Shown: one piece after another, positions 1 to 40,646 of the stretch
Layout: every line of letters begins with the position of its first letter
Position numbering within the stretch: the first letter of the stretch is position 1
Source of the DNA: Candidatus Poseidoniaceae archaeon
GTDB taxonomy: Archaea; Thermoplasmatota; Poseidoniia; Poseidoniales; Poseidoniaceae
NCBI GenBank assembly: GCA_030747785.1
Contig: JASLKC010000010.1
Coordinates: 1-40,646, forward strand
Reading direction: 5' to 3'
DNA length: 40,646 nucleotides
Program-made: the position numbers and the translations under genes
Notes under the pieces: model-generated
Told to the model about the DNA's origin: nothing
The model's input: the letters and a program-made list of their open reading frames with translations, nothing else
Database searches by the model: none

Positions 1-341
1 TTCGCGCCTGCTGCACCCCGTAGGGTCCGGATTCGTGTCTCAGAATCCGTCTCCGGGCTATTGCTCCCACAACCCGTACGCGTCGATGGCTAGGAGGTCC
101 ATTACACCCCCTACGACCTGATACGCCGCAGACCCATCCTACACCGCCTGAGCTTTCAACCACACACCGTTCCAGGCGTTGTGGTCTATGGGGTATTATT
201 CTCAGTTTCCCGAGGTTATCCCCCAGTGTAGGGCAGGTTATCCACGTGTTACTGAGCAGTATGCAAAGAATCTAATTTCTTTCTACTCGCATGGCTTAAT
301 CGAACTCCAATAGCGGTCGCCTCTGGCAGGATCAACCAGAT
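1..341 (-). rRNA. rrs: 16S ribosomal RNA, 5' part (cut by window edge)
   Basis: Read on the minus strand, the sequence ending near base 341 begins AATCTGGTTGATCCTGCCAG, the universal start of archaeal small-subunit rRNA. It continues into the conserved GTTCGATTAAGCCATGCGAG block and, at the left edge, into the GCAGCAGGCGCGAA region near E. coli position 350. About the first 340 nt of the gene are present and the rest lies to the left. It is transcribed in the same direction as the ribosomal protein operon, whose last gene (secY) ends 600 bases upstream. The exact mature 5' end is uncertain by a few bases. Whether 23S is linked cannot be seen here. Confidence 0.97.
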
Positions 342-346
342 TTATT

Positions 347-363
347 GATGCTAGAAAAGCATC
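347..363 (-). repeat. Hairpin just upstream of mature 16S 5' end
   Basis: GATGCT and AGCATC form a perfect six-base inverted repeat around an AGAAA loop, only 6 bases upstream of the 16S 5' end. It probably lies in the precursor leader, where it could take part in 16S processing. The usual long leader/trailer processing stem cannot be tested, because the 16S 3' end is outside the window. Confidence 0.45.
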
Positions 364-489
364 TCTCTTGTCTCGATCCTTTGGCTACTTGTCGCTTGTT
401 TGTATATTACAATGCATTCGTTTGAATGCGCTGACCTAAAGTTATGAATTGACAGGTTCACTTTGCACTAATTACTCTTTCTTGCACAC

Positions 490-747
490 AAAATAAATTG
501 TGTCGTGAACACTGATCACCTACCTGGCTTCGAGCGGGCACAAATCCCTGGGGGGGGTGTGGTTTCTCGAAACCGCTGTATGCTTCGGCTGTGCGTCTAG
601 GGTAGATGGCGGCAGTCATTGTCCCGAAGGACTCAGCCGCCAACGCCGTCCCATACAACGCAAGCATCTCGCCGATTGGCCCCCTCTATATCAAGGTGCC
701 TCATTGGCAGTAGTGAGAATCGTAGCACTGCGCCACGATTCCACCAT
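490..747 (-). ncRNA. Structured GC-rich RNA with kink-turn hairpin upstream of 16S (unidentified; H/ACA-like?)
   Basis: This stretch is much more GC-rich than the flanking spacer and contains no plausible coding frame. On the minus strand it folds into clear hairpins: GAATCGTGGC with GCTACGATTC around GCAGT (near 714-738), and GGTTT-CTCG-AAACC (near 561-574). The best one is at 608-641. There GGCGGC pairs with GCCGCC, tandem GA/GA juxtaposition and a 3-nt AAT bulge form a textbook kink-turn, and GTCC-TTCG-GGAC closes the tip. An ACA triplet lies 15 nt 3' of that stem (590-592) after a GCGT/ACGC lower stem, which is the spacing of archaeal H/ACA guides, although the 5' pocket strand is unusually long (16 nt). 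A TATA-like TTTATA at 769-774 would start transcription near 745. It may be a separate RNA or part of a long 16S leader. The ends given are approximate. Confidence 0.4.
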
Positions 748-766
748 ACATACCGGTGGCCCCTAG

Positions 767-777
767 CCTATAAACGG
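767..777 (-). promoter_or_regulatory. Probable TATA box for the structured RNA and/or 16S rRNA
   Basis: On the minus strand CCGTTTATAGG contains a good archaeal TATA box (TTTATA). It sits at the boundary between an AT-rich spacer and the GC-rich structured segment, with an expected start near 745. Weaker TATA-like sequences closer to 16S (an ATTTATTTT near 491-500 and an AATATAC near 405-411) could be additional 16S promoters, so the assignment is tentative. Confidence 0.5.
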
Positions 778-859
778 GAAGCGGGGAGAACTCATTGAAA
801 TTAGAAGTGAAATAAAGTCTGAAAAATTGTACGAATCCGGGGAATTTCAATTAGTGATT

Positions 860-877
860 CCGAGCAATATAGCTCGG
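860..877. repeat. Inverted repeat between secY and the rRNA promoter
   Basis: CCGAGC and GCTCGG form a perfect six-base inverted repeat around AATATA. On the minus strand it lies about 70 nt past the secY stop and is followed by T-rich runs (an ATTTTTC near 820 and a CTTTATTTC near 810). It may therefore fold near the 3' end of the ribosomal operon mRNA, or serve as a protein-binding site upstream of the rRNA promoter. Apart from this and the T-tracts, nothing else was seen in 780-945. Confidence 0.4.
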
Positions 878-945
878 CTTCAAATTCGCATCTGGAATAT
901 TCGAACGAAATTTTTCGCCCGGTCTAATTCGCTATGGCTATGCCA

Positions 946-2901
946 TCAATCAGCGCCGAAGAACTGACGGAGCATCGGATGCATTTCCATCGCCTGCTCC
1001 TTCTGAATCTGCTCATATGTACGTAAAATGATACCAACGGCAAGTAACAATCCCGTTCCTGTCGCGTTTCCTACCGTTCCAAGCAGATCTGCACCTGCTG
1101 CAAGCAATCCGACGAAAGCACCGGAGAAGTAAGTCACCGGAGGAATATAACGCTCTAAAATGCGCTCTAGAACAAGTGGATTCTTACGGAATCCAGGAAT
1201 CTGCATACCCGTCCGTTCAATCTGTTTGGCAACATCCTTTGCACCCATATTCGTCGTATCGATCCAGAACTTCGCGAAAACCATCGAACCAACGGTCATC
1301 AAAATTACATAGAACAGCACGTGGGCACCCATTTGCCATAAACTGTGGCCGAATACATCGCCCTGCTGATTGAGCATCGGGATCAGCCAATCATTCACCC
1401 CGTTAACCATTGAGGCATACCAGGCAAATCCTCCTGAAGGCGTTGATGAGCCGGCCTCATATGTTCCAATCCATTCGGAGATACTACCCCAACCCTCCTT
1501 GCCTAGAATAGGCGTTTTCTGTAAGGTTGGATGGTTCCAGAAGAGAAGGGTGAACATGTTGATGTTTGCAAGTAGAGCAGCCATCAAAATAACTGGAATG
1601 TTAGATGCATAAACTAGTCGAATCGGGTATTTTCCACGATGGCCACGGACCTTACCGTGAGTCAATGGCAACTCCAATTTACTCGATTCGGCATATGCTA
1701 CGACTAGGAATACCACTACCGATGAGAATAACGCTACGACAGGATTGACGTGCGTCAGCAAGATCTGTTCGAATCCATTTTGAGAAATCAGTTCACCATT
1801 CGTCGCTTCTCTAAACATATAGAATATCATCGGTAACGTACCAGAAGGTGGGTTCTGGAGGCTGTATTCCATACCTGAGGTAGCAGGTAGTGGTGACAGT
1901 GTACCAACGAAGGTAGATTGCGCTACACCAGCCGCAATGAATAGCGAAATACCAGACCCAATACCCCACTTGCTAACCAACTCGTCGAGCAGGAATACAA
2001 GATAGGAACCAGCGAATAACTGAGCTACGATTACGAAGTTAGCCCATCCAAGACCATAGTCGTTGATTAGGGCCTCAGTAGGGTCGAGGAAACCATAGGT
2101 CTGAGGAATAGATTCGATTGGAATCATAATCAAAACTAGAAGTTTCTGAACACCCTGGTACATTGCCTTATCACGGGATTCTTGTAGGTCGAGCCTGATG
2201 ATCTTAGCACCAGCAAATAATTGCATGATAATCGAACCAGTAACGATTGGACCGATTCCAAGATGCATGATGGTACCAGAAGCACCAGCCATAATCGAAC
2301 GGAATCCACTGAACAAGTCAAGTGCAGTTCCCGATAGACCCCAAAGCATGACGTTGGTCATTGCGAAGTAAATGATTAGAACGAATGTAGTAGTCCACAA
2401 CTTCTCATTGAAGCGTACGTGGCGCTCAGGCTTGGTGATTGCTGGATAGGTGTCTACGAAACGATGTAGAGCATAGAGTCTACTGGATTCTTCACCTTTG
2501 TACATGAAACATGTGAGAGCAGAAGCAGCACCAAATCCAAGGAGTAATACTCCTACGAAAATGTATCCTACCGACTCAAAATGTTCTCCGCCCCACGCCT
2601 TTGGGCGAGTGTACCATGTAGAGACAGCGACGAATACAAGCCATGCTATCATCTTTCCATAGCGTCCAATGATTGGGACTTCTTTGAGACCTTCAGGAAC
2701 TTCAAATTTAAAACAGGCAAGTAAGAATGCAACATATGCTACTGAAAGCAATATTCCAAATACAGCTGCATCCGTATCATAAATCGGATTTGCTACACCA
2801 CTAAATGCCTCTCCTAAAGCCTCGGATTGCCAGTAATACATCATACCGAAGTAGAGAATACCTGTGAGGGCTACTGCCCATGGAATTGGTTGCTTACCCA
2901 T
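946..2901 (-). CDS. secY: Protein translocase subunit SecY with N-terminal four-helix extension
   Basis: SecY is the channel-forming subunit of the Sec translocon in the cytoplasmic membrane. The canonical archaeal SecY begins near residue 150 (TYPAITKPERHVRFNEKLW), followed by the usual ten-helix body. Recognisable parts include the plug/TM2 region with GSIIMQLFAGAKII and the TM5-TM6 loop with YAESSKLELPL. At 651 residues it is far longer than the roughly 430-490 residues typical of many archaea. About 140 extra N-terminal residues contain four hydrophobic helices (roughly 8-24, 46-64, 83-97 and 111-132). An AGGAGG ribosome binding site lies 8 nt before the chosen ATG, so the extension is genuinely encoded. 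It is the last gene of the ribosomal operon, 49 nt after uL15. Confidence 0.96.
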   Translation of the reverse strand: MGKQPIPWAVALTGILYFGMMYYWQSEALGEAFSGVANPIYDTDAAVFGILLSVAYVAFLLACFKFEVPEGLKEVPIIGRYGKMIAWLVFVAVSTWYTRPKAWGGEHFESVGYIFVGVLLLGFGAASALTCFMYKGEESSRLYALHRFVDTYPAITKPERHVRFNEKLWTTTFVLIIYFAMTNVMLWGLSGTALDLFSGFRSIMAGASGTIMHLGIGPIVTGSIIMQLFAGAKIIRLDLQESRDKAMYQGVQKLLVLIMIPIESIPQTYGFLDPTEALINDYGLGWANFVIVAQLFAGSYLVFLLDELVSKWGIGSGISLFIAAGVAQSTFVGTLSPLPATSGMEYSLQNPPSGTLPMIFYMFREATNGELISQNGFEQILLTHVNPVVALFSSVVVFLVVAYAESSKLELPLTHGKVRGHRGKYPIRLVYASNIPVILMAALLANINMFTLLFWNHPTLQKTPILGKEGWGSISEWIGTYEAGSSTPSGGFAWYASMVNGVNDWLIPMLNQQGDVFGHSLWQMGAHVLFYVILMTVGSMVFAKFWIDTTNMGAKDVAKQIERTGMQIPGFRKNPLVLERILERYIPPVTYFSGAFVGLLAAGADLLGTVGNATGTGLLLAVGIILRTYEQIQKEQAMEMHPMLRQFFGAD

Positions 2902-2950
2902 TTTGCATTCCTCCTGATTTGATTTTTATTAGTCGTGTATTGAAGAGTGT

Positions 2951-3361
2951 TCACTCCTCTTCCCATTCTTCGTCTCCGCCATCAATCGAGCCGCCGGCTG
3001 CAGAAATCTTCTCTGCTGCACGAGCAGACCACTCTTCGACCTTTACAGTCAGAGCAGTACTGATTCTTCCACTACCGAGTAGTTTGTCGATCCCCATTTC
3101 GGTCAAATCTACGGACTTCTCGCCAGATGCGATTCTCTCAAGGTCACTGACATTGCAAGTGACCATGACAGTTCGAAGACTTGGGTCACGGTTGAAACCA
3201 TGCATACCCCAATGATTTGGCATATACTTGATACGAGTCATGACACGATGCTTATTGATTCCAGCGAGACCACGGCCTCCACGCTTTCCTGCTCCACGGC
3301 CGGCCTTGTGACCTCGTCCGTGTGTGCGGCAGCGTCCTCTGAATTTGTTTGCTCTTCCCAT
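2951..3361 (-). CDS. rpl15: Large subunit ribosomal protein uL15
   Basis: uL15 binds 23S rRNA late in 50S assembly. The 136-residue protein has the diagnostic glycine/arginine-rich N-terminus (GRCRTHGRGHKAGRGAGKRG) and the AGINKHRV block. The C-terminal domain ends in an acidic tail, DGGDEEWEEE, which is not a usual feature of the family. A GAGGTG ribosome binding site precedes the ATG, 10 nt after the uL30 stop. It lies between uL30 and SecY, as in other archaeal spc clusters. Confidence 0.97.
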   Translation of the reverse strand: MGRANKFRGRCRTHGRGHKAGRGAGKRGGRGLAGINKHRVMTRIKYMPNHWGMHGFNRDPSLRTVMVTCNVSDLERIASGEKSVDLTEMGIDKLLGSGRISTALTVKVEEWSARAAEKISAAGGSIDGGDEEWEEE

Positions 3362-3371
3362 TCAAATCACC

Positions 3372-3842
3372 TCAAATCATACGCTCGACTAAATCGCCGA
3401 TGTCCTCTCCACGAGGACCTAGAGCGCCACCAATAACGTAGGTGCGCTTGATGCCACCCCAGCCTTTTGAGCCACGGGGTGGGTGGAGACGGAAGACACG
3501 CTTGAGTTCAGGCATATCCTTCACGGTTGCATCGTCAGAAGCGATTGCTTTTGCGAATTCCTTAATCGACTTGTAGTCGGTTCCTTCCTTGACATCGGAA
3601 TCTGTAACCGGCTTGTTGCCAATTAGACGTCCTCGTCCAGTAATCACCTTCTCTACGAGGTCTGCATCAGCATTTCCCCAAGTGATGAAATCCTTAGCCT
3701 TCTGAAGCATTCCTCTGTACTGAGCGTTGTCTGGAATGATTACTGCGTGGTTGACACGGGTCAAGTTAAGGTGACCCATTGTCTCACGGATTGAGCGCTC
3801 TACCTTTACATCTGAACGTGCACGTACTACGATCCAACTCAT
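3372..3842 (-). CDS. rpl30: Large subunit ribosomal protein uL30
   Basis: This is an archaeal-type long uL30 (156 residues). It opens with the ribosomal L30 ferredoxin-like fold (MSWIVVRARSDVKVERSIRE, then LNLTRVNHAVI), followed by the archaeal/eukaryotic extension with RLHPPRGSKGWGGIKR near the C-terminus. The ATG overlaps the uS5 stop in an ATGA arrangement, indicating translational coupling. It binds 23S rRNA in the 50S subunit. Confidence 0.96.
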   Translation of the reverse strand: MSWIVVRARSDVKVERSIRETMGHLNLTRVNHAVIIPDNAQYRGMLQKAKDFITWGNADADLVEKVITGRGRLIGNKPVTDSDVKEGTDYKSIKEFAKAIASDDATVKDMPELKRVFRLHPPRGSKGWGGIKRTYVIGGALGPRGEDIGDLVERMI

Positions 3843-4606
3843 TCTAACATCCTCCCTTTGTGAATAAAGAACTCAACACGCTGGCCTTCAGAGACCCTTG
3901 TTGTGTTAATAGTTGAAAGTGCGTTGAAAGTAGCCGCTGCATAGTTGATAGTAGTACGAGTCTGTCCTTTGGTACGGGATAGAACGTCCTTGATACCAGC
4001 GAGTTCGAGAACACGCTTTCCGGTCTCTCCGATTACCAGTCCCTTACCTGCAGGAGCTGGCATCAAAGTTACACGGGTAGAACCTGCTTGTCCTGTAACC
4101 TTGAATGGTACAGAGAAACCAGGTCCTGCGCTCGACTCCCATGAGCCGTTTCCGCGCTGGACTTGAATCAAGTTTAGCTTGGCTGCGGTCAGAGCCTTAC
4201 GGATGGTTGAAGCAACTTCCTTGCCCTTTGCCATTGCAAGTCCGACATAGCCGTCCTTATTTCCGACACAGGCCATGACATTGAAGCGAACACGTCGTCC
4301 ACTGTCTGTCATTCGCTGAACCATGTTGACCTTGATTACCTCATCCTCTAGGTTAGGAATCAGTGCATCTACAATCTCGACTTCACGAATTGGTAGACCA
4401 GAAACTAGTGCTTGCTCATAGGTTACTATACGGCCAGCCATGACTTCACGGCCGAGACGTGTCTTTGGAGTCCAGGAGCGTAGTGCAGAGATCGCTTCAT
4501 CTGCAGGGGTGCGTCGGCGTCGGCCTTCTTGGGGCTCTTCCTCTTCCTGTGGTGCAAAAGCCTTGATCAGGCCCGGTGCCATTGGTGAACTGTCGTCATC
4601 ACTCAT
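3839..4606 (-). CDS. rps5: Small subunit ribosomal protein uS5
   Basis: uS5 lines the mRNA entry channel of the 30S subunit and contributes to decoding accuracy. The 255-residue protein has the S5 double-stranded-RNA-binding domain (RVRFNVMACVGNKDGYVGLA around residues 127-146) and the C-terminal domain (APAGKGLVIGETGKRVLELAG). A roughly 50-residue N-terminal extension starts with acidic MSDDDSSP and continues through EEEEPQEGRRRR. I chose the ATG at 4606, one base after the uL18 stop, over upstream in-frame starts inside uL18. The 3' end overlaps uL30 by four bases. Confidence 0.96.
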   Translation of the reverse strand: MSDDDSSPMAPGLIKAFAPQEEEEPQEGRRRRTPADEAISALRSWTPKTRLGREVMAGRIVTYEQALVSGLPIREVEIVDALIPNLEDEVIKVNMVQRMTDSGRRVRFNVMACVGNKDGYVGLAMAKGKEVASTIRKALTAAKLNLIQVQRGNGSWESSAGPGFSVPFKVTGQAGSTRVTLMPAPAGKGLVIGETGKRVLELAGIKDVLSRTKGQTRTTINYAAATFNALSTINTTRVSEGQRVEFFIHKGRMLE

Positions 4607-4607
4607 C

Positions 4608-5120
4608 TCAGAACGCCTCCTCAATCTTACTCTTGGTCGCTTCGACAACCGAAGCATAGGACTCATCGATGTGCGCACCAGATGCGCGCTCATCATTGGG
4701 TAATACGGACTCGCCGTGTGGTATCTCAAGACCTGCGTCTACCATACCCTTGAGGGCGGAGAAGGCGCGGTTTCCTGGAGTACTTGCTGCTAGACCAATG
4801 TCCAATACAGCTTCATCATGACCAGCAGCAAGTGCTGCCTTGCCCATTGCGAATCCTACTAGGTAGGATGCAGGGACATTCTTGCGGCTATTACCCTCAG
4901 GCCAGCCAAAGCGAGACACTAGGTCATCACCGGTCATGGAAAGTTCGACCTTGTCACCATCAACCTTCCAGTTGACAATTTGACAAATGGTTCGAGTGTT
5001 TGAGACGCGAACTACTGCACGAGCGTTGCCACTGCGTAGAAGTTTCAGGCGTCGGCGATAGTCGGTTTCACCGCTCATGCGGCGACGGTATTGGTTGCGT
5101 TGTTTTGATCCACGTGCCAT
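4608..5120 (-). CDS. rpl18: Large subunit ribosomal protein uL18
   Basis: uL18 binds 5S rRNA with uL5 in the central protuberance. The protein (170 residues) begins MARGSKQRNQYRRRMSGETD, followed by RLKLLRSGNARAVVRVSN and the glycine-rich C-terminal domain with GLAASTPGNRAFSALKG. A GGAGGTGA ribosome binding site lies 7 nt before the ATG. That ATG shares one base with the eL19 stop (TGATG), so the pair is translationally coupled. Confidence 0.97.
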   Translation of the reverse strand: MARGSKQRNQYRRRMSGETDYRRRLKLLRSGNARAVVRVSNTRTICQIVNWKVDGDKVELSMTGDDLVSRFGWPEGNSRKNVPASYLVGFAMGKAALAAGHDEAVLDIGLAASTPGNRAFSALKGMVDAGLEIPHGESVLPNDERASGAHIDESYASVVEATKSKIEEAF

Positions 5121-5578
5121 CACTGTTCACCTCCGGTTGCAATTCCTTCGAGTCCCATTTGGGTCTTCATGTGAGCGATGGAACGGTACGAGCCGCCCTT
5201 CGCCTTGAGGTAGTAGTGGCGGTATTGACTACGGTCAAGTGTGCCGCCTTCACGCATATCCTTGAGGGTATGACGTTGAGCACGTATTGTTCGCATCCAC
5301 TGTTGTTTGCGTGGGTTGCGAGCATTTGCACTACCTGAGCGCTTACCATGGCCCTTACGACGACCCTTGCGCTTCTGTTCGAGACGCTTGAGCGCACGAA
5401 CACGAGAAGTACCCTGGATTGCCTTTGCCTTGATCCATCCACTGTCGATAGCCTCACGGATGTCTTCCTTTTGGACAGACTGTGCGACTTGGTCTAGGTA
5501 GGATGGGTTAATCCAAATACGGTTTACACCGCACTTTAGAATCTGAGCTGCCATCTTCTTCTGATTAGTAATCTGCAT
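5120..5578 (-). CDS. rpl19e: Large subunit ribosomal protein eL19
   Basis: eL19 is an archaeal/eukaryotic 50S protein forming an intersubunit bridge. The 152-residue sequence shows the family start (QKKMAAQILKCGVNRIWINP), a basic helical hinge (KRKGRRKGHGKRSGSANAR) and the long C-terminal helix with RRHYYLKAKGG-like composition. Start and stop overlap the neighbouring genes by one base on each side (eL32 upstream, uL18 downstream). Confidence 0.97.
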   Translation of the reverse strand: MQITNQKKMAAQILKCGVNRIWINPSYLDQVAQSVQKEDIREAIDSGWIKAKAIQGTSRVRALKRLEQKRKGRRKGHGKRSGSANARNPRKQQWMRTIRAQRHTLKDMREGGTLDRSQYRHYYLKAKGGSYRSIAHMKTQMGLEGIATGGEQ

Positions 5579-6234
5579 CAGCGTCCCCTCCTGCGGTTTA
5601 GAACCCTGATTCCTAATTCATCAGCACGGGAATGGATGTTCTCACGCTTTCGTCCACCGACTGTCATACCGATACGAGCAGCCTGTGTTTCAGCGTCGAT
5701 TAATTCCAGATCACCGGAGTTGTATACCATTACCTCCTCAAATCCTGAGGGGTGTAGTCCTGCTGCAGCGTTGACCTTTCCGTGGCCAATACGTACAAGG
5801 GAACCACGGTACTTGTAATTGCGGCGTTGCTTGTTATCCATACCGTGTGGCTTTCTCCAGCCAGAGCGGGATAGGCGCTTGTAGCGGAACCATTCGGGTC
5901 TGCGGAAGGATGGTGTTGCTTTCTTTTGTGCTGCACGTAGTGCAAGAGCCTGCTTCAATTCATCACTGAGTACGGGCTTTTGGCGAGCAACGTGCTCTTC
6001 GACGATTTCTTCGTCATCCCAATCCTCATCATCTTCGAAATCATCTTCGAATTCTTCCTCAGATTCTTCCTCAGCCTCTTCCTCGGCCTCTTCTTCGACC
6101 GGGGCTTCCTCTGCGGCGCCTTCGTTCTCACTAAGGCGAGTGATAAGGTCTGCTTTCTTACCTGAAACAGGTAGACCTGCTTCCTTTAGCAACTCCTTGA
6201 GTTGTGCGACTGTCATCTTTTCATATTCTGCCAT
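5578..6234 (-). CDS. rpl32e: Large subunit ribosomal protein eL32 with N-terminal SAP-like domain
   Basis: The C-terminal half (from about residue 105, PSFRRPEWFRYKRLSRSGWR) is a standard eL32, ending EELGIRVLNRRR-like. In front of it are residues 5-40 (EKMTVAQLKELLKEAGLPVS then GKKADLITRLSEN), which match the helix-extended loop-helix pattern of a SAP domain, a nucleic-acid-binding module. A strongly acidic linker (about 41-80) of E and D runs follows. The ATG at 6234 is preceded by AGGAGGAATCTAG, giving a clear ribosome binding site for the long form. The extension is read as one open frame with no frameshift. It may guide assembly or bind other nucleic acid; its function is unknown. Neighbours are uL6 upstream and eL19, overlapping by one base, downstream. 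Confidence 0.93.
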   Translation of the reverse strand: MAEYEKMTVAQLKELLKEAGLPVSGKKADLITRLSENEGAAEEAPVEEEAEEEAEEESEEEFEDDFEDDEDWDDEEIVEEHVARQKPVLSDELKQALALRAAQKKATPSFRRPEWFRYKRLSRSGWRKPHGMDNKQRRNYKYRGSLVRIGHGKVNAAAGLHPSGFEEVMVYNSGDLELIDAETQAARIGMTVGGRKRENIHSRADELGIRVLNRRRGR

Positions 6235-6247
6235 CTAGATTCCTCCT

Positions 6248-6787
6248 TCAGACCTTCTCCAAGAGATATATTCCGTCCTGGAAGACACGACGGTCTCGGT
6301 TCTTGACGGTAGTACAGCGCTCGATGTTGGCTGCAGTCTGACCGACTGCTTCCTTGTCTATTCCGCTAACGACAACCTCAACCTTCTTCTGGACCTTGAC
6401 GTCCACACCAGGTAGGATGTTAGCGGTTCTTGGAACACGCTCTCCGAAATAATTGTTTACGACTAACTTGTTGCCCTTTACGGACATAGTCATTGGGAAG
6501 TGAGAATAGAATGCCTTCAGGTTGTAGGTGAAGCCATCTGTTACTCCTTTGATCATGTTGTTTAGGTGTGCTTTCCATGTACCAGCCAATGCCTTTTCCT
6601 TACGGCGTGGCAAATCAACACGAATCAGAAGACCTCCGCCCTCCTGAAATATGTTGATCTTGGCGTCAACGAAATCACGACTCAATGAACCACTAGGTCC
6701 AGTGATGGTTACATTTCCATCATCAAGAGTTGCTGTGACTCCTTCTGGAATCACTATATTGTGTTCGATACGATCCAATTTTACCAT
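6248..6787 (-). CDS. rpl6: Large subunit ribosomal protein uL6
   Basis: uL6 sits near the sarcin-ricin loop of the 50S subunit. The 179-residue sequence has the duplicated L6 fold: NIVIPEGVTATLDDGNVTIT at the start, then GVTDGFTYNLKAFYSHFPMT, and YFGERVPRTANILPGVDVKV in the second domain. Two adjacent ATG codons occur. I prefer the second (6787, MVKLDR), because it lies 6 nt after GAGGTG and gives the usual family length. The preceding uS8 stop is 10 nt upstream. Confidence 0.95.
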   Translation of the reverse strand: MVKLDRIEHNIVIPEGVTATLDDGNVTITGPSGSLSRDFVDAKINIFQEGGGLLIRVDLPRRKEKALAGTWKAHLNNMIKGVTDGFTYNLKAFYSHFPMTMSVKGNKLVVNNYFGERVPRTANILPGVDVKVQKKVEVVVSGIDKEAVGQTAANIERCTTVKNRDRRVFQDGIYLLEKV

Positions 6788-6797
6788 CATAATCACC

Positions 6798-7187
6798 TCA
6801 GTACACATATGCGAGGAGTCGACCACCTATGCGGCTCTCCTTTGCGTCTTTGTGGTGCATAATACCACTGTTAGTAGTAAGAATCAGAAGTCCGAAATCT
6901 TGAGCAGGAAGGTAGCGCCCTTCCCACTTGTCGAACTCCTGACGGCGGACGGAGTGTCGTGGCTTTACTACGCCACATTCGTTGATTGCACCGCGCAATT
7001 GCACGTTGTACGAGCCTCCACGGCCGTTGTCATTTCTCTCAATTTCACCTACGTATCCTGAAATCTGCATGATTTCAAGGACCGAACCAAGTAACTTGCT
7101 TGCTGGAGCTAATTCTACGTCATACCTACCGGCTTGCTCTGCATTGAACAACTTAGCCAGGGCATCATTTAATGGATCAAACTGCAT
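6798..7187 (-). CDS. rps8: Small subunit ribosomal protein uS8
   Basis: uS8 binds helix 21 of 16S rRNA early in 30S assembly. The protein is 129 residues long, as expected for archaea. Its N-terminal domain is MQFDPLNDALAKLFNAEQAG and its C-terminal RNA-binding region includes FGLLILTTNSGIMHHKDAK, the characteristic T-[ST]-x-G-[IV]-M motif. It follows uS14 with a 9-nt gap containing GAGGTGA. Confidence 0.97.
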   Translation of the reverse strand: MQFDPLNDALAKLFNAEQAGRYDVELAPASKLLGSVLEIMQISGYVGEIERNDNGRGGSYNVQLRGAINECGVVKPRHSVRRQEFDKWEGRYLPAQDFGLLILTTNSGIMHHKDAKESRIGGRLLAYVY

Positions 7188-7196
7188 CTTATCACC

Positions 7197-7349
7197 TCAA
7201 CTCATTTTCTTAAATCCAATACTAGGAGCGACGTCGCGGAAACATTGCCTGCACAATCGCAGACCGTGTCGACGAATCATTCCACGTCGGCGTCCGCAGC
7301 GGCGGCAACCAATAGTACGTCCAATCTGTTCACCGTGGTCACGTGCCAT
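7197..7349 (-). CDS. rps14: Small subunit ribosomal protein uS14 (zinc type)
   Basis: This 50-codon gene fills the gap between uL5 and uS8. Translation gives [20 protein letters not shown] and continues [19 protein letters not shown], ending [11 protein letters not shown]. The two CxxC pairs (C15, C18, C33, C36) form the zinc site of the archaeal/eukaryotic S29-like uS14, which sits in the 30S head. It starts 3 nt after the uL5 stop, with its ribosome binding site (GGAGTG) inside the end of uL5. Length and position both match the family. Confidence 0.97.
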
Positions 7350-7352
7350 GCT

Positions 7353-7880
7353 TCACTCCTCCAGGATTTTGAGACCGTAGTTCTCAACAAACCATGCACG
7401 GGCCTCGTCAGCGGTGGTTCGGTGGTTCATAGCGACCTTTGCCGAGCGTCGACGACGACGGCTAACACGGTGTCCTGGCCTCTCTAGCACGATATTGATA
7501 TCCATGCCGAAGATGCCGATGTCCGGGTTATATTTCTGGTCGGGGAAGTCTGTATAATCTGAAATTCCGAAAGACAGGTTGCCCTCACGATCGAAATTCC
7601 ATGATGGAATTGTGTTCTCACGGACCCAAAATGCATCGGTGAGGAACTTCTTGATTACGTCTTGATTACGCATAGTTGCCTTGCAGCCTATTGGGAATCC
7701 AATACGGACTTTGAGGTCACGATTCTGCTGCTTTCCAAGTGTGCGTACTGGCTCTACTCCAGAAACTAACTTTAGAACAGATTCTGCATTGGATAGACGG
7801 TCACCGCCTTCACCAACACCAATGTTGATGACGACCTTGGAGATTCTTGGTTGTACCATTGGGTTTGACATCTCACTCAT
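7353..7880 (-). CDS. rpl5: Large subunit ribosomal protein uL5
   Basis: uL5 anchors 5S rRNA and contacts P-site tRNA through the central protuberance. The 175-residue sequence contains QPRISKVVINIGVGEGGDRL, LGKQQNRDLKVRIGFPIGCK and the C-terminal GHRVSRRRRRSAKV block of archaeal uL5. The ATG overlaps the eS4 stop (ATGA) and is preceded by GAGGTGACACA, so translation is probably coupled. Confidence 0.97.
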   Translation of the reverse strand: MSEMSNPMVQPRISKVVINIGVGEGGDRLSNAESVLKLVSGVEPVRTLGKQQNRDLKVRIGFPIGCKATMRNQDVIKKFLTDAFWVRENTIPSWNFDREGNLSFGISDYTDFPDQKYNPDIGIFGMDINIVLERPGHRVSRRRRRSAKVAMNHRTTADEARAWFVENYGLKILEE

Positions 7881-8578
7881 TGTGTCACCTCCACGCCTGG
7901 TAGGGAATTGCTTCCAACGGTGAATGCATTGCTTACAGTGGTACTGAATCCTTCGAATTCGACTTCGTTAGGCATACTGGAGCGCTTGACGATGTAGCTA
8001 CTAACATCTGCCAACTTTCCAATGTGTGTTCCACCAACGAGCATGCAACGGGTTCCTTCTCCGAACTTGATGTGCTCGAGAACCTTCTGCTCAGGCAGAC
8101 TAATCTTGAGTGAATCTCCGGACTTGTGCTCTGTTGCATCATCGACAATGATATTGCGGCCATCGTGGAGGTGGACCTGTGTCTTACCTCCCTTGATGGT
8201 GGTCTTGCCTTCAATTCGGCAAACCTTCCATGCGGCTTCTTTAGCGGTGATTGGGCGGTATCGTAGACGACCATTGGTATCGAGAACGCAACGGTAGTTG
8301 TTTTCTCCAAGTGTTAGAACGTCCATTAGACCAACACCACGGCGGGTGTCTTTGACTACTCGTCCATCTACTTTGCAAAGTTCGTTGTGTAGAATACGAC
8401 GAACTTCACGAGTGGTTCGAGCCATGCCAAGAACATCGCGAATTACAATTGCTACTGGCATGCTTCTCTCAAGATTATGAGCACCAGCACGGGGGCGGGT
8501 GACCCAAACTGTGGTCTTTCGAGGAAGTGGCCAACTTCGTGGTATGGCTAGGCGTTTCAGGTGACTGCTGCTTCCCAT
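7877..8578 (-). CDS. rps4e: Small subunit ribosomal protein eS4
   Basis: eS4 is an archaeal/eukaryotic 30S protein. Domains in order are a basic N-terminus (MGSSSHLKRLAIPRSWPLPR), an S4 RNA-binding domain (TREVRRILHNELCKVDGRVV, about residues 50-70), a central RS4 domain, and a KOW segment near GTRCMLVGGTHIGKLADV. I chose the ATG at 8578 because GGAGTTG lies 6 nt upstream and the preceding gene ends at 8584; an in-frame ATG at 8587 lies inside uL24. It overlaps uL5 by four bases. Confidence 0.96.
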   Translation of the reverse strand: MGSSSHLKRLAIPRSWPLPRKTTVWVTRPRAGAHNLERSMPVAIVIRDVLGMARTTREVRRILHNELCKVDGRVVKDTRRGVGLMDVLTLGENNYRCVLDTNGRLRYRPITAKEAAWKVCRIEGKTTIKGGKTQVHLHDGRNIIVDDATEHKSGDSLKISLPEQKVLEHIKFGEGTRCMLVGGTHIGKLADVSSYIVKRSSMPNEVEFEGFSTTVSNAFTVGSNSLPGVEVTQ

Positions 8579-8583
8579 ATGTT

Positions 8584-8991
8584 TCAACTCCTATCTGCGG
8601 TCAGGCTCTGCATACGCAGTTTGTCCGTCTCATCGAGTTTAACGACGACGACGTTGGAGGCATGGACCGAAAGTGCCTCCTCTTTGTTGTCTGATGTGGT
8701 TGCGGTTGCACCTTCTACGAAGATGCGCCCAGCATCGGAATTGATGTTTAGGACCTTACCAGTAGTAGGGTCTCCCTTGCGCTTGCCACCGACTCTCTTG
8801 CCACCGTGGGCTAGATCGCCACGAATGACACGGACAGTGTCGCCGACACGGATAGTGACGGTGCGGACGCCTGCGAGGCGGGTATCCGGCTTGTCGAGTT
8901 GAAGACGAGCGCGAACTCGCTTACGCTTGACGTGAATTGGCGCGTTGTACTGCGCCTTGCGTTGCTTGCCTGGCTTGCTGCTCTTTACCAT
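8584..8991 (-). CDS. rpl24: Large subunit ribosomal protein uL24
   Basis: uL24 is an assembly-initiating 50S protein near the exit tunnel. The 135-residue protein has a KOW motif (VRTVTIRVGDTVRVIRGDLA, about residues 43-62) after the basic archaeal N-terminus (QRKAQYNAPIHVKRKRVRAR). The C-terminal region holds EGATATTSDNKEEALSVHAS. It sits 10 nt after uL14 with a GAGGTGTG ribosome binding site. Confidence 0.97.
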   Translation of the reverse strand: MVKSSKPGKQRKAQYNAPIHVKRKRVRARLQLDKPDTRLAGVRTVTIRVGDTVRVIRGDLAHGGKRVGGKRKGDPTTGKVLNINSDAGRIFVEGATATTSDNKEEALSVHASNVVVVKLDETDKLRMQSLTADRS

Positions 8992-9001
8992 CTTTCACAC
9001 C

Positions 9002-9403
9002 TCAAACGATTTGCTTCGCTGTTGCGGCAATACGAGGCCAGCGTTCTGCTGCCTCACGGGATACTGGTCCCTTGATATCGGAACCTTGGAGTTCATTGCC
9101 AGCATCATTGGTAATGACACAAGCATTGTCTTCGAATTGGACCCAGGTACCGTCGACCCTACGGAAAGGACGACGCTGGCGGATGACGACAGCGGTATAC
9201 ATCTGACGACGTGTCTCAGGAGTACCACGCTTGATGGAGACCTTGATCAGGTCGCCTACACCTGCTGCTGGGTAGCGACGCATTGTGCCTCCGAGCTTAC
9301 GGACGTTGATAATCTGGGCAATCTTTGCACCGGTATTGTCAGCGACTTGAAGTCGAGCCATTGTTGGCAGACCACGGGTCTGCTTTCCTGCTAGTCCACG
9401 CAT
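9002..9403 (-). CDS. rpl14: Large subunit ribosomal protein uL14
   Basis: uL14 lies on the intersubunit face and forms bridges with 16S rRNA. Typical segments are ARLQVADNTGAKIAQIINVR, AAGVGDLIKVSIKRGTPETR and VDGTWVQFEDNACVITND. Length is 133 residues. The ATG shares a base with the uS17 stop (TGATG), indicating coupled translation. The order uS17-uL14-uL24 matches other archaea. Confidence 0.97.
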   Translation of the reverse strand: MRGLAGKQTRGLPTMARLQVADNTGAKIAQIINVRKLGGTMRRYPAAGVGDLIKVSIKRGTPETRRQMYTAVVIRQRRPFRRVDGTWVQFEDNACVITNDAGNELQGSDIKGPVSREAAERWPRIAATAKQIV

Positions 9404-9738
9404 CAGGCCTCACCACCATTATTCTCAATAACACAGAAGGAAACTGTCTTGGAAAGTGGACGGCATTCCATCAACTTCACCTTGTCGCCAACTGCAACTT
9501 CTCCGATGCAACTAGGAAGGTGAGCTGATAGAGCGCTTGTACGCTTCTCATATCTCTCATATTTCTGCATATATCGAATGTTATCGCGCTCAACTACTAC
9601 TGTTCGAGACATACCCAAACTAGCAATTGTTCCTTCCAAGACCTGACCGCGCAAGCGTAGGGTTCCGTGGAACGGACAATTCACATCGCCATCCCACTCT
9701 GCAGTAGGGTTCTTTACATCAACTCCGATGTCTCTCAT
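9403..9738 (-). CDS. rps17: Small subunit ribosomal protein uS17
   Basis: uS17 is a primary 16S-binding protein with an OB fold. The 111-residue sequence shows the archaeal signature DGDVNCPFHGTLRLRGQVLE and GDKVKLMECRPLSKTVSFCV near the end. I prefer the ATG at 9738, 6 nt after GGAGTG, to a GTG at 9747 that overlaps the Rnp1 stop. It is followed directly by uL14 with a one-base overlap. Confidence 0.95.
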   Translation of the reverse strand: MRDIGVDVKNPTAEWDGDVNCPFHGTLRLRGQVLEGTIASLGMSRTVVVERDNIRYMQKYERYEKRTSALSAHLPSCIGEVAVGDKVKLMECRPLSKTVSFCVIENNGGEA

Positions 9739-9743
9739 CGTGA

Positions 9744-10007
9744 TCACTCCATTTTGTAATTGCGGTGTATTCTATCCTCGGAACGCTGCCGCACCAGCGA
9801 GCCTCGGATGACGGTGTTTCCACCGTCGAGGTTGAATTGGATTGATGCCTTTCCGAGGATGACCTCTCGGTCACCTTCTAACATCGTGATGGTTTCTCTG
9901 GTCTCATCGAGGACAAGACCACTGCGACCAACAAGGGTTGAATCGCTTGAAGACGCAATGTGTATGTCGCGTCCAATCCAAGGTTGGTTGAGGAGAGCAT
10001 TGACCAT
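9744..10007 (-). CDS. rnp1: RNase P protein component 1 (Rpp29/Pop4 family)
   Basis: Archaeal Rpp29 binds the specificity domain of RNase P RNA, which removes tRNA 5' leaders. The 87-residue protein has the Sm-like barrel pattern of the family (LLNQPWIGRDIHIASSSDST, then LVGRSGLVLDETRETITMLE) and ends RGSLVRQRSEDRIHRNYKME. I chose the ATG at 10007, one base after the aIF1 stop, with GAGGTG upstream; an upstream in-frame start would lie inside aIF1. The gene sits between aIF1 and uS17, as in many euryarchaeal ribosomal operons. Confidence 0.93.
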   Translation of the reverse strand: MVNALLNQPWIGRDIHIASSSDSTLVGRSGLVLDETRETITMLEGDREVILGKASIQFNLDGGNTVIRGSLVRQRSEDRIHRNYKME

Positions 10008-10008
10008 C

Positions 10009-10308
10009 TCAGCGCACCTCCACATTGAATCCATTATTCTTGAGAACCGCTGCAGCCTTCTTCTTGTGATCTCCTTGGAGTTCAATCACACGGCCCTTGA
10101 CGGTCCCGCCAGCTGCACACCTATTCTTCAGGAGTTTAGCCAACTCACCGATGTCGATTGCGGAATCTTCGATTCCCTCGACCTTGGTGACTATCTTTCC
10201 GTAGCGACGACGGTCGGTGCTGATGGTTGCCATCTGCTGTTCCTTAGCGATCTCCTGACAGATACAAAGCTCATCAGGTAGTCCACATACATTACAGATA
10301 GCAGCCAT
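10009..10308 (-). CDS. sui1: Translation initiation factor aIF1 (SUI1 family)
   Basis: aIF1 binds near the P site of the 30S subunit and monitors start-codon selection. The 99-residue protein has the short N-terminal Cys-rich segment of many archaeal aIF1 proteins (CNVCGLPDELCICQEI) and the SUI1 fold (RRRYGKIVTKVEGI, AAGGTVKGRVIELQGDHKKK). It lies 37 nt after uL29 with its own GGAGGTGAAATGA ribosome binding site. Its place within the ribosomal operon matches other euryarchaea. Confidence 0.96.
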   Translation of the reverse strand: MAAICNVCGLPDELCICQEIAKEQQMATISTDRRRYGKIVTKVEGIEDSAIDIGELAKLLKNRCAAGGTVKGRVIELQGDHKKKAAAVLKNNGFNVEVR

Positions 10309-10345
10309 TCATTTCACCTCCTTCGTTCCACTTGTTTGATTATTA

Positions 10346-10537
10346 TCACTCGCTCATCTTTGTCTTCAGACGTGCTATACTTCTGCGGGTAGCCTTGAAC
10401 GCTCCCATATTGGATGGTGTACCACCAAGTGCTTGCTCAGCACGGAGTTGTAGTAACTCCTCTTGAAGTTCAGTAAGGCGGTCTTCCATAGCCTCCTGGC
10501 TCATGGATGCTAGTTCTCTATTACTGACGTGGGTCAC
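10346..10537 (-). CDS. rpl29: Large subunit ribosomal protein uL29
   Basis: uL29 is a small helical 50S protein at the tunnel exit, near the SRP docking site. The 63-residue sequence is a helical hairpin with the family signature (NRELASMSQEAMEDRLTELQ, ELLQLRAEQALGG, RRSIARLKTKMSE). The start codon is GTG at 10537, overlapping the uS3 stop (GTGA). An AGGAGGA ribosome binding site 6 nt upstream supports it. Confidence 0.94.
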   Translation of the reverse strand: MTHVSNRELASMSQEAMEDRLTELQEELLQLRAEQALGGTPSNMGAFKATRRSIARLKTKMSE

Positions 10538-11211
10538 TTGGATTCCTCCTCAGTTTCTGCTGGTGCAGCTTCTTCTTTTGCTGCATCCTGGATTGCTATC
10601 TCTTCCTTAGAGAAGATTGTAATCTCGTGAGGTAACTTGGTACCCTTACGCATGATTGCAACTGAAACTCCGATTGTTCCCAACTTCTTGATACATACCG
10701 AATAACCGGTATCCATGTGCTGAAGGGCAGTTTCGCCACAGTACTTTACGTGTCCACGAAGGAACTTCTGTGTACGGTTACGAGAACCAGTTAACTTTCC
10801 TGATAGAGTGATTAGAACTCCACGGGCTCCAGCTTCCATAATGTTGAGGGCTGCAGAGTGTCCTGCACGGCGGTAATACCAACCGCGCTCCATTGCGCTT
10901 GCAATCTTCTCTGCCATGACCTGTGCATTTAGTGCTGGGTCCTCTACTTCGTCTACCTTTAGACGTGGGTTATCGAGGCTGAACTCATCGCTCAGTCTCT
11001 TCTGGAGGTCGTTGATGATCTTCCCCTTACGGCCAATGACCATTCCAGGGCGCTCAGCCTTGATGGTAACTTCAGTTCCAGCCGGGGTTCGGCGAATATC
11101 CAATCCACCAAATCCTGCTTTCTTCGTGTTATTCATCAAGAATTCCTTGACGAGGTGGCGCTCGACGTTTCGGTCGATGATGCGTCTTAAAGTGCTCTTA
11201 TTATTACTCAT
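10534..11211 (-). CDS. rps3: Small subunit ribosomal protein uS3
   Basis: uS3 lies at the mRNA entry of the 30S head and has helicase-like unwinding activity with uS4/uS5. The 225-residue protein contains the type II KH domain with its GxxG loop (AERPGMVIGRKGKIINDLQK, about residues 45-64) and the C-terminal domain (GLKVSISGRL-like, here GVLITLSGKLTGSRNRTQKF). It ends in an Ala/Glu-rich acidic tail. I chose the ATG at 11211, where GAGGTG lies 6 nt upstream; the longer in-frame readings run through uL22. Confidence 0.96.
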   Translation of the reverse strand: MSNNKSTLRRIIDRNVERHLVKEFLMNNTKKAGFGGLDIRRTPAGTEVTIKAERPGMVIGRKGKIINDLQKRLSDEFSLDNPRLKVDEVEDPALNAQVMAEKIASAMERGWYYRRAGHSAALNIMEAGARGVLITLSGKLTGSRNRTQKFLRGHVKYCGETALQHMDTGYSVCIKKLGTIGVSVAIMRKGTKLPHEITIFSKEEIAIQDAAKEEAAPAETEEESK

Positions 11212-11221
11212 GATAATCACC

Positions 11222-11821
11222 TCAGAATTCATCCTCCAAGTCATCTTCAGCTCCACTGAAGTCCTCAAGGAAAATCTCGAGGTTGACACGATAGTGGTTC
11301 TTTGGACTTGCACGTCCACGTGCACGAGGAGTCCATCCTCTCTTGATCTGGCCACGGTGTGCAGCACAGTGAGTGATAACCATCTCTTCGGGGTCTATGT
11401 CTTCATACTGGTGGCGAGCATTTTCCATGCAACTCTCGATGAGTTTAATCATCATTCTACTAGCCTTGACCGGGTAGCGACCTGGGCCGATTCCACCCTT
11501 GCGGTGTCCGACCATAGATGGTCCACTTCGCTTACGCTTCTTGTTACCAGAACCGAGGCGGAATGGTACTGCGACTGCCTTGCGACGGATGTCGGGGCGG
11601 TCGCTGTCGATCTTGAGTACGTTGTTGAGGAACTCAATTGCTTCACCAGCTGTGCGGTGCTTAACAGCACGAGATATCTCGAACAAATGCTTGACGTGTA
11701 CATCTTGATCTGTAGTACGAGCAGTTGCTAAACGGCTGCCTTGCAACAACTGAGTATATCCCTTCTGAGGGAGTTCACGGCGCTTGGAGCGGCGGTCCAT
11801 TTCTGATTTTTTCCAACCCAT
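11222..11821 (-). CDS. rpl22: Large subunit ribosomal protein uL22
   Basis: uL22 contributes the beta-hairpin that lines the peptide exit tunnel. The 199-residue protein contains HLFEISRAVKHRTAGEAIEF, SGPSMVGHRKGGIGPGRYPV and RGWTPRARGRASPKNHYRVN, the archaeal/eukaryotic L17 pattern. It ends in an acidic tail (GAEDDLEDEF). Two ATGs lie 6 nt apart; the second (11821) is 7 nt from GAGGTG and is preferred. Confidence 0.95.
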   Translation of the reverse strand: MGWKKSEMDRRSKRRELPQKGYTQLLQGSRLATARTTDQDVHVKHLFEISRAVKHRTAGEAIEFLNNVLKIDSDRPDIRRKAVAVPFRLGSGNKKRKRSGPSMVGHRKGGIGPGRYPVKASRMMIKLIESCMENARHQYEDIDPEEMVITHCAAHRGQIKRGWTPRARGRASPKNHYRVNLEIFLEDFSGAEDDLEDEF

Positions 11822-11832
11822 TTCCATTCACC

Positions 11833-12327
11833 TCACTTCAATGCCACGTGGGCGGACGAGCGGGTCGCACCGACACCAGGGCCGCTGTGTGTAACACCGC
11901 GACGTGTCGGAGCGAACTCTCCTAGGTAGTGACCTATCATTTCCGGCTTGACTTCGATTTCAACGAATTTCTGGCCGTCGTGGATTGCGATACGCTTGCC
12001 TACAAACTCAGGCAGGATTGGGACGTCACGGCGGTGTGTGCGGACGGTCCTTCCTGTCGAGCGGCGGACACGGGTGATGAAGTGCTCGTTCTCTGTCGAG
12101 AGACCACGAGCAAGGGACCTACGTGCACGGCTTGGAAGTAGAGTGATGACCGAAGGTGCTGATGGGTCCTCATCAGAGGGCCATAATGGCATTGCCTTCA
12201 ATTCCTCGACTTCGTATCCACGGTAGGTAAATTCCTTTTTCTTGCGACCTGTTGCGGTGCTGCGCTTCTTGCGTGCCTTTCTTCGGCTCGCTTTGGGGGT
12301 CATGAATGACTTCTTCTTTTTCGCCAT
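11833..12327 (-). CDS. rps19: Small subunit ribosomal protein uS19
   Basis: uS19 binds the 30S head and forms bridges to the 50S subunit. The conserved C-terminal core is present (VKPEMIGHYLGEFAPTRRGV, then THSGPGVGATRSS). The N-terminus is basic (MAKKKKSFMTPKASRRKARK), which helps explain the 164-residue length compared with about 130-150 in other archaea. A GAGGTGAATATCA ribosome binding site precedes the ATG, 11 nt after uL2. Confidence 0.96.
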   Translation of the reverse strand: MAKKKKSFMTPKASRRKARKKRSTATGRKKKEFTYRGYEVEELKAMPLWPSDEDPSAPSVITLLPSRARRSLARGLSTENEHFITRVRRSTGRTVRTHRRDVPILPEFVGKRIAIHDGQKFVEIEVKPEMIGHYLGEFAPTRRGVTHSGPGVGATRSSAHVALK

Positions 12328-12338
12328 TGATATTCACC

Positions 12339-13055
12339 TCAGATTTTCTTACCGCGACCTCTGCCCGTGCGGCTTGGGGCTATGTGTCCGACCTTAGCAC
12401 CAGGAGAGGTACCTCGGGCGACGGAGTTGGGACCGTGGACCGCCTGGTGGTTTCCTCCACCGTGGGGGTGATCCACTGGGTTCATTGCGACACCGCTGAC
12501 ATGCGGGAACAGCTTTCCACGGGCCTTGGCCTTGTAGTGTGCTGCACCTGCTGTACGCAGAGGCATCTCGCCACGACCATGACCTGCAAGAACACCGATT
12601 GTCGCTCGGCAAGTTCCGACGAAGTCCTTGGCCACACCAGATGGTAGACGAACTCTCACCTTTTTGCCAAGATGAGCCTCGATGACCGCAGAGTTTCCTG
12701 CAGTACGAGCAATCTTACCGCCGTCTCCAGGACGGATTTCGACGTTGTTGATTGCAGTACCTTCTGGGATATTTGCCAAAGTAGTGATGTTGCCGGGGCG
12801 AAGAGCGACATTGTCGCCTATTGCTACGTTCATTCCAACCGAGAGTCCCTCGGTTGCAACTACAAGTGAGGTTGCGCCATCTGGCAACTTGACCCTAGCG
12901 AGTGGAGCGGTGTGGACCGGACTGTGAATTAGTTCGGTTATCTCTCCTACTACATCCTTTACGCGTGGCATGGTATTAGCACCGGGGAATCTATGGCTCG
13001 CCACGCGGTAACGTGGGGAACTACCCTTTCTCTGTGCACGAATTCTCTTACCCAT
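12339..13055 (-). CDS. rpl2: Large subunit ribosomal protein uL2
   Basis: uL2 is among the most conserved 50S proteins and is needed for subunit association and peptidyl transferase integrity. The 238-residue sequence shows the archaeal start (MGKRIRAQRKGSSPRYRVAS), the OB/SH3 domains, and the key C-terminal loop GVAMNPVDHPHGGGNHQAVH with the conserved histidine. It lies 14 nt after uL23. Confidence 0.98.
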   Translation of the reverse strand: MGKRIRAQRKGSSPRYRVASHRFPGANTMPRVKDVVGEITELIHSPVHTAPLARVKLPDGATSLVVATEGLSVGMNVAIGDNVALRPGNITTLANIPEGTAINNVEIRPGDGGKIARTAGNSAVIEAHLGKKVRVRLPSGVAKDFVGTCRATIGVLAGHGRGEMPLRTAGAAHYKAKARGKLFPHVSGVAMNPVDHPHGGGNHQAVHGPNSVARGTSPGAKVGHIAPSRTGRGRGKKI

Positions 13056-13069
13056 GATATCACCTCAAA

Positions 13070-13330
13070 TCAGAACGCACCTAAGCGCATTGCAGCCTCA
13101 TCTGCGTGGTAGCCTTCAGCAAGTCGCACCGAAGCGAGTTTGCCATGCTTTGTGTTTCGAACATTGACCCTAGCGACCTCTGCATCGAATAGAATCTCAA
13201 CAGCTGCTGCGATATCTCTCTTGGTTGCGGACCTGCGAACCACGAACTCGAGACGGTTATCTCTAGAACGAGCTTCCATGGACTTCTCAGTAATCCATGG
13301 CATCAGAATAACTTCATACGGATTTACCAT
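13070..13330 (-). CDS. rpl23: Large subunit ribosomal protein uL23
   Basis: uL23 sits at the tunnel exit and is the main docking site for SRP and other nascent-chain factors. The 86-residue archaeal form starts MVNPYEVILMPWITEKSMEA and includes RNTKHGKLASVRLAEGYHAD at the end. It lacks the long N-terminal extension of eukaryotes. It lies 13 nt after the uL4 stop. Confidence 0.97.
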   Translation of the reverse strand: MVNPYEVILMPWITEKSMEARSRDNRLEFVVRRSATKRDIAAAVEILFDAEVARVNVRNTKHGKLASVRLAEGYHADEAAMRLGAF

Positions 13331-13343
13331 TCATCACACCTCC

Positions 13344-14213
13344 TCAGTTTAGTGCCCCCACGGCTGCCTTAGTAAAGACGGTAAGACGACCTAGGTCGCC
13401 ACCTGGTGCAAGGTCCTCTGCACAGAGGTCCTTTGCAGCAACTACGTCGACACCGGGTAGGTTGCGAGCGGCCTTAGCCAATCCATCCTTGTTAGCGACG
13501 ACGAGCAGGATGCTCTTTGGAGTCTTGTGGACACGTCCACGCATAGTAGCCTTTCCAGCACGGATCTTGCGTCCGTCCTTTGCTCGGCGGAGGTCGTCTC
13601 CAAGGCCAAGTGCCTCGAAAATTGCTCCTACCTTTCTGGTACCACCTGTGAGGTTGAATTCCTCTAGGTCCATCTTCTTACCATTCTCGGAGTAATCGCC
13701 AAGAATGATTGGTAGAGTCTTGATTTCCTCAGCGAAGCGATGTCCACGGTTTGCCACCATGTCGATATCAGCGGTTGCTGATAGCGCTGCATCACGTGCA
13801 AGTCTACGCTCGTTGCGGTTTAATTTGCGGGACCAGTCTTTCTCGACCTTTGGTCCGTGAGCTCTACGACCACCCAGGGTGTGAGGGCTCTGTGCACCAC
13901 GGCGCTGACCGGTACGTCGCATGATACGAGATACACCACGGCCCTTACCCCACCATTCGACGGAGTGCTTCATACCCGACATTGGCTTGCGCTTTCCGAG
14001 GTGTGCATTGGAACCGTATGCTTGGCGACGGTTAGCACGAGCGCTTGCTACTGCTAACTTGACCAAGTCAGAACGAATTGGAGCGGAGAAGGAATCCGGT
14101 AGGGATAACTTCTTTCCGAGTTCGACATCTATCTCATAGACCTCTTGTAGACGTCCAGCATCAAGTTCATCTTGCTCGATATTGTTGAGGATGTTGTGTA
14201 CTGCTACCTTCAT
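13344..14213 (-). CDS. rpl4: Large subunit ribosomal protein uL4
   Basis: uL4 has a globular domain and a long basic loop that reaches the exit tunnel. The 289-residue archaeal/eukaryotic form contains the loop sequence RQAYGSNAHLGKRKPMSGMK, followed by GKGRGVSRIMRRTGQRRGAQ and HTLGGRRAHGPKVEKDWSRK. The C-terminal part has VVANKDGLAKAARNLPGVDV. It starts two bases past the uL3 stop, so the pair is tightly coupled. uL4 is the autoregulator of the S10 operon in enterobacteria; whether it acts on the leader described here is unknown. Confidence 0.97.
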   Translation of the reverse strand: MKVAVHNILNNIEQDELDAGRLQEVYEIDVELGKKLSLPDSFSAPIRSDLVKLAVASARANRRQAYGSNAHLGKRKPMSGMKHSVEWWGKGRGVSRIMRRTGQRRGAQSPHTLGGRRAHGPKVEKDWSRKLNRNERRLARDAALSATADIDMVANRGHRFAEEIKTLPIILGDYSENGKKMDLEEFNLTGGTRKVGAIFEALGLGDDLRRAKDGRKIRAGKATMRGRVHKTPKSILLVVANKDGLAKAARNLPGVDVVAAKDLCAEDLAPGGDLGRLTVFTKAAVGALN

Positions 14214-14215
14214 CT

Positions 14216-15241
14216 TCAGACCCCCTGCTTGCTTGCTGTACTGACGTATGTTATCTCGTAAGGATGAGTTGGCTTATCCGAGCCGCGAGTTGCGTCACGG
14301 AAGCGAACCAGACGCTTTGCTGGTCCTGGTAGACTACCCTTTACGAGGACATAATCTGAGTTGACTTCACCATAGTGTAGGAAACCACCTGCTGGGGTGA
14401 TCGACTTATCCTCGGCGGAGGCAATGGAAAGAATGCGCTTGTTGTACTCTGTGCGCTGGTGGTATCCGGTCTGTCCACCCTGACGGATGGTCTTACGGAC
14501 GTATCCAGTTCCGAAGTCACCCATGTTACCGTGTTGTCGGCGCTTCTTGGAGTTCTTGTGAGACTGAAGTTTTCCACCGAATCTCTTGATGACACCTTGC
14601 CATCCGTATCCTTTGGTAACTCCAACCGCATCTACGAAGACGCCTTCTTCGAAGACCTCTCCAATGGAGAACTCTGCTCCGAGGTTCTCCTTTGCATATT
14701 CGAGTTGTGCAGCAAAGTCGCCGCCAGTCAATCCGAGTTCCATGACCTCTGGGGTCTTGGAAGGAGTTCCTGTGATTGTATGAGGTTGAGTTGCAGCGAT
14801 TAGGCGAACTTCGCAAAGGTCTGCTTCTAGTAGAGCTTCGAAGTGCTTGTCGGTGTCGTGCTGCTTGTTGACATTCTTTTGAAGACGGCGGGTTAACTGT
14901 GGGAAGGATTCTTCGATCTTCTCTGAATCAGTCCAAGCCTCGCCAGAGGCCTGCTTGCCGTATGGAGTTTGCTTGTATCCACGTACTCCGAGGATCCTCA
15001 TCTTGGGAACCTCGACTACGGTAACAGGAACTCTAACTTCCTGTCCCGCACTGGTTGAATGTGGGTTCATATCGCGAGCCATTACGTGGGTCATGCCAGC
15101 TTTCCAGCCGGCAAATCCCTGTACACGGACTTCGCTCGCATCGGTTTCTGGCCACGACTTTACATGTCCGAAATGGCGTGCAGACCGCTTGCGCGGGCTA
15201 AATGCCATACTACCACGTCGTGGGTGACTTCTCTTTGCCAT
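14216..15241 (-). CDS. rpl3: Large subunit ribosomal protein uL3 (first gene of operon)
   Basis: uL3 initiates 50S assembly and reaches the peptidyl transferase centre. The 341-residue archaeal form contains RRGSMAFSPRKRSARHFGHV, VQGFAGWKAGMTHVMARDMN, FVDAVGVTKGYGWQGVIKRF and the GQTGYHQRTEYNKRI segment. The ATG at 15241 is 9 nt after GGAGG; an in-frame ATG 24 nt upstream precedes that site and is disfavoured. As the first gene of the 25-gene operon it is preceded by a leader of about 165 nt. Confidence 0.97.
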   Translation of the reverse strand: MAKRSHPRRGSMAFSPRKRSARHFGHVKSWPETDASEVRVQGFAGWKAGMTHVMARDMNPHSTSAGQEVRVPVTVVEVPKMRILGVRGYKQTPYGKQASGEAWTDSEKIEESFPQLTRRLQKNVNKQHDTDKHFEALLEADLCEVRLIAATQPHTITGTPSKTPEVMELGLTGGDFAAQLEYAKENLGAEFSIGEVFEEGVFVDAVGVTKGYGWQGVIKRFGGKLQSHKNSKKRRQHGNMGDFGTGYVRKTIRQGGQTGYHQRTEYNKRILSIASAEDKSITPAGGFLHYGEVNSDYVLVKGSLPGPAKRLVRFRDATRGSDKPTHPYEITYVSTASKQGV

Positions 15242-15409
15242 TTGTTTCGGCCTCCTTATGTTCAATTACGACACATTGGCCCCCCGATAGGGGCGTGCGA
15301 AGGCTCGTCAGGGGGTGGAGAGGCCGTGACACCGGCTCCCAATCCACGAATGGGTTCGGGAGTAATGGGATGCTGTGCATTGCCCACAATGTCTGGCCGC
15401 TCACCTTCA
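15242..15409 (-). promoter_or_regulatory. Long GC-rich 5' leader of the ribosomal operon
   Basis: If transcription starts about 25 bases after the TATA box at 15434-15439, the uL3 mRNA has a leader of about 165 nt, long for an archaeon. It is GC-rich and can fold. One hairpin (15316-15341) pairs TGGGAGCCG with CGGcCTCtCCA around GTGTCA, with two single-base bulges. A second (15279-15294) pairs GCCCC with GGGGC, and CATTG-TGGG-CAATG can pair near 15379-15392. No convincing reading frame was seen in it. An autoregulatory site for a ribosomal protein is a reasonable guess but is not shown. Confidence 0.45.
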
Positions 15410-15442
15410 GAGCATTCCGCCGACTTGCCACCCGTATATGAG
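15410..15442 (-). promoter_or_regulatory. Ribosomal operon promoter with shared 33-base element
   Basis: On the minus strand CTCATATACGGGTGG begins a TATA-containing element that continues as CAAGTCGGCGGAATGCTC. An almost identical element (29 of 33 bases the same) lies directly upstream of eL41 at 31941-31973. Identity extends downstream of the TATA box into GGGTGG and GTCGGCGGA. This suggests a shared operator or initiator for ribosomal genes as well as a shared TATA box. Confidence 0.7.
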
Positions 15443-15466
15443 TGGTTCGGTACAAGAACGGGCAAC

Positions 15467-15498
15467 AGGGGGCCCGAACCCCCTATTGTCACAGGGGG
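15467..15498. repeat. Mutually exclusive hairpins upstream of hef and the ribosomal promoter
   Basis: AGGGGG (15467-15472) and a second AGGGGG (15493-15498) flank one CCCCCT (15479-15484), which can pair with either copy but not with both. The element lies between two divergent transcription units, hef to the right and the ribosomal operon to the left. It could be a protein site in DNA, or a switchable structure if the hef transcript starts upstream of it. A weak TATA-like CATTTTGG near 15510-15517 would place the hef start downstream. The rest of 15499-15578 shows nothing else. Confidence 0.4.
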
Positions 15499-15578
15499 TC
15501 TTCAAGCATTTTGGTTGAGATGTGTTTCATGGAGAATGCGCACAATCCTCTTGAGCCATCGCCTAACAACATGATGCT

Positions 15579-18143
15579 ATGCCGGCCACTCTATCGCATC
15601 CCAATCTCGGTGATGGGGTCGAAGCGAGAGCATACCAACTTCTTGCGGCCAAAGAAGCACTTACCGGTTCTACCCTCCTAGTAATGCCCACTGGACTGGG
15701 TAAAACCGCCGTACAGTGGATGGCGATGGCGGAGGCGATGAATGGCAAGGGCCGGATAGTATTGGTTGCCCCCACAACTGGGTTGGTCGCCCAGCAAACT
15801 CGAATGGCTAGAGATATGCTCAATATCGATGAGGACAAGGTTGTCATGCTAACAGGTGATGTTCGTCCAAAGAAGCGATGCGAACTTTGGAATGATGCAA
15901 AACTGGTGATGGCTACGCCGCATGTGATTCGAAATGATGCACGAAATGGTTTGATCCTTCTTTCTGAAATTGATTTGCTAATCTTTGATGAAGCACATCA
16001 TGCAACCGGTTCGGATTCTATGGCGCAATTGGCAGACCTCTACCTAGAAGCATCACCTTCTGCCATGGTATTAGCTGCAACTGCATCCCCAGGAGTCAAA
16101 GAAGCAAAGGTCCGTGAAGTCATAACCAGACTTGGAATTGAACGACTATGCGTTTCACGCAGAGAAGATGACCTTCTCGCTCCATATGTTACTGCAATGG
16201 ATATCGAAAAACATGAGATATCCTTACCTGAAAACCTACTTTCAATAATTCGCCCACTACGTATGCTTGAGGCTGAAGAAGCCGAATTCTTACGCAGAGG
16301 TGGATATCTAATCCGAAAGGGGCGTATTACAACCGCAGCGATCGATGAAGCGCAAAAACGTGCGAGTGCTTCGATTGGCAGGGGCGATCCAAGGGGATAT
16401 GATGCAGCAAAAAGAATCGGTGACTTGCGCAGATTACATCGTCTTCTCGACCTGATTGAGACACAAGGAGTGCAGTGTGCTATTCAATATCTTGACAGGG
16501 CACGAAATGACTCAGACCGCAAGACTAAACGCTTCCTTGGGCTTTCTGAAGTTTCATCATTCCATAGGACTTGCAAAGGCATGGATGAAATTCATCCCAA
16601 ATCACAATTGGTAATCGAATTAGCGACAAAGGGCTTGAAAAAAGATGGGAAGATAATCATCTTCACCGAATATCGTGATACTGTAGACCTACTTATCTCC
16701 ACACTTGAACAAATGGATGGAGTGAGGCCTGGACGCTTTGTAGGTCAAACTAGCAAGGCGGGAAATATTGGCATGAAACAAAAGGAACAGATCGCCCAAC
16801 TCGACCGCTTTAGAAATGGTGAATTGAACGTACTTGTAGCAACTTCAGTCGGTGAAGAGGGTCTCGATGTCCCCGCTGCAGATAGTGTGATTCTGTACGA
16901 GCCGGTTCCAAGTGCTATCAGGGCAATTCAGAGGCGTGGACGTACCGCTAGGCAGCGCGATGGAGACGTACATATTCTGATTGCACGAAATACTCGTGAT
17001 GACTATGTTCAACATGCATCATTGAAGCGTGAGGAAGCGATGTATAGAACTTTGAACCGCTTACAAAGACAGAGGTTTCTCCCCCGAAGAACCCCCCCCT
17101 CTGACGATGTATTGAGCGATTTCAAAGTGGACGGGATAGATGCTGAAGAATTCATCAATTCCGAAAAGATTCGTCTGAAACGAGAGCCGGTTATTCCAGT
17201 GGAAGAAGAGGTGATTGAAGCACCGAAGACTCAAAGTAAATTTCAATCAACAAATAGGCCACGCTCGCAAAAAGGATTGTTTGATTTCAATGCGCCTTCA
17301 GAAGACAATTCTGAGGAATGGTGGCGCCCTGTATTGGATGGTAGTTCATCGCCTTCAAGAATAGAAGAAGCGGCTGCGGCTGCGGCGGCCCAAACCGAAG
17401 CCGATGGACTTACTGAATCGAATGATGGGCCACTAATCAGCCTCGACCACAGGGAAGGACAGTCCACCTTGCCTGCCATGCTGAAACTCCACGGTCACGA
17501 TATTAAAATCGAAACATTACCAGTAGGAGATGTACGAATATCTGACCGGATAATCATCGAAAGAAAATCGGCGAGAGATCTTGTAGATTCGCTAATCGAT
17601 GGACGATTGATTCACCAGGCAAGAAGGTTGCTTGGAGCGGCAGCAAGGCCGCTATTGATAATTGAATCAACTGAAACGGAAAGAGTTCATCCAAATGCAG
17701 TAATGGGCGCTATGGCTTGGATAACCCTTGACCTAGGATTACCAGTATTGATGACAGGTGGGTCGGAAGCAACTGCTCGATTCATCTCTATTGCAGCACG
17801 AAGAGAAGCTAGAATCCTCGATTTACTATCTGGAAATAGTCGTCCAAAGTCCCTCGATGCCGAGACCACAACAATCGAAGCAGCCTCTAGGGAAATACGT
17901 GCGATTATGGAGGGGGAACAGAGCGAAGGGCCATTGGCGAAGAGATGGTCTGAAGAAGTGATGGCTACAAGGTGTAGACTTCTCGCAGAATTACCAGGAA
18001 TCGGTATGAAAACCGCCCGCTGTATCATGCAAGAAGCAGGGGATATTTCGAATCTGTGTCAGTTAAGTGAGCAGTCGCTTGCATCTATTGATGGCGTGTC
18101 GCCACAACAGGCGAAAGAACTCCATCGATTTTTGGTTGGCTAA
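15579..18143 (+). CDS. hef: Hef-type helicase/nuclease (FANCM/XPF family)
   Basis: Hef remodels and cuts stalled or branched replication forks. Domains in order are as follows. A superfamily 2 helicase (about residues 10-520) has Walker A MPTGLGKTAV (36-45), the DEAH box in LLIFDEAHHATGSD, ATASPG, and motif VI QRRGRTARQR. An XPF/ERCC4-type nuclease (about 615-750) has LISLDHREGQ and the catalytic ERKSARD. A C-terminal helix-hairpin-helix pair (about 795-854) has LAELPGIGMKTARCIMQEAG. The 854-residue length fits intact archaeal Hef, and the acidic, low-complexity linker near 530-615 is normal for the family. It is transcribed opposite to its neighbours, divergently from the ribosomal operon. 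Confidence 0.95.
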   Translation: MPATLSHPNLGDGVEARAYQLLAAKEALTGSTLLVMPTGLGKTAVQWMAMAEAMNGKGRIVLVAPTTGLVAQQTRMARDMLNIDEDKVVMLTGDVRPKKRCELWNDAKLVMATPHVIRNDARNGLILLSEIDLLIFDEAHHATGSDSMAQLADLYLEASPSAMVLAATASPGVKEAKVREVITRLGIERLCVSRREDDLLAPYVTAMDIEKHEISLPENLLSIIRPLRMLEAEEAEFLRRGGYLIRKGRITTAAIDEAQKRASASIGRGDPRGYDAAKRIGDLRRLHRLLDLIETQGVQCAIQYLDRARNDSDRKTKRFLGLSEVSSFHRTCKGMDEIHPKSQLVIELATKGLKKDGKIIIFTEYRDTVDLLISTLEQMDGVRPGRFVGQTSKAGNIGMKQKEQIAQLDRFRNGELNVLVATSVGEEGLDVPAADSVILYEPVPSAIRAIQRRGRTARQRDGDVHILIARNTRDDYVQHASLKREEAMYRTLNRLQRQRFLPRRTPPSDDVLSDFKVDGIDAEEFINSEKIRLKREPVIPVEEEVIEAPKTQSKFQSTNRPRSQKGLFDFNAPSEDNSEEWWRPVLDGSSSPSRIEEAAAAAAAQTEADGLTESNDGPLISLDHREGQSTLPAMLKLHGHDIKIETLPVGDVRISDRIIIERKSARDLVDSLIDGRLIHQARRLLGAAARPLLIIESTETERVHPNAVMGAMAWITLDLGLPVLMTGGSEATARFISIAARREARILDLLSGNSRPKSLDAETTTIEAASREIRAIMEGEQSEGPLAKRWSEEVMATRCRLLAELPGIGMKTARCIMQEAGDISNLCQLSEQSLASIDGVSPQQAKELHRFLVG

Positions 18144-19004
18144 TCAACTGCCAATGACCAAAGCACGAGTGCGTAACTGGGCAAAACGGTCGGTATAATG
18201 ACCGAAAGCAAAGGCGATAATTTCAGTTAGGTTAACCACTGGAATTGCTGTATCTTTATTCGCCACTCTTCCAGCCTTACCTTGATAGGAATCAAGATTG
18301 GAATGAGAAAGAGTGCAAGCACTGACGATGACATTCGCACCTGCACCTTTAGCATCTGAAAGGACCTTTGCGGTCATCTTCATCACGCTATCACCAAGTG
18401 TGAGCAAAGATGGGTTTCCGACAGAGCGCGTTTTCGAGGAAAACTCGACAGGGCGTCCACCTAGAGCGGTGATCAACTGCTCCATGTAAGTAGGATTCCA
18501 GACATCGTCGCCACCACATGCTCCTTCTTTCTGCATGGATGGACCATAATAGCAAGCGATATCGAGGTCAAGTGGGTTAACTACAGCAGCCTCAACCTTG
18601 TCCAAGCCGATTTCATCGACCAGTACATGTAGAAGGTGATGGGTCTGAACTTCGCTAGCATCTAGTGACATTCCGGTAATCTTCTCAAGCACACGGTTGG
18701 CGCTTGCAAGAGCGATTGGATCATTCTTGAAAGTAGAAAGTGCGTCATGCATTACACCTTGAGAAGATGCACATGCTGTGATGATATCATGCCCGTTATT
18801 CTGAGCGAGTGCGAAGTTTCGAGCGTTGAGGGCTAATTGCAACTCAGGGTTTCCCTGTCTGATGACATCGCCACCATCGCTATTGTAGCCAACCATCTCA
18901 ATCAAATCGATGCCGAGGCTTTTGCAAAGCGGTTGGATGGTATCTTCTACCTCTTGGGAGGCTTGGCGTGCAACGTTGCCGGGATAATAGGAATACTTGA
19001 CCAT
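18144..19004 (-). CDS. HdrB/SdhE-like CCG-domain protein lacking the Fe-S ligand cysteines
   Basis: The 286-residue protein follows the HdrB (heterodisulfide reductase B) / archaeal SdhE fold throughout: a YYPG start, the ARNxALA helix (ARNFALAQ), a GKTR-like SSKTRSVG and a VSAC..SHSNLD end. The catalytic cysteines are gone. The PGC cysteine is N10, the CCG pair is S42-D43, and the first CxxC is C78-A-S-S81. In the second repeat the usual Cys is P155, the CCG pair is S194-V195, and the last CxxC is C230-T-L-S233. Such a protein should not hold the noncubane clusters of HdrB. I chose the ATG at 19004, 6 nt after GAGGTG, which overlaps the end of the upstream fusion gene. The two genes form one unit. 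Function is unknown; a structural partner of the fusion protein is my inference. Confidence 0.82.
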   Translation of the reverse strand: MVKYSYYPGNVARQASQEVEDTIQPLCKSLGIDLIEMVGYNSDGGDVIRQGNPELQLALNARNFALAQNNGHDIITACASSQGVMHDALSTFKNDPIALASANRVLEKITGMSLDASEVQTHHLLHVLVDEIGLDKVEAAVVNPLDLDIACYYGPSMQKEGACGGDDVWNPTYMEQLITALGGRPVEFSSKTRSVGNPSLLTLGDSVMKMTAKVLSDAKGAGANVIVSACTLSHSNLDSYQGKAGRVANKDTAIPVVNLTEIIAFAFGHYTDRFAQLRTRALVIGS

Positions 19005-19014
19005 CGCAAACACC

Positions 19015-20979
19015 TCAGAATCTCCTGTCCAATTCATTGAACATCGCTACCACTTCGTGGTGATTGTGAACCTTTGAATTGAACATATCTGGAATCTTAC
19101 CAATTCCAGCTGGTGGCATCAACATCCCCTGGAAGCCTCTCATCATCGGTCCACCATTTCGTGTGAACCCAAGCATCATCCTAAGTGAAACACCATTCAT
19201 GATGTTTGAACCAAGTCCAAGAGGGCCGAGGACCTGACGGTAAAGTGTGGTCTCGTTCACATTTCCAGATAGTTTGACCGAGCGTGCATACCATTTGACC
19301 ATGCGTCCACTCTTACCTGAGAATTTGAATTCCGAAAGTAATCTTGCACGGGCGGCATAGAGTTCATTTGCTACTTTTTCTCCATTTGCTCCATGCCTTG
19401 AAATTGCGCCTATGTCAGCTTCCGACCATACGCCGCCATTTCCTTGGAGTAGGGCATATATTTGGTTGGTCTGTGCTGTTCCACTGCGTGAATCCTGAGC
19501 ACGTATCCAGCGTTGCAATGCAACCGCTGGACCGGAATATGCACCATCAATACCGTAGGTATCAGACATTGCATTGAGTAGTGGGAAACTCGAAACATCA
19601 CCCATTTGGTGAAGTTTGGTTGCTTCGGACGAAGCCATAACGCCAATTGGTGCTCCACTTGCAAGGCGTTCTCCTTGACGTGGGTCGGCTTCCATCCAAG
19701 GCTTGGAAGATGACCTTTCATTCTCCCAAGAATCATTTGCTACAATCAGGTCCTTCAGGACTTCGTGACCGGGTAGTGGTTCAACGGACAGTAAGTCTCC
19801 ATCATCGATTAGATCGCAGATTCTTACCGTGTCAGCAAGGACAACTCGGCCATTTGCCATAACTCCGGTTAGTGGGTTTCCACCTGCGTGGCTTGAACTT
19901 CGGAATGATAGTGAACCATCTACTTCATTTTGAACTGCGGATAGTGCGTCCTGAATTGTAGCATGGCCTGGCAATGCACAAGCAATCGTATCATGGCCAG
20001 TTTCCCCTCGGTCAGGGTCATAGCGGAATACCTTGAGTGTTAGAGAAATCTCAGGCATGGAGATTGAAGCAGGTGTGAAGTCTCCCTCTACTCCTCCGTC
20101 ATCATCGTCGCCAGAGCCATATGCAATCATAGCCTCGACCATGTCTTCTTGGAAAGTACCAGAATCATCGACACATGCGATTCGGGGAAGTGCTTGAGCG
20201 ACCCACTGGGCCCATGGCTCGTCGAAATCGACATCGCAGAGTTGAATCTCTTGAACAATTGTTGCACCTAGGGCGGACAACTTGTCATTCCAATCGATTC
20301 CGGCCTTACAGTATTCATCGTAAGAGGAGTCGCCGATTGCACAAACCGAGAGGTGCACTCCACCAAGAGCGGGTTTTGCACCACAGGTTGCTTGCCACAA
20401 TGCTTCTGCATTATCTGGCATTTCTCCCTCACCCCATGTTGAAGTGATAATCAACAAGCGCTTGAGTGAAGGTAGGTTTGCAAGGTCGAACTCGTCCATA
20501 TCAACCACGCTGGCCTCAAGGCCATATGCTGCTGATAACTTGGCGGTCTTTTCTGCCAACCCAGTAGCATTTCCAGTCTGCGAACCGAAGAGAATGGTAA
20601 GTGCTCTATCTCCTGCAAGAACTCCGGCGAGTACGCCGTCGTCTGCAGATGGGGTTACTGCGGCGGCGACTGGTGCTGCCTCAACTGGAGCTTCTGCTTC
20701 GGCAGGCTCGTCGCCTGCTTCTGCAGATTCGTATTCGAACTTGATAATTTCAACGGGGCAAGCATCAGCAGCCTCTTCGATAATATCGGAATACTCGGCA
20801 CGGAATTCTTTCTTGATGGCGGAGCGGCCTGTATTCTGATCGAAATTACCATCCTCACGGACAGCGGCAGCGATGAAACTAGTATCATCAGTTACTGTGA
20901 ACACTTCGGGAAGAATATCTTGACATGCATCACATGTGATACAATCTTCTTCTATCCAGACCTTTGCTATGGTTGGCAT
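19015..20979 (-). CDS. Ferredoxin-flavodoxin-SdhB-like fusion; SdhB part lacks Fe-S cysteines
   Basis: A 654-residue cytoplasmic fusion. Residues 1-85 are a single-cluster ferredoxin (C13, C16, C19 and C74-P75). An Ala/Glu/Pro linker (86-115) leads to a flavodoxin of the diflavin-reductase type (about 125-270), with the FMN phosphate loop GSQTGNATG and the STWGEGEMPDNA and GDSSYDEYC motifs. Residues 310-550 align with the succinate dehydrogenase/fumarate reductase iron-sulfur subunit (LKVFRYDPDRGET, VEPLPGHEVLKDLIV, GVW near 516), but every expected ligand is replaced. The [2Fe-2S] cysteines are S363, N368, T371 and D383, and the C-terminal cluster motifs have no cysteine at all. The last 100 residues are unrecognised. 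I chose the ATG at 20979, 6 nt after AGGTG. It is cotranscribed with the HdrB-like gene. Electron flow from ferredoxin to FMN is plausible; the real partner and reaction are unknown. Confidence 0.82.
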   Translation of the reverse strand: MPTIAKVWIEEDCITCDACQDILPEVFTVTDDTSFIAAAVREDGNFDQNTGRSAIKKEFRAEYSDIIEEAADACPVEIIKFEYESAEAGDEPAEAEAPVEAAPVAAAVTPSADDGVLAGVLAGDRALTILFGSQTGNATGLAEKTAKLSAAYGLEASVVDMDEFDLANLPSLKRLLIITSTWGEGEMPDNAEALWQATCGAKPALGGVHLSVCAIGDSSYDEYCKAGIDWNDKLSALGATIVQEIQLCDVDFDEPWAQWVAQALPRIACVDDSGTFQEDMVEAMIAYGSGDDDDGGVEGDFTPASISMPEISLTLKVFRYDPDRGETGHDTIACALPGHATIQDALSAVQNEVDGSLSFRSSSHAGGNPLTGVMANGRVVLADTVRICDLIDDGDLLSVEPLPGHEVLKDLIVANDSWENERSSSKPWMEADPRQGERLASGAPIGVMASSEATKLHQMGDVSSFPLLNAMSDTYGIDGAYSGPAVALQRWIRAQDSRSGTAQTNQIYALLQGNGGVWSEADIGAISRHGANGEKVANELYAARARLLSEFKFSGKSGRMVKWYARSVKLSGNVNETTLYRQVLGPLGLGSNIMNGVSLRMMLGFTRNGGPMMRGFQGMLMPPAGIGKIPDMFNSKVHNHHEVVAMFNELDRRF

Positions 20980-20990
20980 GGGGGGCACCT

Positions 20991-21007
20991 ATGCTCACGC
21001 TGAGCAT
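20991..21007 (-). repeat. Inverted repeat in front of the redox fusion gene
   Basis: ATGCTCA and TGAGCAT form a perfect seven-base inverted repeat around CGC, ending 12 nt upstream of the fusion gene's start codon and just before its AGGTG ribosome binding site. In RNA it could fold next to that site and limit translation; in DNA it could be a repressor site. Neither role is shown. Confidence 0.45.
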
Positions 21008-21043
21008 TCGACTCGACTCGGAAGTAGTCTTTGAAGGTTGCTC

Positions 21044-21085
21044 GCTCTCCCTAAAGGGAGAGCAGTTGCATTGAGAATATTTTCT
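21044..21085 (-). promoter_or_regulatory. Probable promoter and hairpin between thermosome and redox module
   Basis: On the minus strand AAAATATTC (about 21076-21084) resembles a TATA box. About 25 bases further on is a perfect eight-base inverted repeat, GCTCTCCC/GGGAGAGC around a four-base loop (21044-21063). The hairpin may end the thermosome mRNA, sit at the start of the redox-module mRNA, or be an operator over its start site. The 116-base gap suggests the redox genes have their own promoter rather than depending only on read-through. Confidence 0.45.
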
Positions 21086-21095
21086 CTTGCCAGAA

Positions 21096-22718
21096 TCACA
21101 TATGGAAGTCATCCATGCCGCCCATCATATCTCCACCGGAGACACCTTTGGACGAGATGACATCGTCAATTCTTAGAATCATAATCGCGGTTTCAGTCGC
21201 TGACTGAATTGCCTGCTCGACCACACGCTGTGGTTCGATAACATTGGCCTTCTTCATATCCATGACCCCGCCTTCATCTACATTGATTCCAGCGTGAACC
21301 TGACCATCTGCGTGAGCCTTGCGTAACTCGATGATTGTTGTAACCGGGTCGAGTCCAGCATTCTCAGCCAAGGTTCTAGGAATGATTTCCAGAGCACTTG
21401 CAAAAGCTTCGATTGCCATTTGCTCCCTTCCACCAATCGACTCTGCATATGCACGAAGATCACGTGAAAGTGCAGCTAGTACACTACCGCCACCGGTGAG
21501 TACTGCGCCATCTTCCCAGGCTACTGAAACCACACCAATCGCATCATCAAATGCACGGCGAATTTCATCGACTACATGTTCGGTTCCACCACGGAGAAGA
21601 ACCGATACCGACTTTGCCTCTGGACAACCGGTGATGAAAGTCATATCCGACTCGCCAATCTTGCGCTCTTCCACCTTGGCAGCCTCGCCAAGATCCGATG
21701 CAGTAAGGTCATCTATATTTGTGACAATGCGGCCGCCTGTAGCTTTCGAAAGTGCTTCCATATCGCTCTTCTTTGCCCGACGAATTGCAAAAATTCCACC
21801 TTTTGCCATGTAATGCTGAGCAAGGTCATCAATTCCTTTCTGGCAGATGACGACATTTGCACCACTCGCCTGAATCTTTTCTACAAGTCCACGGATGTAT
21901 CCCTCTTCCTCTTCTAGGAAGGATGCGAGCATTGTAGGGTCGGTAATCTGAATCTTGGCATCAACCTCGGTCTTCTTGACCTCAATTGCGCTATTTATGA
22001 GAGCGATTTTTGCACTGGAAGTTGAACGAGGCATTCCAGCGTGTACTCTTTCCTTGTCGAGGATAATTCCATCGACGAGAGTGCTGTCCTTGATTGAGCC
22101 ACCTTGTCTCTTCTCTACCTTGATATCGGAGAGGTCTATGATGCGCTCATCTTCTTCGATGTGTCCAACGGAGTTGACCGCCTTAACACAAATTTCTGCG
22201 AGGAAAGACTTGACTGCGCCTGCACTCTTGCCGGTTAATGCTGTCTTTGCCACCTCGAGAAGAACTGAATCATCATCTTGGGTGGAGATTCCATGAGAAT
22301 CCATGCCTTCAATGGCCTTCTCTGCAGCAAGACGGAAACCTTCACAGATTACAGTAGGATGAACATTTTGTTCGATCAAATCCTCGCTGCGCTTGAGTAA
22401 TTCTCCAGACAGGACAACCGCTGTAGTAGTTCCATCATAGCAATGCTGTTCCTGAGTTTTTGCAACCTCGATAATCATCTTGGCTGCTGGGTGTTCAATA
22501 TCCATCTCCTTTAGGATGGTAGCACCATCATTGGTGATGACGACATCGCCCATGCTGTCAACAAGCATCTTGTCCATTCCCTTTGGACCAAGAGTGGAAC
22601 GTACCGCATCAGCAACAGCCTTTGCTGCTGCGATGTTATTTGATTGAGCACTACGGCCGCGCGTGCGTTGAGTACCCTCTTTTAGGATGAAGATTGGAGC
22701 TTGTCCGTTTCCGTACAT
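21096..22718 (-). CDS. thsA: Thermosome subunit (group II chaperonin)
   Basis: The 540-residue protein folds other proteins in an ATP-driven double ring. It contains the nucleotide-binding block [20 protein letters not shown], the apical domain, and [20 protein letters not shown]. The C-terminus ends [13 protein letters not shown], the Gly/Met-rich tail of thermosomes. One oddity is that the usual GDGTTT phosphate motif reads Y94-D95-G-T-T-T, so the first glycine is replaced while the aspartate remains. The ATG is 8 nt after GAGG. It lies 60 nt after the end of the upstream surface-protein gene, so whether it has its own promoter is unclear. Symbol assigned by family only. Confidence 0.96.
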
Positions 22719-22778
22719 ATACAGTCCTCGTTTGATGGTGCGACGGTCGGTGTGTCTTCAACCCTCCGTCGGGGGGAA

Positions 22779-25700
22779 TTACTGCTGGTTGTCCAGCCAT
22801 TGCTGGCCATAATGTTGCCACTGGTCCGTAGTCCAACCCGCAGGCAATCCGCCGTCAGGGATAGCGGGTCCAGCATCTGCCACTGGTGCAGGTGCTGGTT
22901 CTGGCGCTGATTCCGACACTGGTGATAGCGATGGTACTGGTGCTGGTCCGGCAGGAGGGGGAATCTCTGGGAGTGGTTTTTGCACTTCGATGACGGCGCC
23001 AGATGCACCGATTGTTGGGGCAGCTGCTACTGCACCATAGGTTGCAGAAATAGTATCTTCATATCCTTCTTGGCCCCAAGCCGGCTCTTCTTCTTCCTCT
23101 GAACCGTTGATTACGACTAGGAGGAACGCGAACAGTGACACGATAATTAGTGCACCAACAATCCAAATTGCTATGCCTACATAATCGGTATCAGAACCGC
23201 CGCCAATTGAATCATCTCCACCTTCACCTTCTACTTTGTAGAGGGAGATGTCCATATCTAATGATGCGGCATCAGTGACGGTGTTTGAGCGAGCCCAAAG
23301 AGTGACAAATGTGTCAACTTGAGTATCTTCGAGATTCAGTAGGGTAGATTCCTGAACATCGAAAACCACAGTGATTGTACGCTCTTCTTCTACATCGAGC
23401 CAGAAGTCTCGATCGCTGGAAGCGATTGCGCCACTAAACCAGCGATTGGATTCGTGTTGCTCCATCGACATTGATACGGATTGGCCCTCAGTATACTGAT
23501 TCCTAACACGGACAGATACGAGATATTCTCCACCCTCGGTAAAGACCGGCCTCTCGGTTGAAATGATTCTTAGCCAATTTTGTGAACCGACGAAGTAAGT
23601 ACAACTGCCATGACTACTGATGTTACCATCATTGACACTGGTGGCAATAACCTTGAGAGATAATTGGCCATCACTGCCCTCATCGAAACTGAATGTTACT
23701 GTGACATTGTGGGATGAGCCCGGTTCCAATAATGGGGTTCGATTGTCTATAATGTGCTCGAAGATTGCATTCATTCCCTCTGGAACATCCATGGACATCA
23801 TGAATCTGTCAGGCATGTTTCCATCATTTCTAACCTCAAATCGCATCGATTGGGCTGCATCTCCCGGGATATAGGATTGCTCGGCAATCTCATCGGAAAC
23901 ATATACTGCAGCGGTATCGGTAATTTCGATACTGATTGTGATTTGCTTGACTACCGATGGGTCATCGACGCTAGATGCATCGATTCGTGCAGTATAGAGT
24001 CCTGGATTAAGACCTACTGGCATTGGTAGATTGAGAATTATCGAAGTCTCGCCATCCCACGCATCGAGGATTGCAGTTTCAGTAGTGGATAGATATGCCT
24101 CTAATTTCCAATTGGATTGAACCATAGATAGGCTGAATTGCTCATCAGCATTTCCGAGATTAAACAAATCGACATAGACGCGCTGAGCAATCCCATTTGC
24201 TGGGCCACTAATCTGATAGGTCTCTGCAACCAATTCGAAATCGCGTAGAACAGGAACTAGAATCTTCTTTGAGATTACATCATTACCAAATAATGCTGAA
24301 CCACATGTTGGGCAAACAGCCCTCAAGGTGAATGGGATTTCACCGGGAGTTGAATCATCAGGCGCGGTTATATTGAGTAATAATTCGATGTCCTCACCCT
24401 TGCTCAGTGGGATTGGCATCTGTACAATACTTCCATTCAAGTCGGTGACAAATGCAACCCAGCCATCCTCTTGGAAATTAGAAGTGACTGTGAAGCCTGC
24501 TGCCTTATTACCCGAATTTTGTAATCTAAATGGTACATCGCTTGTATCACCTGGAACCATGCTGTCGGCAATCAGAGGTGCTGACGAAGACAGGTGAACA
24601 CCATACTGCTCAGTAATCGCTACGTCGGATGTAATACGACCTAGTTCACCTAGGTTGGTCCCCGCTACATCTTCCCACCAAACGCTCCATGATTGCTGCT
24701 GCACATCTGCACCAGCGGGAACGGATAGGTTGATCCAAATCTCTGTAGTATTTCCTCCAGGGATTGCTGGGAGAATTACACTTACGCCATGCTGGCTAGG
24801 GTGGTCAGAATCAATTCTGATCATTGGCAAACTCGGATTCATCCATGTATCATTCGTAACATTGGATGTGATTCTTGACATTGCTGGCATGTATCCATTA
24901 TTGGTAACCGAGCAATGCATTGCAATGATGGAATTTGGAGCTGCGGTATATCCGCCAACTGGGTCGTCACAAGAAATGTTCAGTGTGTATTCAGGTACCT
25001 TCTTGATACCAAACATCACGAAATCATCGATATGCATTCCACCTGAAGCACCTGAAGAATCTGAATGGAATAGCATTCCATATGACCAAGAATGGCCACC
25101 AAGAACATCGGTTGGGTCCCACGAAATATTGGTCCATGCTCCTGCAGTACTACCGGGGGAATGCTGTGTGAAATTATGAGCGATTGTGCTTGCTGGTGCA
25201 CCGTTACCTCTCCACATCTCAAACCCGACATTGTCTCCTGCTCCCATTACGCCCCAGGTCTGAGCATGCATCTGAACAGAAACATATGCTGCAGAGTTCA
25301 ACTGCACTTTGCACATAAACTGCCAATATGCTTCGGATAATTTACCATCTAATATCGCGTTTTGACCGCACTGATTGCTGGATTGTCCTAGAGAGAATGC
25401 ATAGATTAGACGGCTGTGAGAGGCTGAAGGATAGTCGCCACCATTGGAATGTCTCCAGTGGGCTGCACCATTTACTGCTCCACTGTTATCCTTCTGCCAG
25501 ATACTGTATCCGGTAGCTTCACCACCCTCGGCGGGATATTCACCGCCAAAGAAAGTAGGAACGCCTAATTGAGGACTTGTAGAAGTGTCACGAGGATCTC
25601 CTTCGGCCTCCATATTATCTTGGGAAATTGCAACAGGTAGTTCTCTATCCATGACATCGTTCTCATTACGATCGTCTTGAGCATTCATCACACTAGCACG

Positions 25701-26150
25701 GATAATGATACCACCGGATAACTCGTTGGTATCGACATCGAGTATCGAATGGGAAACCAATGCTGTCCAAGTGAACGAATCAGTATAGGATTGCCCACCG
25801 ATTAATGCGGTGGTATTCCATGTGGTTGAATTCATGATATAGCCAATTGGATGTACAATCTCAACCTTGACTTCTGCAGCCAAACCTGAGAACGCATTGC
25901 CTCCTCTCTTTACCTCAACATCGATGTAAACCTCATCGCCCTCTGCGATATACTCCATCACGCTGCCATCGGGTTGTATCCATTGATTGATTGCTGATGC
26001 ATTTGATACGGTAATTGTCCTAACAGAAAAGTCGTCATTTGCACCGCTGCGGCCCGAAACCGCAGCTTCCGCAGGTGCTGCAATGTAGACCAAGGTCTGC
26101 ATCAACATTAGGGCTACCAATAGTAGTGGAATCGACCTTCGCATGTGCAT
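22779..26150 (-). CDS. Large secreted, C-terminally anchored Ig-like repeat protein
   Basis: A 1123-residue surface protein of unknown function. A Sec signal peptide (RRSIPLLLVALMLMQTLVYI, residues 4-23, cleavage after AEA) is followed by a beta-rich N-terminal domain. Then come several CARDB/NEW3-like Ig modules with recurring NxGN turns (QNSGNKAAGF, FNLGNADEQF, RNDGNMPDRF). One membrane helix (about 990-1014) leads to an acidic and Pro/Ala-rich cytoplasmic tail. That tail ends in LPAGWTTDQWQHYGQQWL, a Trp/Gln-rich amphipathic motif. I chose the ATG at 26150, which lies about 28 bases after a TATA-like CATATG and has no ribosome binding site, consistent with a leaderless mRNA. An ATG two codons later is also possible. 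Confidence 0.8.
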   Translation of the reverse strand: MHMRRSIPLLLVALMLMQTLVYIAAPAEAAVSGRSGANDDFSVRTITVSNASAINQWIQPDGSVMEYIAEGDEVYIDVEVKRGGNAFSGLAAEVKVEIVHPIGYIMNSTTWNTTALIGGQSYTDSFTWTALVSHSILDVDTNELSGGIIIRASVMNAQDDRNENDVMDRELPVAISQDNMEAEGDPRDTSTSPQLGVPTFFGGEYPAEGGEATGYSIWQKDNSGAVNGAAHWRHSNGGDYPSASHSRLIYAFSLGQSSNQCGQNAILDGKLSEAYWQFMCKVQLNSAAYVSVQMHAQTWGVMGAGDNVGFEMWRGNGAPASTIAHNFTQHSPGSTAGAWTNISWDPTDVLGGHSWSYGMLFHSDSSGASGGMHIDDFVMFGIKKVPEYTLNISCDDPVGGYTAAPNSIIAMHCSVTNNGYMPAMSRITSNVTNDTWMNPSLPMIRIDSDHPSQHGVSVILPAIPGGNTTEIWINLSVPAGADVQQQSWSVWWEDVAGTNLGELGRITSDVAITEQYGVHLSSSAPLIADSMVPGDTSDVPFRLQNSGNKAAGFTVTSNFQEDGWVAFVTDLNGSIVQMPIPLSKGEDIELLLNITAPDDSTPGEIPFTLRAVCPTCGSALFGNDVISKKILVPVLRDFELVAETYQISGPANGIAQRVYVDLFNLGNADEQFSLSMVQSNWKLEAYLSTTETAILDAWDGETSIILNLPMPVGLNPGLYTARIDASSVDDPSVVKQITISIEITDTAAVYVSDEIAEQSYIPGDAAQSMRFEVRNDGNMPDRFMMSMDVPEGMNAIFEHIIDNRTPLLEPGSSHNVTVTFSFDEGSDGQLSLKVIATSVNDGNISSHGSCTYFVGSQNWLRIISTERPVFTEGGEYLVSVRVRNQYTEGQSVSMSMEQHESNRWFSGAIASSDRDFWLDVEEERTITVVFDVQESTLLNLEDTQVDTFVTLWARSNTVTDAASLDMDISLYKVEGEGGDDSIGGGSDTDYVGIAIWIVGALIIVSLFAFLLVVINGSEEEEEPAWGQEGYEDTISATYGAVAAAPTIGASGAVIEVQKPLPEIPPPAGPAPVPSLSPVSESAPEPAPAPVADAGPAIPDGGLPAGWTTDQWQHYGQQWLDNQQ

Positions 26151-26173
26151 CAACGAAATTGCGAACCATGTTC

Positions 26174-26213
26174 TGCATATGAATGTCCCCTTCCCTTGTC
26201 CCCGTAGGGGACA
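26174..26213 (-). promoter_or_regulatory. Leaderless promoter with upstream palindrome
   Basis: On the minus strand TTCATATGC (near 26175-26183) is positioned correctly for transcription starting at or next to the ATG at 26150. Directly upstream, TGTCCCC and GGGGACA form a perfect seven-base inverted repeat around GTA (26197-26213). This layout resembles an archaeal activator or repressor site flanking the TATA box. Confidence 0.45.
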
Positions 26214-26305
26214 GGGGGCGCATTCACAAAGAGGGTGTAGCAATGGCCTTCTGAACCACTTTTACAGGGGCAACCTTTGAGAGAGGTGCGAGGCCGGACA
26301 GGAGC

Positions 26306-27577
26306 GTGAGTACTGTCGTGGACAAAGGGCCGTTGACGGCACGAATCTGGCTAACCGGTGTGGTGTTCTGCCAAATTTTCCTTACCCCAATGGCTGCATT
26401 CTCAATTACCTATCTTTTTGACTTCAAATTCGCATCTGAGAATTTCACGATGTCATTCCAGACAGAAATGATACCTTGGATTGTCGCCGCATCACTTGCA
26501 TATGGAATGTTAGCCCTATTCTTGGCACTGCTTAGCGGGGGTTTCACGCCAATATTTGTTATTGAACGCGGTGGATGGAAAGCCACTCTTGGTTTGACCC
26601 GAAATAAGAGAGATGCTAGTCTATTGCGCAAGGCGAGAGCAAATCATTCTCGAACCCCACATGCCCGGATGACTGTGATGGTTTCTGACCGCCTATTCAA
26701 AGGGCATTCGCTGATATCTACTCATGGGGGGTTAGTCCTACTCGCCATTCCATTCCAACTACTGCTTGTAATCATCCCCCTGGGAGTCATCATTTTCTTA
26801 CCAGAATCAGTAATCAAAGCGAATCGACGTTTGGAAGTTGCATTGATAGTTTACCTTGTTGTACTCATATTCGTGATGAGAATCTTTCCGAAAATTGCGA
26901 GGAAAAATATTACCGCTGCCGCATTCACTCGCAGATGGTTGATTTCGATGACAAGGCTATCGTGGCTTGCACCGGTATTGGTACTATGGTTACTCGGTAG
27001 ACTGGCAAGTGTGATAGTTCTGTCATGGATGGGAGCCGATGTAACTGCAAATCTGCATCTTGAACAAACATTCATGGAAGGTACTCTCAATATTGGCCGA
27101 GTGCCTGAAACTTCATTCCTCGATCTCCTAACCGCTTTGGCCGTCATGCCTATTGCAGCTTTCACAACCCTAGCAGTACTGGGCGGAGGTTCAGGTAAAC
27201 CTCCTGAATGGATGAGAATCGGCGATGAATCCGAAATCAAGACCAAGGCAGAAGAGGGTGATGGCGGAGTATTATACAAAGGTGGAAAAATAATTAGTTC
27301 AACCGCAGGTGCTGCGATTGGAATTGGTGCAGGATTAGCTATGACTGCTGCGAGTGCTACAGCAAGTAAAACTCAGATGGCAGCAAATACCGCGATTACT
27401 GCTGCACAAGCAACCCCGCAGGCACTGGATTCTACATCAAAATCAGTAGAGGCAGGTTCAGAGGTATTTTCATTCGTCGATAATGCTGATAGTGCAATAG
27501 ATGTGACAGAAAGTATTGGAACCGAGGACACCGACCAAGAGGATACTTTCGAGGGCTTTGGCTCAATGTTCGACTGA
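26306..27577 (+). CDS. Multi-pass membrane protein of unknown function
   Basis: I do not recognise this 423-residue protein. It has about six hydrophobic helices (roughly 14-36, 56-78, 142-167, 176-195, 220-242 and 275-295). The loop between helices 2 and 3 is basic and probably cytoplasmic. After these comes a Gly/Ala-rich segment (about 333-352, including AGAAIGIGAGLAMTAASA), which could be another helix. An Ala/Thr-rich stretch then leads to an acidic C-terminus (TEDTDQEDTFEGFGSMFD). The start is GTG at 26306 with GGAG immediately upstream. Its stop codon abuts the stop of the convergent gene at 27578 with no base between. Its large glycine/alanine tail is unlike any transporter family I know. 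Confidence 0.8.
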   Translation: MSTVVDKGPLTARIWLTGVVFCQIFLTPMAAFSITYLFDFKFASENFTMSFQTEMIPWIVAASLAYGMLALFLALLSGGFTPIFVIERGGWKATLGLTRNKRDASLLRKARANHSRTPHARMTVMVSDRLFKGHSLISTHGGLVLLAIPFQLLLVIIPLGVIIFLPESVIKANRRLEVALIVYLVVLIFVMRIFPKIARKNITAAAFTRRWLISMTRLSWLAPVLVLWLLGRLASVIVLSWMGADVTANLHLEQTFMEGTLNIGRVPETSFLDLLTALAVMPIAAFTTLAVLGGGSGKPPEWMRIGDESEIKTKAEEGDGGVLYKGGKIISSTAGAAIGIGAGLAMTAASATASKTQMAANTAITAAQATPQALDSTSKSVEAGSEVFSFVDNADSAIDVTESIGTEDTDQEDTFEGFGSMFD

Positions 27578-28162
27578 TTACTCCTCTTCTCCAAGAGGTG
27601 CAGCAATCGGTCTGCCATCAGTAATCAGTAATCGGATAATTCCCTTAATCCAACCATCGCTTCGTGGGCGTCCTAAATCGGGCCTTGACTCGGCGAGCAA
27701 TACTTTCCGACAAGTGCTGCATCTCACTGCAGTAACTTCCCAAACTGGTAGTGAATGTTCGCAACAAGAATCCTCGGATTGAGAATCATTTCTGACTTTT
27801 TGTAATCGCATTGCAAGTTGCTTAGTCCATGGTGGACCGTCATCTCCAATTACACACATTATTCTCGAAATTACGGTCCAACCTGACACAACCCAAAGAC
27901 CGAACCCCATTGCAGCACCGCCATACTTCAGGCTAGCCCATCCAAGGAAAAGTGGTAGAGATGCGAAGAATAGCCCTGACCAGAAAAACATCCGCATGTG
28001 TAGAACGCGCTGGATGAGATGCGGATCGAGTGCTATTGGTGAGGGGTGTGCACTAAATTGGTCATTCCATGAACGCATTCTCGGGAACATCATGAATGGA
28101 AGTCGTATAACGACATATGCAAAACTCGCACCAACGAAGAAATCGAATAACTCATTCCACAT
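27578..28162 (-). CDS. Small membrane protein with C-terminal Cys-rich segment, unknown function
   Basis: This 194-residue protein is not recognised. It has an N-terminal hydrophobic segment (FFVGASFAYVVIRLPFMMF) and two more near residues 57-75 and 84-103. A cytoplasmic or external C-terminal domain then carries CCEH followed by VRCSTCRKVLLAE, which could form a zinc site (Cys/His, then CxxC). It starts one base after the aminotransferase stop on the same strand, so the two are probably cotranscribed. It ends exactly against the opposite-strand gene. Confidence 0.78.
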   Translation of the reverse strand: MWNELFDFFVGASFAYVVIRLPFMMFPRMRSWNDQFSAHPSPIALDPHLIQRVLHMRMFFWSGLFFASLPLFLGWASLKYGGAAMGFGLWVVSGWTVISRIMCVIGDDGPPWTKQLAMRLQKVRNDSQSEDSCCEHSLPVWEVTAVRCSTCRKVLLAESRPDLGRPRSDGWIKGIIRLLITDGRPIAAPLGEEE

Positions 28163-28163
28163 T

Positions 28164-29312
28164 TTACTCGCCCCTCAGCCGTGCGAGCACGACCTCGGTC
28201 TTGTCCATTCCGCGTGAAATGTCTTCTCGTGAAATGGTATATGCGAACCTGAGATGGCCTTCACCACTTGGCCCGAATGCCGAACCGGGGGAGCAAAGTA
28301 CGCCGCCTTTCAGCAATTCCATTGCCACATCTACACTCGACATACCGGGAACATCGACCTTTGGGAACACATAGAATGCACCTTCAGGAACATGGCATTG
28401 TACTCCTGGCATGGCATTCAAACGTGCACAGATTATGTCTCGGCGTGCTTTGAATTCTTCACACATTACATCAGGATAATCAGAGGCCTCATCAAAGGCT
28501 GTTAGTACAGCATATTGCATTGCATCATTTGAACAGGCAGTGATGTAATACTGCATTTTGATCATCTGGCCCATCGCTTCCTTATTCGCACTCATGATGT
28601 ATCCAATTCGCCAACCAGTCATTGCAAAGGTCTTGGAAAAGGAATTGATGAGGATTACACGCTCATCATCGCAACCAACAAAACTCACATGCTTGCCATC
28701 GAAGACGATGCGGTCATAGACCTCATCGGTGATAATCCATAGATCATGGCGCTGTGCAAAAGCTAACAATTCATCCCTTTGTTCAGCGGTAATTGTCGCA
28801 CCGGTTGGATTGGAGGGGAAGTTGTAGAGAATGGCAACTGTATCATCGTCTATCAGGCTTTCAAGATGCTCGATTGTTGGTACGAATTCATTGTCGAATA
28901 AGCATTCATAGAATCTTGCTTCGCCACCCCATAATCCTACATCAGGCCCGTATAATGGGAAATACGGTTCTGGAAGAAGAACGTTTTTTCCAGGGTCGAC
29001 TAATGTACCAAAAATGTTCAGAAGAGCATTTGTCCCACTCATCGTCATGCATACATTTGACTCATCTAATCCCGGGCAAAGGTGGGCCCATGATTCAGCA
29101 ATCCTCGCTCTCAATGCGGGCAGTCCTGCAGTGGTAGTGTACTTGTTATGTCCATCTTTCATCGCTTGGTGCATTGCCTCAATAGCGATGGGTGGTGGTT
29201 GGAAATCGGGCTCACCAAGACCGAAGGAAATCACATCATCGCCCGCCATGTCAAACATCTTACGAACACCTGTCGGTTGTATGTCCATGGCCCTTTGAGA
29301 GAAGCGACGCAT
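28164..29312 (-). CDS. Class I PLP-dependent aminotransferase (aspartate aminotransferase-like)
   Basis: The enzyme transfers amino groups using pyridoxal phosphate. The fold type I signature is clear: FGLGEPDFQPP at the start, NFPSNPTGATI (substrate/cofactor loop), ITDEVYDRIVF, and the Schiff-base lysine in NSFSKTFAMTGWRIGY (K227). The C-terminus has GEGHLRFAYTISRED, with the arginine that binds the substrate carboxylate. The likely amino donor is aspartate or another acidic or aromatic residue; exact specificity cannot be read. The ATG at 29312 gives 382 residues and a normal N-terminus; a longer reading would overlap the upstream protease gene. No clear ribosome binding site was seen. Confidence 0.92.
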   Translation of the reverse strand: MRRFSQRAMDIQPTGVRKMFDMAGDDVISFGLGEPDFQPPPIAIEAMHQAMKDGHNKYTTTAGLPALRARIAESWAHLCPGLDESNVCMTMSGTNALLNIFGTLVDPGKNVLLPEPYFPLYGPDVGLWGGEARFYECLFDNEFVPTIEHLESLIDDDTVAILYNFPSNPTGATITAEQRDELLAFAQRHDLWIITDEVYDRIVFDGKHVSFVGCDDERVILINSFSKTFAMTGWRIGYIMSANKEAMGQMIKMQYYITACSNDAMQYAVLTAFDEASDYPDVMCEEFKARRDIICARLNAMPGVQCHVPEGAFYVFPKVDVPGMSSVDVAMELLKGGVLCSPGSAFGPSGEGHLRFAYTISREDISRGMDKTEVVLARLRGE

Positions 29313-29362
29313 GGCTAGGCCTATGCACGGACCGCTTTTCAATTCAGAGGTGAAAACAACCC

Positions 29363-31474
29363 TCAATCTATGAGTTCTGCTTCAATTATAGTACCATCAA
29401 CTGGCAAAGGAATATCTGGAACTGCACCCAATTTGTAGGTCATAGCGAATGGCTCCTCTGTGCTCTGGCGGATGAAGACCCATACGCCAACTGAAGCAAC
29501 GGCGACTCCAACTATTGAGATATACATGATGTAACCCCATGAGGTTGCCATTCCACTAACAGAATATCCTGTGCCTTCAACCCAAACTATGTCTGGAAGG
29601 GAATACATGCCTTCAGCGTCAACTCCGCGTATCATGATTTCATTAAATCCTTCAGGAAGTTCACCGCTTTCGATGACTATTCTCCAGTCAAATGTTTGGT
29701 ACTGAGTGAGGTTTTCCTCGACTACTTCGTATTCTGCTTCAGTCCAAGTAATGCCATCGGTGGACCATTCAATACGCTCCATTGCCAGACCACGAGTCCA
29801 TGCAATGCCTTCGATAGTAGTCGTCCAAGAATTTCCATTCATCTCAACAGTTGCATTTTCATAGTGAACTTGGAGATCGAGATTCATATCGGTATAATTC
29901 AATTGATTCTCTGTTAGTTGAGCAGCCAAATCAACGGCATCGTGAGCATCTACTAATCCCCAACCGAAGTCCTTGTTCCAATGAGGATCGATGTCAGGTT
30001 GGCTTGCCGGGCCCATTCGTGTTGCAGTTTGACGTAATATCTCTCGTGCGAGAAGTGGGTCCATATCGGGATTGACCTCAAGCATTAGAGCGATGACTCC
30101 GCTAACTGCTGGAGTAGCATATGAAGTGCCTGAACCTCGACCAGTATAGCCATTAGTCGATGCATCTCCACCTAAGAAATTATTACAACCACCAGCAGTA
30201 ATACAGGCTTCTGCTTGTATGATATTAGTTCCCGGTGCTGAAACATCGGGCTTCATCTCATTGAGTGGGTCACCATCGCCATTATCCCTACGAGGACCAC
30301 GGCTTGAGTAAGAAGCGATTCCGTCATCACTACGATTGACTGTATTCATATCATCGGTTGCTCCAACTGTAATAGAAAGTGAAGAAGAACCCATTCCCGA
30401 AAATCCATCATTATCAGGACCGTCATTTCCAGCTGCTACGCTAACTGCAATTCCCGCAAGTGTAGCCTCATTGAGAATACGAGAATGCATGTCTTCTCCA
30501 TCGCTACCGCCATTCTCATGGCTGGTGATTCCCCAGGATAAAGAAATGATATCGATACCATACAGGCTCTCATCAACGCCGGGCCATGCCGTGTCCTTAT
30601 TGTCGATAATCCACTGTAGGCCATTCATCGCCGACTCATAGAATTCCTGACTCAAAAGATAGTTTTCGAAAGGACCTGCGCCGGCATCAGTACCAATACG
30701 TACATCGATTAGGCTCGCATTTGGTGCAGAGCCTTCGAATCCAGTTTGCTCGCCATTAGAATCTAATCCGGTAGCACTAGCCATTCCCATGCAAGCGGTT
30801 CCGTGCTGGTTTCCGTCATCAGGATCGAATGAACCATCGGTTTCCCTACCACCTGCAAGAGCACATTCAGGGTCAGTATGCATGAAACATACCGCATCAT
30901 AGCCAGCGATGAATTTCTGGTTAAGGCCTGGGTGTTCATTGTCAACTCCGGTATCAACCATTGCGATATTCACGCCTGCGCCTAGCATAGGAGTGTGATT
31001 CCATGCTGCATGAGGATAGTCTGCTGATGGTTCTGACTTGATATTGGGAGTTTGAACATCTCCCCAGAATACTACCTGTCCATAGCGCTCGACCATTACT
31101 ACACCATCGAGTTGGCTTAATTCCCAAATCTTTGACGAATCAATAATGCCGAGAAGCACTGCATCAACCGCCTCGATTACATCCTTGACCTCATAACCAA
31201 GTGATTCGAGAAGTTGTGTATCCTCAGTAGTAACATCTCTGCTATAGGAGATACCTATGCCGACCGGTCCTTCAACCGCCTCAAGAGAATCGAAGATGCC
31301 ATTTTGGTTTTCATCCATTGTGGTGTGCGACCACCAATCGACATCGATGTGGATAACCTCGACCATCTCAGGTATTGTGGAGGTCCATTGGTTAGCCTCT
31401 GTTGAATCGGCTAATGAGCCGGTTAATGGGGCCAGGAATAGCAACAAGCAAAGGAAGGTAAAACCACGTCGCAT
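29363..31474 (-). CDS. Secreted, membrane-anchored subtilisin-like serine protease (S8)
   Basis: The 703-residue protease is exported by a signal peptide (FTFLCLLLFLAPLTG) and has a propeptide-like region before the catalytic domain. The catalytic triad is Asp174 in AMVDTGVDNEHP, His224 in GNQHGTACMG and Ser451 in GRGSGTSYATP. The oxyanion-hole residue is Asn350 (AAGND). A beta-rich C-terminal domain (about 520-650) is followed by one membrane helix (about 650-670) and a short cytoplasmic tail. Likely roles are degradation of extracellular protein or processing of surface proteins. It is followed directly by the aminotransferase gene on the same strand. Confidence 0.92.
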   Translation of the reverse strand: MRRGFTFLCLLLFLAPLTGSLADSTEANQWTSTIPEMVEVIHIDVDWWSHTTMDENQNGIFDSLEAVEGPVGIGISYSRDVTTEDTQLLESLGYEVKDVIEAVDAVLLGIIDSSKIWELSQLDGVVMVERYGQVVFWGDVQTPNIKSEPSADYPHAAWNHTPMLGAGVNIAMVDTGVDNEHPGLNQKFIAGYDAVCFMHTDPECALAGGRETDGSFDPDDGNQHGTACMGMASATGLDSNGEQTGFEGSAPNASLIDVRIGTDAGAGPFENYLLSQEFYESAMNGLQWIIDNKDTAWPGVDESLYGIDIISLSWGITSHENGGSDGEDMHSRILNEATLAGIAVSVAAGNDGPDNDGFSGMGSSSLSITVGATDDMNTVNRSDDGIASYSSRGPRRDNGDGDPLNEMKPDVSAPGTNIIQAEACITAGGCNNFLGGDASTNGYTGRGSGTSYATPAVSGVIALMLEVNPDMDPLLAREILRQTATRMGPASQPDIDPHWNKDFGWGLVDAHDAVDLAAQLTENQLNYTDMNLDLQVHYENATVEMNGNSWTTTIEGIAWTRGLAMERIEWSTDGITWTEAEYEVVEENLTQYQTFDWRIVIESGELPEGFNEIMIRGVDAEGMYSLPDIVWVEGTGYSVSGMATSWGYIMYISIVGVAVASVGVWVFIRQSTEEPFAMTYKLGAVPDIPLPVDGTIIEAELID

Positions 31475-31550
31475 ATTAGTCCCCGTGCAATAGGGTGGGC
31501 CCGTCTATCATCAAGATGTTGGTAAGGCGGGCTGACAAAATTAACTGCAG

Positions 31551-31596
31551 AAAAAAAGAAAATAGTGTTATTCAAGTTATGAAACACAGGAAAAAA
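31551..31596 (-). terminator. T-rich termination region after tRNA-Trp
   Basis: On the minus strand, runs of six T (31591-31596) and seven T (31551-31557, followed by four more) lie within 62 bases of the tRNA-Trp 3' end. Archaeal RNA polymerase ends transcription at such T-tracts. The stretch separates the eL41/tRNA-Trp unit from the downstream protease gene. Confidence 0.6.
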
Positions 31597-31611
31597 TGAT
31601 TGCAATAAATG

Positions 31612-31807
31612 TGGTGGGAGCACAGGGATTTGAACCCCGACCGGCTGGTATCTTCTGATCCGCCACTGTATGTTGTTTGTGTGTACGGCTGGTGGCGGGA
31701 TATCACAGGTCGGTCTTCCAGTTGATCATCATCAATGTCAGACCTTCACCTCTCGTCATTCCCGTGCAACTGGAGCCAGCAATACTACCAGGTTATACTA
31801 TACTCCC
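31612..31807 (-). tRNA. trnW: tRNA-Trp (CCA anticodon) with 120-nt intron at 37/38
   Basis: The exons (31770-31807 and 31612-31649) join to a complete tRNA: acceptor GGGAGTA/TGCTCCC, anticodon stem GCTGG/CCAGC, loop CTCCAGA with anticodon CCA, and T-arm CGGGG-TTCAAAT-CCCTG. CCA is encoded at the 3' end. The intron interrupts after position 37, the canonical archaeal site. It holds C/D-box elements: ATGACGA (C, 31753-31759), CTGA (D', 31738-31741), TGATGATGA (C', 31726-31734) and CCGA (D variant, 31710-31713). The eight bases CAACTGGA (31717-31724) pair exactly with TCCAGTTG across the exon-intron junction. The fifth base before CCGA pairs with C34, as expected for a 2'-O-methylation guide. 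It is downstream of eL41 by 22 nt and probably cotranscribed. The precise splice sites are inferred from the tRNA fold. Confidence 0.93.
31650..31769 (-). ncRNA. C/D-box guide RNA within the tRNA-Trp intron (predicted target C34)
   Basis: The 120-nt intron has the C-guide-D'-C'-guide-D order of an archaeal box C/D RNA. Its second guide (31717-31724) is perfectly complementary to the pre-tRNA anticodon/intron junction, with the N+5 base opposite C34. Intron-borne guides for this site are known in other euryarchaea. The terminal D box is CCGA instead of CTGA. A separate seven-base stem, CCGCCAC/GTGGCGG, fills the 3' part of the intron. Position 39 here is C, so the second known target of such guides (U39) is absent. 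Confidence 0.7.
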
Positions 31808-31829
31808 AGATGTATCAACCAATCAAGAT

Positions 31830-31937
31830 TCACTGCTTGGCTTGACGACGAGCGCGCTTGCGTCGGCGTAGCTTCTTCTTACGCCACTTCCAACGCTGTT
31901 GACCAGCCTTCTTCCAAGCACGAGAACCTCGCTTCAT
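31830..31937 (-). CDS. rpl41e: Large subunit ribosomal protein eL41
   Basis: This 36-codon gene encodes 35 residues, beginning MKRGSRAWKKAGQQRWKWRK and ending LRRRRKRARRQAKQ. The core WKWRKKKLRRRRKRARRQ matches the pattern of eL41, the smallest ribosomal protein, which forms an intersubunit bridge; here it carries about ten extra N-terminal residues. It is preceded by the same promoter element as the large ribosomal operon. The TATA box is about 30 bases before the ATG, so the mRNA should have almost no leader. Its position 22 nt upstream of tRNA-Trp suggests joint transcription. Confidence 0.85.
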   Translation of the reverse strand: MKRGSRAWKKAGQQRWKWRKKKLRRRKRARRQAKQ

Positions 31938-31940
31938 GAT

Positions 31941-31973
31941 GAACAGTCCGCCGACCGACCACCCGTATATGAG
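31941..31973 (-). promoter_or_regulatory. eL41/tRNA-Trp promoter sharing the ribosomal operon element
   Basis: CTCATATACGGGTGG followed by TCGGTCGGCGGACTGTTC on the minus strand matches the ribosomal operon promoter at 29 of 33 positions. Transcription should begin around 31942, five bases before the ATG. Conservation downstream of the TATA box, up to the start site, is the unusual part. Confidence 0.7.
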
Positions 31974-32040
31974 GACTCCGCCTCAATCAAAGTAAACTGA
32001 ATACCAAATATTCTCTTAATAATAGACTTTGAAGAGTAAT

Positions 32041-35000
32041 TTACAGTGGAGGTAAGATAGGTGCTCCTGGTACTGATTGATAATTAGTATCCCATCTTTG
32101 CTGATATTTGGAATTAACATGTGGAACTTGAATTGGCTCTGGTGGCTTACGCTTTTGCATTAACAAAATGATCGCCAGAATTAGGATTATAACTCCCATT
32201 ACGAGTAATAACAAATTCTTACCTATGAACTCAAAAATACTTGTTCCATCATCGGAAATTTCTTCTTCAGGTTCTGGAATTGGAGGATGCCACACATCAT
32301 AGGTCACATACCAAGTGATGAAGATGTCTTGTTGCCCATCACTAATTGATGCAGAAAGTATCCATGGCCCGATTACTCCCGTATGGTTGCAAAGGATCAA
32401 TCCCAACTCCAATGTTTGGTTATCATCACAAGACCAAGGCGCTTCTTCAAAAGAGGACCCATTGTGAATGAGTGTACCGTTTCTATACCATGTTATTGAC
32501 AAATTTAGATTTTCTAACTGGCTTTGAGTAAGGTTTACTTCAATTAATAATTCAAGGTTATCAAATGTTGCATTCAGCATTATTTCTGTATTTTCAGGTG
32601 ATGATTGTATATGCTCTAAACGTGATATATCCTCATCTACATCTTCATCACAATCATCATCAATTCCATTCCACTCTTCAGTCGCATTAGGATGAACTGC
32701 TGAATTGTTATCATCACATTCTTGGAACCAACGGAAACCATCACCATCACCATCAAGATCTGGCACTAGTGGATTTGTTAGAGTTTCATGCACTTCCATG
32801 CCATCACTCAAACCATCATCATCGCTATCATTGTCATTTGGGTCTGTTAGTGTTTCATTTACTTCCATTCCATCACTTAATCCATCTTCATCCGAATCTG
32901 GATTGAATGGATCTGTAGAAGTGTTGTGGAACTCAACTAAATCTAGCAATCCGTCTGAATCGGCATCTGTTCCAATGAAATCCTCATCTATGCCATCACG
33001 ACAATTATTGTCTATTCCATCTAGAGATTCCACAATATCAGGATTTATCATAGGGTTGCTATCATTACAATCCTCAAACCAATACCAACCATCTGAATCT
33101 GAGTCATTATCCTTGACTAATGGATCTGTAAAATAAACTAGTATCTCATCACCATCGCTAAGCATGTCTCCATCAGTATCAGGATTTGAGTAATTTGTTC
33201 CATAGGTATGGTATTCAGAATAATCAGATAAATTATCAAAATCAATATCGGTATCATTGAATCCTTCATCCCAGTAATTGTCACAGTCATCATCTATTCC
33301 ATTGAGTATTTCAGGCGCATTAGGATAAACCGAATCGTCCGTATCATTACAATCTTGGAACCAATAATATGTATCTAAATCGGCATCTGGATCTGCAACT
33401 AGTGGGTCTGTAAAGAAGTCTAGAACTTCTTCACCATCTAATAGTCCATCATCGTCAGTATCATTGTCAAAAGGATCTGTAAGGTTAACATTGACTTCAG
33501 TACCATCCATCAACCTATCATCATCGGTATCAGGATTGGTTGCATTAGTACCAATATCAAATATTTCAACAAAATCACTCAAGCCATCGTAATCAGTATC
33601 ACTTTCGAATGGATTAGTTCCATAGACATCTGTCTCATTAGCATCACTAATACCATCTTCATCAGTATCAGGATCATTTTCAGTACCATGGATTATCAAT
33701 TCCCAATCATTGAAAGTTCCTGCATCATTTGTGCCTTGATCTTCTACAGAAATTGTCCAATCTCCTGTACTATCTTCATCCCAATTGTGCACTGAACTAA
33801 ACATCCAATTAGAATAATCATTACCACTATCTGAATGCTTTTCAGATAAAATACTCTCAGTACCCGAGGGACTAGTCAATATTATTTCTAAATCCGAACG
33901 ATAAGGGTGATCGATATCCACAATCACTTCTACTGACTCCATCAGAATGGATTCAGAAATTGTTACAGTATCTGTTACAGGGGTGTTAGTATTATCTGGA
34001 ATAGCCTGATTCAAAGTAATCAATCCACTTGTGGTATTCGTTTCTTCACCCACAGTAGTCCAATTCTCAGCAAATGTAACTGCTGCGCTTGCATCTATTA
34101 CCCCATATCCATATTTGTGACTAACATCATAGCCTACACCATTAGTGCCCCATGAGGAATCACTAGCATCATTCTTTCTAGAAGTCTGAACCAGAATATG
34201 TTGTACATCTCTCCAAGTCAAATTCCCATTTGCTTCCAAAATTAATGCAATAACGCCAGAAACTAGAGGTGTTGCCGAAGATGTTCCACCAAAACCAGAG
34301 GTATAATCTTCTGAAGAATAACCTCCAGACCCTTCAATATCAGTTGTAGTAATTCCTTCCCCATCTCCATCTGAAGGAGCGGCTACCAGAATATTTGCAC
34401 CTGGTTCAGCATAGTAGGATTGAACTCCATAATGAGTTACTGCTGTAACTGCAATAGTATAGCGGCTATTTGCATAGCCATCATAATTTGAATTATCATT
34501 ATCATCTAAACCGTTACCTGCGGCCCAAGTAATGATATTACCAAGCCCGCCTCTTCCTTGAGAAATATCTAATTCAAAAGCAGCTAGCATCAAAGGTCCA
34601 GGCGCTTCAAGAGTATGTCCATTATCACTAGGACCCCAAGAATTAGAATAGATATCAATCAATTGATTTTCATGACTTAATGCATCACCTTCACGCGAAT
34701 CAGAGAGACTACAAGAAATCAATTCCAATCCTACTAGACCCGCCTCAGGTGCTGAGCCAGTTGTACCAAGTGAATTGTTACCCACTGAGGCGGCTACACC
34801 TGCAGCAGCAGTTCCATGTCCATCAAAACTACTTGGCGTTGGATCTCCATCATTATCACAAAAATCGTAATCAATGCTACTATCATAATAATCATCTAAA
34901 TCAGGATGGTTCCAATCTAGGCCATCATCAACAATTCCAATTCTTACTCCACTACCCTTGTAAGAATTCCATGCTCCAGTGATGTTGACATCCTCACCAC

Positions 35001-35460
35001 TATTACCACCGGTTTGTCCAGTATTCTCCAAATGCCATTGATCAGAATAATATGGGTCATTTGGTGTCCACTTAGGTGTTATCTCTCGAAAAATTATGGG
35101 ATAGGCGGTTTCTACGATTCCTTTGGCTTGTAGGTCTGCAAAATAGTTAGGTGCAACTGTTGAATCAATATCTATAATCCAAGCATTAGCGAGTAAGTTT
35201 GACTCTTTTCCTAACGGTTGAGAACTAACTGCAACCCATTGTGTTGCACTTTCCAATTCAGCATCAGAATATTGAGAAATATCACTTACACGAGCAAATG
35301 CAGCACGTATTGCTGGTGAATATGAATAGGTCAATGGTGCTTGTTCAGCATCATCACTCAATGGCGCACCAAAGCCTTCAGCAATTGGTGCATCAACTGC
35401 AGCAGCGACAGGCAAAAGGCTACTCATGAATAGCAGCAATGCCACACTCACCCCACGCAT
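32041..35460 (-). CDS. Kexin-like S8 protease with P domain, calcium-type and MopE-like repeats, anchored
   Basis: A 1139-residue exported protein. In order it has: a signal peptide (GVSVALLLFMSSLLPVAA) and a propeptide; a proprotein-convertase-type catalytic domain (Asp178 in GIVDDGLDWNHPDL, His215 in FDGHGTAAAG, Asn316, Ser394 in GGTSSATP); a P domain (about 495-593, including DHPYRSDLEIILTSPSG and GDWTISVEDQGTNDAGTFND); and Asp-rich TSP3-type repeats (DTDxDGxSD). Three MopE-like modules follow (about 698-733, 792-827 and 909-944) with the pattern DCND...NGIDDDCD. The protein ends with an Ig-like domain, one membrane helix (about 1080-1101) and a short Pro-rich tail. By eye the gene is clearly more AT-rich than its neighbours. 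The start has a TATA-like CTATTAC about 26 bases upstream and no ribosome binding site. Confidence 0.92.
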   Translation of the reverse strand: MRGVSVALLLFMSSLLPVAAAVDAPIAEGFGAPLSDDAEQAPLTYSYSPAIRAAFARVSDISQYSDAELESATQWVAVSSQPLGKESNLLANAWIIDIDSTVAPNYFADLQAKGIVETAYPIIFREITPKWTPNDPYYSDQWHLENTGQTGGNSGEDVNITGAWNSYKGSGVRIGIVDDGLDWNHPDLDDYYDSSIDYDFCDNDGDPTPSSFDGHGTAAAGVAASVGNNSLGTTGSAPEAGLVGLELISCSLSDSREGDALSHENQLIDIYSNSWGPSDNGHTLEAPGPLMLAAFELDISQGRGGLGNIITWAAGNGLDDNDNSNYDGYANSRYTIAVTAVTHYGVQSYYAEPGANILVAAPSDGDGEGITTTDIEGSGGYSSEDYTSGFGGTSSATPLVSGVIALILEANGNLTWRDVQHILVQTSRKNDASDSSWGTNGVGYDVSHKYGYGVIDASAAVTFAENWTTVGEETNTTSGLITLNQAIPDNTNTPVTDTVTISESILMESVEVIVDIDHPYRSDLEIILTSPSGTESILSEKHSDSGNDYSNWMFSSVHNWDEDSTGDWTISVEDQGTNDAGTFNDWELIIHGTENDPDTDEDGISDANETDVYGTNPFESDTDYDGLSDFVEIFDIGTNATNPDTDDDRLMDGTEVNVNLTDPFDNDTDDDGLLDGEEVLDFFTDPLVADPDADLDTYYWFQDCNDTDDSVYPNAPEILNGIDDDCDNYWDEGFNDTDIDFDNLSDYSEYHTYGTNYSNPDTDGDMLSDGDEILVYFTDPLVKDNDSDSDGWYWFEDCNDSNPMINPDIVESLDGIDNNCRDGIDEDFIGTDADSDGLLDLVEFHNTSTDPFNPDSDEDGLSDGMEVNETLTDPNDNDSDDDGLSDGMEVHETLTNPLVPDLDGDGDGFRWFQECDDNNSAVHPNATEEWNGIDDDCDEDVDEDISRLEHIQSSPENTEIMLNATFDNLELLIEVNLTQSQLENLNLSITWYRNGTLIHNGSSFEEAPWSCDDNQTLELGLILCNHTGVIGPWILSASISDGQQDIFITWYVTYDVWHPPIPEPEEEISDDGTSIFEFIGKNLLLLVMGVIILILAIILLMQKRKPPEPIQVPHVNSKYQQRWDTNYQSVPGAPILPPL

Positions 35461-35483
35461 GTACCGATTTGGTTATCGCCGAG

Positions 35484-35524
35484 TAATAGCGGTATCCCTC
35501 ACCTGTTGCAATAATTGGCAACAG
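35484..35524 (-). promoter_or_regulatory. Promoter of kexin-like gene with upstream palindrome
   Basis: TATTAC (35484-35489, minus strand) lies at the distance expected for a leaderless start at 35460. Directly upstream, CTGTTGC and GCAACAG form a perfect seven-base inverted repeat around an eight-base AT-rich centre (35503-35524). The same arrangement (palindrome just upstream of TATA) is seen in front of the surface protein at 26150. Confidence 0.42.
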
Positions 35525-35591
35525 TAGAATAATTAATTTCAAGACCTGTTAGAATGAGGTGCTCCAATGAATACTTCAACCGATGCAGTGC

Positions 35592-38500
35592 TCAGTATTC
35601 TTCTTCTTCCTCTTCATCAAGCCACTCCGAATCATCACCTTCACCGATTCGACGTGCTACGATGAATAACAATCCAATGCAAACAAGGCCAATTAATCCC
35701 ATTCCAATAAGCGATACCATCGATTGCGAGGCAAAGAATCCCTCTGGTTCAGGAACAGGATTGACCTTCACGTTGAGTGAAACGGTGTTATCCTCTACTA
35801 TCTCGTCGATATCTTGACCTGAATCGATTTGTATTACCAGATCAAGTTCTCCTTCCCAGTCAGGCAGCCATTCGAAGGTCACTATCGTAGAATCACCATT
35901 CAATATTGATGTCTGAATTATTTGAACTTCTTCGATGAGGATTCTGCCCTCATGTGGAGTATGTGTTTCCAAAGTGATATTGAATGTCGAAGTATCAGGG
36001 GTACCGATATTGAAAATCTCGATACTGACAGTGGTCATTCGGCCTAATACTGGTGAATAATCGGACATAGTGATACGTTCAGCACTGAGGTCAGGTCGAG
36101 TTTCTATTACTTCGAGGCGAAGTGGCCAAGTCTTAGCTGAGCCTTCGCCCGTCAGGTTATTTCCAGCCAAATCGCTAACTTCGAACCAACAATCGAGGTA
36201 TTCTCCTTGTATGGGTTGTGAACTCAGATTCACAAGATATCGGCTTACCTCGCCGGGAATGGTTCTGATAGCAGTGCTCTCAATTATGTCACCAAATGAC
36301 TGAAGACCATTTACCTGTACACATCTAACCTGAATCTCTTCCTCCGACAATCCTGAATCCGCTTCTTTGATATCGAATTGCAATAGCATTTCAGTTGAAT
36401 TCGTGGATATCATTGTCGGCTCATGGCCTACTACCGTAGGTGCCTCATCGTCAATCTGCAGTCGAACCGGTTCAGGACTTGGAGACGCATACCCCAGTCC
36501 ACCATTGACCTGGATGACTACACGATACAATCCACTGCCAAGAGCATCCATATTTCCTTCAAATCTACCATCGGCATCTGTTGCCACTAAGAGAGGGAGA
36601 TCGAGAGGTGCTTCGAGCATAACCGAAAATGAACCCGGAGCCGGAGCTAGGTCTGCAGCGACATAACGTATCCTACCCTCGACCACCAGTCTCTGGCCGA
36701 GTATAACATAATCATCATACACAAGTAAACGGGAATCAGTGCCAACAGTTCTCATTGAAGATTCGACCAGCATGACATCGGCATTAAAGCGCCAAACAAG
36801 TCCAGTATCAGTGATATGCTCGCCTGATGAATCGCTGATACTGAGAGTAATCTCCATCTCACCCACCGACATGTCATCAAATAGCGGAGAGGCGATGAAT
36901 GAGAGATTGAGAATTATTTCATCGCCTTGGACTTCGAATGTGAATCCTGAAACCTCAATTAATGGATTATTCGACTCAAATGTTCCATCTTTGTCGTAGG
37001 ACAAGGCATTACCTATACCGAGATCGATAATGATGCTCTCAATGTCTTCAAGGCCGTTGACATCTCTCATGCTAATGTTTAGCCAACCGGGATGGGCAGG
37101 AGTAAGGGTGTTACCGCCGGGTAAGTCCATCTCTACAGATATTACCTCAGTAGGAGAAGGAACCAACGATATGTAATGCACCAAATCTGCTTCAAGTCCA
37201 GGACCACTCAAGACTGCATTACCTGTCTTGTCAAAGCCTTCGATGAACAGAGATACCTGTTGTCCGTGTGAATTGTAAGTATCATCAAATTGGGCATGGA
37301 AGTAATCGCTCTCCCCTTCCCTGAGAAGTGGCCTTTGACCATATTCCTCTATCTGAGGGATTCCATCTCCATCATCATGCAGAGCTTCAACCCACCACTT
37401 TAGGCGCAGACTACCAAGGTCAAGCCCATCGCTGTCAGCACCGTCGGTGATTGTCACATTGAACAATTGTTGAGACGAGGGTAGAATTCTTTCACCAAGG
37501 GGTGCATTTGCTTGGAAACCTGGCTTTGTAGCATCGATGTTGAAAGTCAGTGATGCAAGTCCGGGCTCAGTTGAATCATATGGTCCGAAAAGATGTGCTG
37601 CGATGGTAAATCCATCGTAGTAATTAGTTTGCGGAGCGATCACATCAATGGAATATGCACCATTGGAATCAACAGTTGCATTCGCAGTGATGTTCACAAG
37701 TTCGATCAAAACTTCACCAGGGAGTGGATGACTAGACTGGTCGAGGAATCGTACAGCGCCTCCTACTCGTAGTAGGTCACCACCTGCGACCCATTCATCG
37801 GCATCGATTTGTGTGCTGCCGTCGGTTGGGTCACTCATATCCCACACTGTGAAACTCGTAATCTCCATTCTGCGCTCATGGTCTGTGGTCTGACTTGAAA
37901 GCCGACTTGTATGGAGCGAATCAATGGTCATCGCCTGAGCCTGCCAAGCAACACCCTGTTCAGGTAACCATGCCCAACTGGCTGTGAGGTTCCACGTCAT
38001 TGTACCGCTCTGATTGTCCAATGCCACCCATGAACCACTGATATTGCTAACAAGTCCAGCGGGGTCATTGGCCCAAGTGGTTCCATTATCAAGGGAATGG
38101 AAAAGCGTTGGCTGACTGACGCTATTCTGAAGTTGAGGAATTAGAGCAAGCCAAGATAAGTTCGAGACACCCTGATATGAGATCACATCGATGCTCAAGG
38201 TCCGAGCCATGCCATCGGGAACAATGGTCTCTCCAGGCAATGTAATTGCCGAGATAGAAGGCGGGCGGTCTCCCTGCCCTAGCCATAGATTGAGCAATTC
38301 CACTTTTCCAGCACTGCTTGAACTGACATTGATGACGATACTGACATTGCCAGCGCCATCTGGTGTGAGATTCGAAACATGTTGATTCAATTCACTCAGC
38401 AGGTCAGAATGAGGTGAGGGACCGACTGCTGCAGTCCAGTCATATTCGATATCGACCTCATCCATAACCAATGTGGCATTCGCACTTACCTTAAGCGGAA

Positions 38501-39800
38501 TGTCGACGAATTCATTGCCCCATGCATCAGTAAAGCTTGGAGTAGCATTACCGAGATATGAATTCAAAGCGGCTGAGAAATCTGGTACTGTAGAAGCATT
38601 GCTGAGGTTTCCGCTATGATTCCACTCCCAATTACCATCTGCGCCAACATCGAAAGCCGCCGTTACATCATCGCTACCCTCGAAAACAACGATTAATTTC
38701 GGTCCATGGGTGGAGTTATCCCTCGATGTGATAGTCAATCTAGAGCCATCGGGCTTGTTGGTATTTTCATCGCCGATGAGAATAATTCCATTATTGGTAA
38801 CGTTTCCATTAACCCAATCCTGTACTAAGTCGGTCAAGTTTTGATTGTTGAAGTCGAGCCAGTTGAATTCGAGATTGGCCGGACTGTCCGTATAACTTGC
38901 AACAGCAGCATCGCGGTCGGTCGTGCCAGATGCGCCTGCGCTGGACCATGAATAATCACTGCCCGTGAGATTGTCAATCGCTTTATTCCAGGTGACACCT
39001 GCTGCTTGTGTCACCGGCGCATTGATCTCAAGTCCTTCCTCCCAATGTTTCAGTAAAGGATGAACTGAGTAGGTGTGCTGGGCGCTCACAGGAGTTGTAG
39101 TCGAAGCTTGATTGACCACATCTTCGACATAGAATGAGAGATTGGCATCGAGAACTGTCGCACCGGGTAATAGGCCTAGATCGAACCAGTAGACTCCTCG
39201 GTAAATATGCCAATTTGCCCATTCCGTTTTGCCGACAAAAGTAGTGCTTTGATTACCGTAATTGCAATCTGCGTGTGTCGAGTTCCCATAGGAAGGGTGA
39301 GGTTGATGCAAGTGTGAATCACGCACATCACTGCCAGAGATTGTTAGTTCACTCAATGTGGAAAACTGCATTGACGCAGATGTAATTGTGGCATTGATTG
39401 GCAGACGGATGTGATAACTCGAATTATTGCCAGTGGACATGTTTAATCCGGCCCGCTTATATCCGTTTGAAAACTCATCAAGGTGGCCAAAGGTACCATT
39501 TCCAAGCCCTCCCCAGAACCAATCCAAATCGCCGTCATCCCCGATGTCTAGCCCGATGGATTCGGGTCTTTCTCCGCTAGAATTGGCGAGACCTCTGATA
39601 TCGAGTGCCGCAGTTGTAATCACCGAACTAGCACCGATGCTGATATTGGTGCTAGCATCATGTCCCGGTCCATTGAAATCCAACATAATAGAGGCAGGGG
39701 AGCCCGAATTACCGAAATGAGTGGTTGAGCCTGCATTGGCCTGAAGCACTGGAAATGAACCCAGCAACAGCAGTGCCAGCAGCAATGCGCGACCCTTCAT
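35592..39800 (-). CDS. Giant surface protein with DNRLRE and CARDB domains, C-terminally anchored
   Basis: A 1402-residue protein. The signal peptide (MKGRALLLALLLLGSFPVLQ) is followed by a domain of the DNRLRE type (about residues 140-380: DCNYGNQSTTFVG, YWFDLGLLPGATVLDANLSF, LTDLVQDWVNG and GPKLIVVF). The middle holds several Ig-like modules, and a CARDB domain is near the C-terminus (about 1245-1345, SVEIFNIGTPDTSTFNI, EDNTVSLNVKV). One membrane helix (about 1355-1377) and a Glu-rich tail (DDSEWLDEEEEEEY) end it. I chose the ATG at 39800, about 27 bases after a TATA-like CTATTTGG with no ribosome binding site, because it starts exactly at a signal peptide. Function is unknown; adhesion or cell-surface structure is inferred from its domains. 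Confidence 0.85.
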   Translation of the reverse strand: MKGRALLLALLLLGSFPVLQANAGSTTHFGNSGSPASIMLDFNGPGHDASTNISIGASSVITTAALDIRGLANSSGERPESIGLDIGDDGDLDWFWGGLGNGTFGHLDEFSNGYKRAGLNMSTGNNSSYHIRLPINATITSASMQFSTLSELTISGSDVRDSHLHQPHPSYGNSTHADCNYGNQSTTFVGKTEWANWHIYRGVYWFDLGLLPGATVLDANLSFYVEDVVNQASTTTPVSAQHTYSVHPLLKHWEEGLEINAPVTQAAGVTWNKAIDNLTGSDYSWSSAGASGTTDRDAAVASYTDSPANLEFNWLDFNNQNLTDLVQDWVNGNVTNNGIILIGDENTNKPDGSRLTITSRDNSTHGPKLIVVFEGSDDVTAAFDVGADGNWEWNHSGNLSNASTVPDFSAALNSYLGNATPSFTDAWGNEFVDIPLKVSANATLVMDEVDIEYDWTAAVGPSPHSDLLSELNQHVSNLTPDGAGNVSIVINVSSSSAGKVELLNLWLGQGDRPPSISAITLPGETIVPDGMARTLSIDVISYQGVSNLSWLALIPQLQNSVSQPTLFHSLDNGTTWANDPAGLVSNISGSWVALDNQSGTMTWNLTASWAWLPEQGVAWQAQAMTIDSLHTSRLSSQTTDHERRMEITSFTVWDMSDPTDGSTQIDADEWVAGGDLLRVGGAVRFLDQSSHPLPGEVLIELVNITANATVDSNGAYSIDVIAPQTNYYDGFTIAAHLFGPYDSTEPGLASLTFNIDATKPGFQANAPLGERILPSSQQLFNVTITDGADSDGLDLGSLRLKWWVEALHDDGDGIPQIEEYGQRPLLREGESDYFHAQFDDTYNSHGQQVSLFIEGFDKTGNAVLSGPGLEADLVHYISLVPSPTEVISVEMDLPGGNTLTPAHPGWLNISMRDVNGLEDIESIIIDLGIGNALSYDKDGTFESNNPLIEVSGFTFEVQGDEIILNLSFIASPLFDDMSVGEMEITLSISDSSGEHITDTGLVWRFNADVMLVESSMRTVGTDSRLLVYDDYVILGQRLVVEGRIRYVAADLAPAPGSFSVMLEAPLDLPLLVATDADGRFEGNMDALGSGLYRVVIQVNGGLGYASPSPEPVRLQIDDEAPTVVGHEPTMISTNSTEMLLQFDIKEADSGLSEEEIQVRCVQVNGLQSFGDIIESTAIRTIPGEVSRYLVNLSSQPIQGEYLDCWFEVSDLAGNNLTGEGSAKTWPLRLEVIETRPDLSAERITMSDYSPVLGRMTTVSIEIFNIGTPDTSTFNITLETHTPHEGRILIEEVQIIQTSILNGDSTIVTFEWLPDWEGELDLVIQIDSGQDIDEIVEDNTVSLNVKVNPVPEPEGFFASQSMVSLIGMGLIGLVCIGLLFIVARRIGEGDDSEWLDEEEEEEY

Positions 39801-39899
39801 GACCCGAAATGAATGCACCTCACCAAATAGAGTTGTGGTTACATCCTTCAATGGAGGGGCATGTCGCTTTCGCTGGGCCAAGTACTCTGCAATATGAAG

Positions 39900-39972
39900 C
39901 GGGCGTAACAGGATTCGAACCCGTGTTGCCGGGTTAGAAACCCAGCGTGATATCCTACTACACTATACGCCC
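39900..39972 (-). tRNA. trnR: tRNA-Arg (TCT anticodon)
   Basis: The sequence folds as a full cloverleaf: acceptor GGGCGTA/TACGCCC, anticodon stem CTGGG/CCCGG with loop TTTCTAA (anticodon TCT, reading AGA/AGG codons), and T-arm ACGGG-TTCGAAT-CCTGT. The discriminator base is G and CCA is not encoded. It lies 35 nt after the SprT gene on the same strand. A TTC (Glu) reading would need a shifted anticodon stem that does not pair, so Arg is preferred. Confidence 0.92.
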
Positions 39973-40007
39973 GTGCAAATAGTCCTGATGCATTTACTCT
40001 ATCAGTC

Positions 40008-40496
40008 TTACAGTGGGCGAGCGCACTTGAAACAACGGCTCGGCTTCCTTACAGTAGAGCGTTCCCATTCAAATCCACAGTGCTTGCATGACCAATTCTG
40101 AACCCGAGCCGAAGAGAGGAATTCATCGCGCTTTTCCTGCAATAATGGCGAGTCACTAATCGAAACCCCTGGAGCTATCTCATCTACTGCATCGTGGAGT
40201 TCTTTGGAGTGGTCGAGAACTCCTGAAGCGTGAACTAATTCATGAGCGAGAGTATGGCGTAATAGTTCAGGCTCGTCTAGTAAACGTGGGTGTAAACCAA
40301 TTGTTATCGGGCCGGGATCTAATTTCAATCTTCGACGGCGGACTAACTCGGCTGGTCCTTCTTCAAATCTGGTCATTCCGAGGCGGTCGTCATCCGCCTT
40401 CAACCAGACTATGTTTACACGCTCTGAAAGCCACCTTGAGAAGATGTTGACAGGCACTTGTGGAAGCAGTTCAGTGAGGACTTCTTCCACATCCAT
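40008..40496 (-). CDS. SprT-like zinc metalloprotease
   Basis: The 162-residue protein belongs to the SprT/Spartan-like zincin group. The metal-binding motif is HELVHASGVLDH (His85, Glu86, His89, His96) and the C-terminus is a zinc ribbon (C137-K-H-C140 ... C155-F-K-C158). Eukaryotic Spartan relatives degrade DNA-protein crosslinks; bacterial and archaeal members are mostly uncharacterised, so the substrate here is unknown. The protein has no signal peptide and should be cytoplasmic. It ends shortly before tRNA-Arg on the same strand. Confidence 0.9.
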   Translation of the reverse strand: MDVEEVLTELLPQVPVNIFSRWLSERVNIVWLKADDDRLGMTRFEEGPAELVRRRRLKLDPGPITIGLHPRLLDEPELLRHTLAHELVHASGVLDHSKELHDAVDEIAPGVSISDSPLLQEKRDEFLSSARVQNWSCKHCGFEWERSTVRKPSRCFKCARPL

Positions 40497-40572
40497 GAAT
40501 GGCCCAGCGGCTTCCTATTGAGAAGCCTTATGATACAAGTGCCGGTGGGCGGCTTGCTTCAAGCAACCCATT

Positions 40573-40646
40573 GGGCGCGTAGATCAGTTGGAAGATCGCT
40601 ACCTTGGCATGGTAGAGGCCCCGAGTTCAAATCTCGGCGTGTCCAC
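40573..40646 (+). tRNA. trnA: tRNA-Ala (GGC anticodon), 3' end cut by window edge
   Basis: Acceptor GGGCGCG pairs with CGTGTCC using two G-T wobbles. The anticodon stem is CTACC/GGTAG with loop TTGGCAT (anticodon GGC, alanine), and the T-arm is CCGAG-TTCAAAT-CTCGG. The discriminator is A at 40645, followed by one C at the window end, so an encoded CCA may continue outside. It is divergent from SprT. An AT-rich TTATGATA near 40528 may belong to its promoter. Confidence 0.92.

Follow-up and report, generated by a model that had tools for sequence, protein, structure and literature searches.

An SdhB/HdrB-like gene pair of Poseidoniales archaea with iron–sulfur sites apparently erased in steps

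The locus

The window is the whole stretch of DNA that was analysed, 40,646 nucleotides of contig JASLKC010000010.1 from a Candidatus Poseidoniaceae archaeon (GCA_030747785.1). It encodes two adjacent proteins (Table 1): a fusion of a ferredoxin (Fd), a flavodoxin (Fld) and an SdhB-like part, SdhB′, and a homologue of SdhE and HdrB, HdrB′. Both open reading frames are as described in the original prediction, which was made from the sequence alone, and the homology to SdhB and HdrB is significant. In profile searches the fusion matches Fer4_13 (6.4e-9), Flavodoxin_1 (3.9e-28), Fer2_3 (4.5e-11) and dhsB (5.6e-13). HdrB′ matches MFR_anch_SdhE (2.7e-34) and CoB_CoM_SS_B (3.2e-31), both well below the curated cut-offs, and the Pfam CCG profile in the first repeat only (3.6e-4). 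With the NCBIfam model NF042965 of type-E complex II the score is 119 bits against a cut-off of 500, which 0 of 194 genomes of the phylum reach, intact relatives included. Against HdrB of the PDB the homology covers the whole length (2.5e-25), and the HdrB′ model has the HdrB fold: the six chains that match best reach a TM of 0.86-0.88, normalised to the query length.

Table 1. Features of the two-gene locus in the window
Feature	Position	Strand	Detail
Fd-Fld-SdhB′ fusion gene	19015..20979	(-)	654 aa from ATG 20979; 657 aa if GTG 20988
Single-cluster ferredoxin domain (Fer4_13)	20740..20961	(-)	four Cys: C16, C19, C22, C77
Flavodoxin domain (CysJ/P450-reductase-like)	20221..20595	(-)	loops SQTGN, STWGEGEMPDN, GDSSYDEYC kept
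SdhB′ core: [2Fe-2S] fold and former dicluster domain	19309..20046	(-)	none of the 12 Cys ligands kept
SdhB′ C-terminal tail, residues 563-657	19018..19302	(-)	Y567, Y583, R584, L592
TGAGGTG: fusion stop codon overlapping HdrB′ Shine-Dalgarno	19011..19017	(-)	
HdrB′ (SdhE/HdrB homologue)	18144..19004	(-)	open frame from ATG 19037 = 297 aa

The best start of the fusion is ATG 20979, with AGGTG 6 nt upstream. For HdrB′ the likeliest start is ATG 19004, behind a GAGGTG that overlaps the TGA of the fusion, rather than ATG 19037, and this overlap suggests translational coupling of the two genes. Two other readings of the junction were rejected. The first is a single protein: the joined reading frame of one genome (G048) has an ambiguous codon at the expected stop. 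A 997-aa frame in a second genome (G172, locus L117) has no ambiguous codon; in L116, the other g14 locus checked, the genes overlap in different frames, so L117 may be a frameshift. The second is programmed read-through of an in-frame TGA; it fails because stop codon and Shine-Dalgarno sequence overlap and the frames of the two genes differ in 59 of 131 loci.

In each of 79 loci looked at, the two genes lie side by side and in the same direction; the pair is usually flanked by thermosome and Hef. In the window the neighbours are presumably a thermosome subunit, a Hef-like helicase and ribosomal proteins L3/L4, names read from the sequence alone; they look like housekeeping genes and give no hint to function. 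As predicted, no SdhA or SdhD gene was recognised next to the pair in the window.

Ligand positions in the window copy

The iron–sulfur (Fe-S) ligands of the SdhB′ core are gone. The four [2Fe-2S] cysteine positions hold S366, N371, T374 and D386, the other eight hold V465, F468, L471 and S475 followed by E523, I526, I529 and G533, and cysteine thus stands at 0 of 12 ligand columns. HdrB′ retains two of its ten CCG ligand cysteines, with N21, S53, D54, C89 and S92 at the first site (CCG1) and P166, S205, V206, C241 and S244 at the second (CCG2). The residues that the original prediction names agree with these once its numbering is shifted by +3 in the fusion and +11 in HdrB′. Both CxxC motifs have indeed become CxxS; the homologues add that the orphan cysteines C89 and C241, the first of each former CxxC, are near-invariant. 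Judged by these positions, SdhB′ and HdrB′ of the window are very probably cluster-free.

In the N-terminal part of the fusion the four ferredoxin cysteines are present. The three loops listed for the flavodoxin are, we take it, its FMN-binding loops, and with loops and cluster ligands present it is a fair reading that the ferredoxin-flavodoxin of this copy would be active, as had been proposed; the proposal is not general, with the ferredoxin absent from 22 of 95 complete fusions and the flavodoxin from one (L150, ferredoxin only).

Occurrence and selection

A homologue is present in 256 of 292 genomes of the order Poseidoniales and in 150 of 170 of the family; among genomes at least 90% complete, the counts are 35 of 35 and 21 of 21. 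The pair has one conserved genomic position across the order. Median dN/dS among close pairs is 0.035 for HdrB′ (116 pairs) and 0.042 for SdhB′ (141 pairs), in comparison with 0.054 for the flavodoxin (76) and 0.018 for thermosome (79). No relative was found among 40 stretches of viral contigs, plasmids gave two ordinary HdrB-like matches, and Pfam HdrB-like_C had no match in the organism's own genome and 14 controls.

That the pair is held under strong selection and is not decaying is well supported. A pseudogene or relaxed remnant would fit the removal of 8 of 10 ligands in HdrB′ and 12 of 12 in SdhB′ of the window copy, and has a negligible chance of being right, with dN/dS medians near 0.04 and the pair kept in every near-complete genome; a lone recent pseudogene with dN/dS near 1, once named as what might overturn the prediction, is ruled out. 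The claim of a retained but repurposed complex stands on order-wide retention, conserved position, low dN/dS and loss in both partners.

Stepwise loss of iron–sulfur sites

The ancestor type, with its cysteines still in place, is found in another Thermoplasmatota family, f6, as a type-E cluster in which SdhA, SdhB and SdhE are adjacent and the ligands intact. Across 131 homologues, a sample enriched for genera in which CCG1 survives, the SdhB cluster sites are empty in all 131 (cysteine in 8 of 1572 cells at the 12 ligand columns), and so is CCG2 save for the first CxxC cysteine (one X). These sites were therefore already empty by the time of the last ancestor that all Poseidoniales share. CCG1 is intact in 21 homologues and erased in 109, the last being a single CCCSC copy (L273), a pattern which indicates that CCG1 was emptied later than the other sites, in most lineages. 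The cysteine losses are thus common to many genomes, a point that the original prediction had put up for testing, and the idea that both partners were degraded alike holds for the SdhB half and CCG2; it needs refining for CCG1, which 21 copies keep beside an empty SdhB′.

The ferredoxin follows. Where it is absent, a second flavodoxin takes its place in 19 fusions and it is simply missing in 3. Ferredoxin-free fusions make up 22 of 76 scored CCG1-erased copies vs 0 of 11 CCG1-intact ones (L273 is not ferredoxin-free), an association with few evolutionary events behind it. On the best tree the N-terminal flavodoxins fall into three clades apart from one another, and the starred branches force 2 label changes. 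The erasure of Fe-S sites was stepwise, and in some species, where the N-terminal ferredoxin is replaced or lost, it has gone down to no recognisable ligand set.

Loss of cysteine need not mean loss of metal: clusters could still be bound via Ser, Asp, Asn, Glu or His, or a mononuclear metal held instead, for example Zn at C89/C174/C241/H245. Two former ligand columns, S475 and E523, are invariant (131/131), N21 is present in all 109 erased copies, position 53 is Ser in 103 and Gly in 6 of these, and H245 is conserved. However, 5 of the 12 SdhB ligand columns most often hold Val, Tyr, Leu or Ile, and the residue at the first [2Fe-2S] position is highly variable, both of which fit packing and not ligation; metal binding of this kind is improbable.

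The orphan cysteines raise a different prospect, an iron-free disulfide/thiol oxidoreductase in which C89 and C241 (perhaps with C174) carry on Hdr-like chemistry, reduced by the tethered flavodoxin. A dithiol site formed by C89 and C241 is possible on the pattern of conservation: all 109 CCG1-erased copies have C89 and 108 have C241 (the other is X), and the remaining HdrB′ ligands are gone save C54, kept in 36. C174 is found in 99 of the 109 erased and 8 of the 21 intact copies and is absent in three f6 relatives. The two sites may also be close in space. In mycobacterial EtfD, His 583, between the first-site ligand cysteines 581 and 584, ligates the second cluster (PMC13083937), which means that the loops of both sites are in contact in that fold. 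Retention of C89 and C241 could equally be for packing, and L273 has Ser at 89, which leaves the thiol enzyme a doubtful candidate.

Covariation and exchange between SdhB′ and HdrB′

The state of CCG1 is mirrored in the SdhB′ tail. All 109 erased copies have Y567, Y/F583, R584 and L592, and all 21 CCG1-intact copies have F567, A/P583, A/G584 and M/A/V592, counts behind which, again, few evolutionary events lie. The changes at Y583-R584 perhaps fill the site vacated by the CCG1 cluster.

Tail and HdrB′ have also moved together. In one genome (G120) they were exchanged as one tract, and the same mosaic is present in G123 and G124; exchange as a unit suggests that the two bind each other. An exchanged module may bring linked changes along, which limits the covariation. 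Simple vertical descent of HdrB′ was rejected: in the HdrB′ tree the 32 erased copies group together (100/99) whichever of the two families they come from, whereas the flanking genes and the SdhB′ half separate the families. On the flanking-gene tree the CCG1 state must have changed no fewer than 4 times. At least one of these tree conflicts is explained by recombination at the locus; long branches or parallel loss may contribute as well. It is very probable that SdhB′ and HdrB′ are one complex.

Structure model and related systems

Modelling the pair jointly, as had been proposed, gives an AlphaFold2 model with a pTM of 0.83, the chains being joined by an artificial one-residue link. Its pLDDT is below 50 at 123-125, 292-331, 344-349 and 360-364 and ∼66-67 around the Y-R motif. 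An uncharacterised Helicobacter pylori protein, PDB 3KWL, matches both halves of this artificially joined model in one alignment (635 columns, TMt 0.72, rmsd 7.3) vs a TMt of 0.44 for HdrB′ alone, and so places the two halves alike. Sequence similarity is very weak, the two profiles giving E 0.001 and 1.3. The Sdh/Hdr scaffold may therefore have a precedent in this solved structure, although 3KWL is a bacterial single chain with no Fd or Fld seen in the match. The literature on 3KWL, on HdrB-like proteins of Campylobacter and on cluster-free Hdr held nothing further on the topic among the matches listed. That such a scaffold is undescribed is not contradicted for these archaea in open-licence papers, and may need amending for H. 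pylori.

Four known systems invite comparison besides. (i) Type-E complex II and 8-methylmenaquinol:fumarate reductase (SdhABE, MfrABE) have SdhB followed by an SdhE/HdrB-like subunit, and the extended C-terminal tail is common to f6 type-E SdhB and SdhB′. The pair here differs in having no SdhA at its locus, no cluster ligands in SdhB′, an empty CCG2 and Fd-Fld (or Fld-Fld) joined to SdhB′. (ii) HdrB of the CoB-CoM heterodisulfide reductase (PDB 5odc, 8rvu, 9sfi) shares full-length homology and fold, but its 10-cysteine motif is down to two in HdrB′, and neither HdrA nor HdrC was recognised beside HdrB′. (iii) EtfD (PDB 9ojn), a weak fold match to the joined model, is a CCG-domain protein of an aerobe with altered cluster ligands and a flavoprotein as electron donor; unlike HdrB′ it is a membrane protein that still carries two clusters, one linear [3Fe-4S] and one noncubane [4Fe-4S], according to PMC13083937. 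(iv) Substitution of ferredoxin by flavodoxin under iron limitation (PMC5322553 and PMC10287166 are examples) likewise exchanges one carrier for the other; here the exchange is within one polypeptide, in a complex already stripped of its other clusters.

Proposed role and significance

The best overall reading, with a probability of roughly 0.55, is a cluster-free Sdh/Hdr docking scaffold that passes on electrons from its tethered Fd/Fld and drifts towards an iron-free state. A former type-E complex-II enzyme would have lost SdhA, leaving the SdhB-SdhE pair as the base of one complex. The clusterless SdhB′ core and HdrB′ would form the scaffold that holds the Fd-Fld (or Fld-Fld) wire, with the SdhB′ tail binding HdrB′ and the Y583-R584 change accompanying CCG1 cluster loss, and low-potential electrons would pass via FMN, either on to a partner or into the pocket of HdrB′. 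Electron delivery as the task of the scaffold has about an even chance.

The pair might instead be an assembly or regulatory decoy that mimics SdhB-SdhE, binds SdhA, a chaperone or a complex II encoded elsewhere, and carries no electrons. A canonical SdhA-SdhB pair does sit on another contig (C7) of the same genome, and the SdhB fold is kept in the model. Yet the tethered Fd/Fld domains keep FMN loops and cluster ligands, which points to electron transfer, and the ferredoxin is oftener swapped for another carrier than merely missing. To our knowledge no decoy function needs a flavodoxin, and a decoy is unlikely.

As to why the docking scaffold would lose its clusters, repeated iron removal may be an iron- and oxygen-sparing adaptation; that iron sparing is the driver is as yet an evenly balanced proposal from the sequences. 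Iron is not avoided in general, since the genome of the window still encodes other CCG and Fe-S proteins. A more far-reaching and rather unlikely proposal is that Marine Group II archaea (MGII) turned an Hdr/complex-II relay into an iron-free flavoprotein machine for oxic, iron-poor seawater, in which C89/C241 would replace both noncubane clusters of the HdrB fold, a tethered double flavodoxin would serve thiol-disulfide or related low-potential chemistry, and iron-containing and iron-free end modules would have been recombined between lineages.

The locus offers a natural series, in abundant uncultured ocean archaea, of an Fe-S complex that sheds its clusters in turn while strong selection continues to act on its fold and partners, and in most copies the attached electron-carrier domains are still there despite the removed metal sites. 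What remains of an electron-transfer complex after metal loss thereby becomes testable through close relatives in each state: ferredoxin plus CCG1, ferredoxin only, and Fld-Fld with none. The pair may shed light on 3KWL, whose protein is uncharacterised, and it provides a concrete genomic trait for testing iron economy in MGII.

Organisation of the gene pair

The pair comprises a fusion of ferredoxin (Fd), flavodoxin (Fld) and an SdhB-like half (SdhB′), and an HdrB/SdhE homologue (HdrB′). The fusion stop codon is TGA in 111 of 131 loci and reads TGAGG in 78. In named genomes, 48 of the 53 loci matching the fusion are titled Poseidoniales, Poseidoniaceae or Euryarchaeota/euryarchaeote; the remaining five are bacterial and match the ferredoxin domain alone. 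The window genome appears to belong to Poseidoniaceae (Marine Group IIa).

Features of the gene pair (residue numbering follows the 657-aa fusion and 297-aa HdrB′ open frames)
Feature	Window position	Strand	Description
Fd-Fld-SdhB′ fusion gene	ATG 20979 to 19015	minus	654 aa: single-cluster ferredoxin, CysJ-like flavodoxin and SdhB-like half with long C-terminal tail
HdrB′ gene	ATG 19004 (or 19037) to 18144	minus	full-length HdrB/SdhE homologue
Overlap of fusion stop and HdrB′ Shine-Dalgarno	19011-19020	minus	shared bases: TTCTGAGGTG

Loss of the iron-sulfur ligands

The original prediction held that both proteins have lost their cluster cysteines, and alignment of 131 distinct homologues shows this loss to be real and common to many genomes. 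These are the distinct HdrB′ sequences from 183 loci carrying both genes, with partial genes excluded and with deliberate enrichment for genera g6, g7, g8, g10, g11, g17 and others. Aligned with cysteine-intact SdhB of type-E complex II (SdhA-SdhB-SdhE), the 12 ligand columns hold cysteine in 8 of 1572 cells, and in none of the 12 in the window. The commonest residues at the second SdhB cluster are Val, Tyr and Leu with an invariant Ser, and at the third an invariant Glu followed by Leu, Ile and Gly. HdrB has two five-cysteine sites, CCG1 and CCG2, the latter C153, C193, C194, C231 and C234; in HdrB′ the CCG2 positions are P/S/A/V/T166, S205, V206 (A or I in seven), C241 (one X) and S/A244. 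PMC13083937 uses the numbers Cys81 and Cys234 for HdrB. The SdhB clusters and CCG2 are absent from all 131 homologues; CCG1, by which copies are named here, is erased in 109, intact (CCCCC) in 21 and CCCSC in one (L273, genome G162), with Ser at position 89 and the other four cysteines kept.

Of the 95 distinct fusions that are complete, 71 have the Fd-Fld layout with CxxCxxC; the others are 19 Fld-Fld, three Fld only, one Fd only and one Fd-Fd-Fld. The Fd-only fusion (L150, genome G179, 5312-6724; 471 aa) is Fd-SdhB′ without flavodoxin, the opposite of the Fld-only L114, L124 and L125. In L117 (G172, 4841-7831) fusion and HdrB′ share one 997-aa open frame with the tail end replaced, either a real fusion or a frameshift. 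For the 88 fusions with a scored partner, counts that are not independent of descent, Fd is kept in all 11 CCG1-intact copies and in L273, and is missing from 22 of 76 erased copies. The best tree places the N-terminal Fld copies in three distinct clades (three label changes, two forced by starred branches; 5 of 37 chosen loci missing), and the second Fld therefore probably arose more than once.

Retention, selection and structure

In the 79 loci inspected, the two genes lie side by side and are read in the same direction; nearly all of these loci have a thermosome gene on one side of the pair and a Hef-like gene converging on it from the other, with ribosomal proteins nearby (the thermosome is inverted in L134, and some loci end early). 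Adjoining the thermosome is a very large ORF (window 22779-26243), conserved in position in most loci, with, by eye, a possible signal peptide and C-terminal transmembrane segment.

HdrB′ searches gave matches in 150 of the 170 genomes of the family and 256 of the 292 of the order, two overlapping sets, including every genome at least 90% complete (21/21 and 35/35). In f3, from another order of the same class and taken here as Marine Group III, only 3 of 21 genomes gave matches, weak and partial. Median dN/dS is 0.035 for HdrB′ (maximum 0.100; 116 close pairs), 0.042 for the SdhB′ half (0.141; 141), 0.054 for the flavodoxin (0.253; 76) and 0.018 for the thermosome (0.051; 79), by a Nei-Gojobori count that started from 170 locus pairs and was restricted to complete genes and to dS values of 0.02-2.5. 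The pair is not decaying, in agreement with the earlier argument from like degradation of both partners, open frames and good ribosome binding sites; a lone recent pseudogene with dN/dS near 1 is ruled out by the order-wide retention and low dN/dS.

The AlphaFold2 model of the window HdrB′ (pLDDT 90.2, pTM 0.88) has HdrB chains as its six best PDB matches (TMq 0.86-0.88). For the pair together, SdhB′ and HdrB′ of G034 were modelled as one joined chain, with Gly in place of the TGA and an alignment of 63 rows; this model reached pLDDT 82.0 and pTM 0.83, with pLDDT below 50 at 123-125, 292-331, 344-349 and 360-364. Its Foldseek matches include HdrB and SdhB chains; over both of its halves, this artificially joined model also matches the single-chain Helicobacter pylori structure 3KWL (TMt 0.72, rmsd 7.3), against TMt 0.44 for HdrB′ alone. 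The relevant entry in PMC3397514 lists 3KWL with unknown function.

Module exchange and tail covariation

The two families come out apart in trees of the SdhB′ half and of the flanking genes; in the HdrB′ tree, by contrast, the 32 erased copies group together across the families (100/99), and the 8 CCG1-intact copies stand outside that clade. CCG1 state needs five changes on the flanking-gene tree, at least four forced by starred branches. In G120, the stretch from SdhB′ tail through HdrB′ end resembles genus g5 (erased), and the SdhB′ core and downstream side resemble sister G122 (CCG1 intact). The same mosaic occurs in G123 and G124 (to G122: thermosome 97-98%, core 85%, Hef 81-82%; to g5: tail 93%, HdrB′ 88-89%), where the N-terminal Fld is nearest g5/g1 Fld-Fld forms (77-79%) and the other Fld nearest g9 (84-85%); L3 of G124 is 99% identical to that of G122, and the G123 stretch is without L3. 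A chimeric contig is an unlikely source of the mosaic because three assemblies agree. In these loci (L141, L268, L269) a native SdhB′ core lies between imported tail plus HdrB′ and imported flavodoxin modules; both ends are of the iron-free form in G123 and G124, and the N-terminal part of G120 lies off its contig.

The SdhB′ positions that best separate the CCG1 states (567, 583, 584, 592, 594 and 628) are all in the tail. All 109 erased copies have Y567, Y/F583, R584 and L592, and all 21 intact copies F567, A/P583, A/G584 and M/A/V592; the L273 tail (F, T, A, A) groups with the intact type. As these positions all lie in the tail and their residues follow CCG1 state, the covariation suggests that the tail binds HdrB′. 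It also suggests that bulky tail residues took over from small ones upon cluster loss, and these may sit in the vacated cluster site.

Origin and proposed function

The closest relatives found that keep their cysteines belong to Thermoplasmatota family f6 (G452, G417, G340), where SdhA, SdhB and SdhE genes are neighbours with ligands present. The CCG1-intact copy L131 of Marine Group II (MGII) is 38-40% identical to them, and the C-terminal tail of f6 SdhB aligns with that of MGII SdhB′. The window genome encodes a separate SdhA-SdhB pair on another contig, consistent with the report of a canonical complex II in MGII by Tully 2019 (PMC6336850). It also keeps two further genes with CCG-domain matches above the Pfam cut-off (L225 and L226, contigs C24 and C46; frames of 682 and 931 aa), so there seems to be no general avoidance of CCG-domain proteins.

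No description of the pair was found in open-licence PMC literature on Poseidoniales heterodisulfide reductase, Poseidoniia flavodoxin, or MGII flavodoxin with succinate dehydrogenase or iron, nor in the sections consulted of PMC11237513, PMC13096325, PMC6336850 and PMC9723583. All 109 erased copies retain C89, and 108 of them retain C241 (the other is X); C174 is present in 99 of the 109 and in 8 of 21 intact copies. The HdrB′ loops bearing C89 and C241 should be close together, because in mycobacterial EtfD, a CCG-domain protein, His583, between first-site ligands Cys581 and Cys584, ligates the second cluster (PMC13083937). A dithiol site in HdrB′, reduced by FMN, remains a rival reading, ranked below a docking scaffold. 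On the favoured docking reading, SdhB′ and HdrB′ would position the ferredoxin and flavodoxin for a partner.
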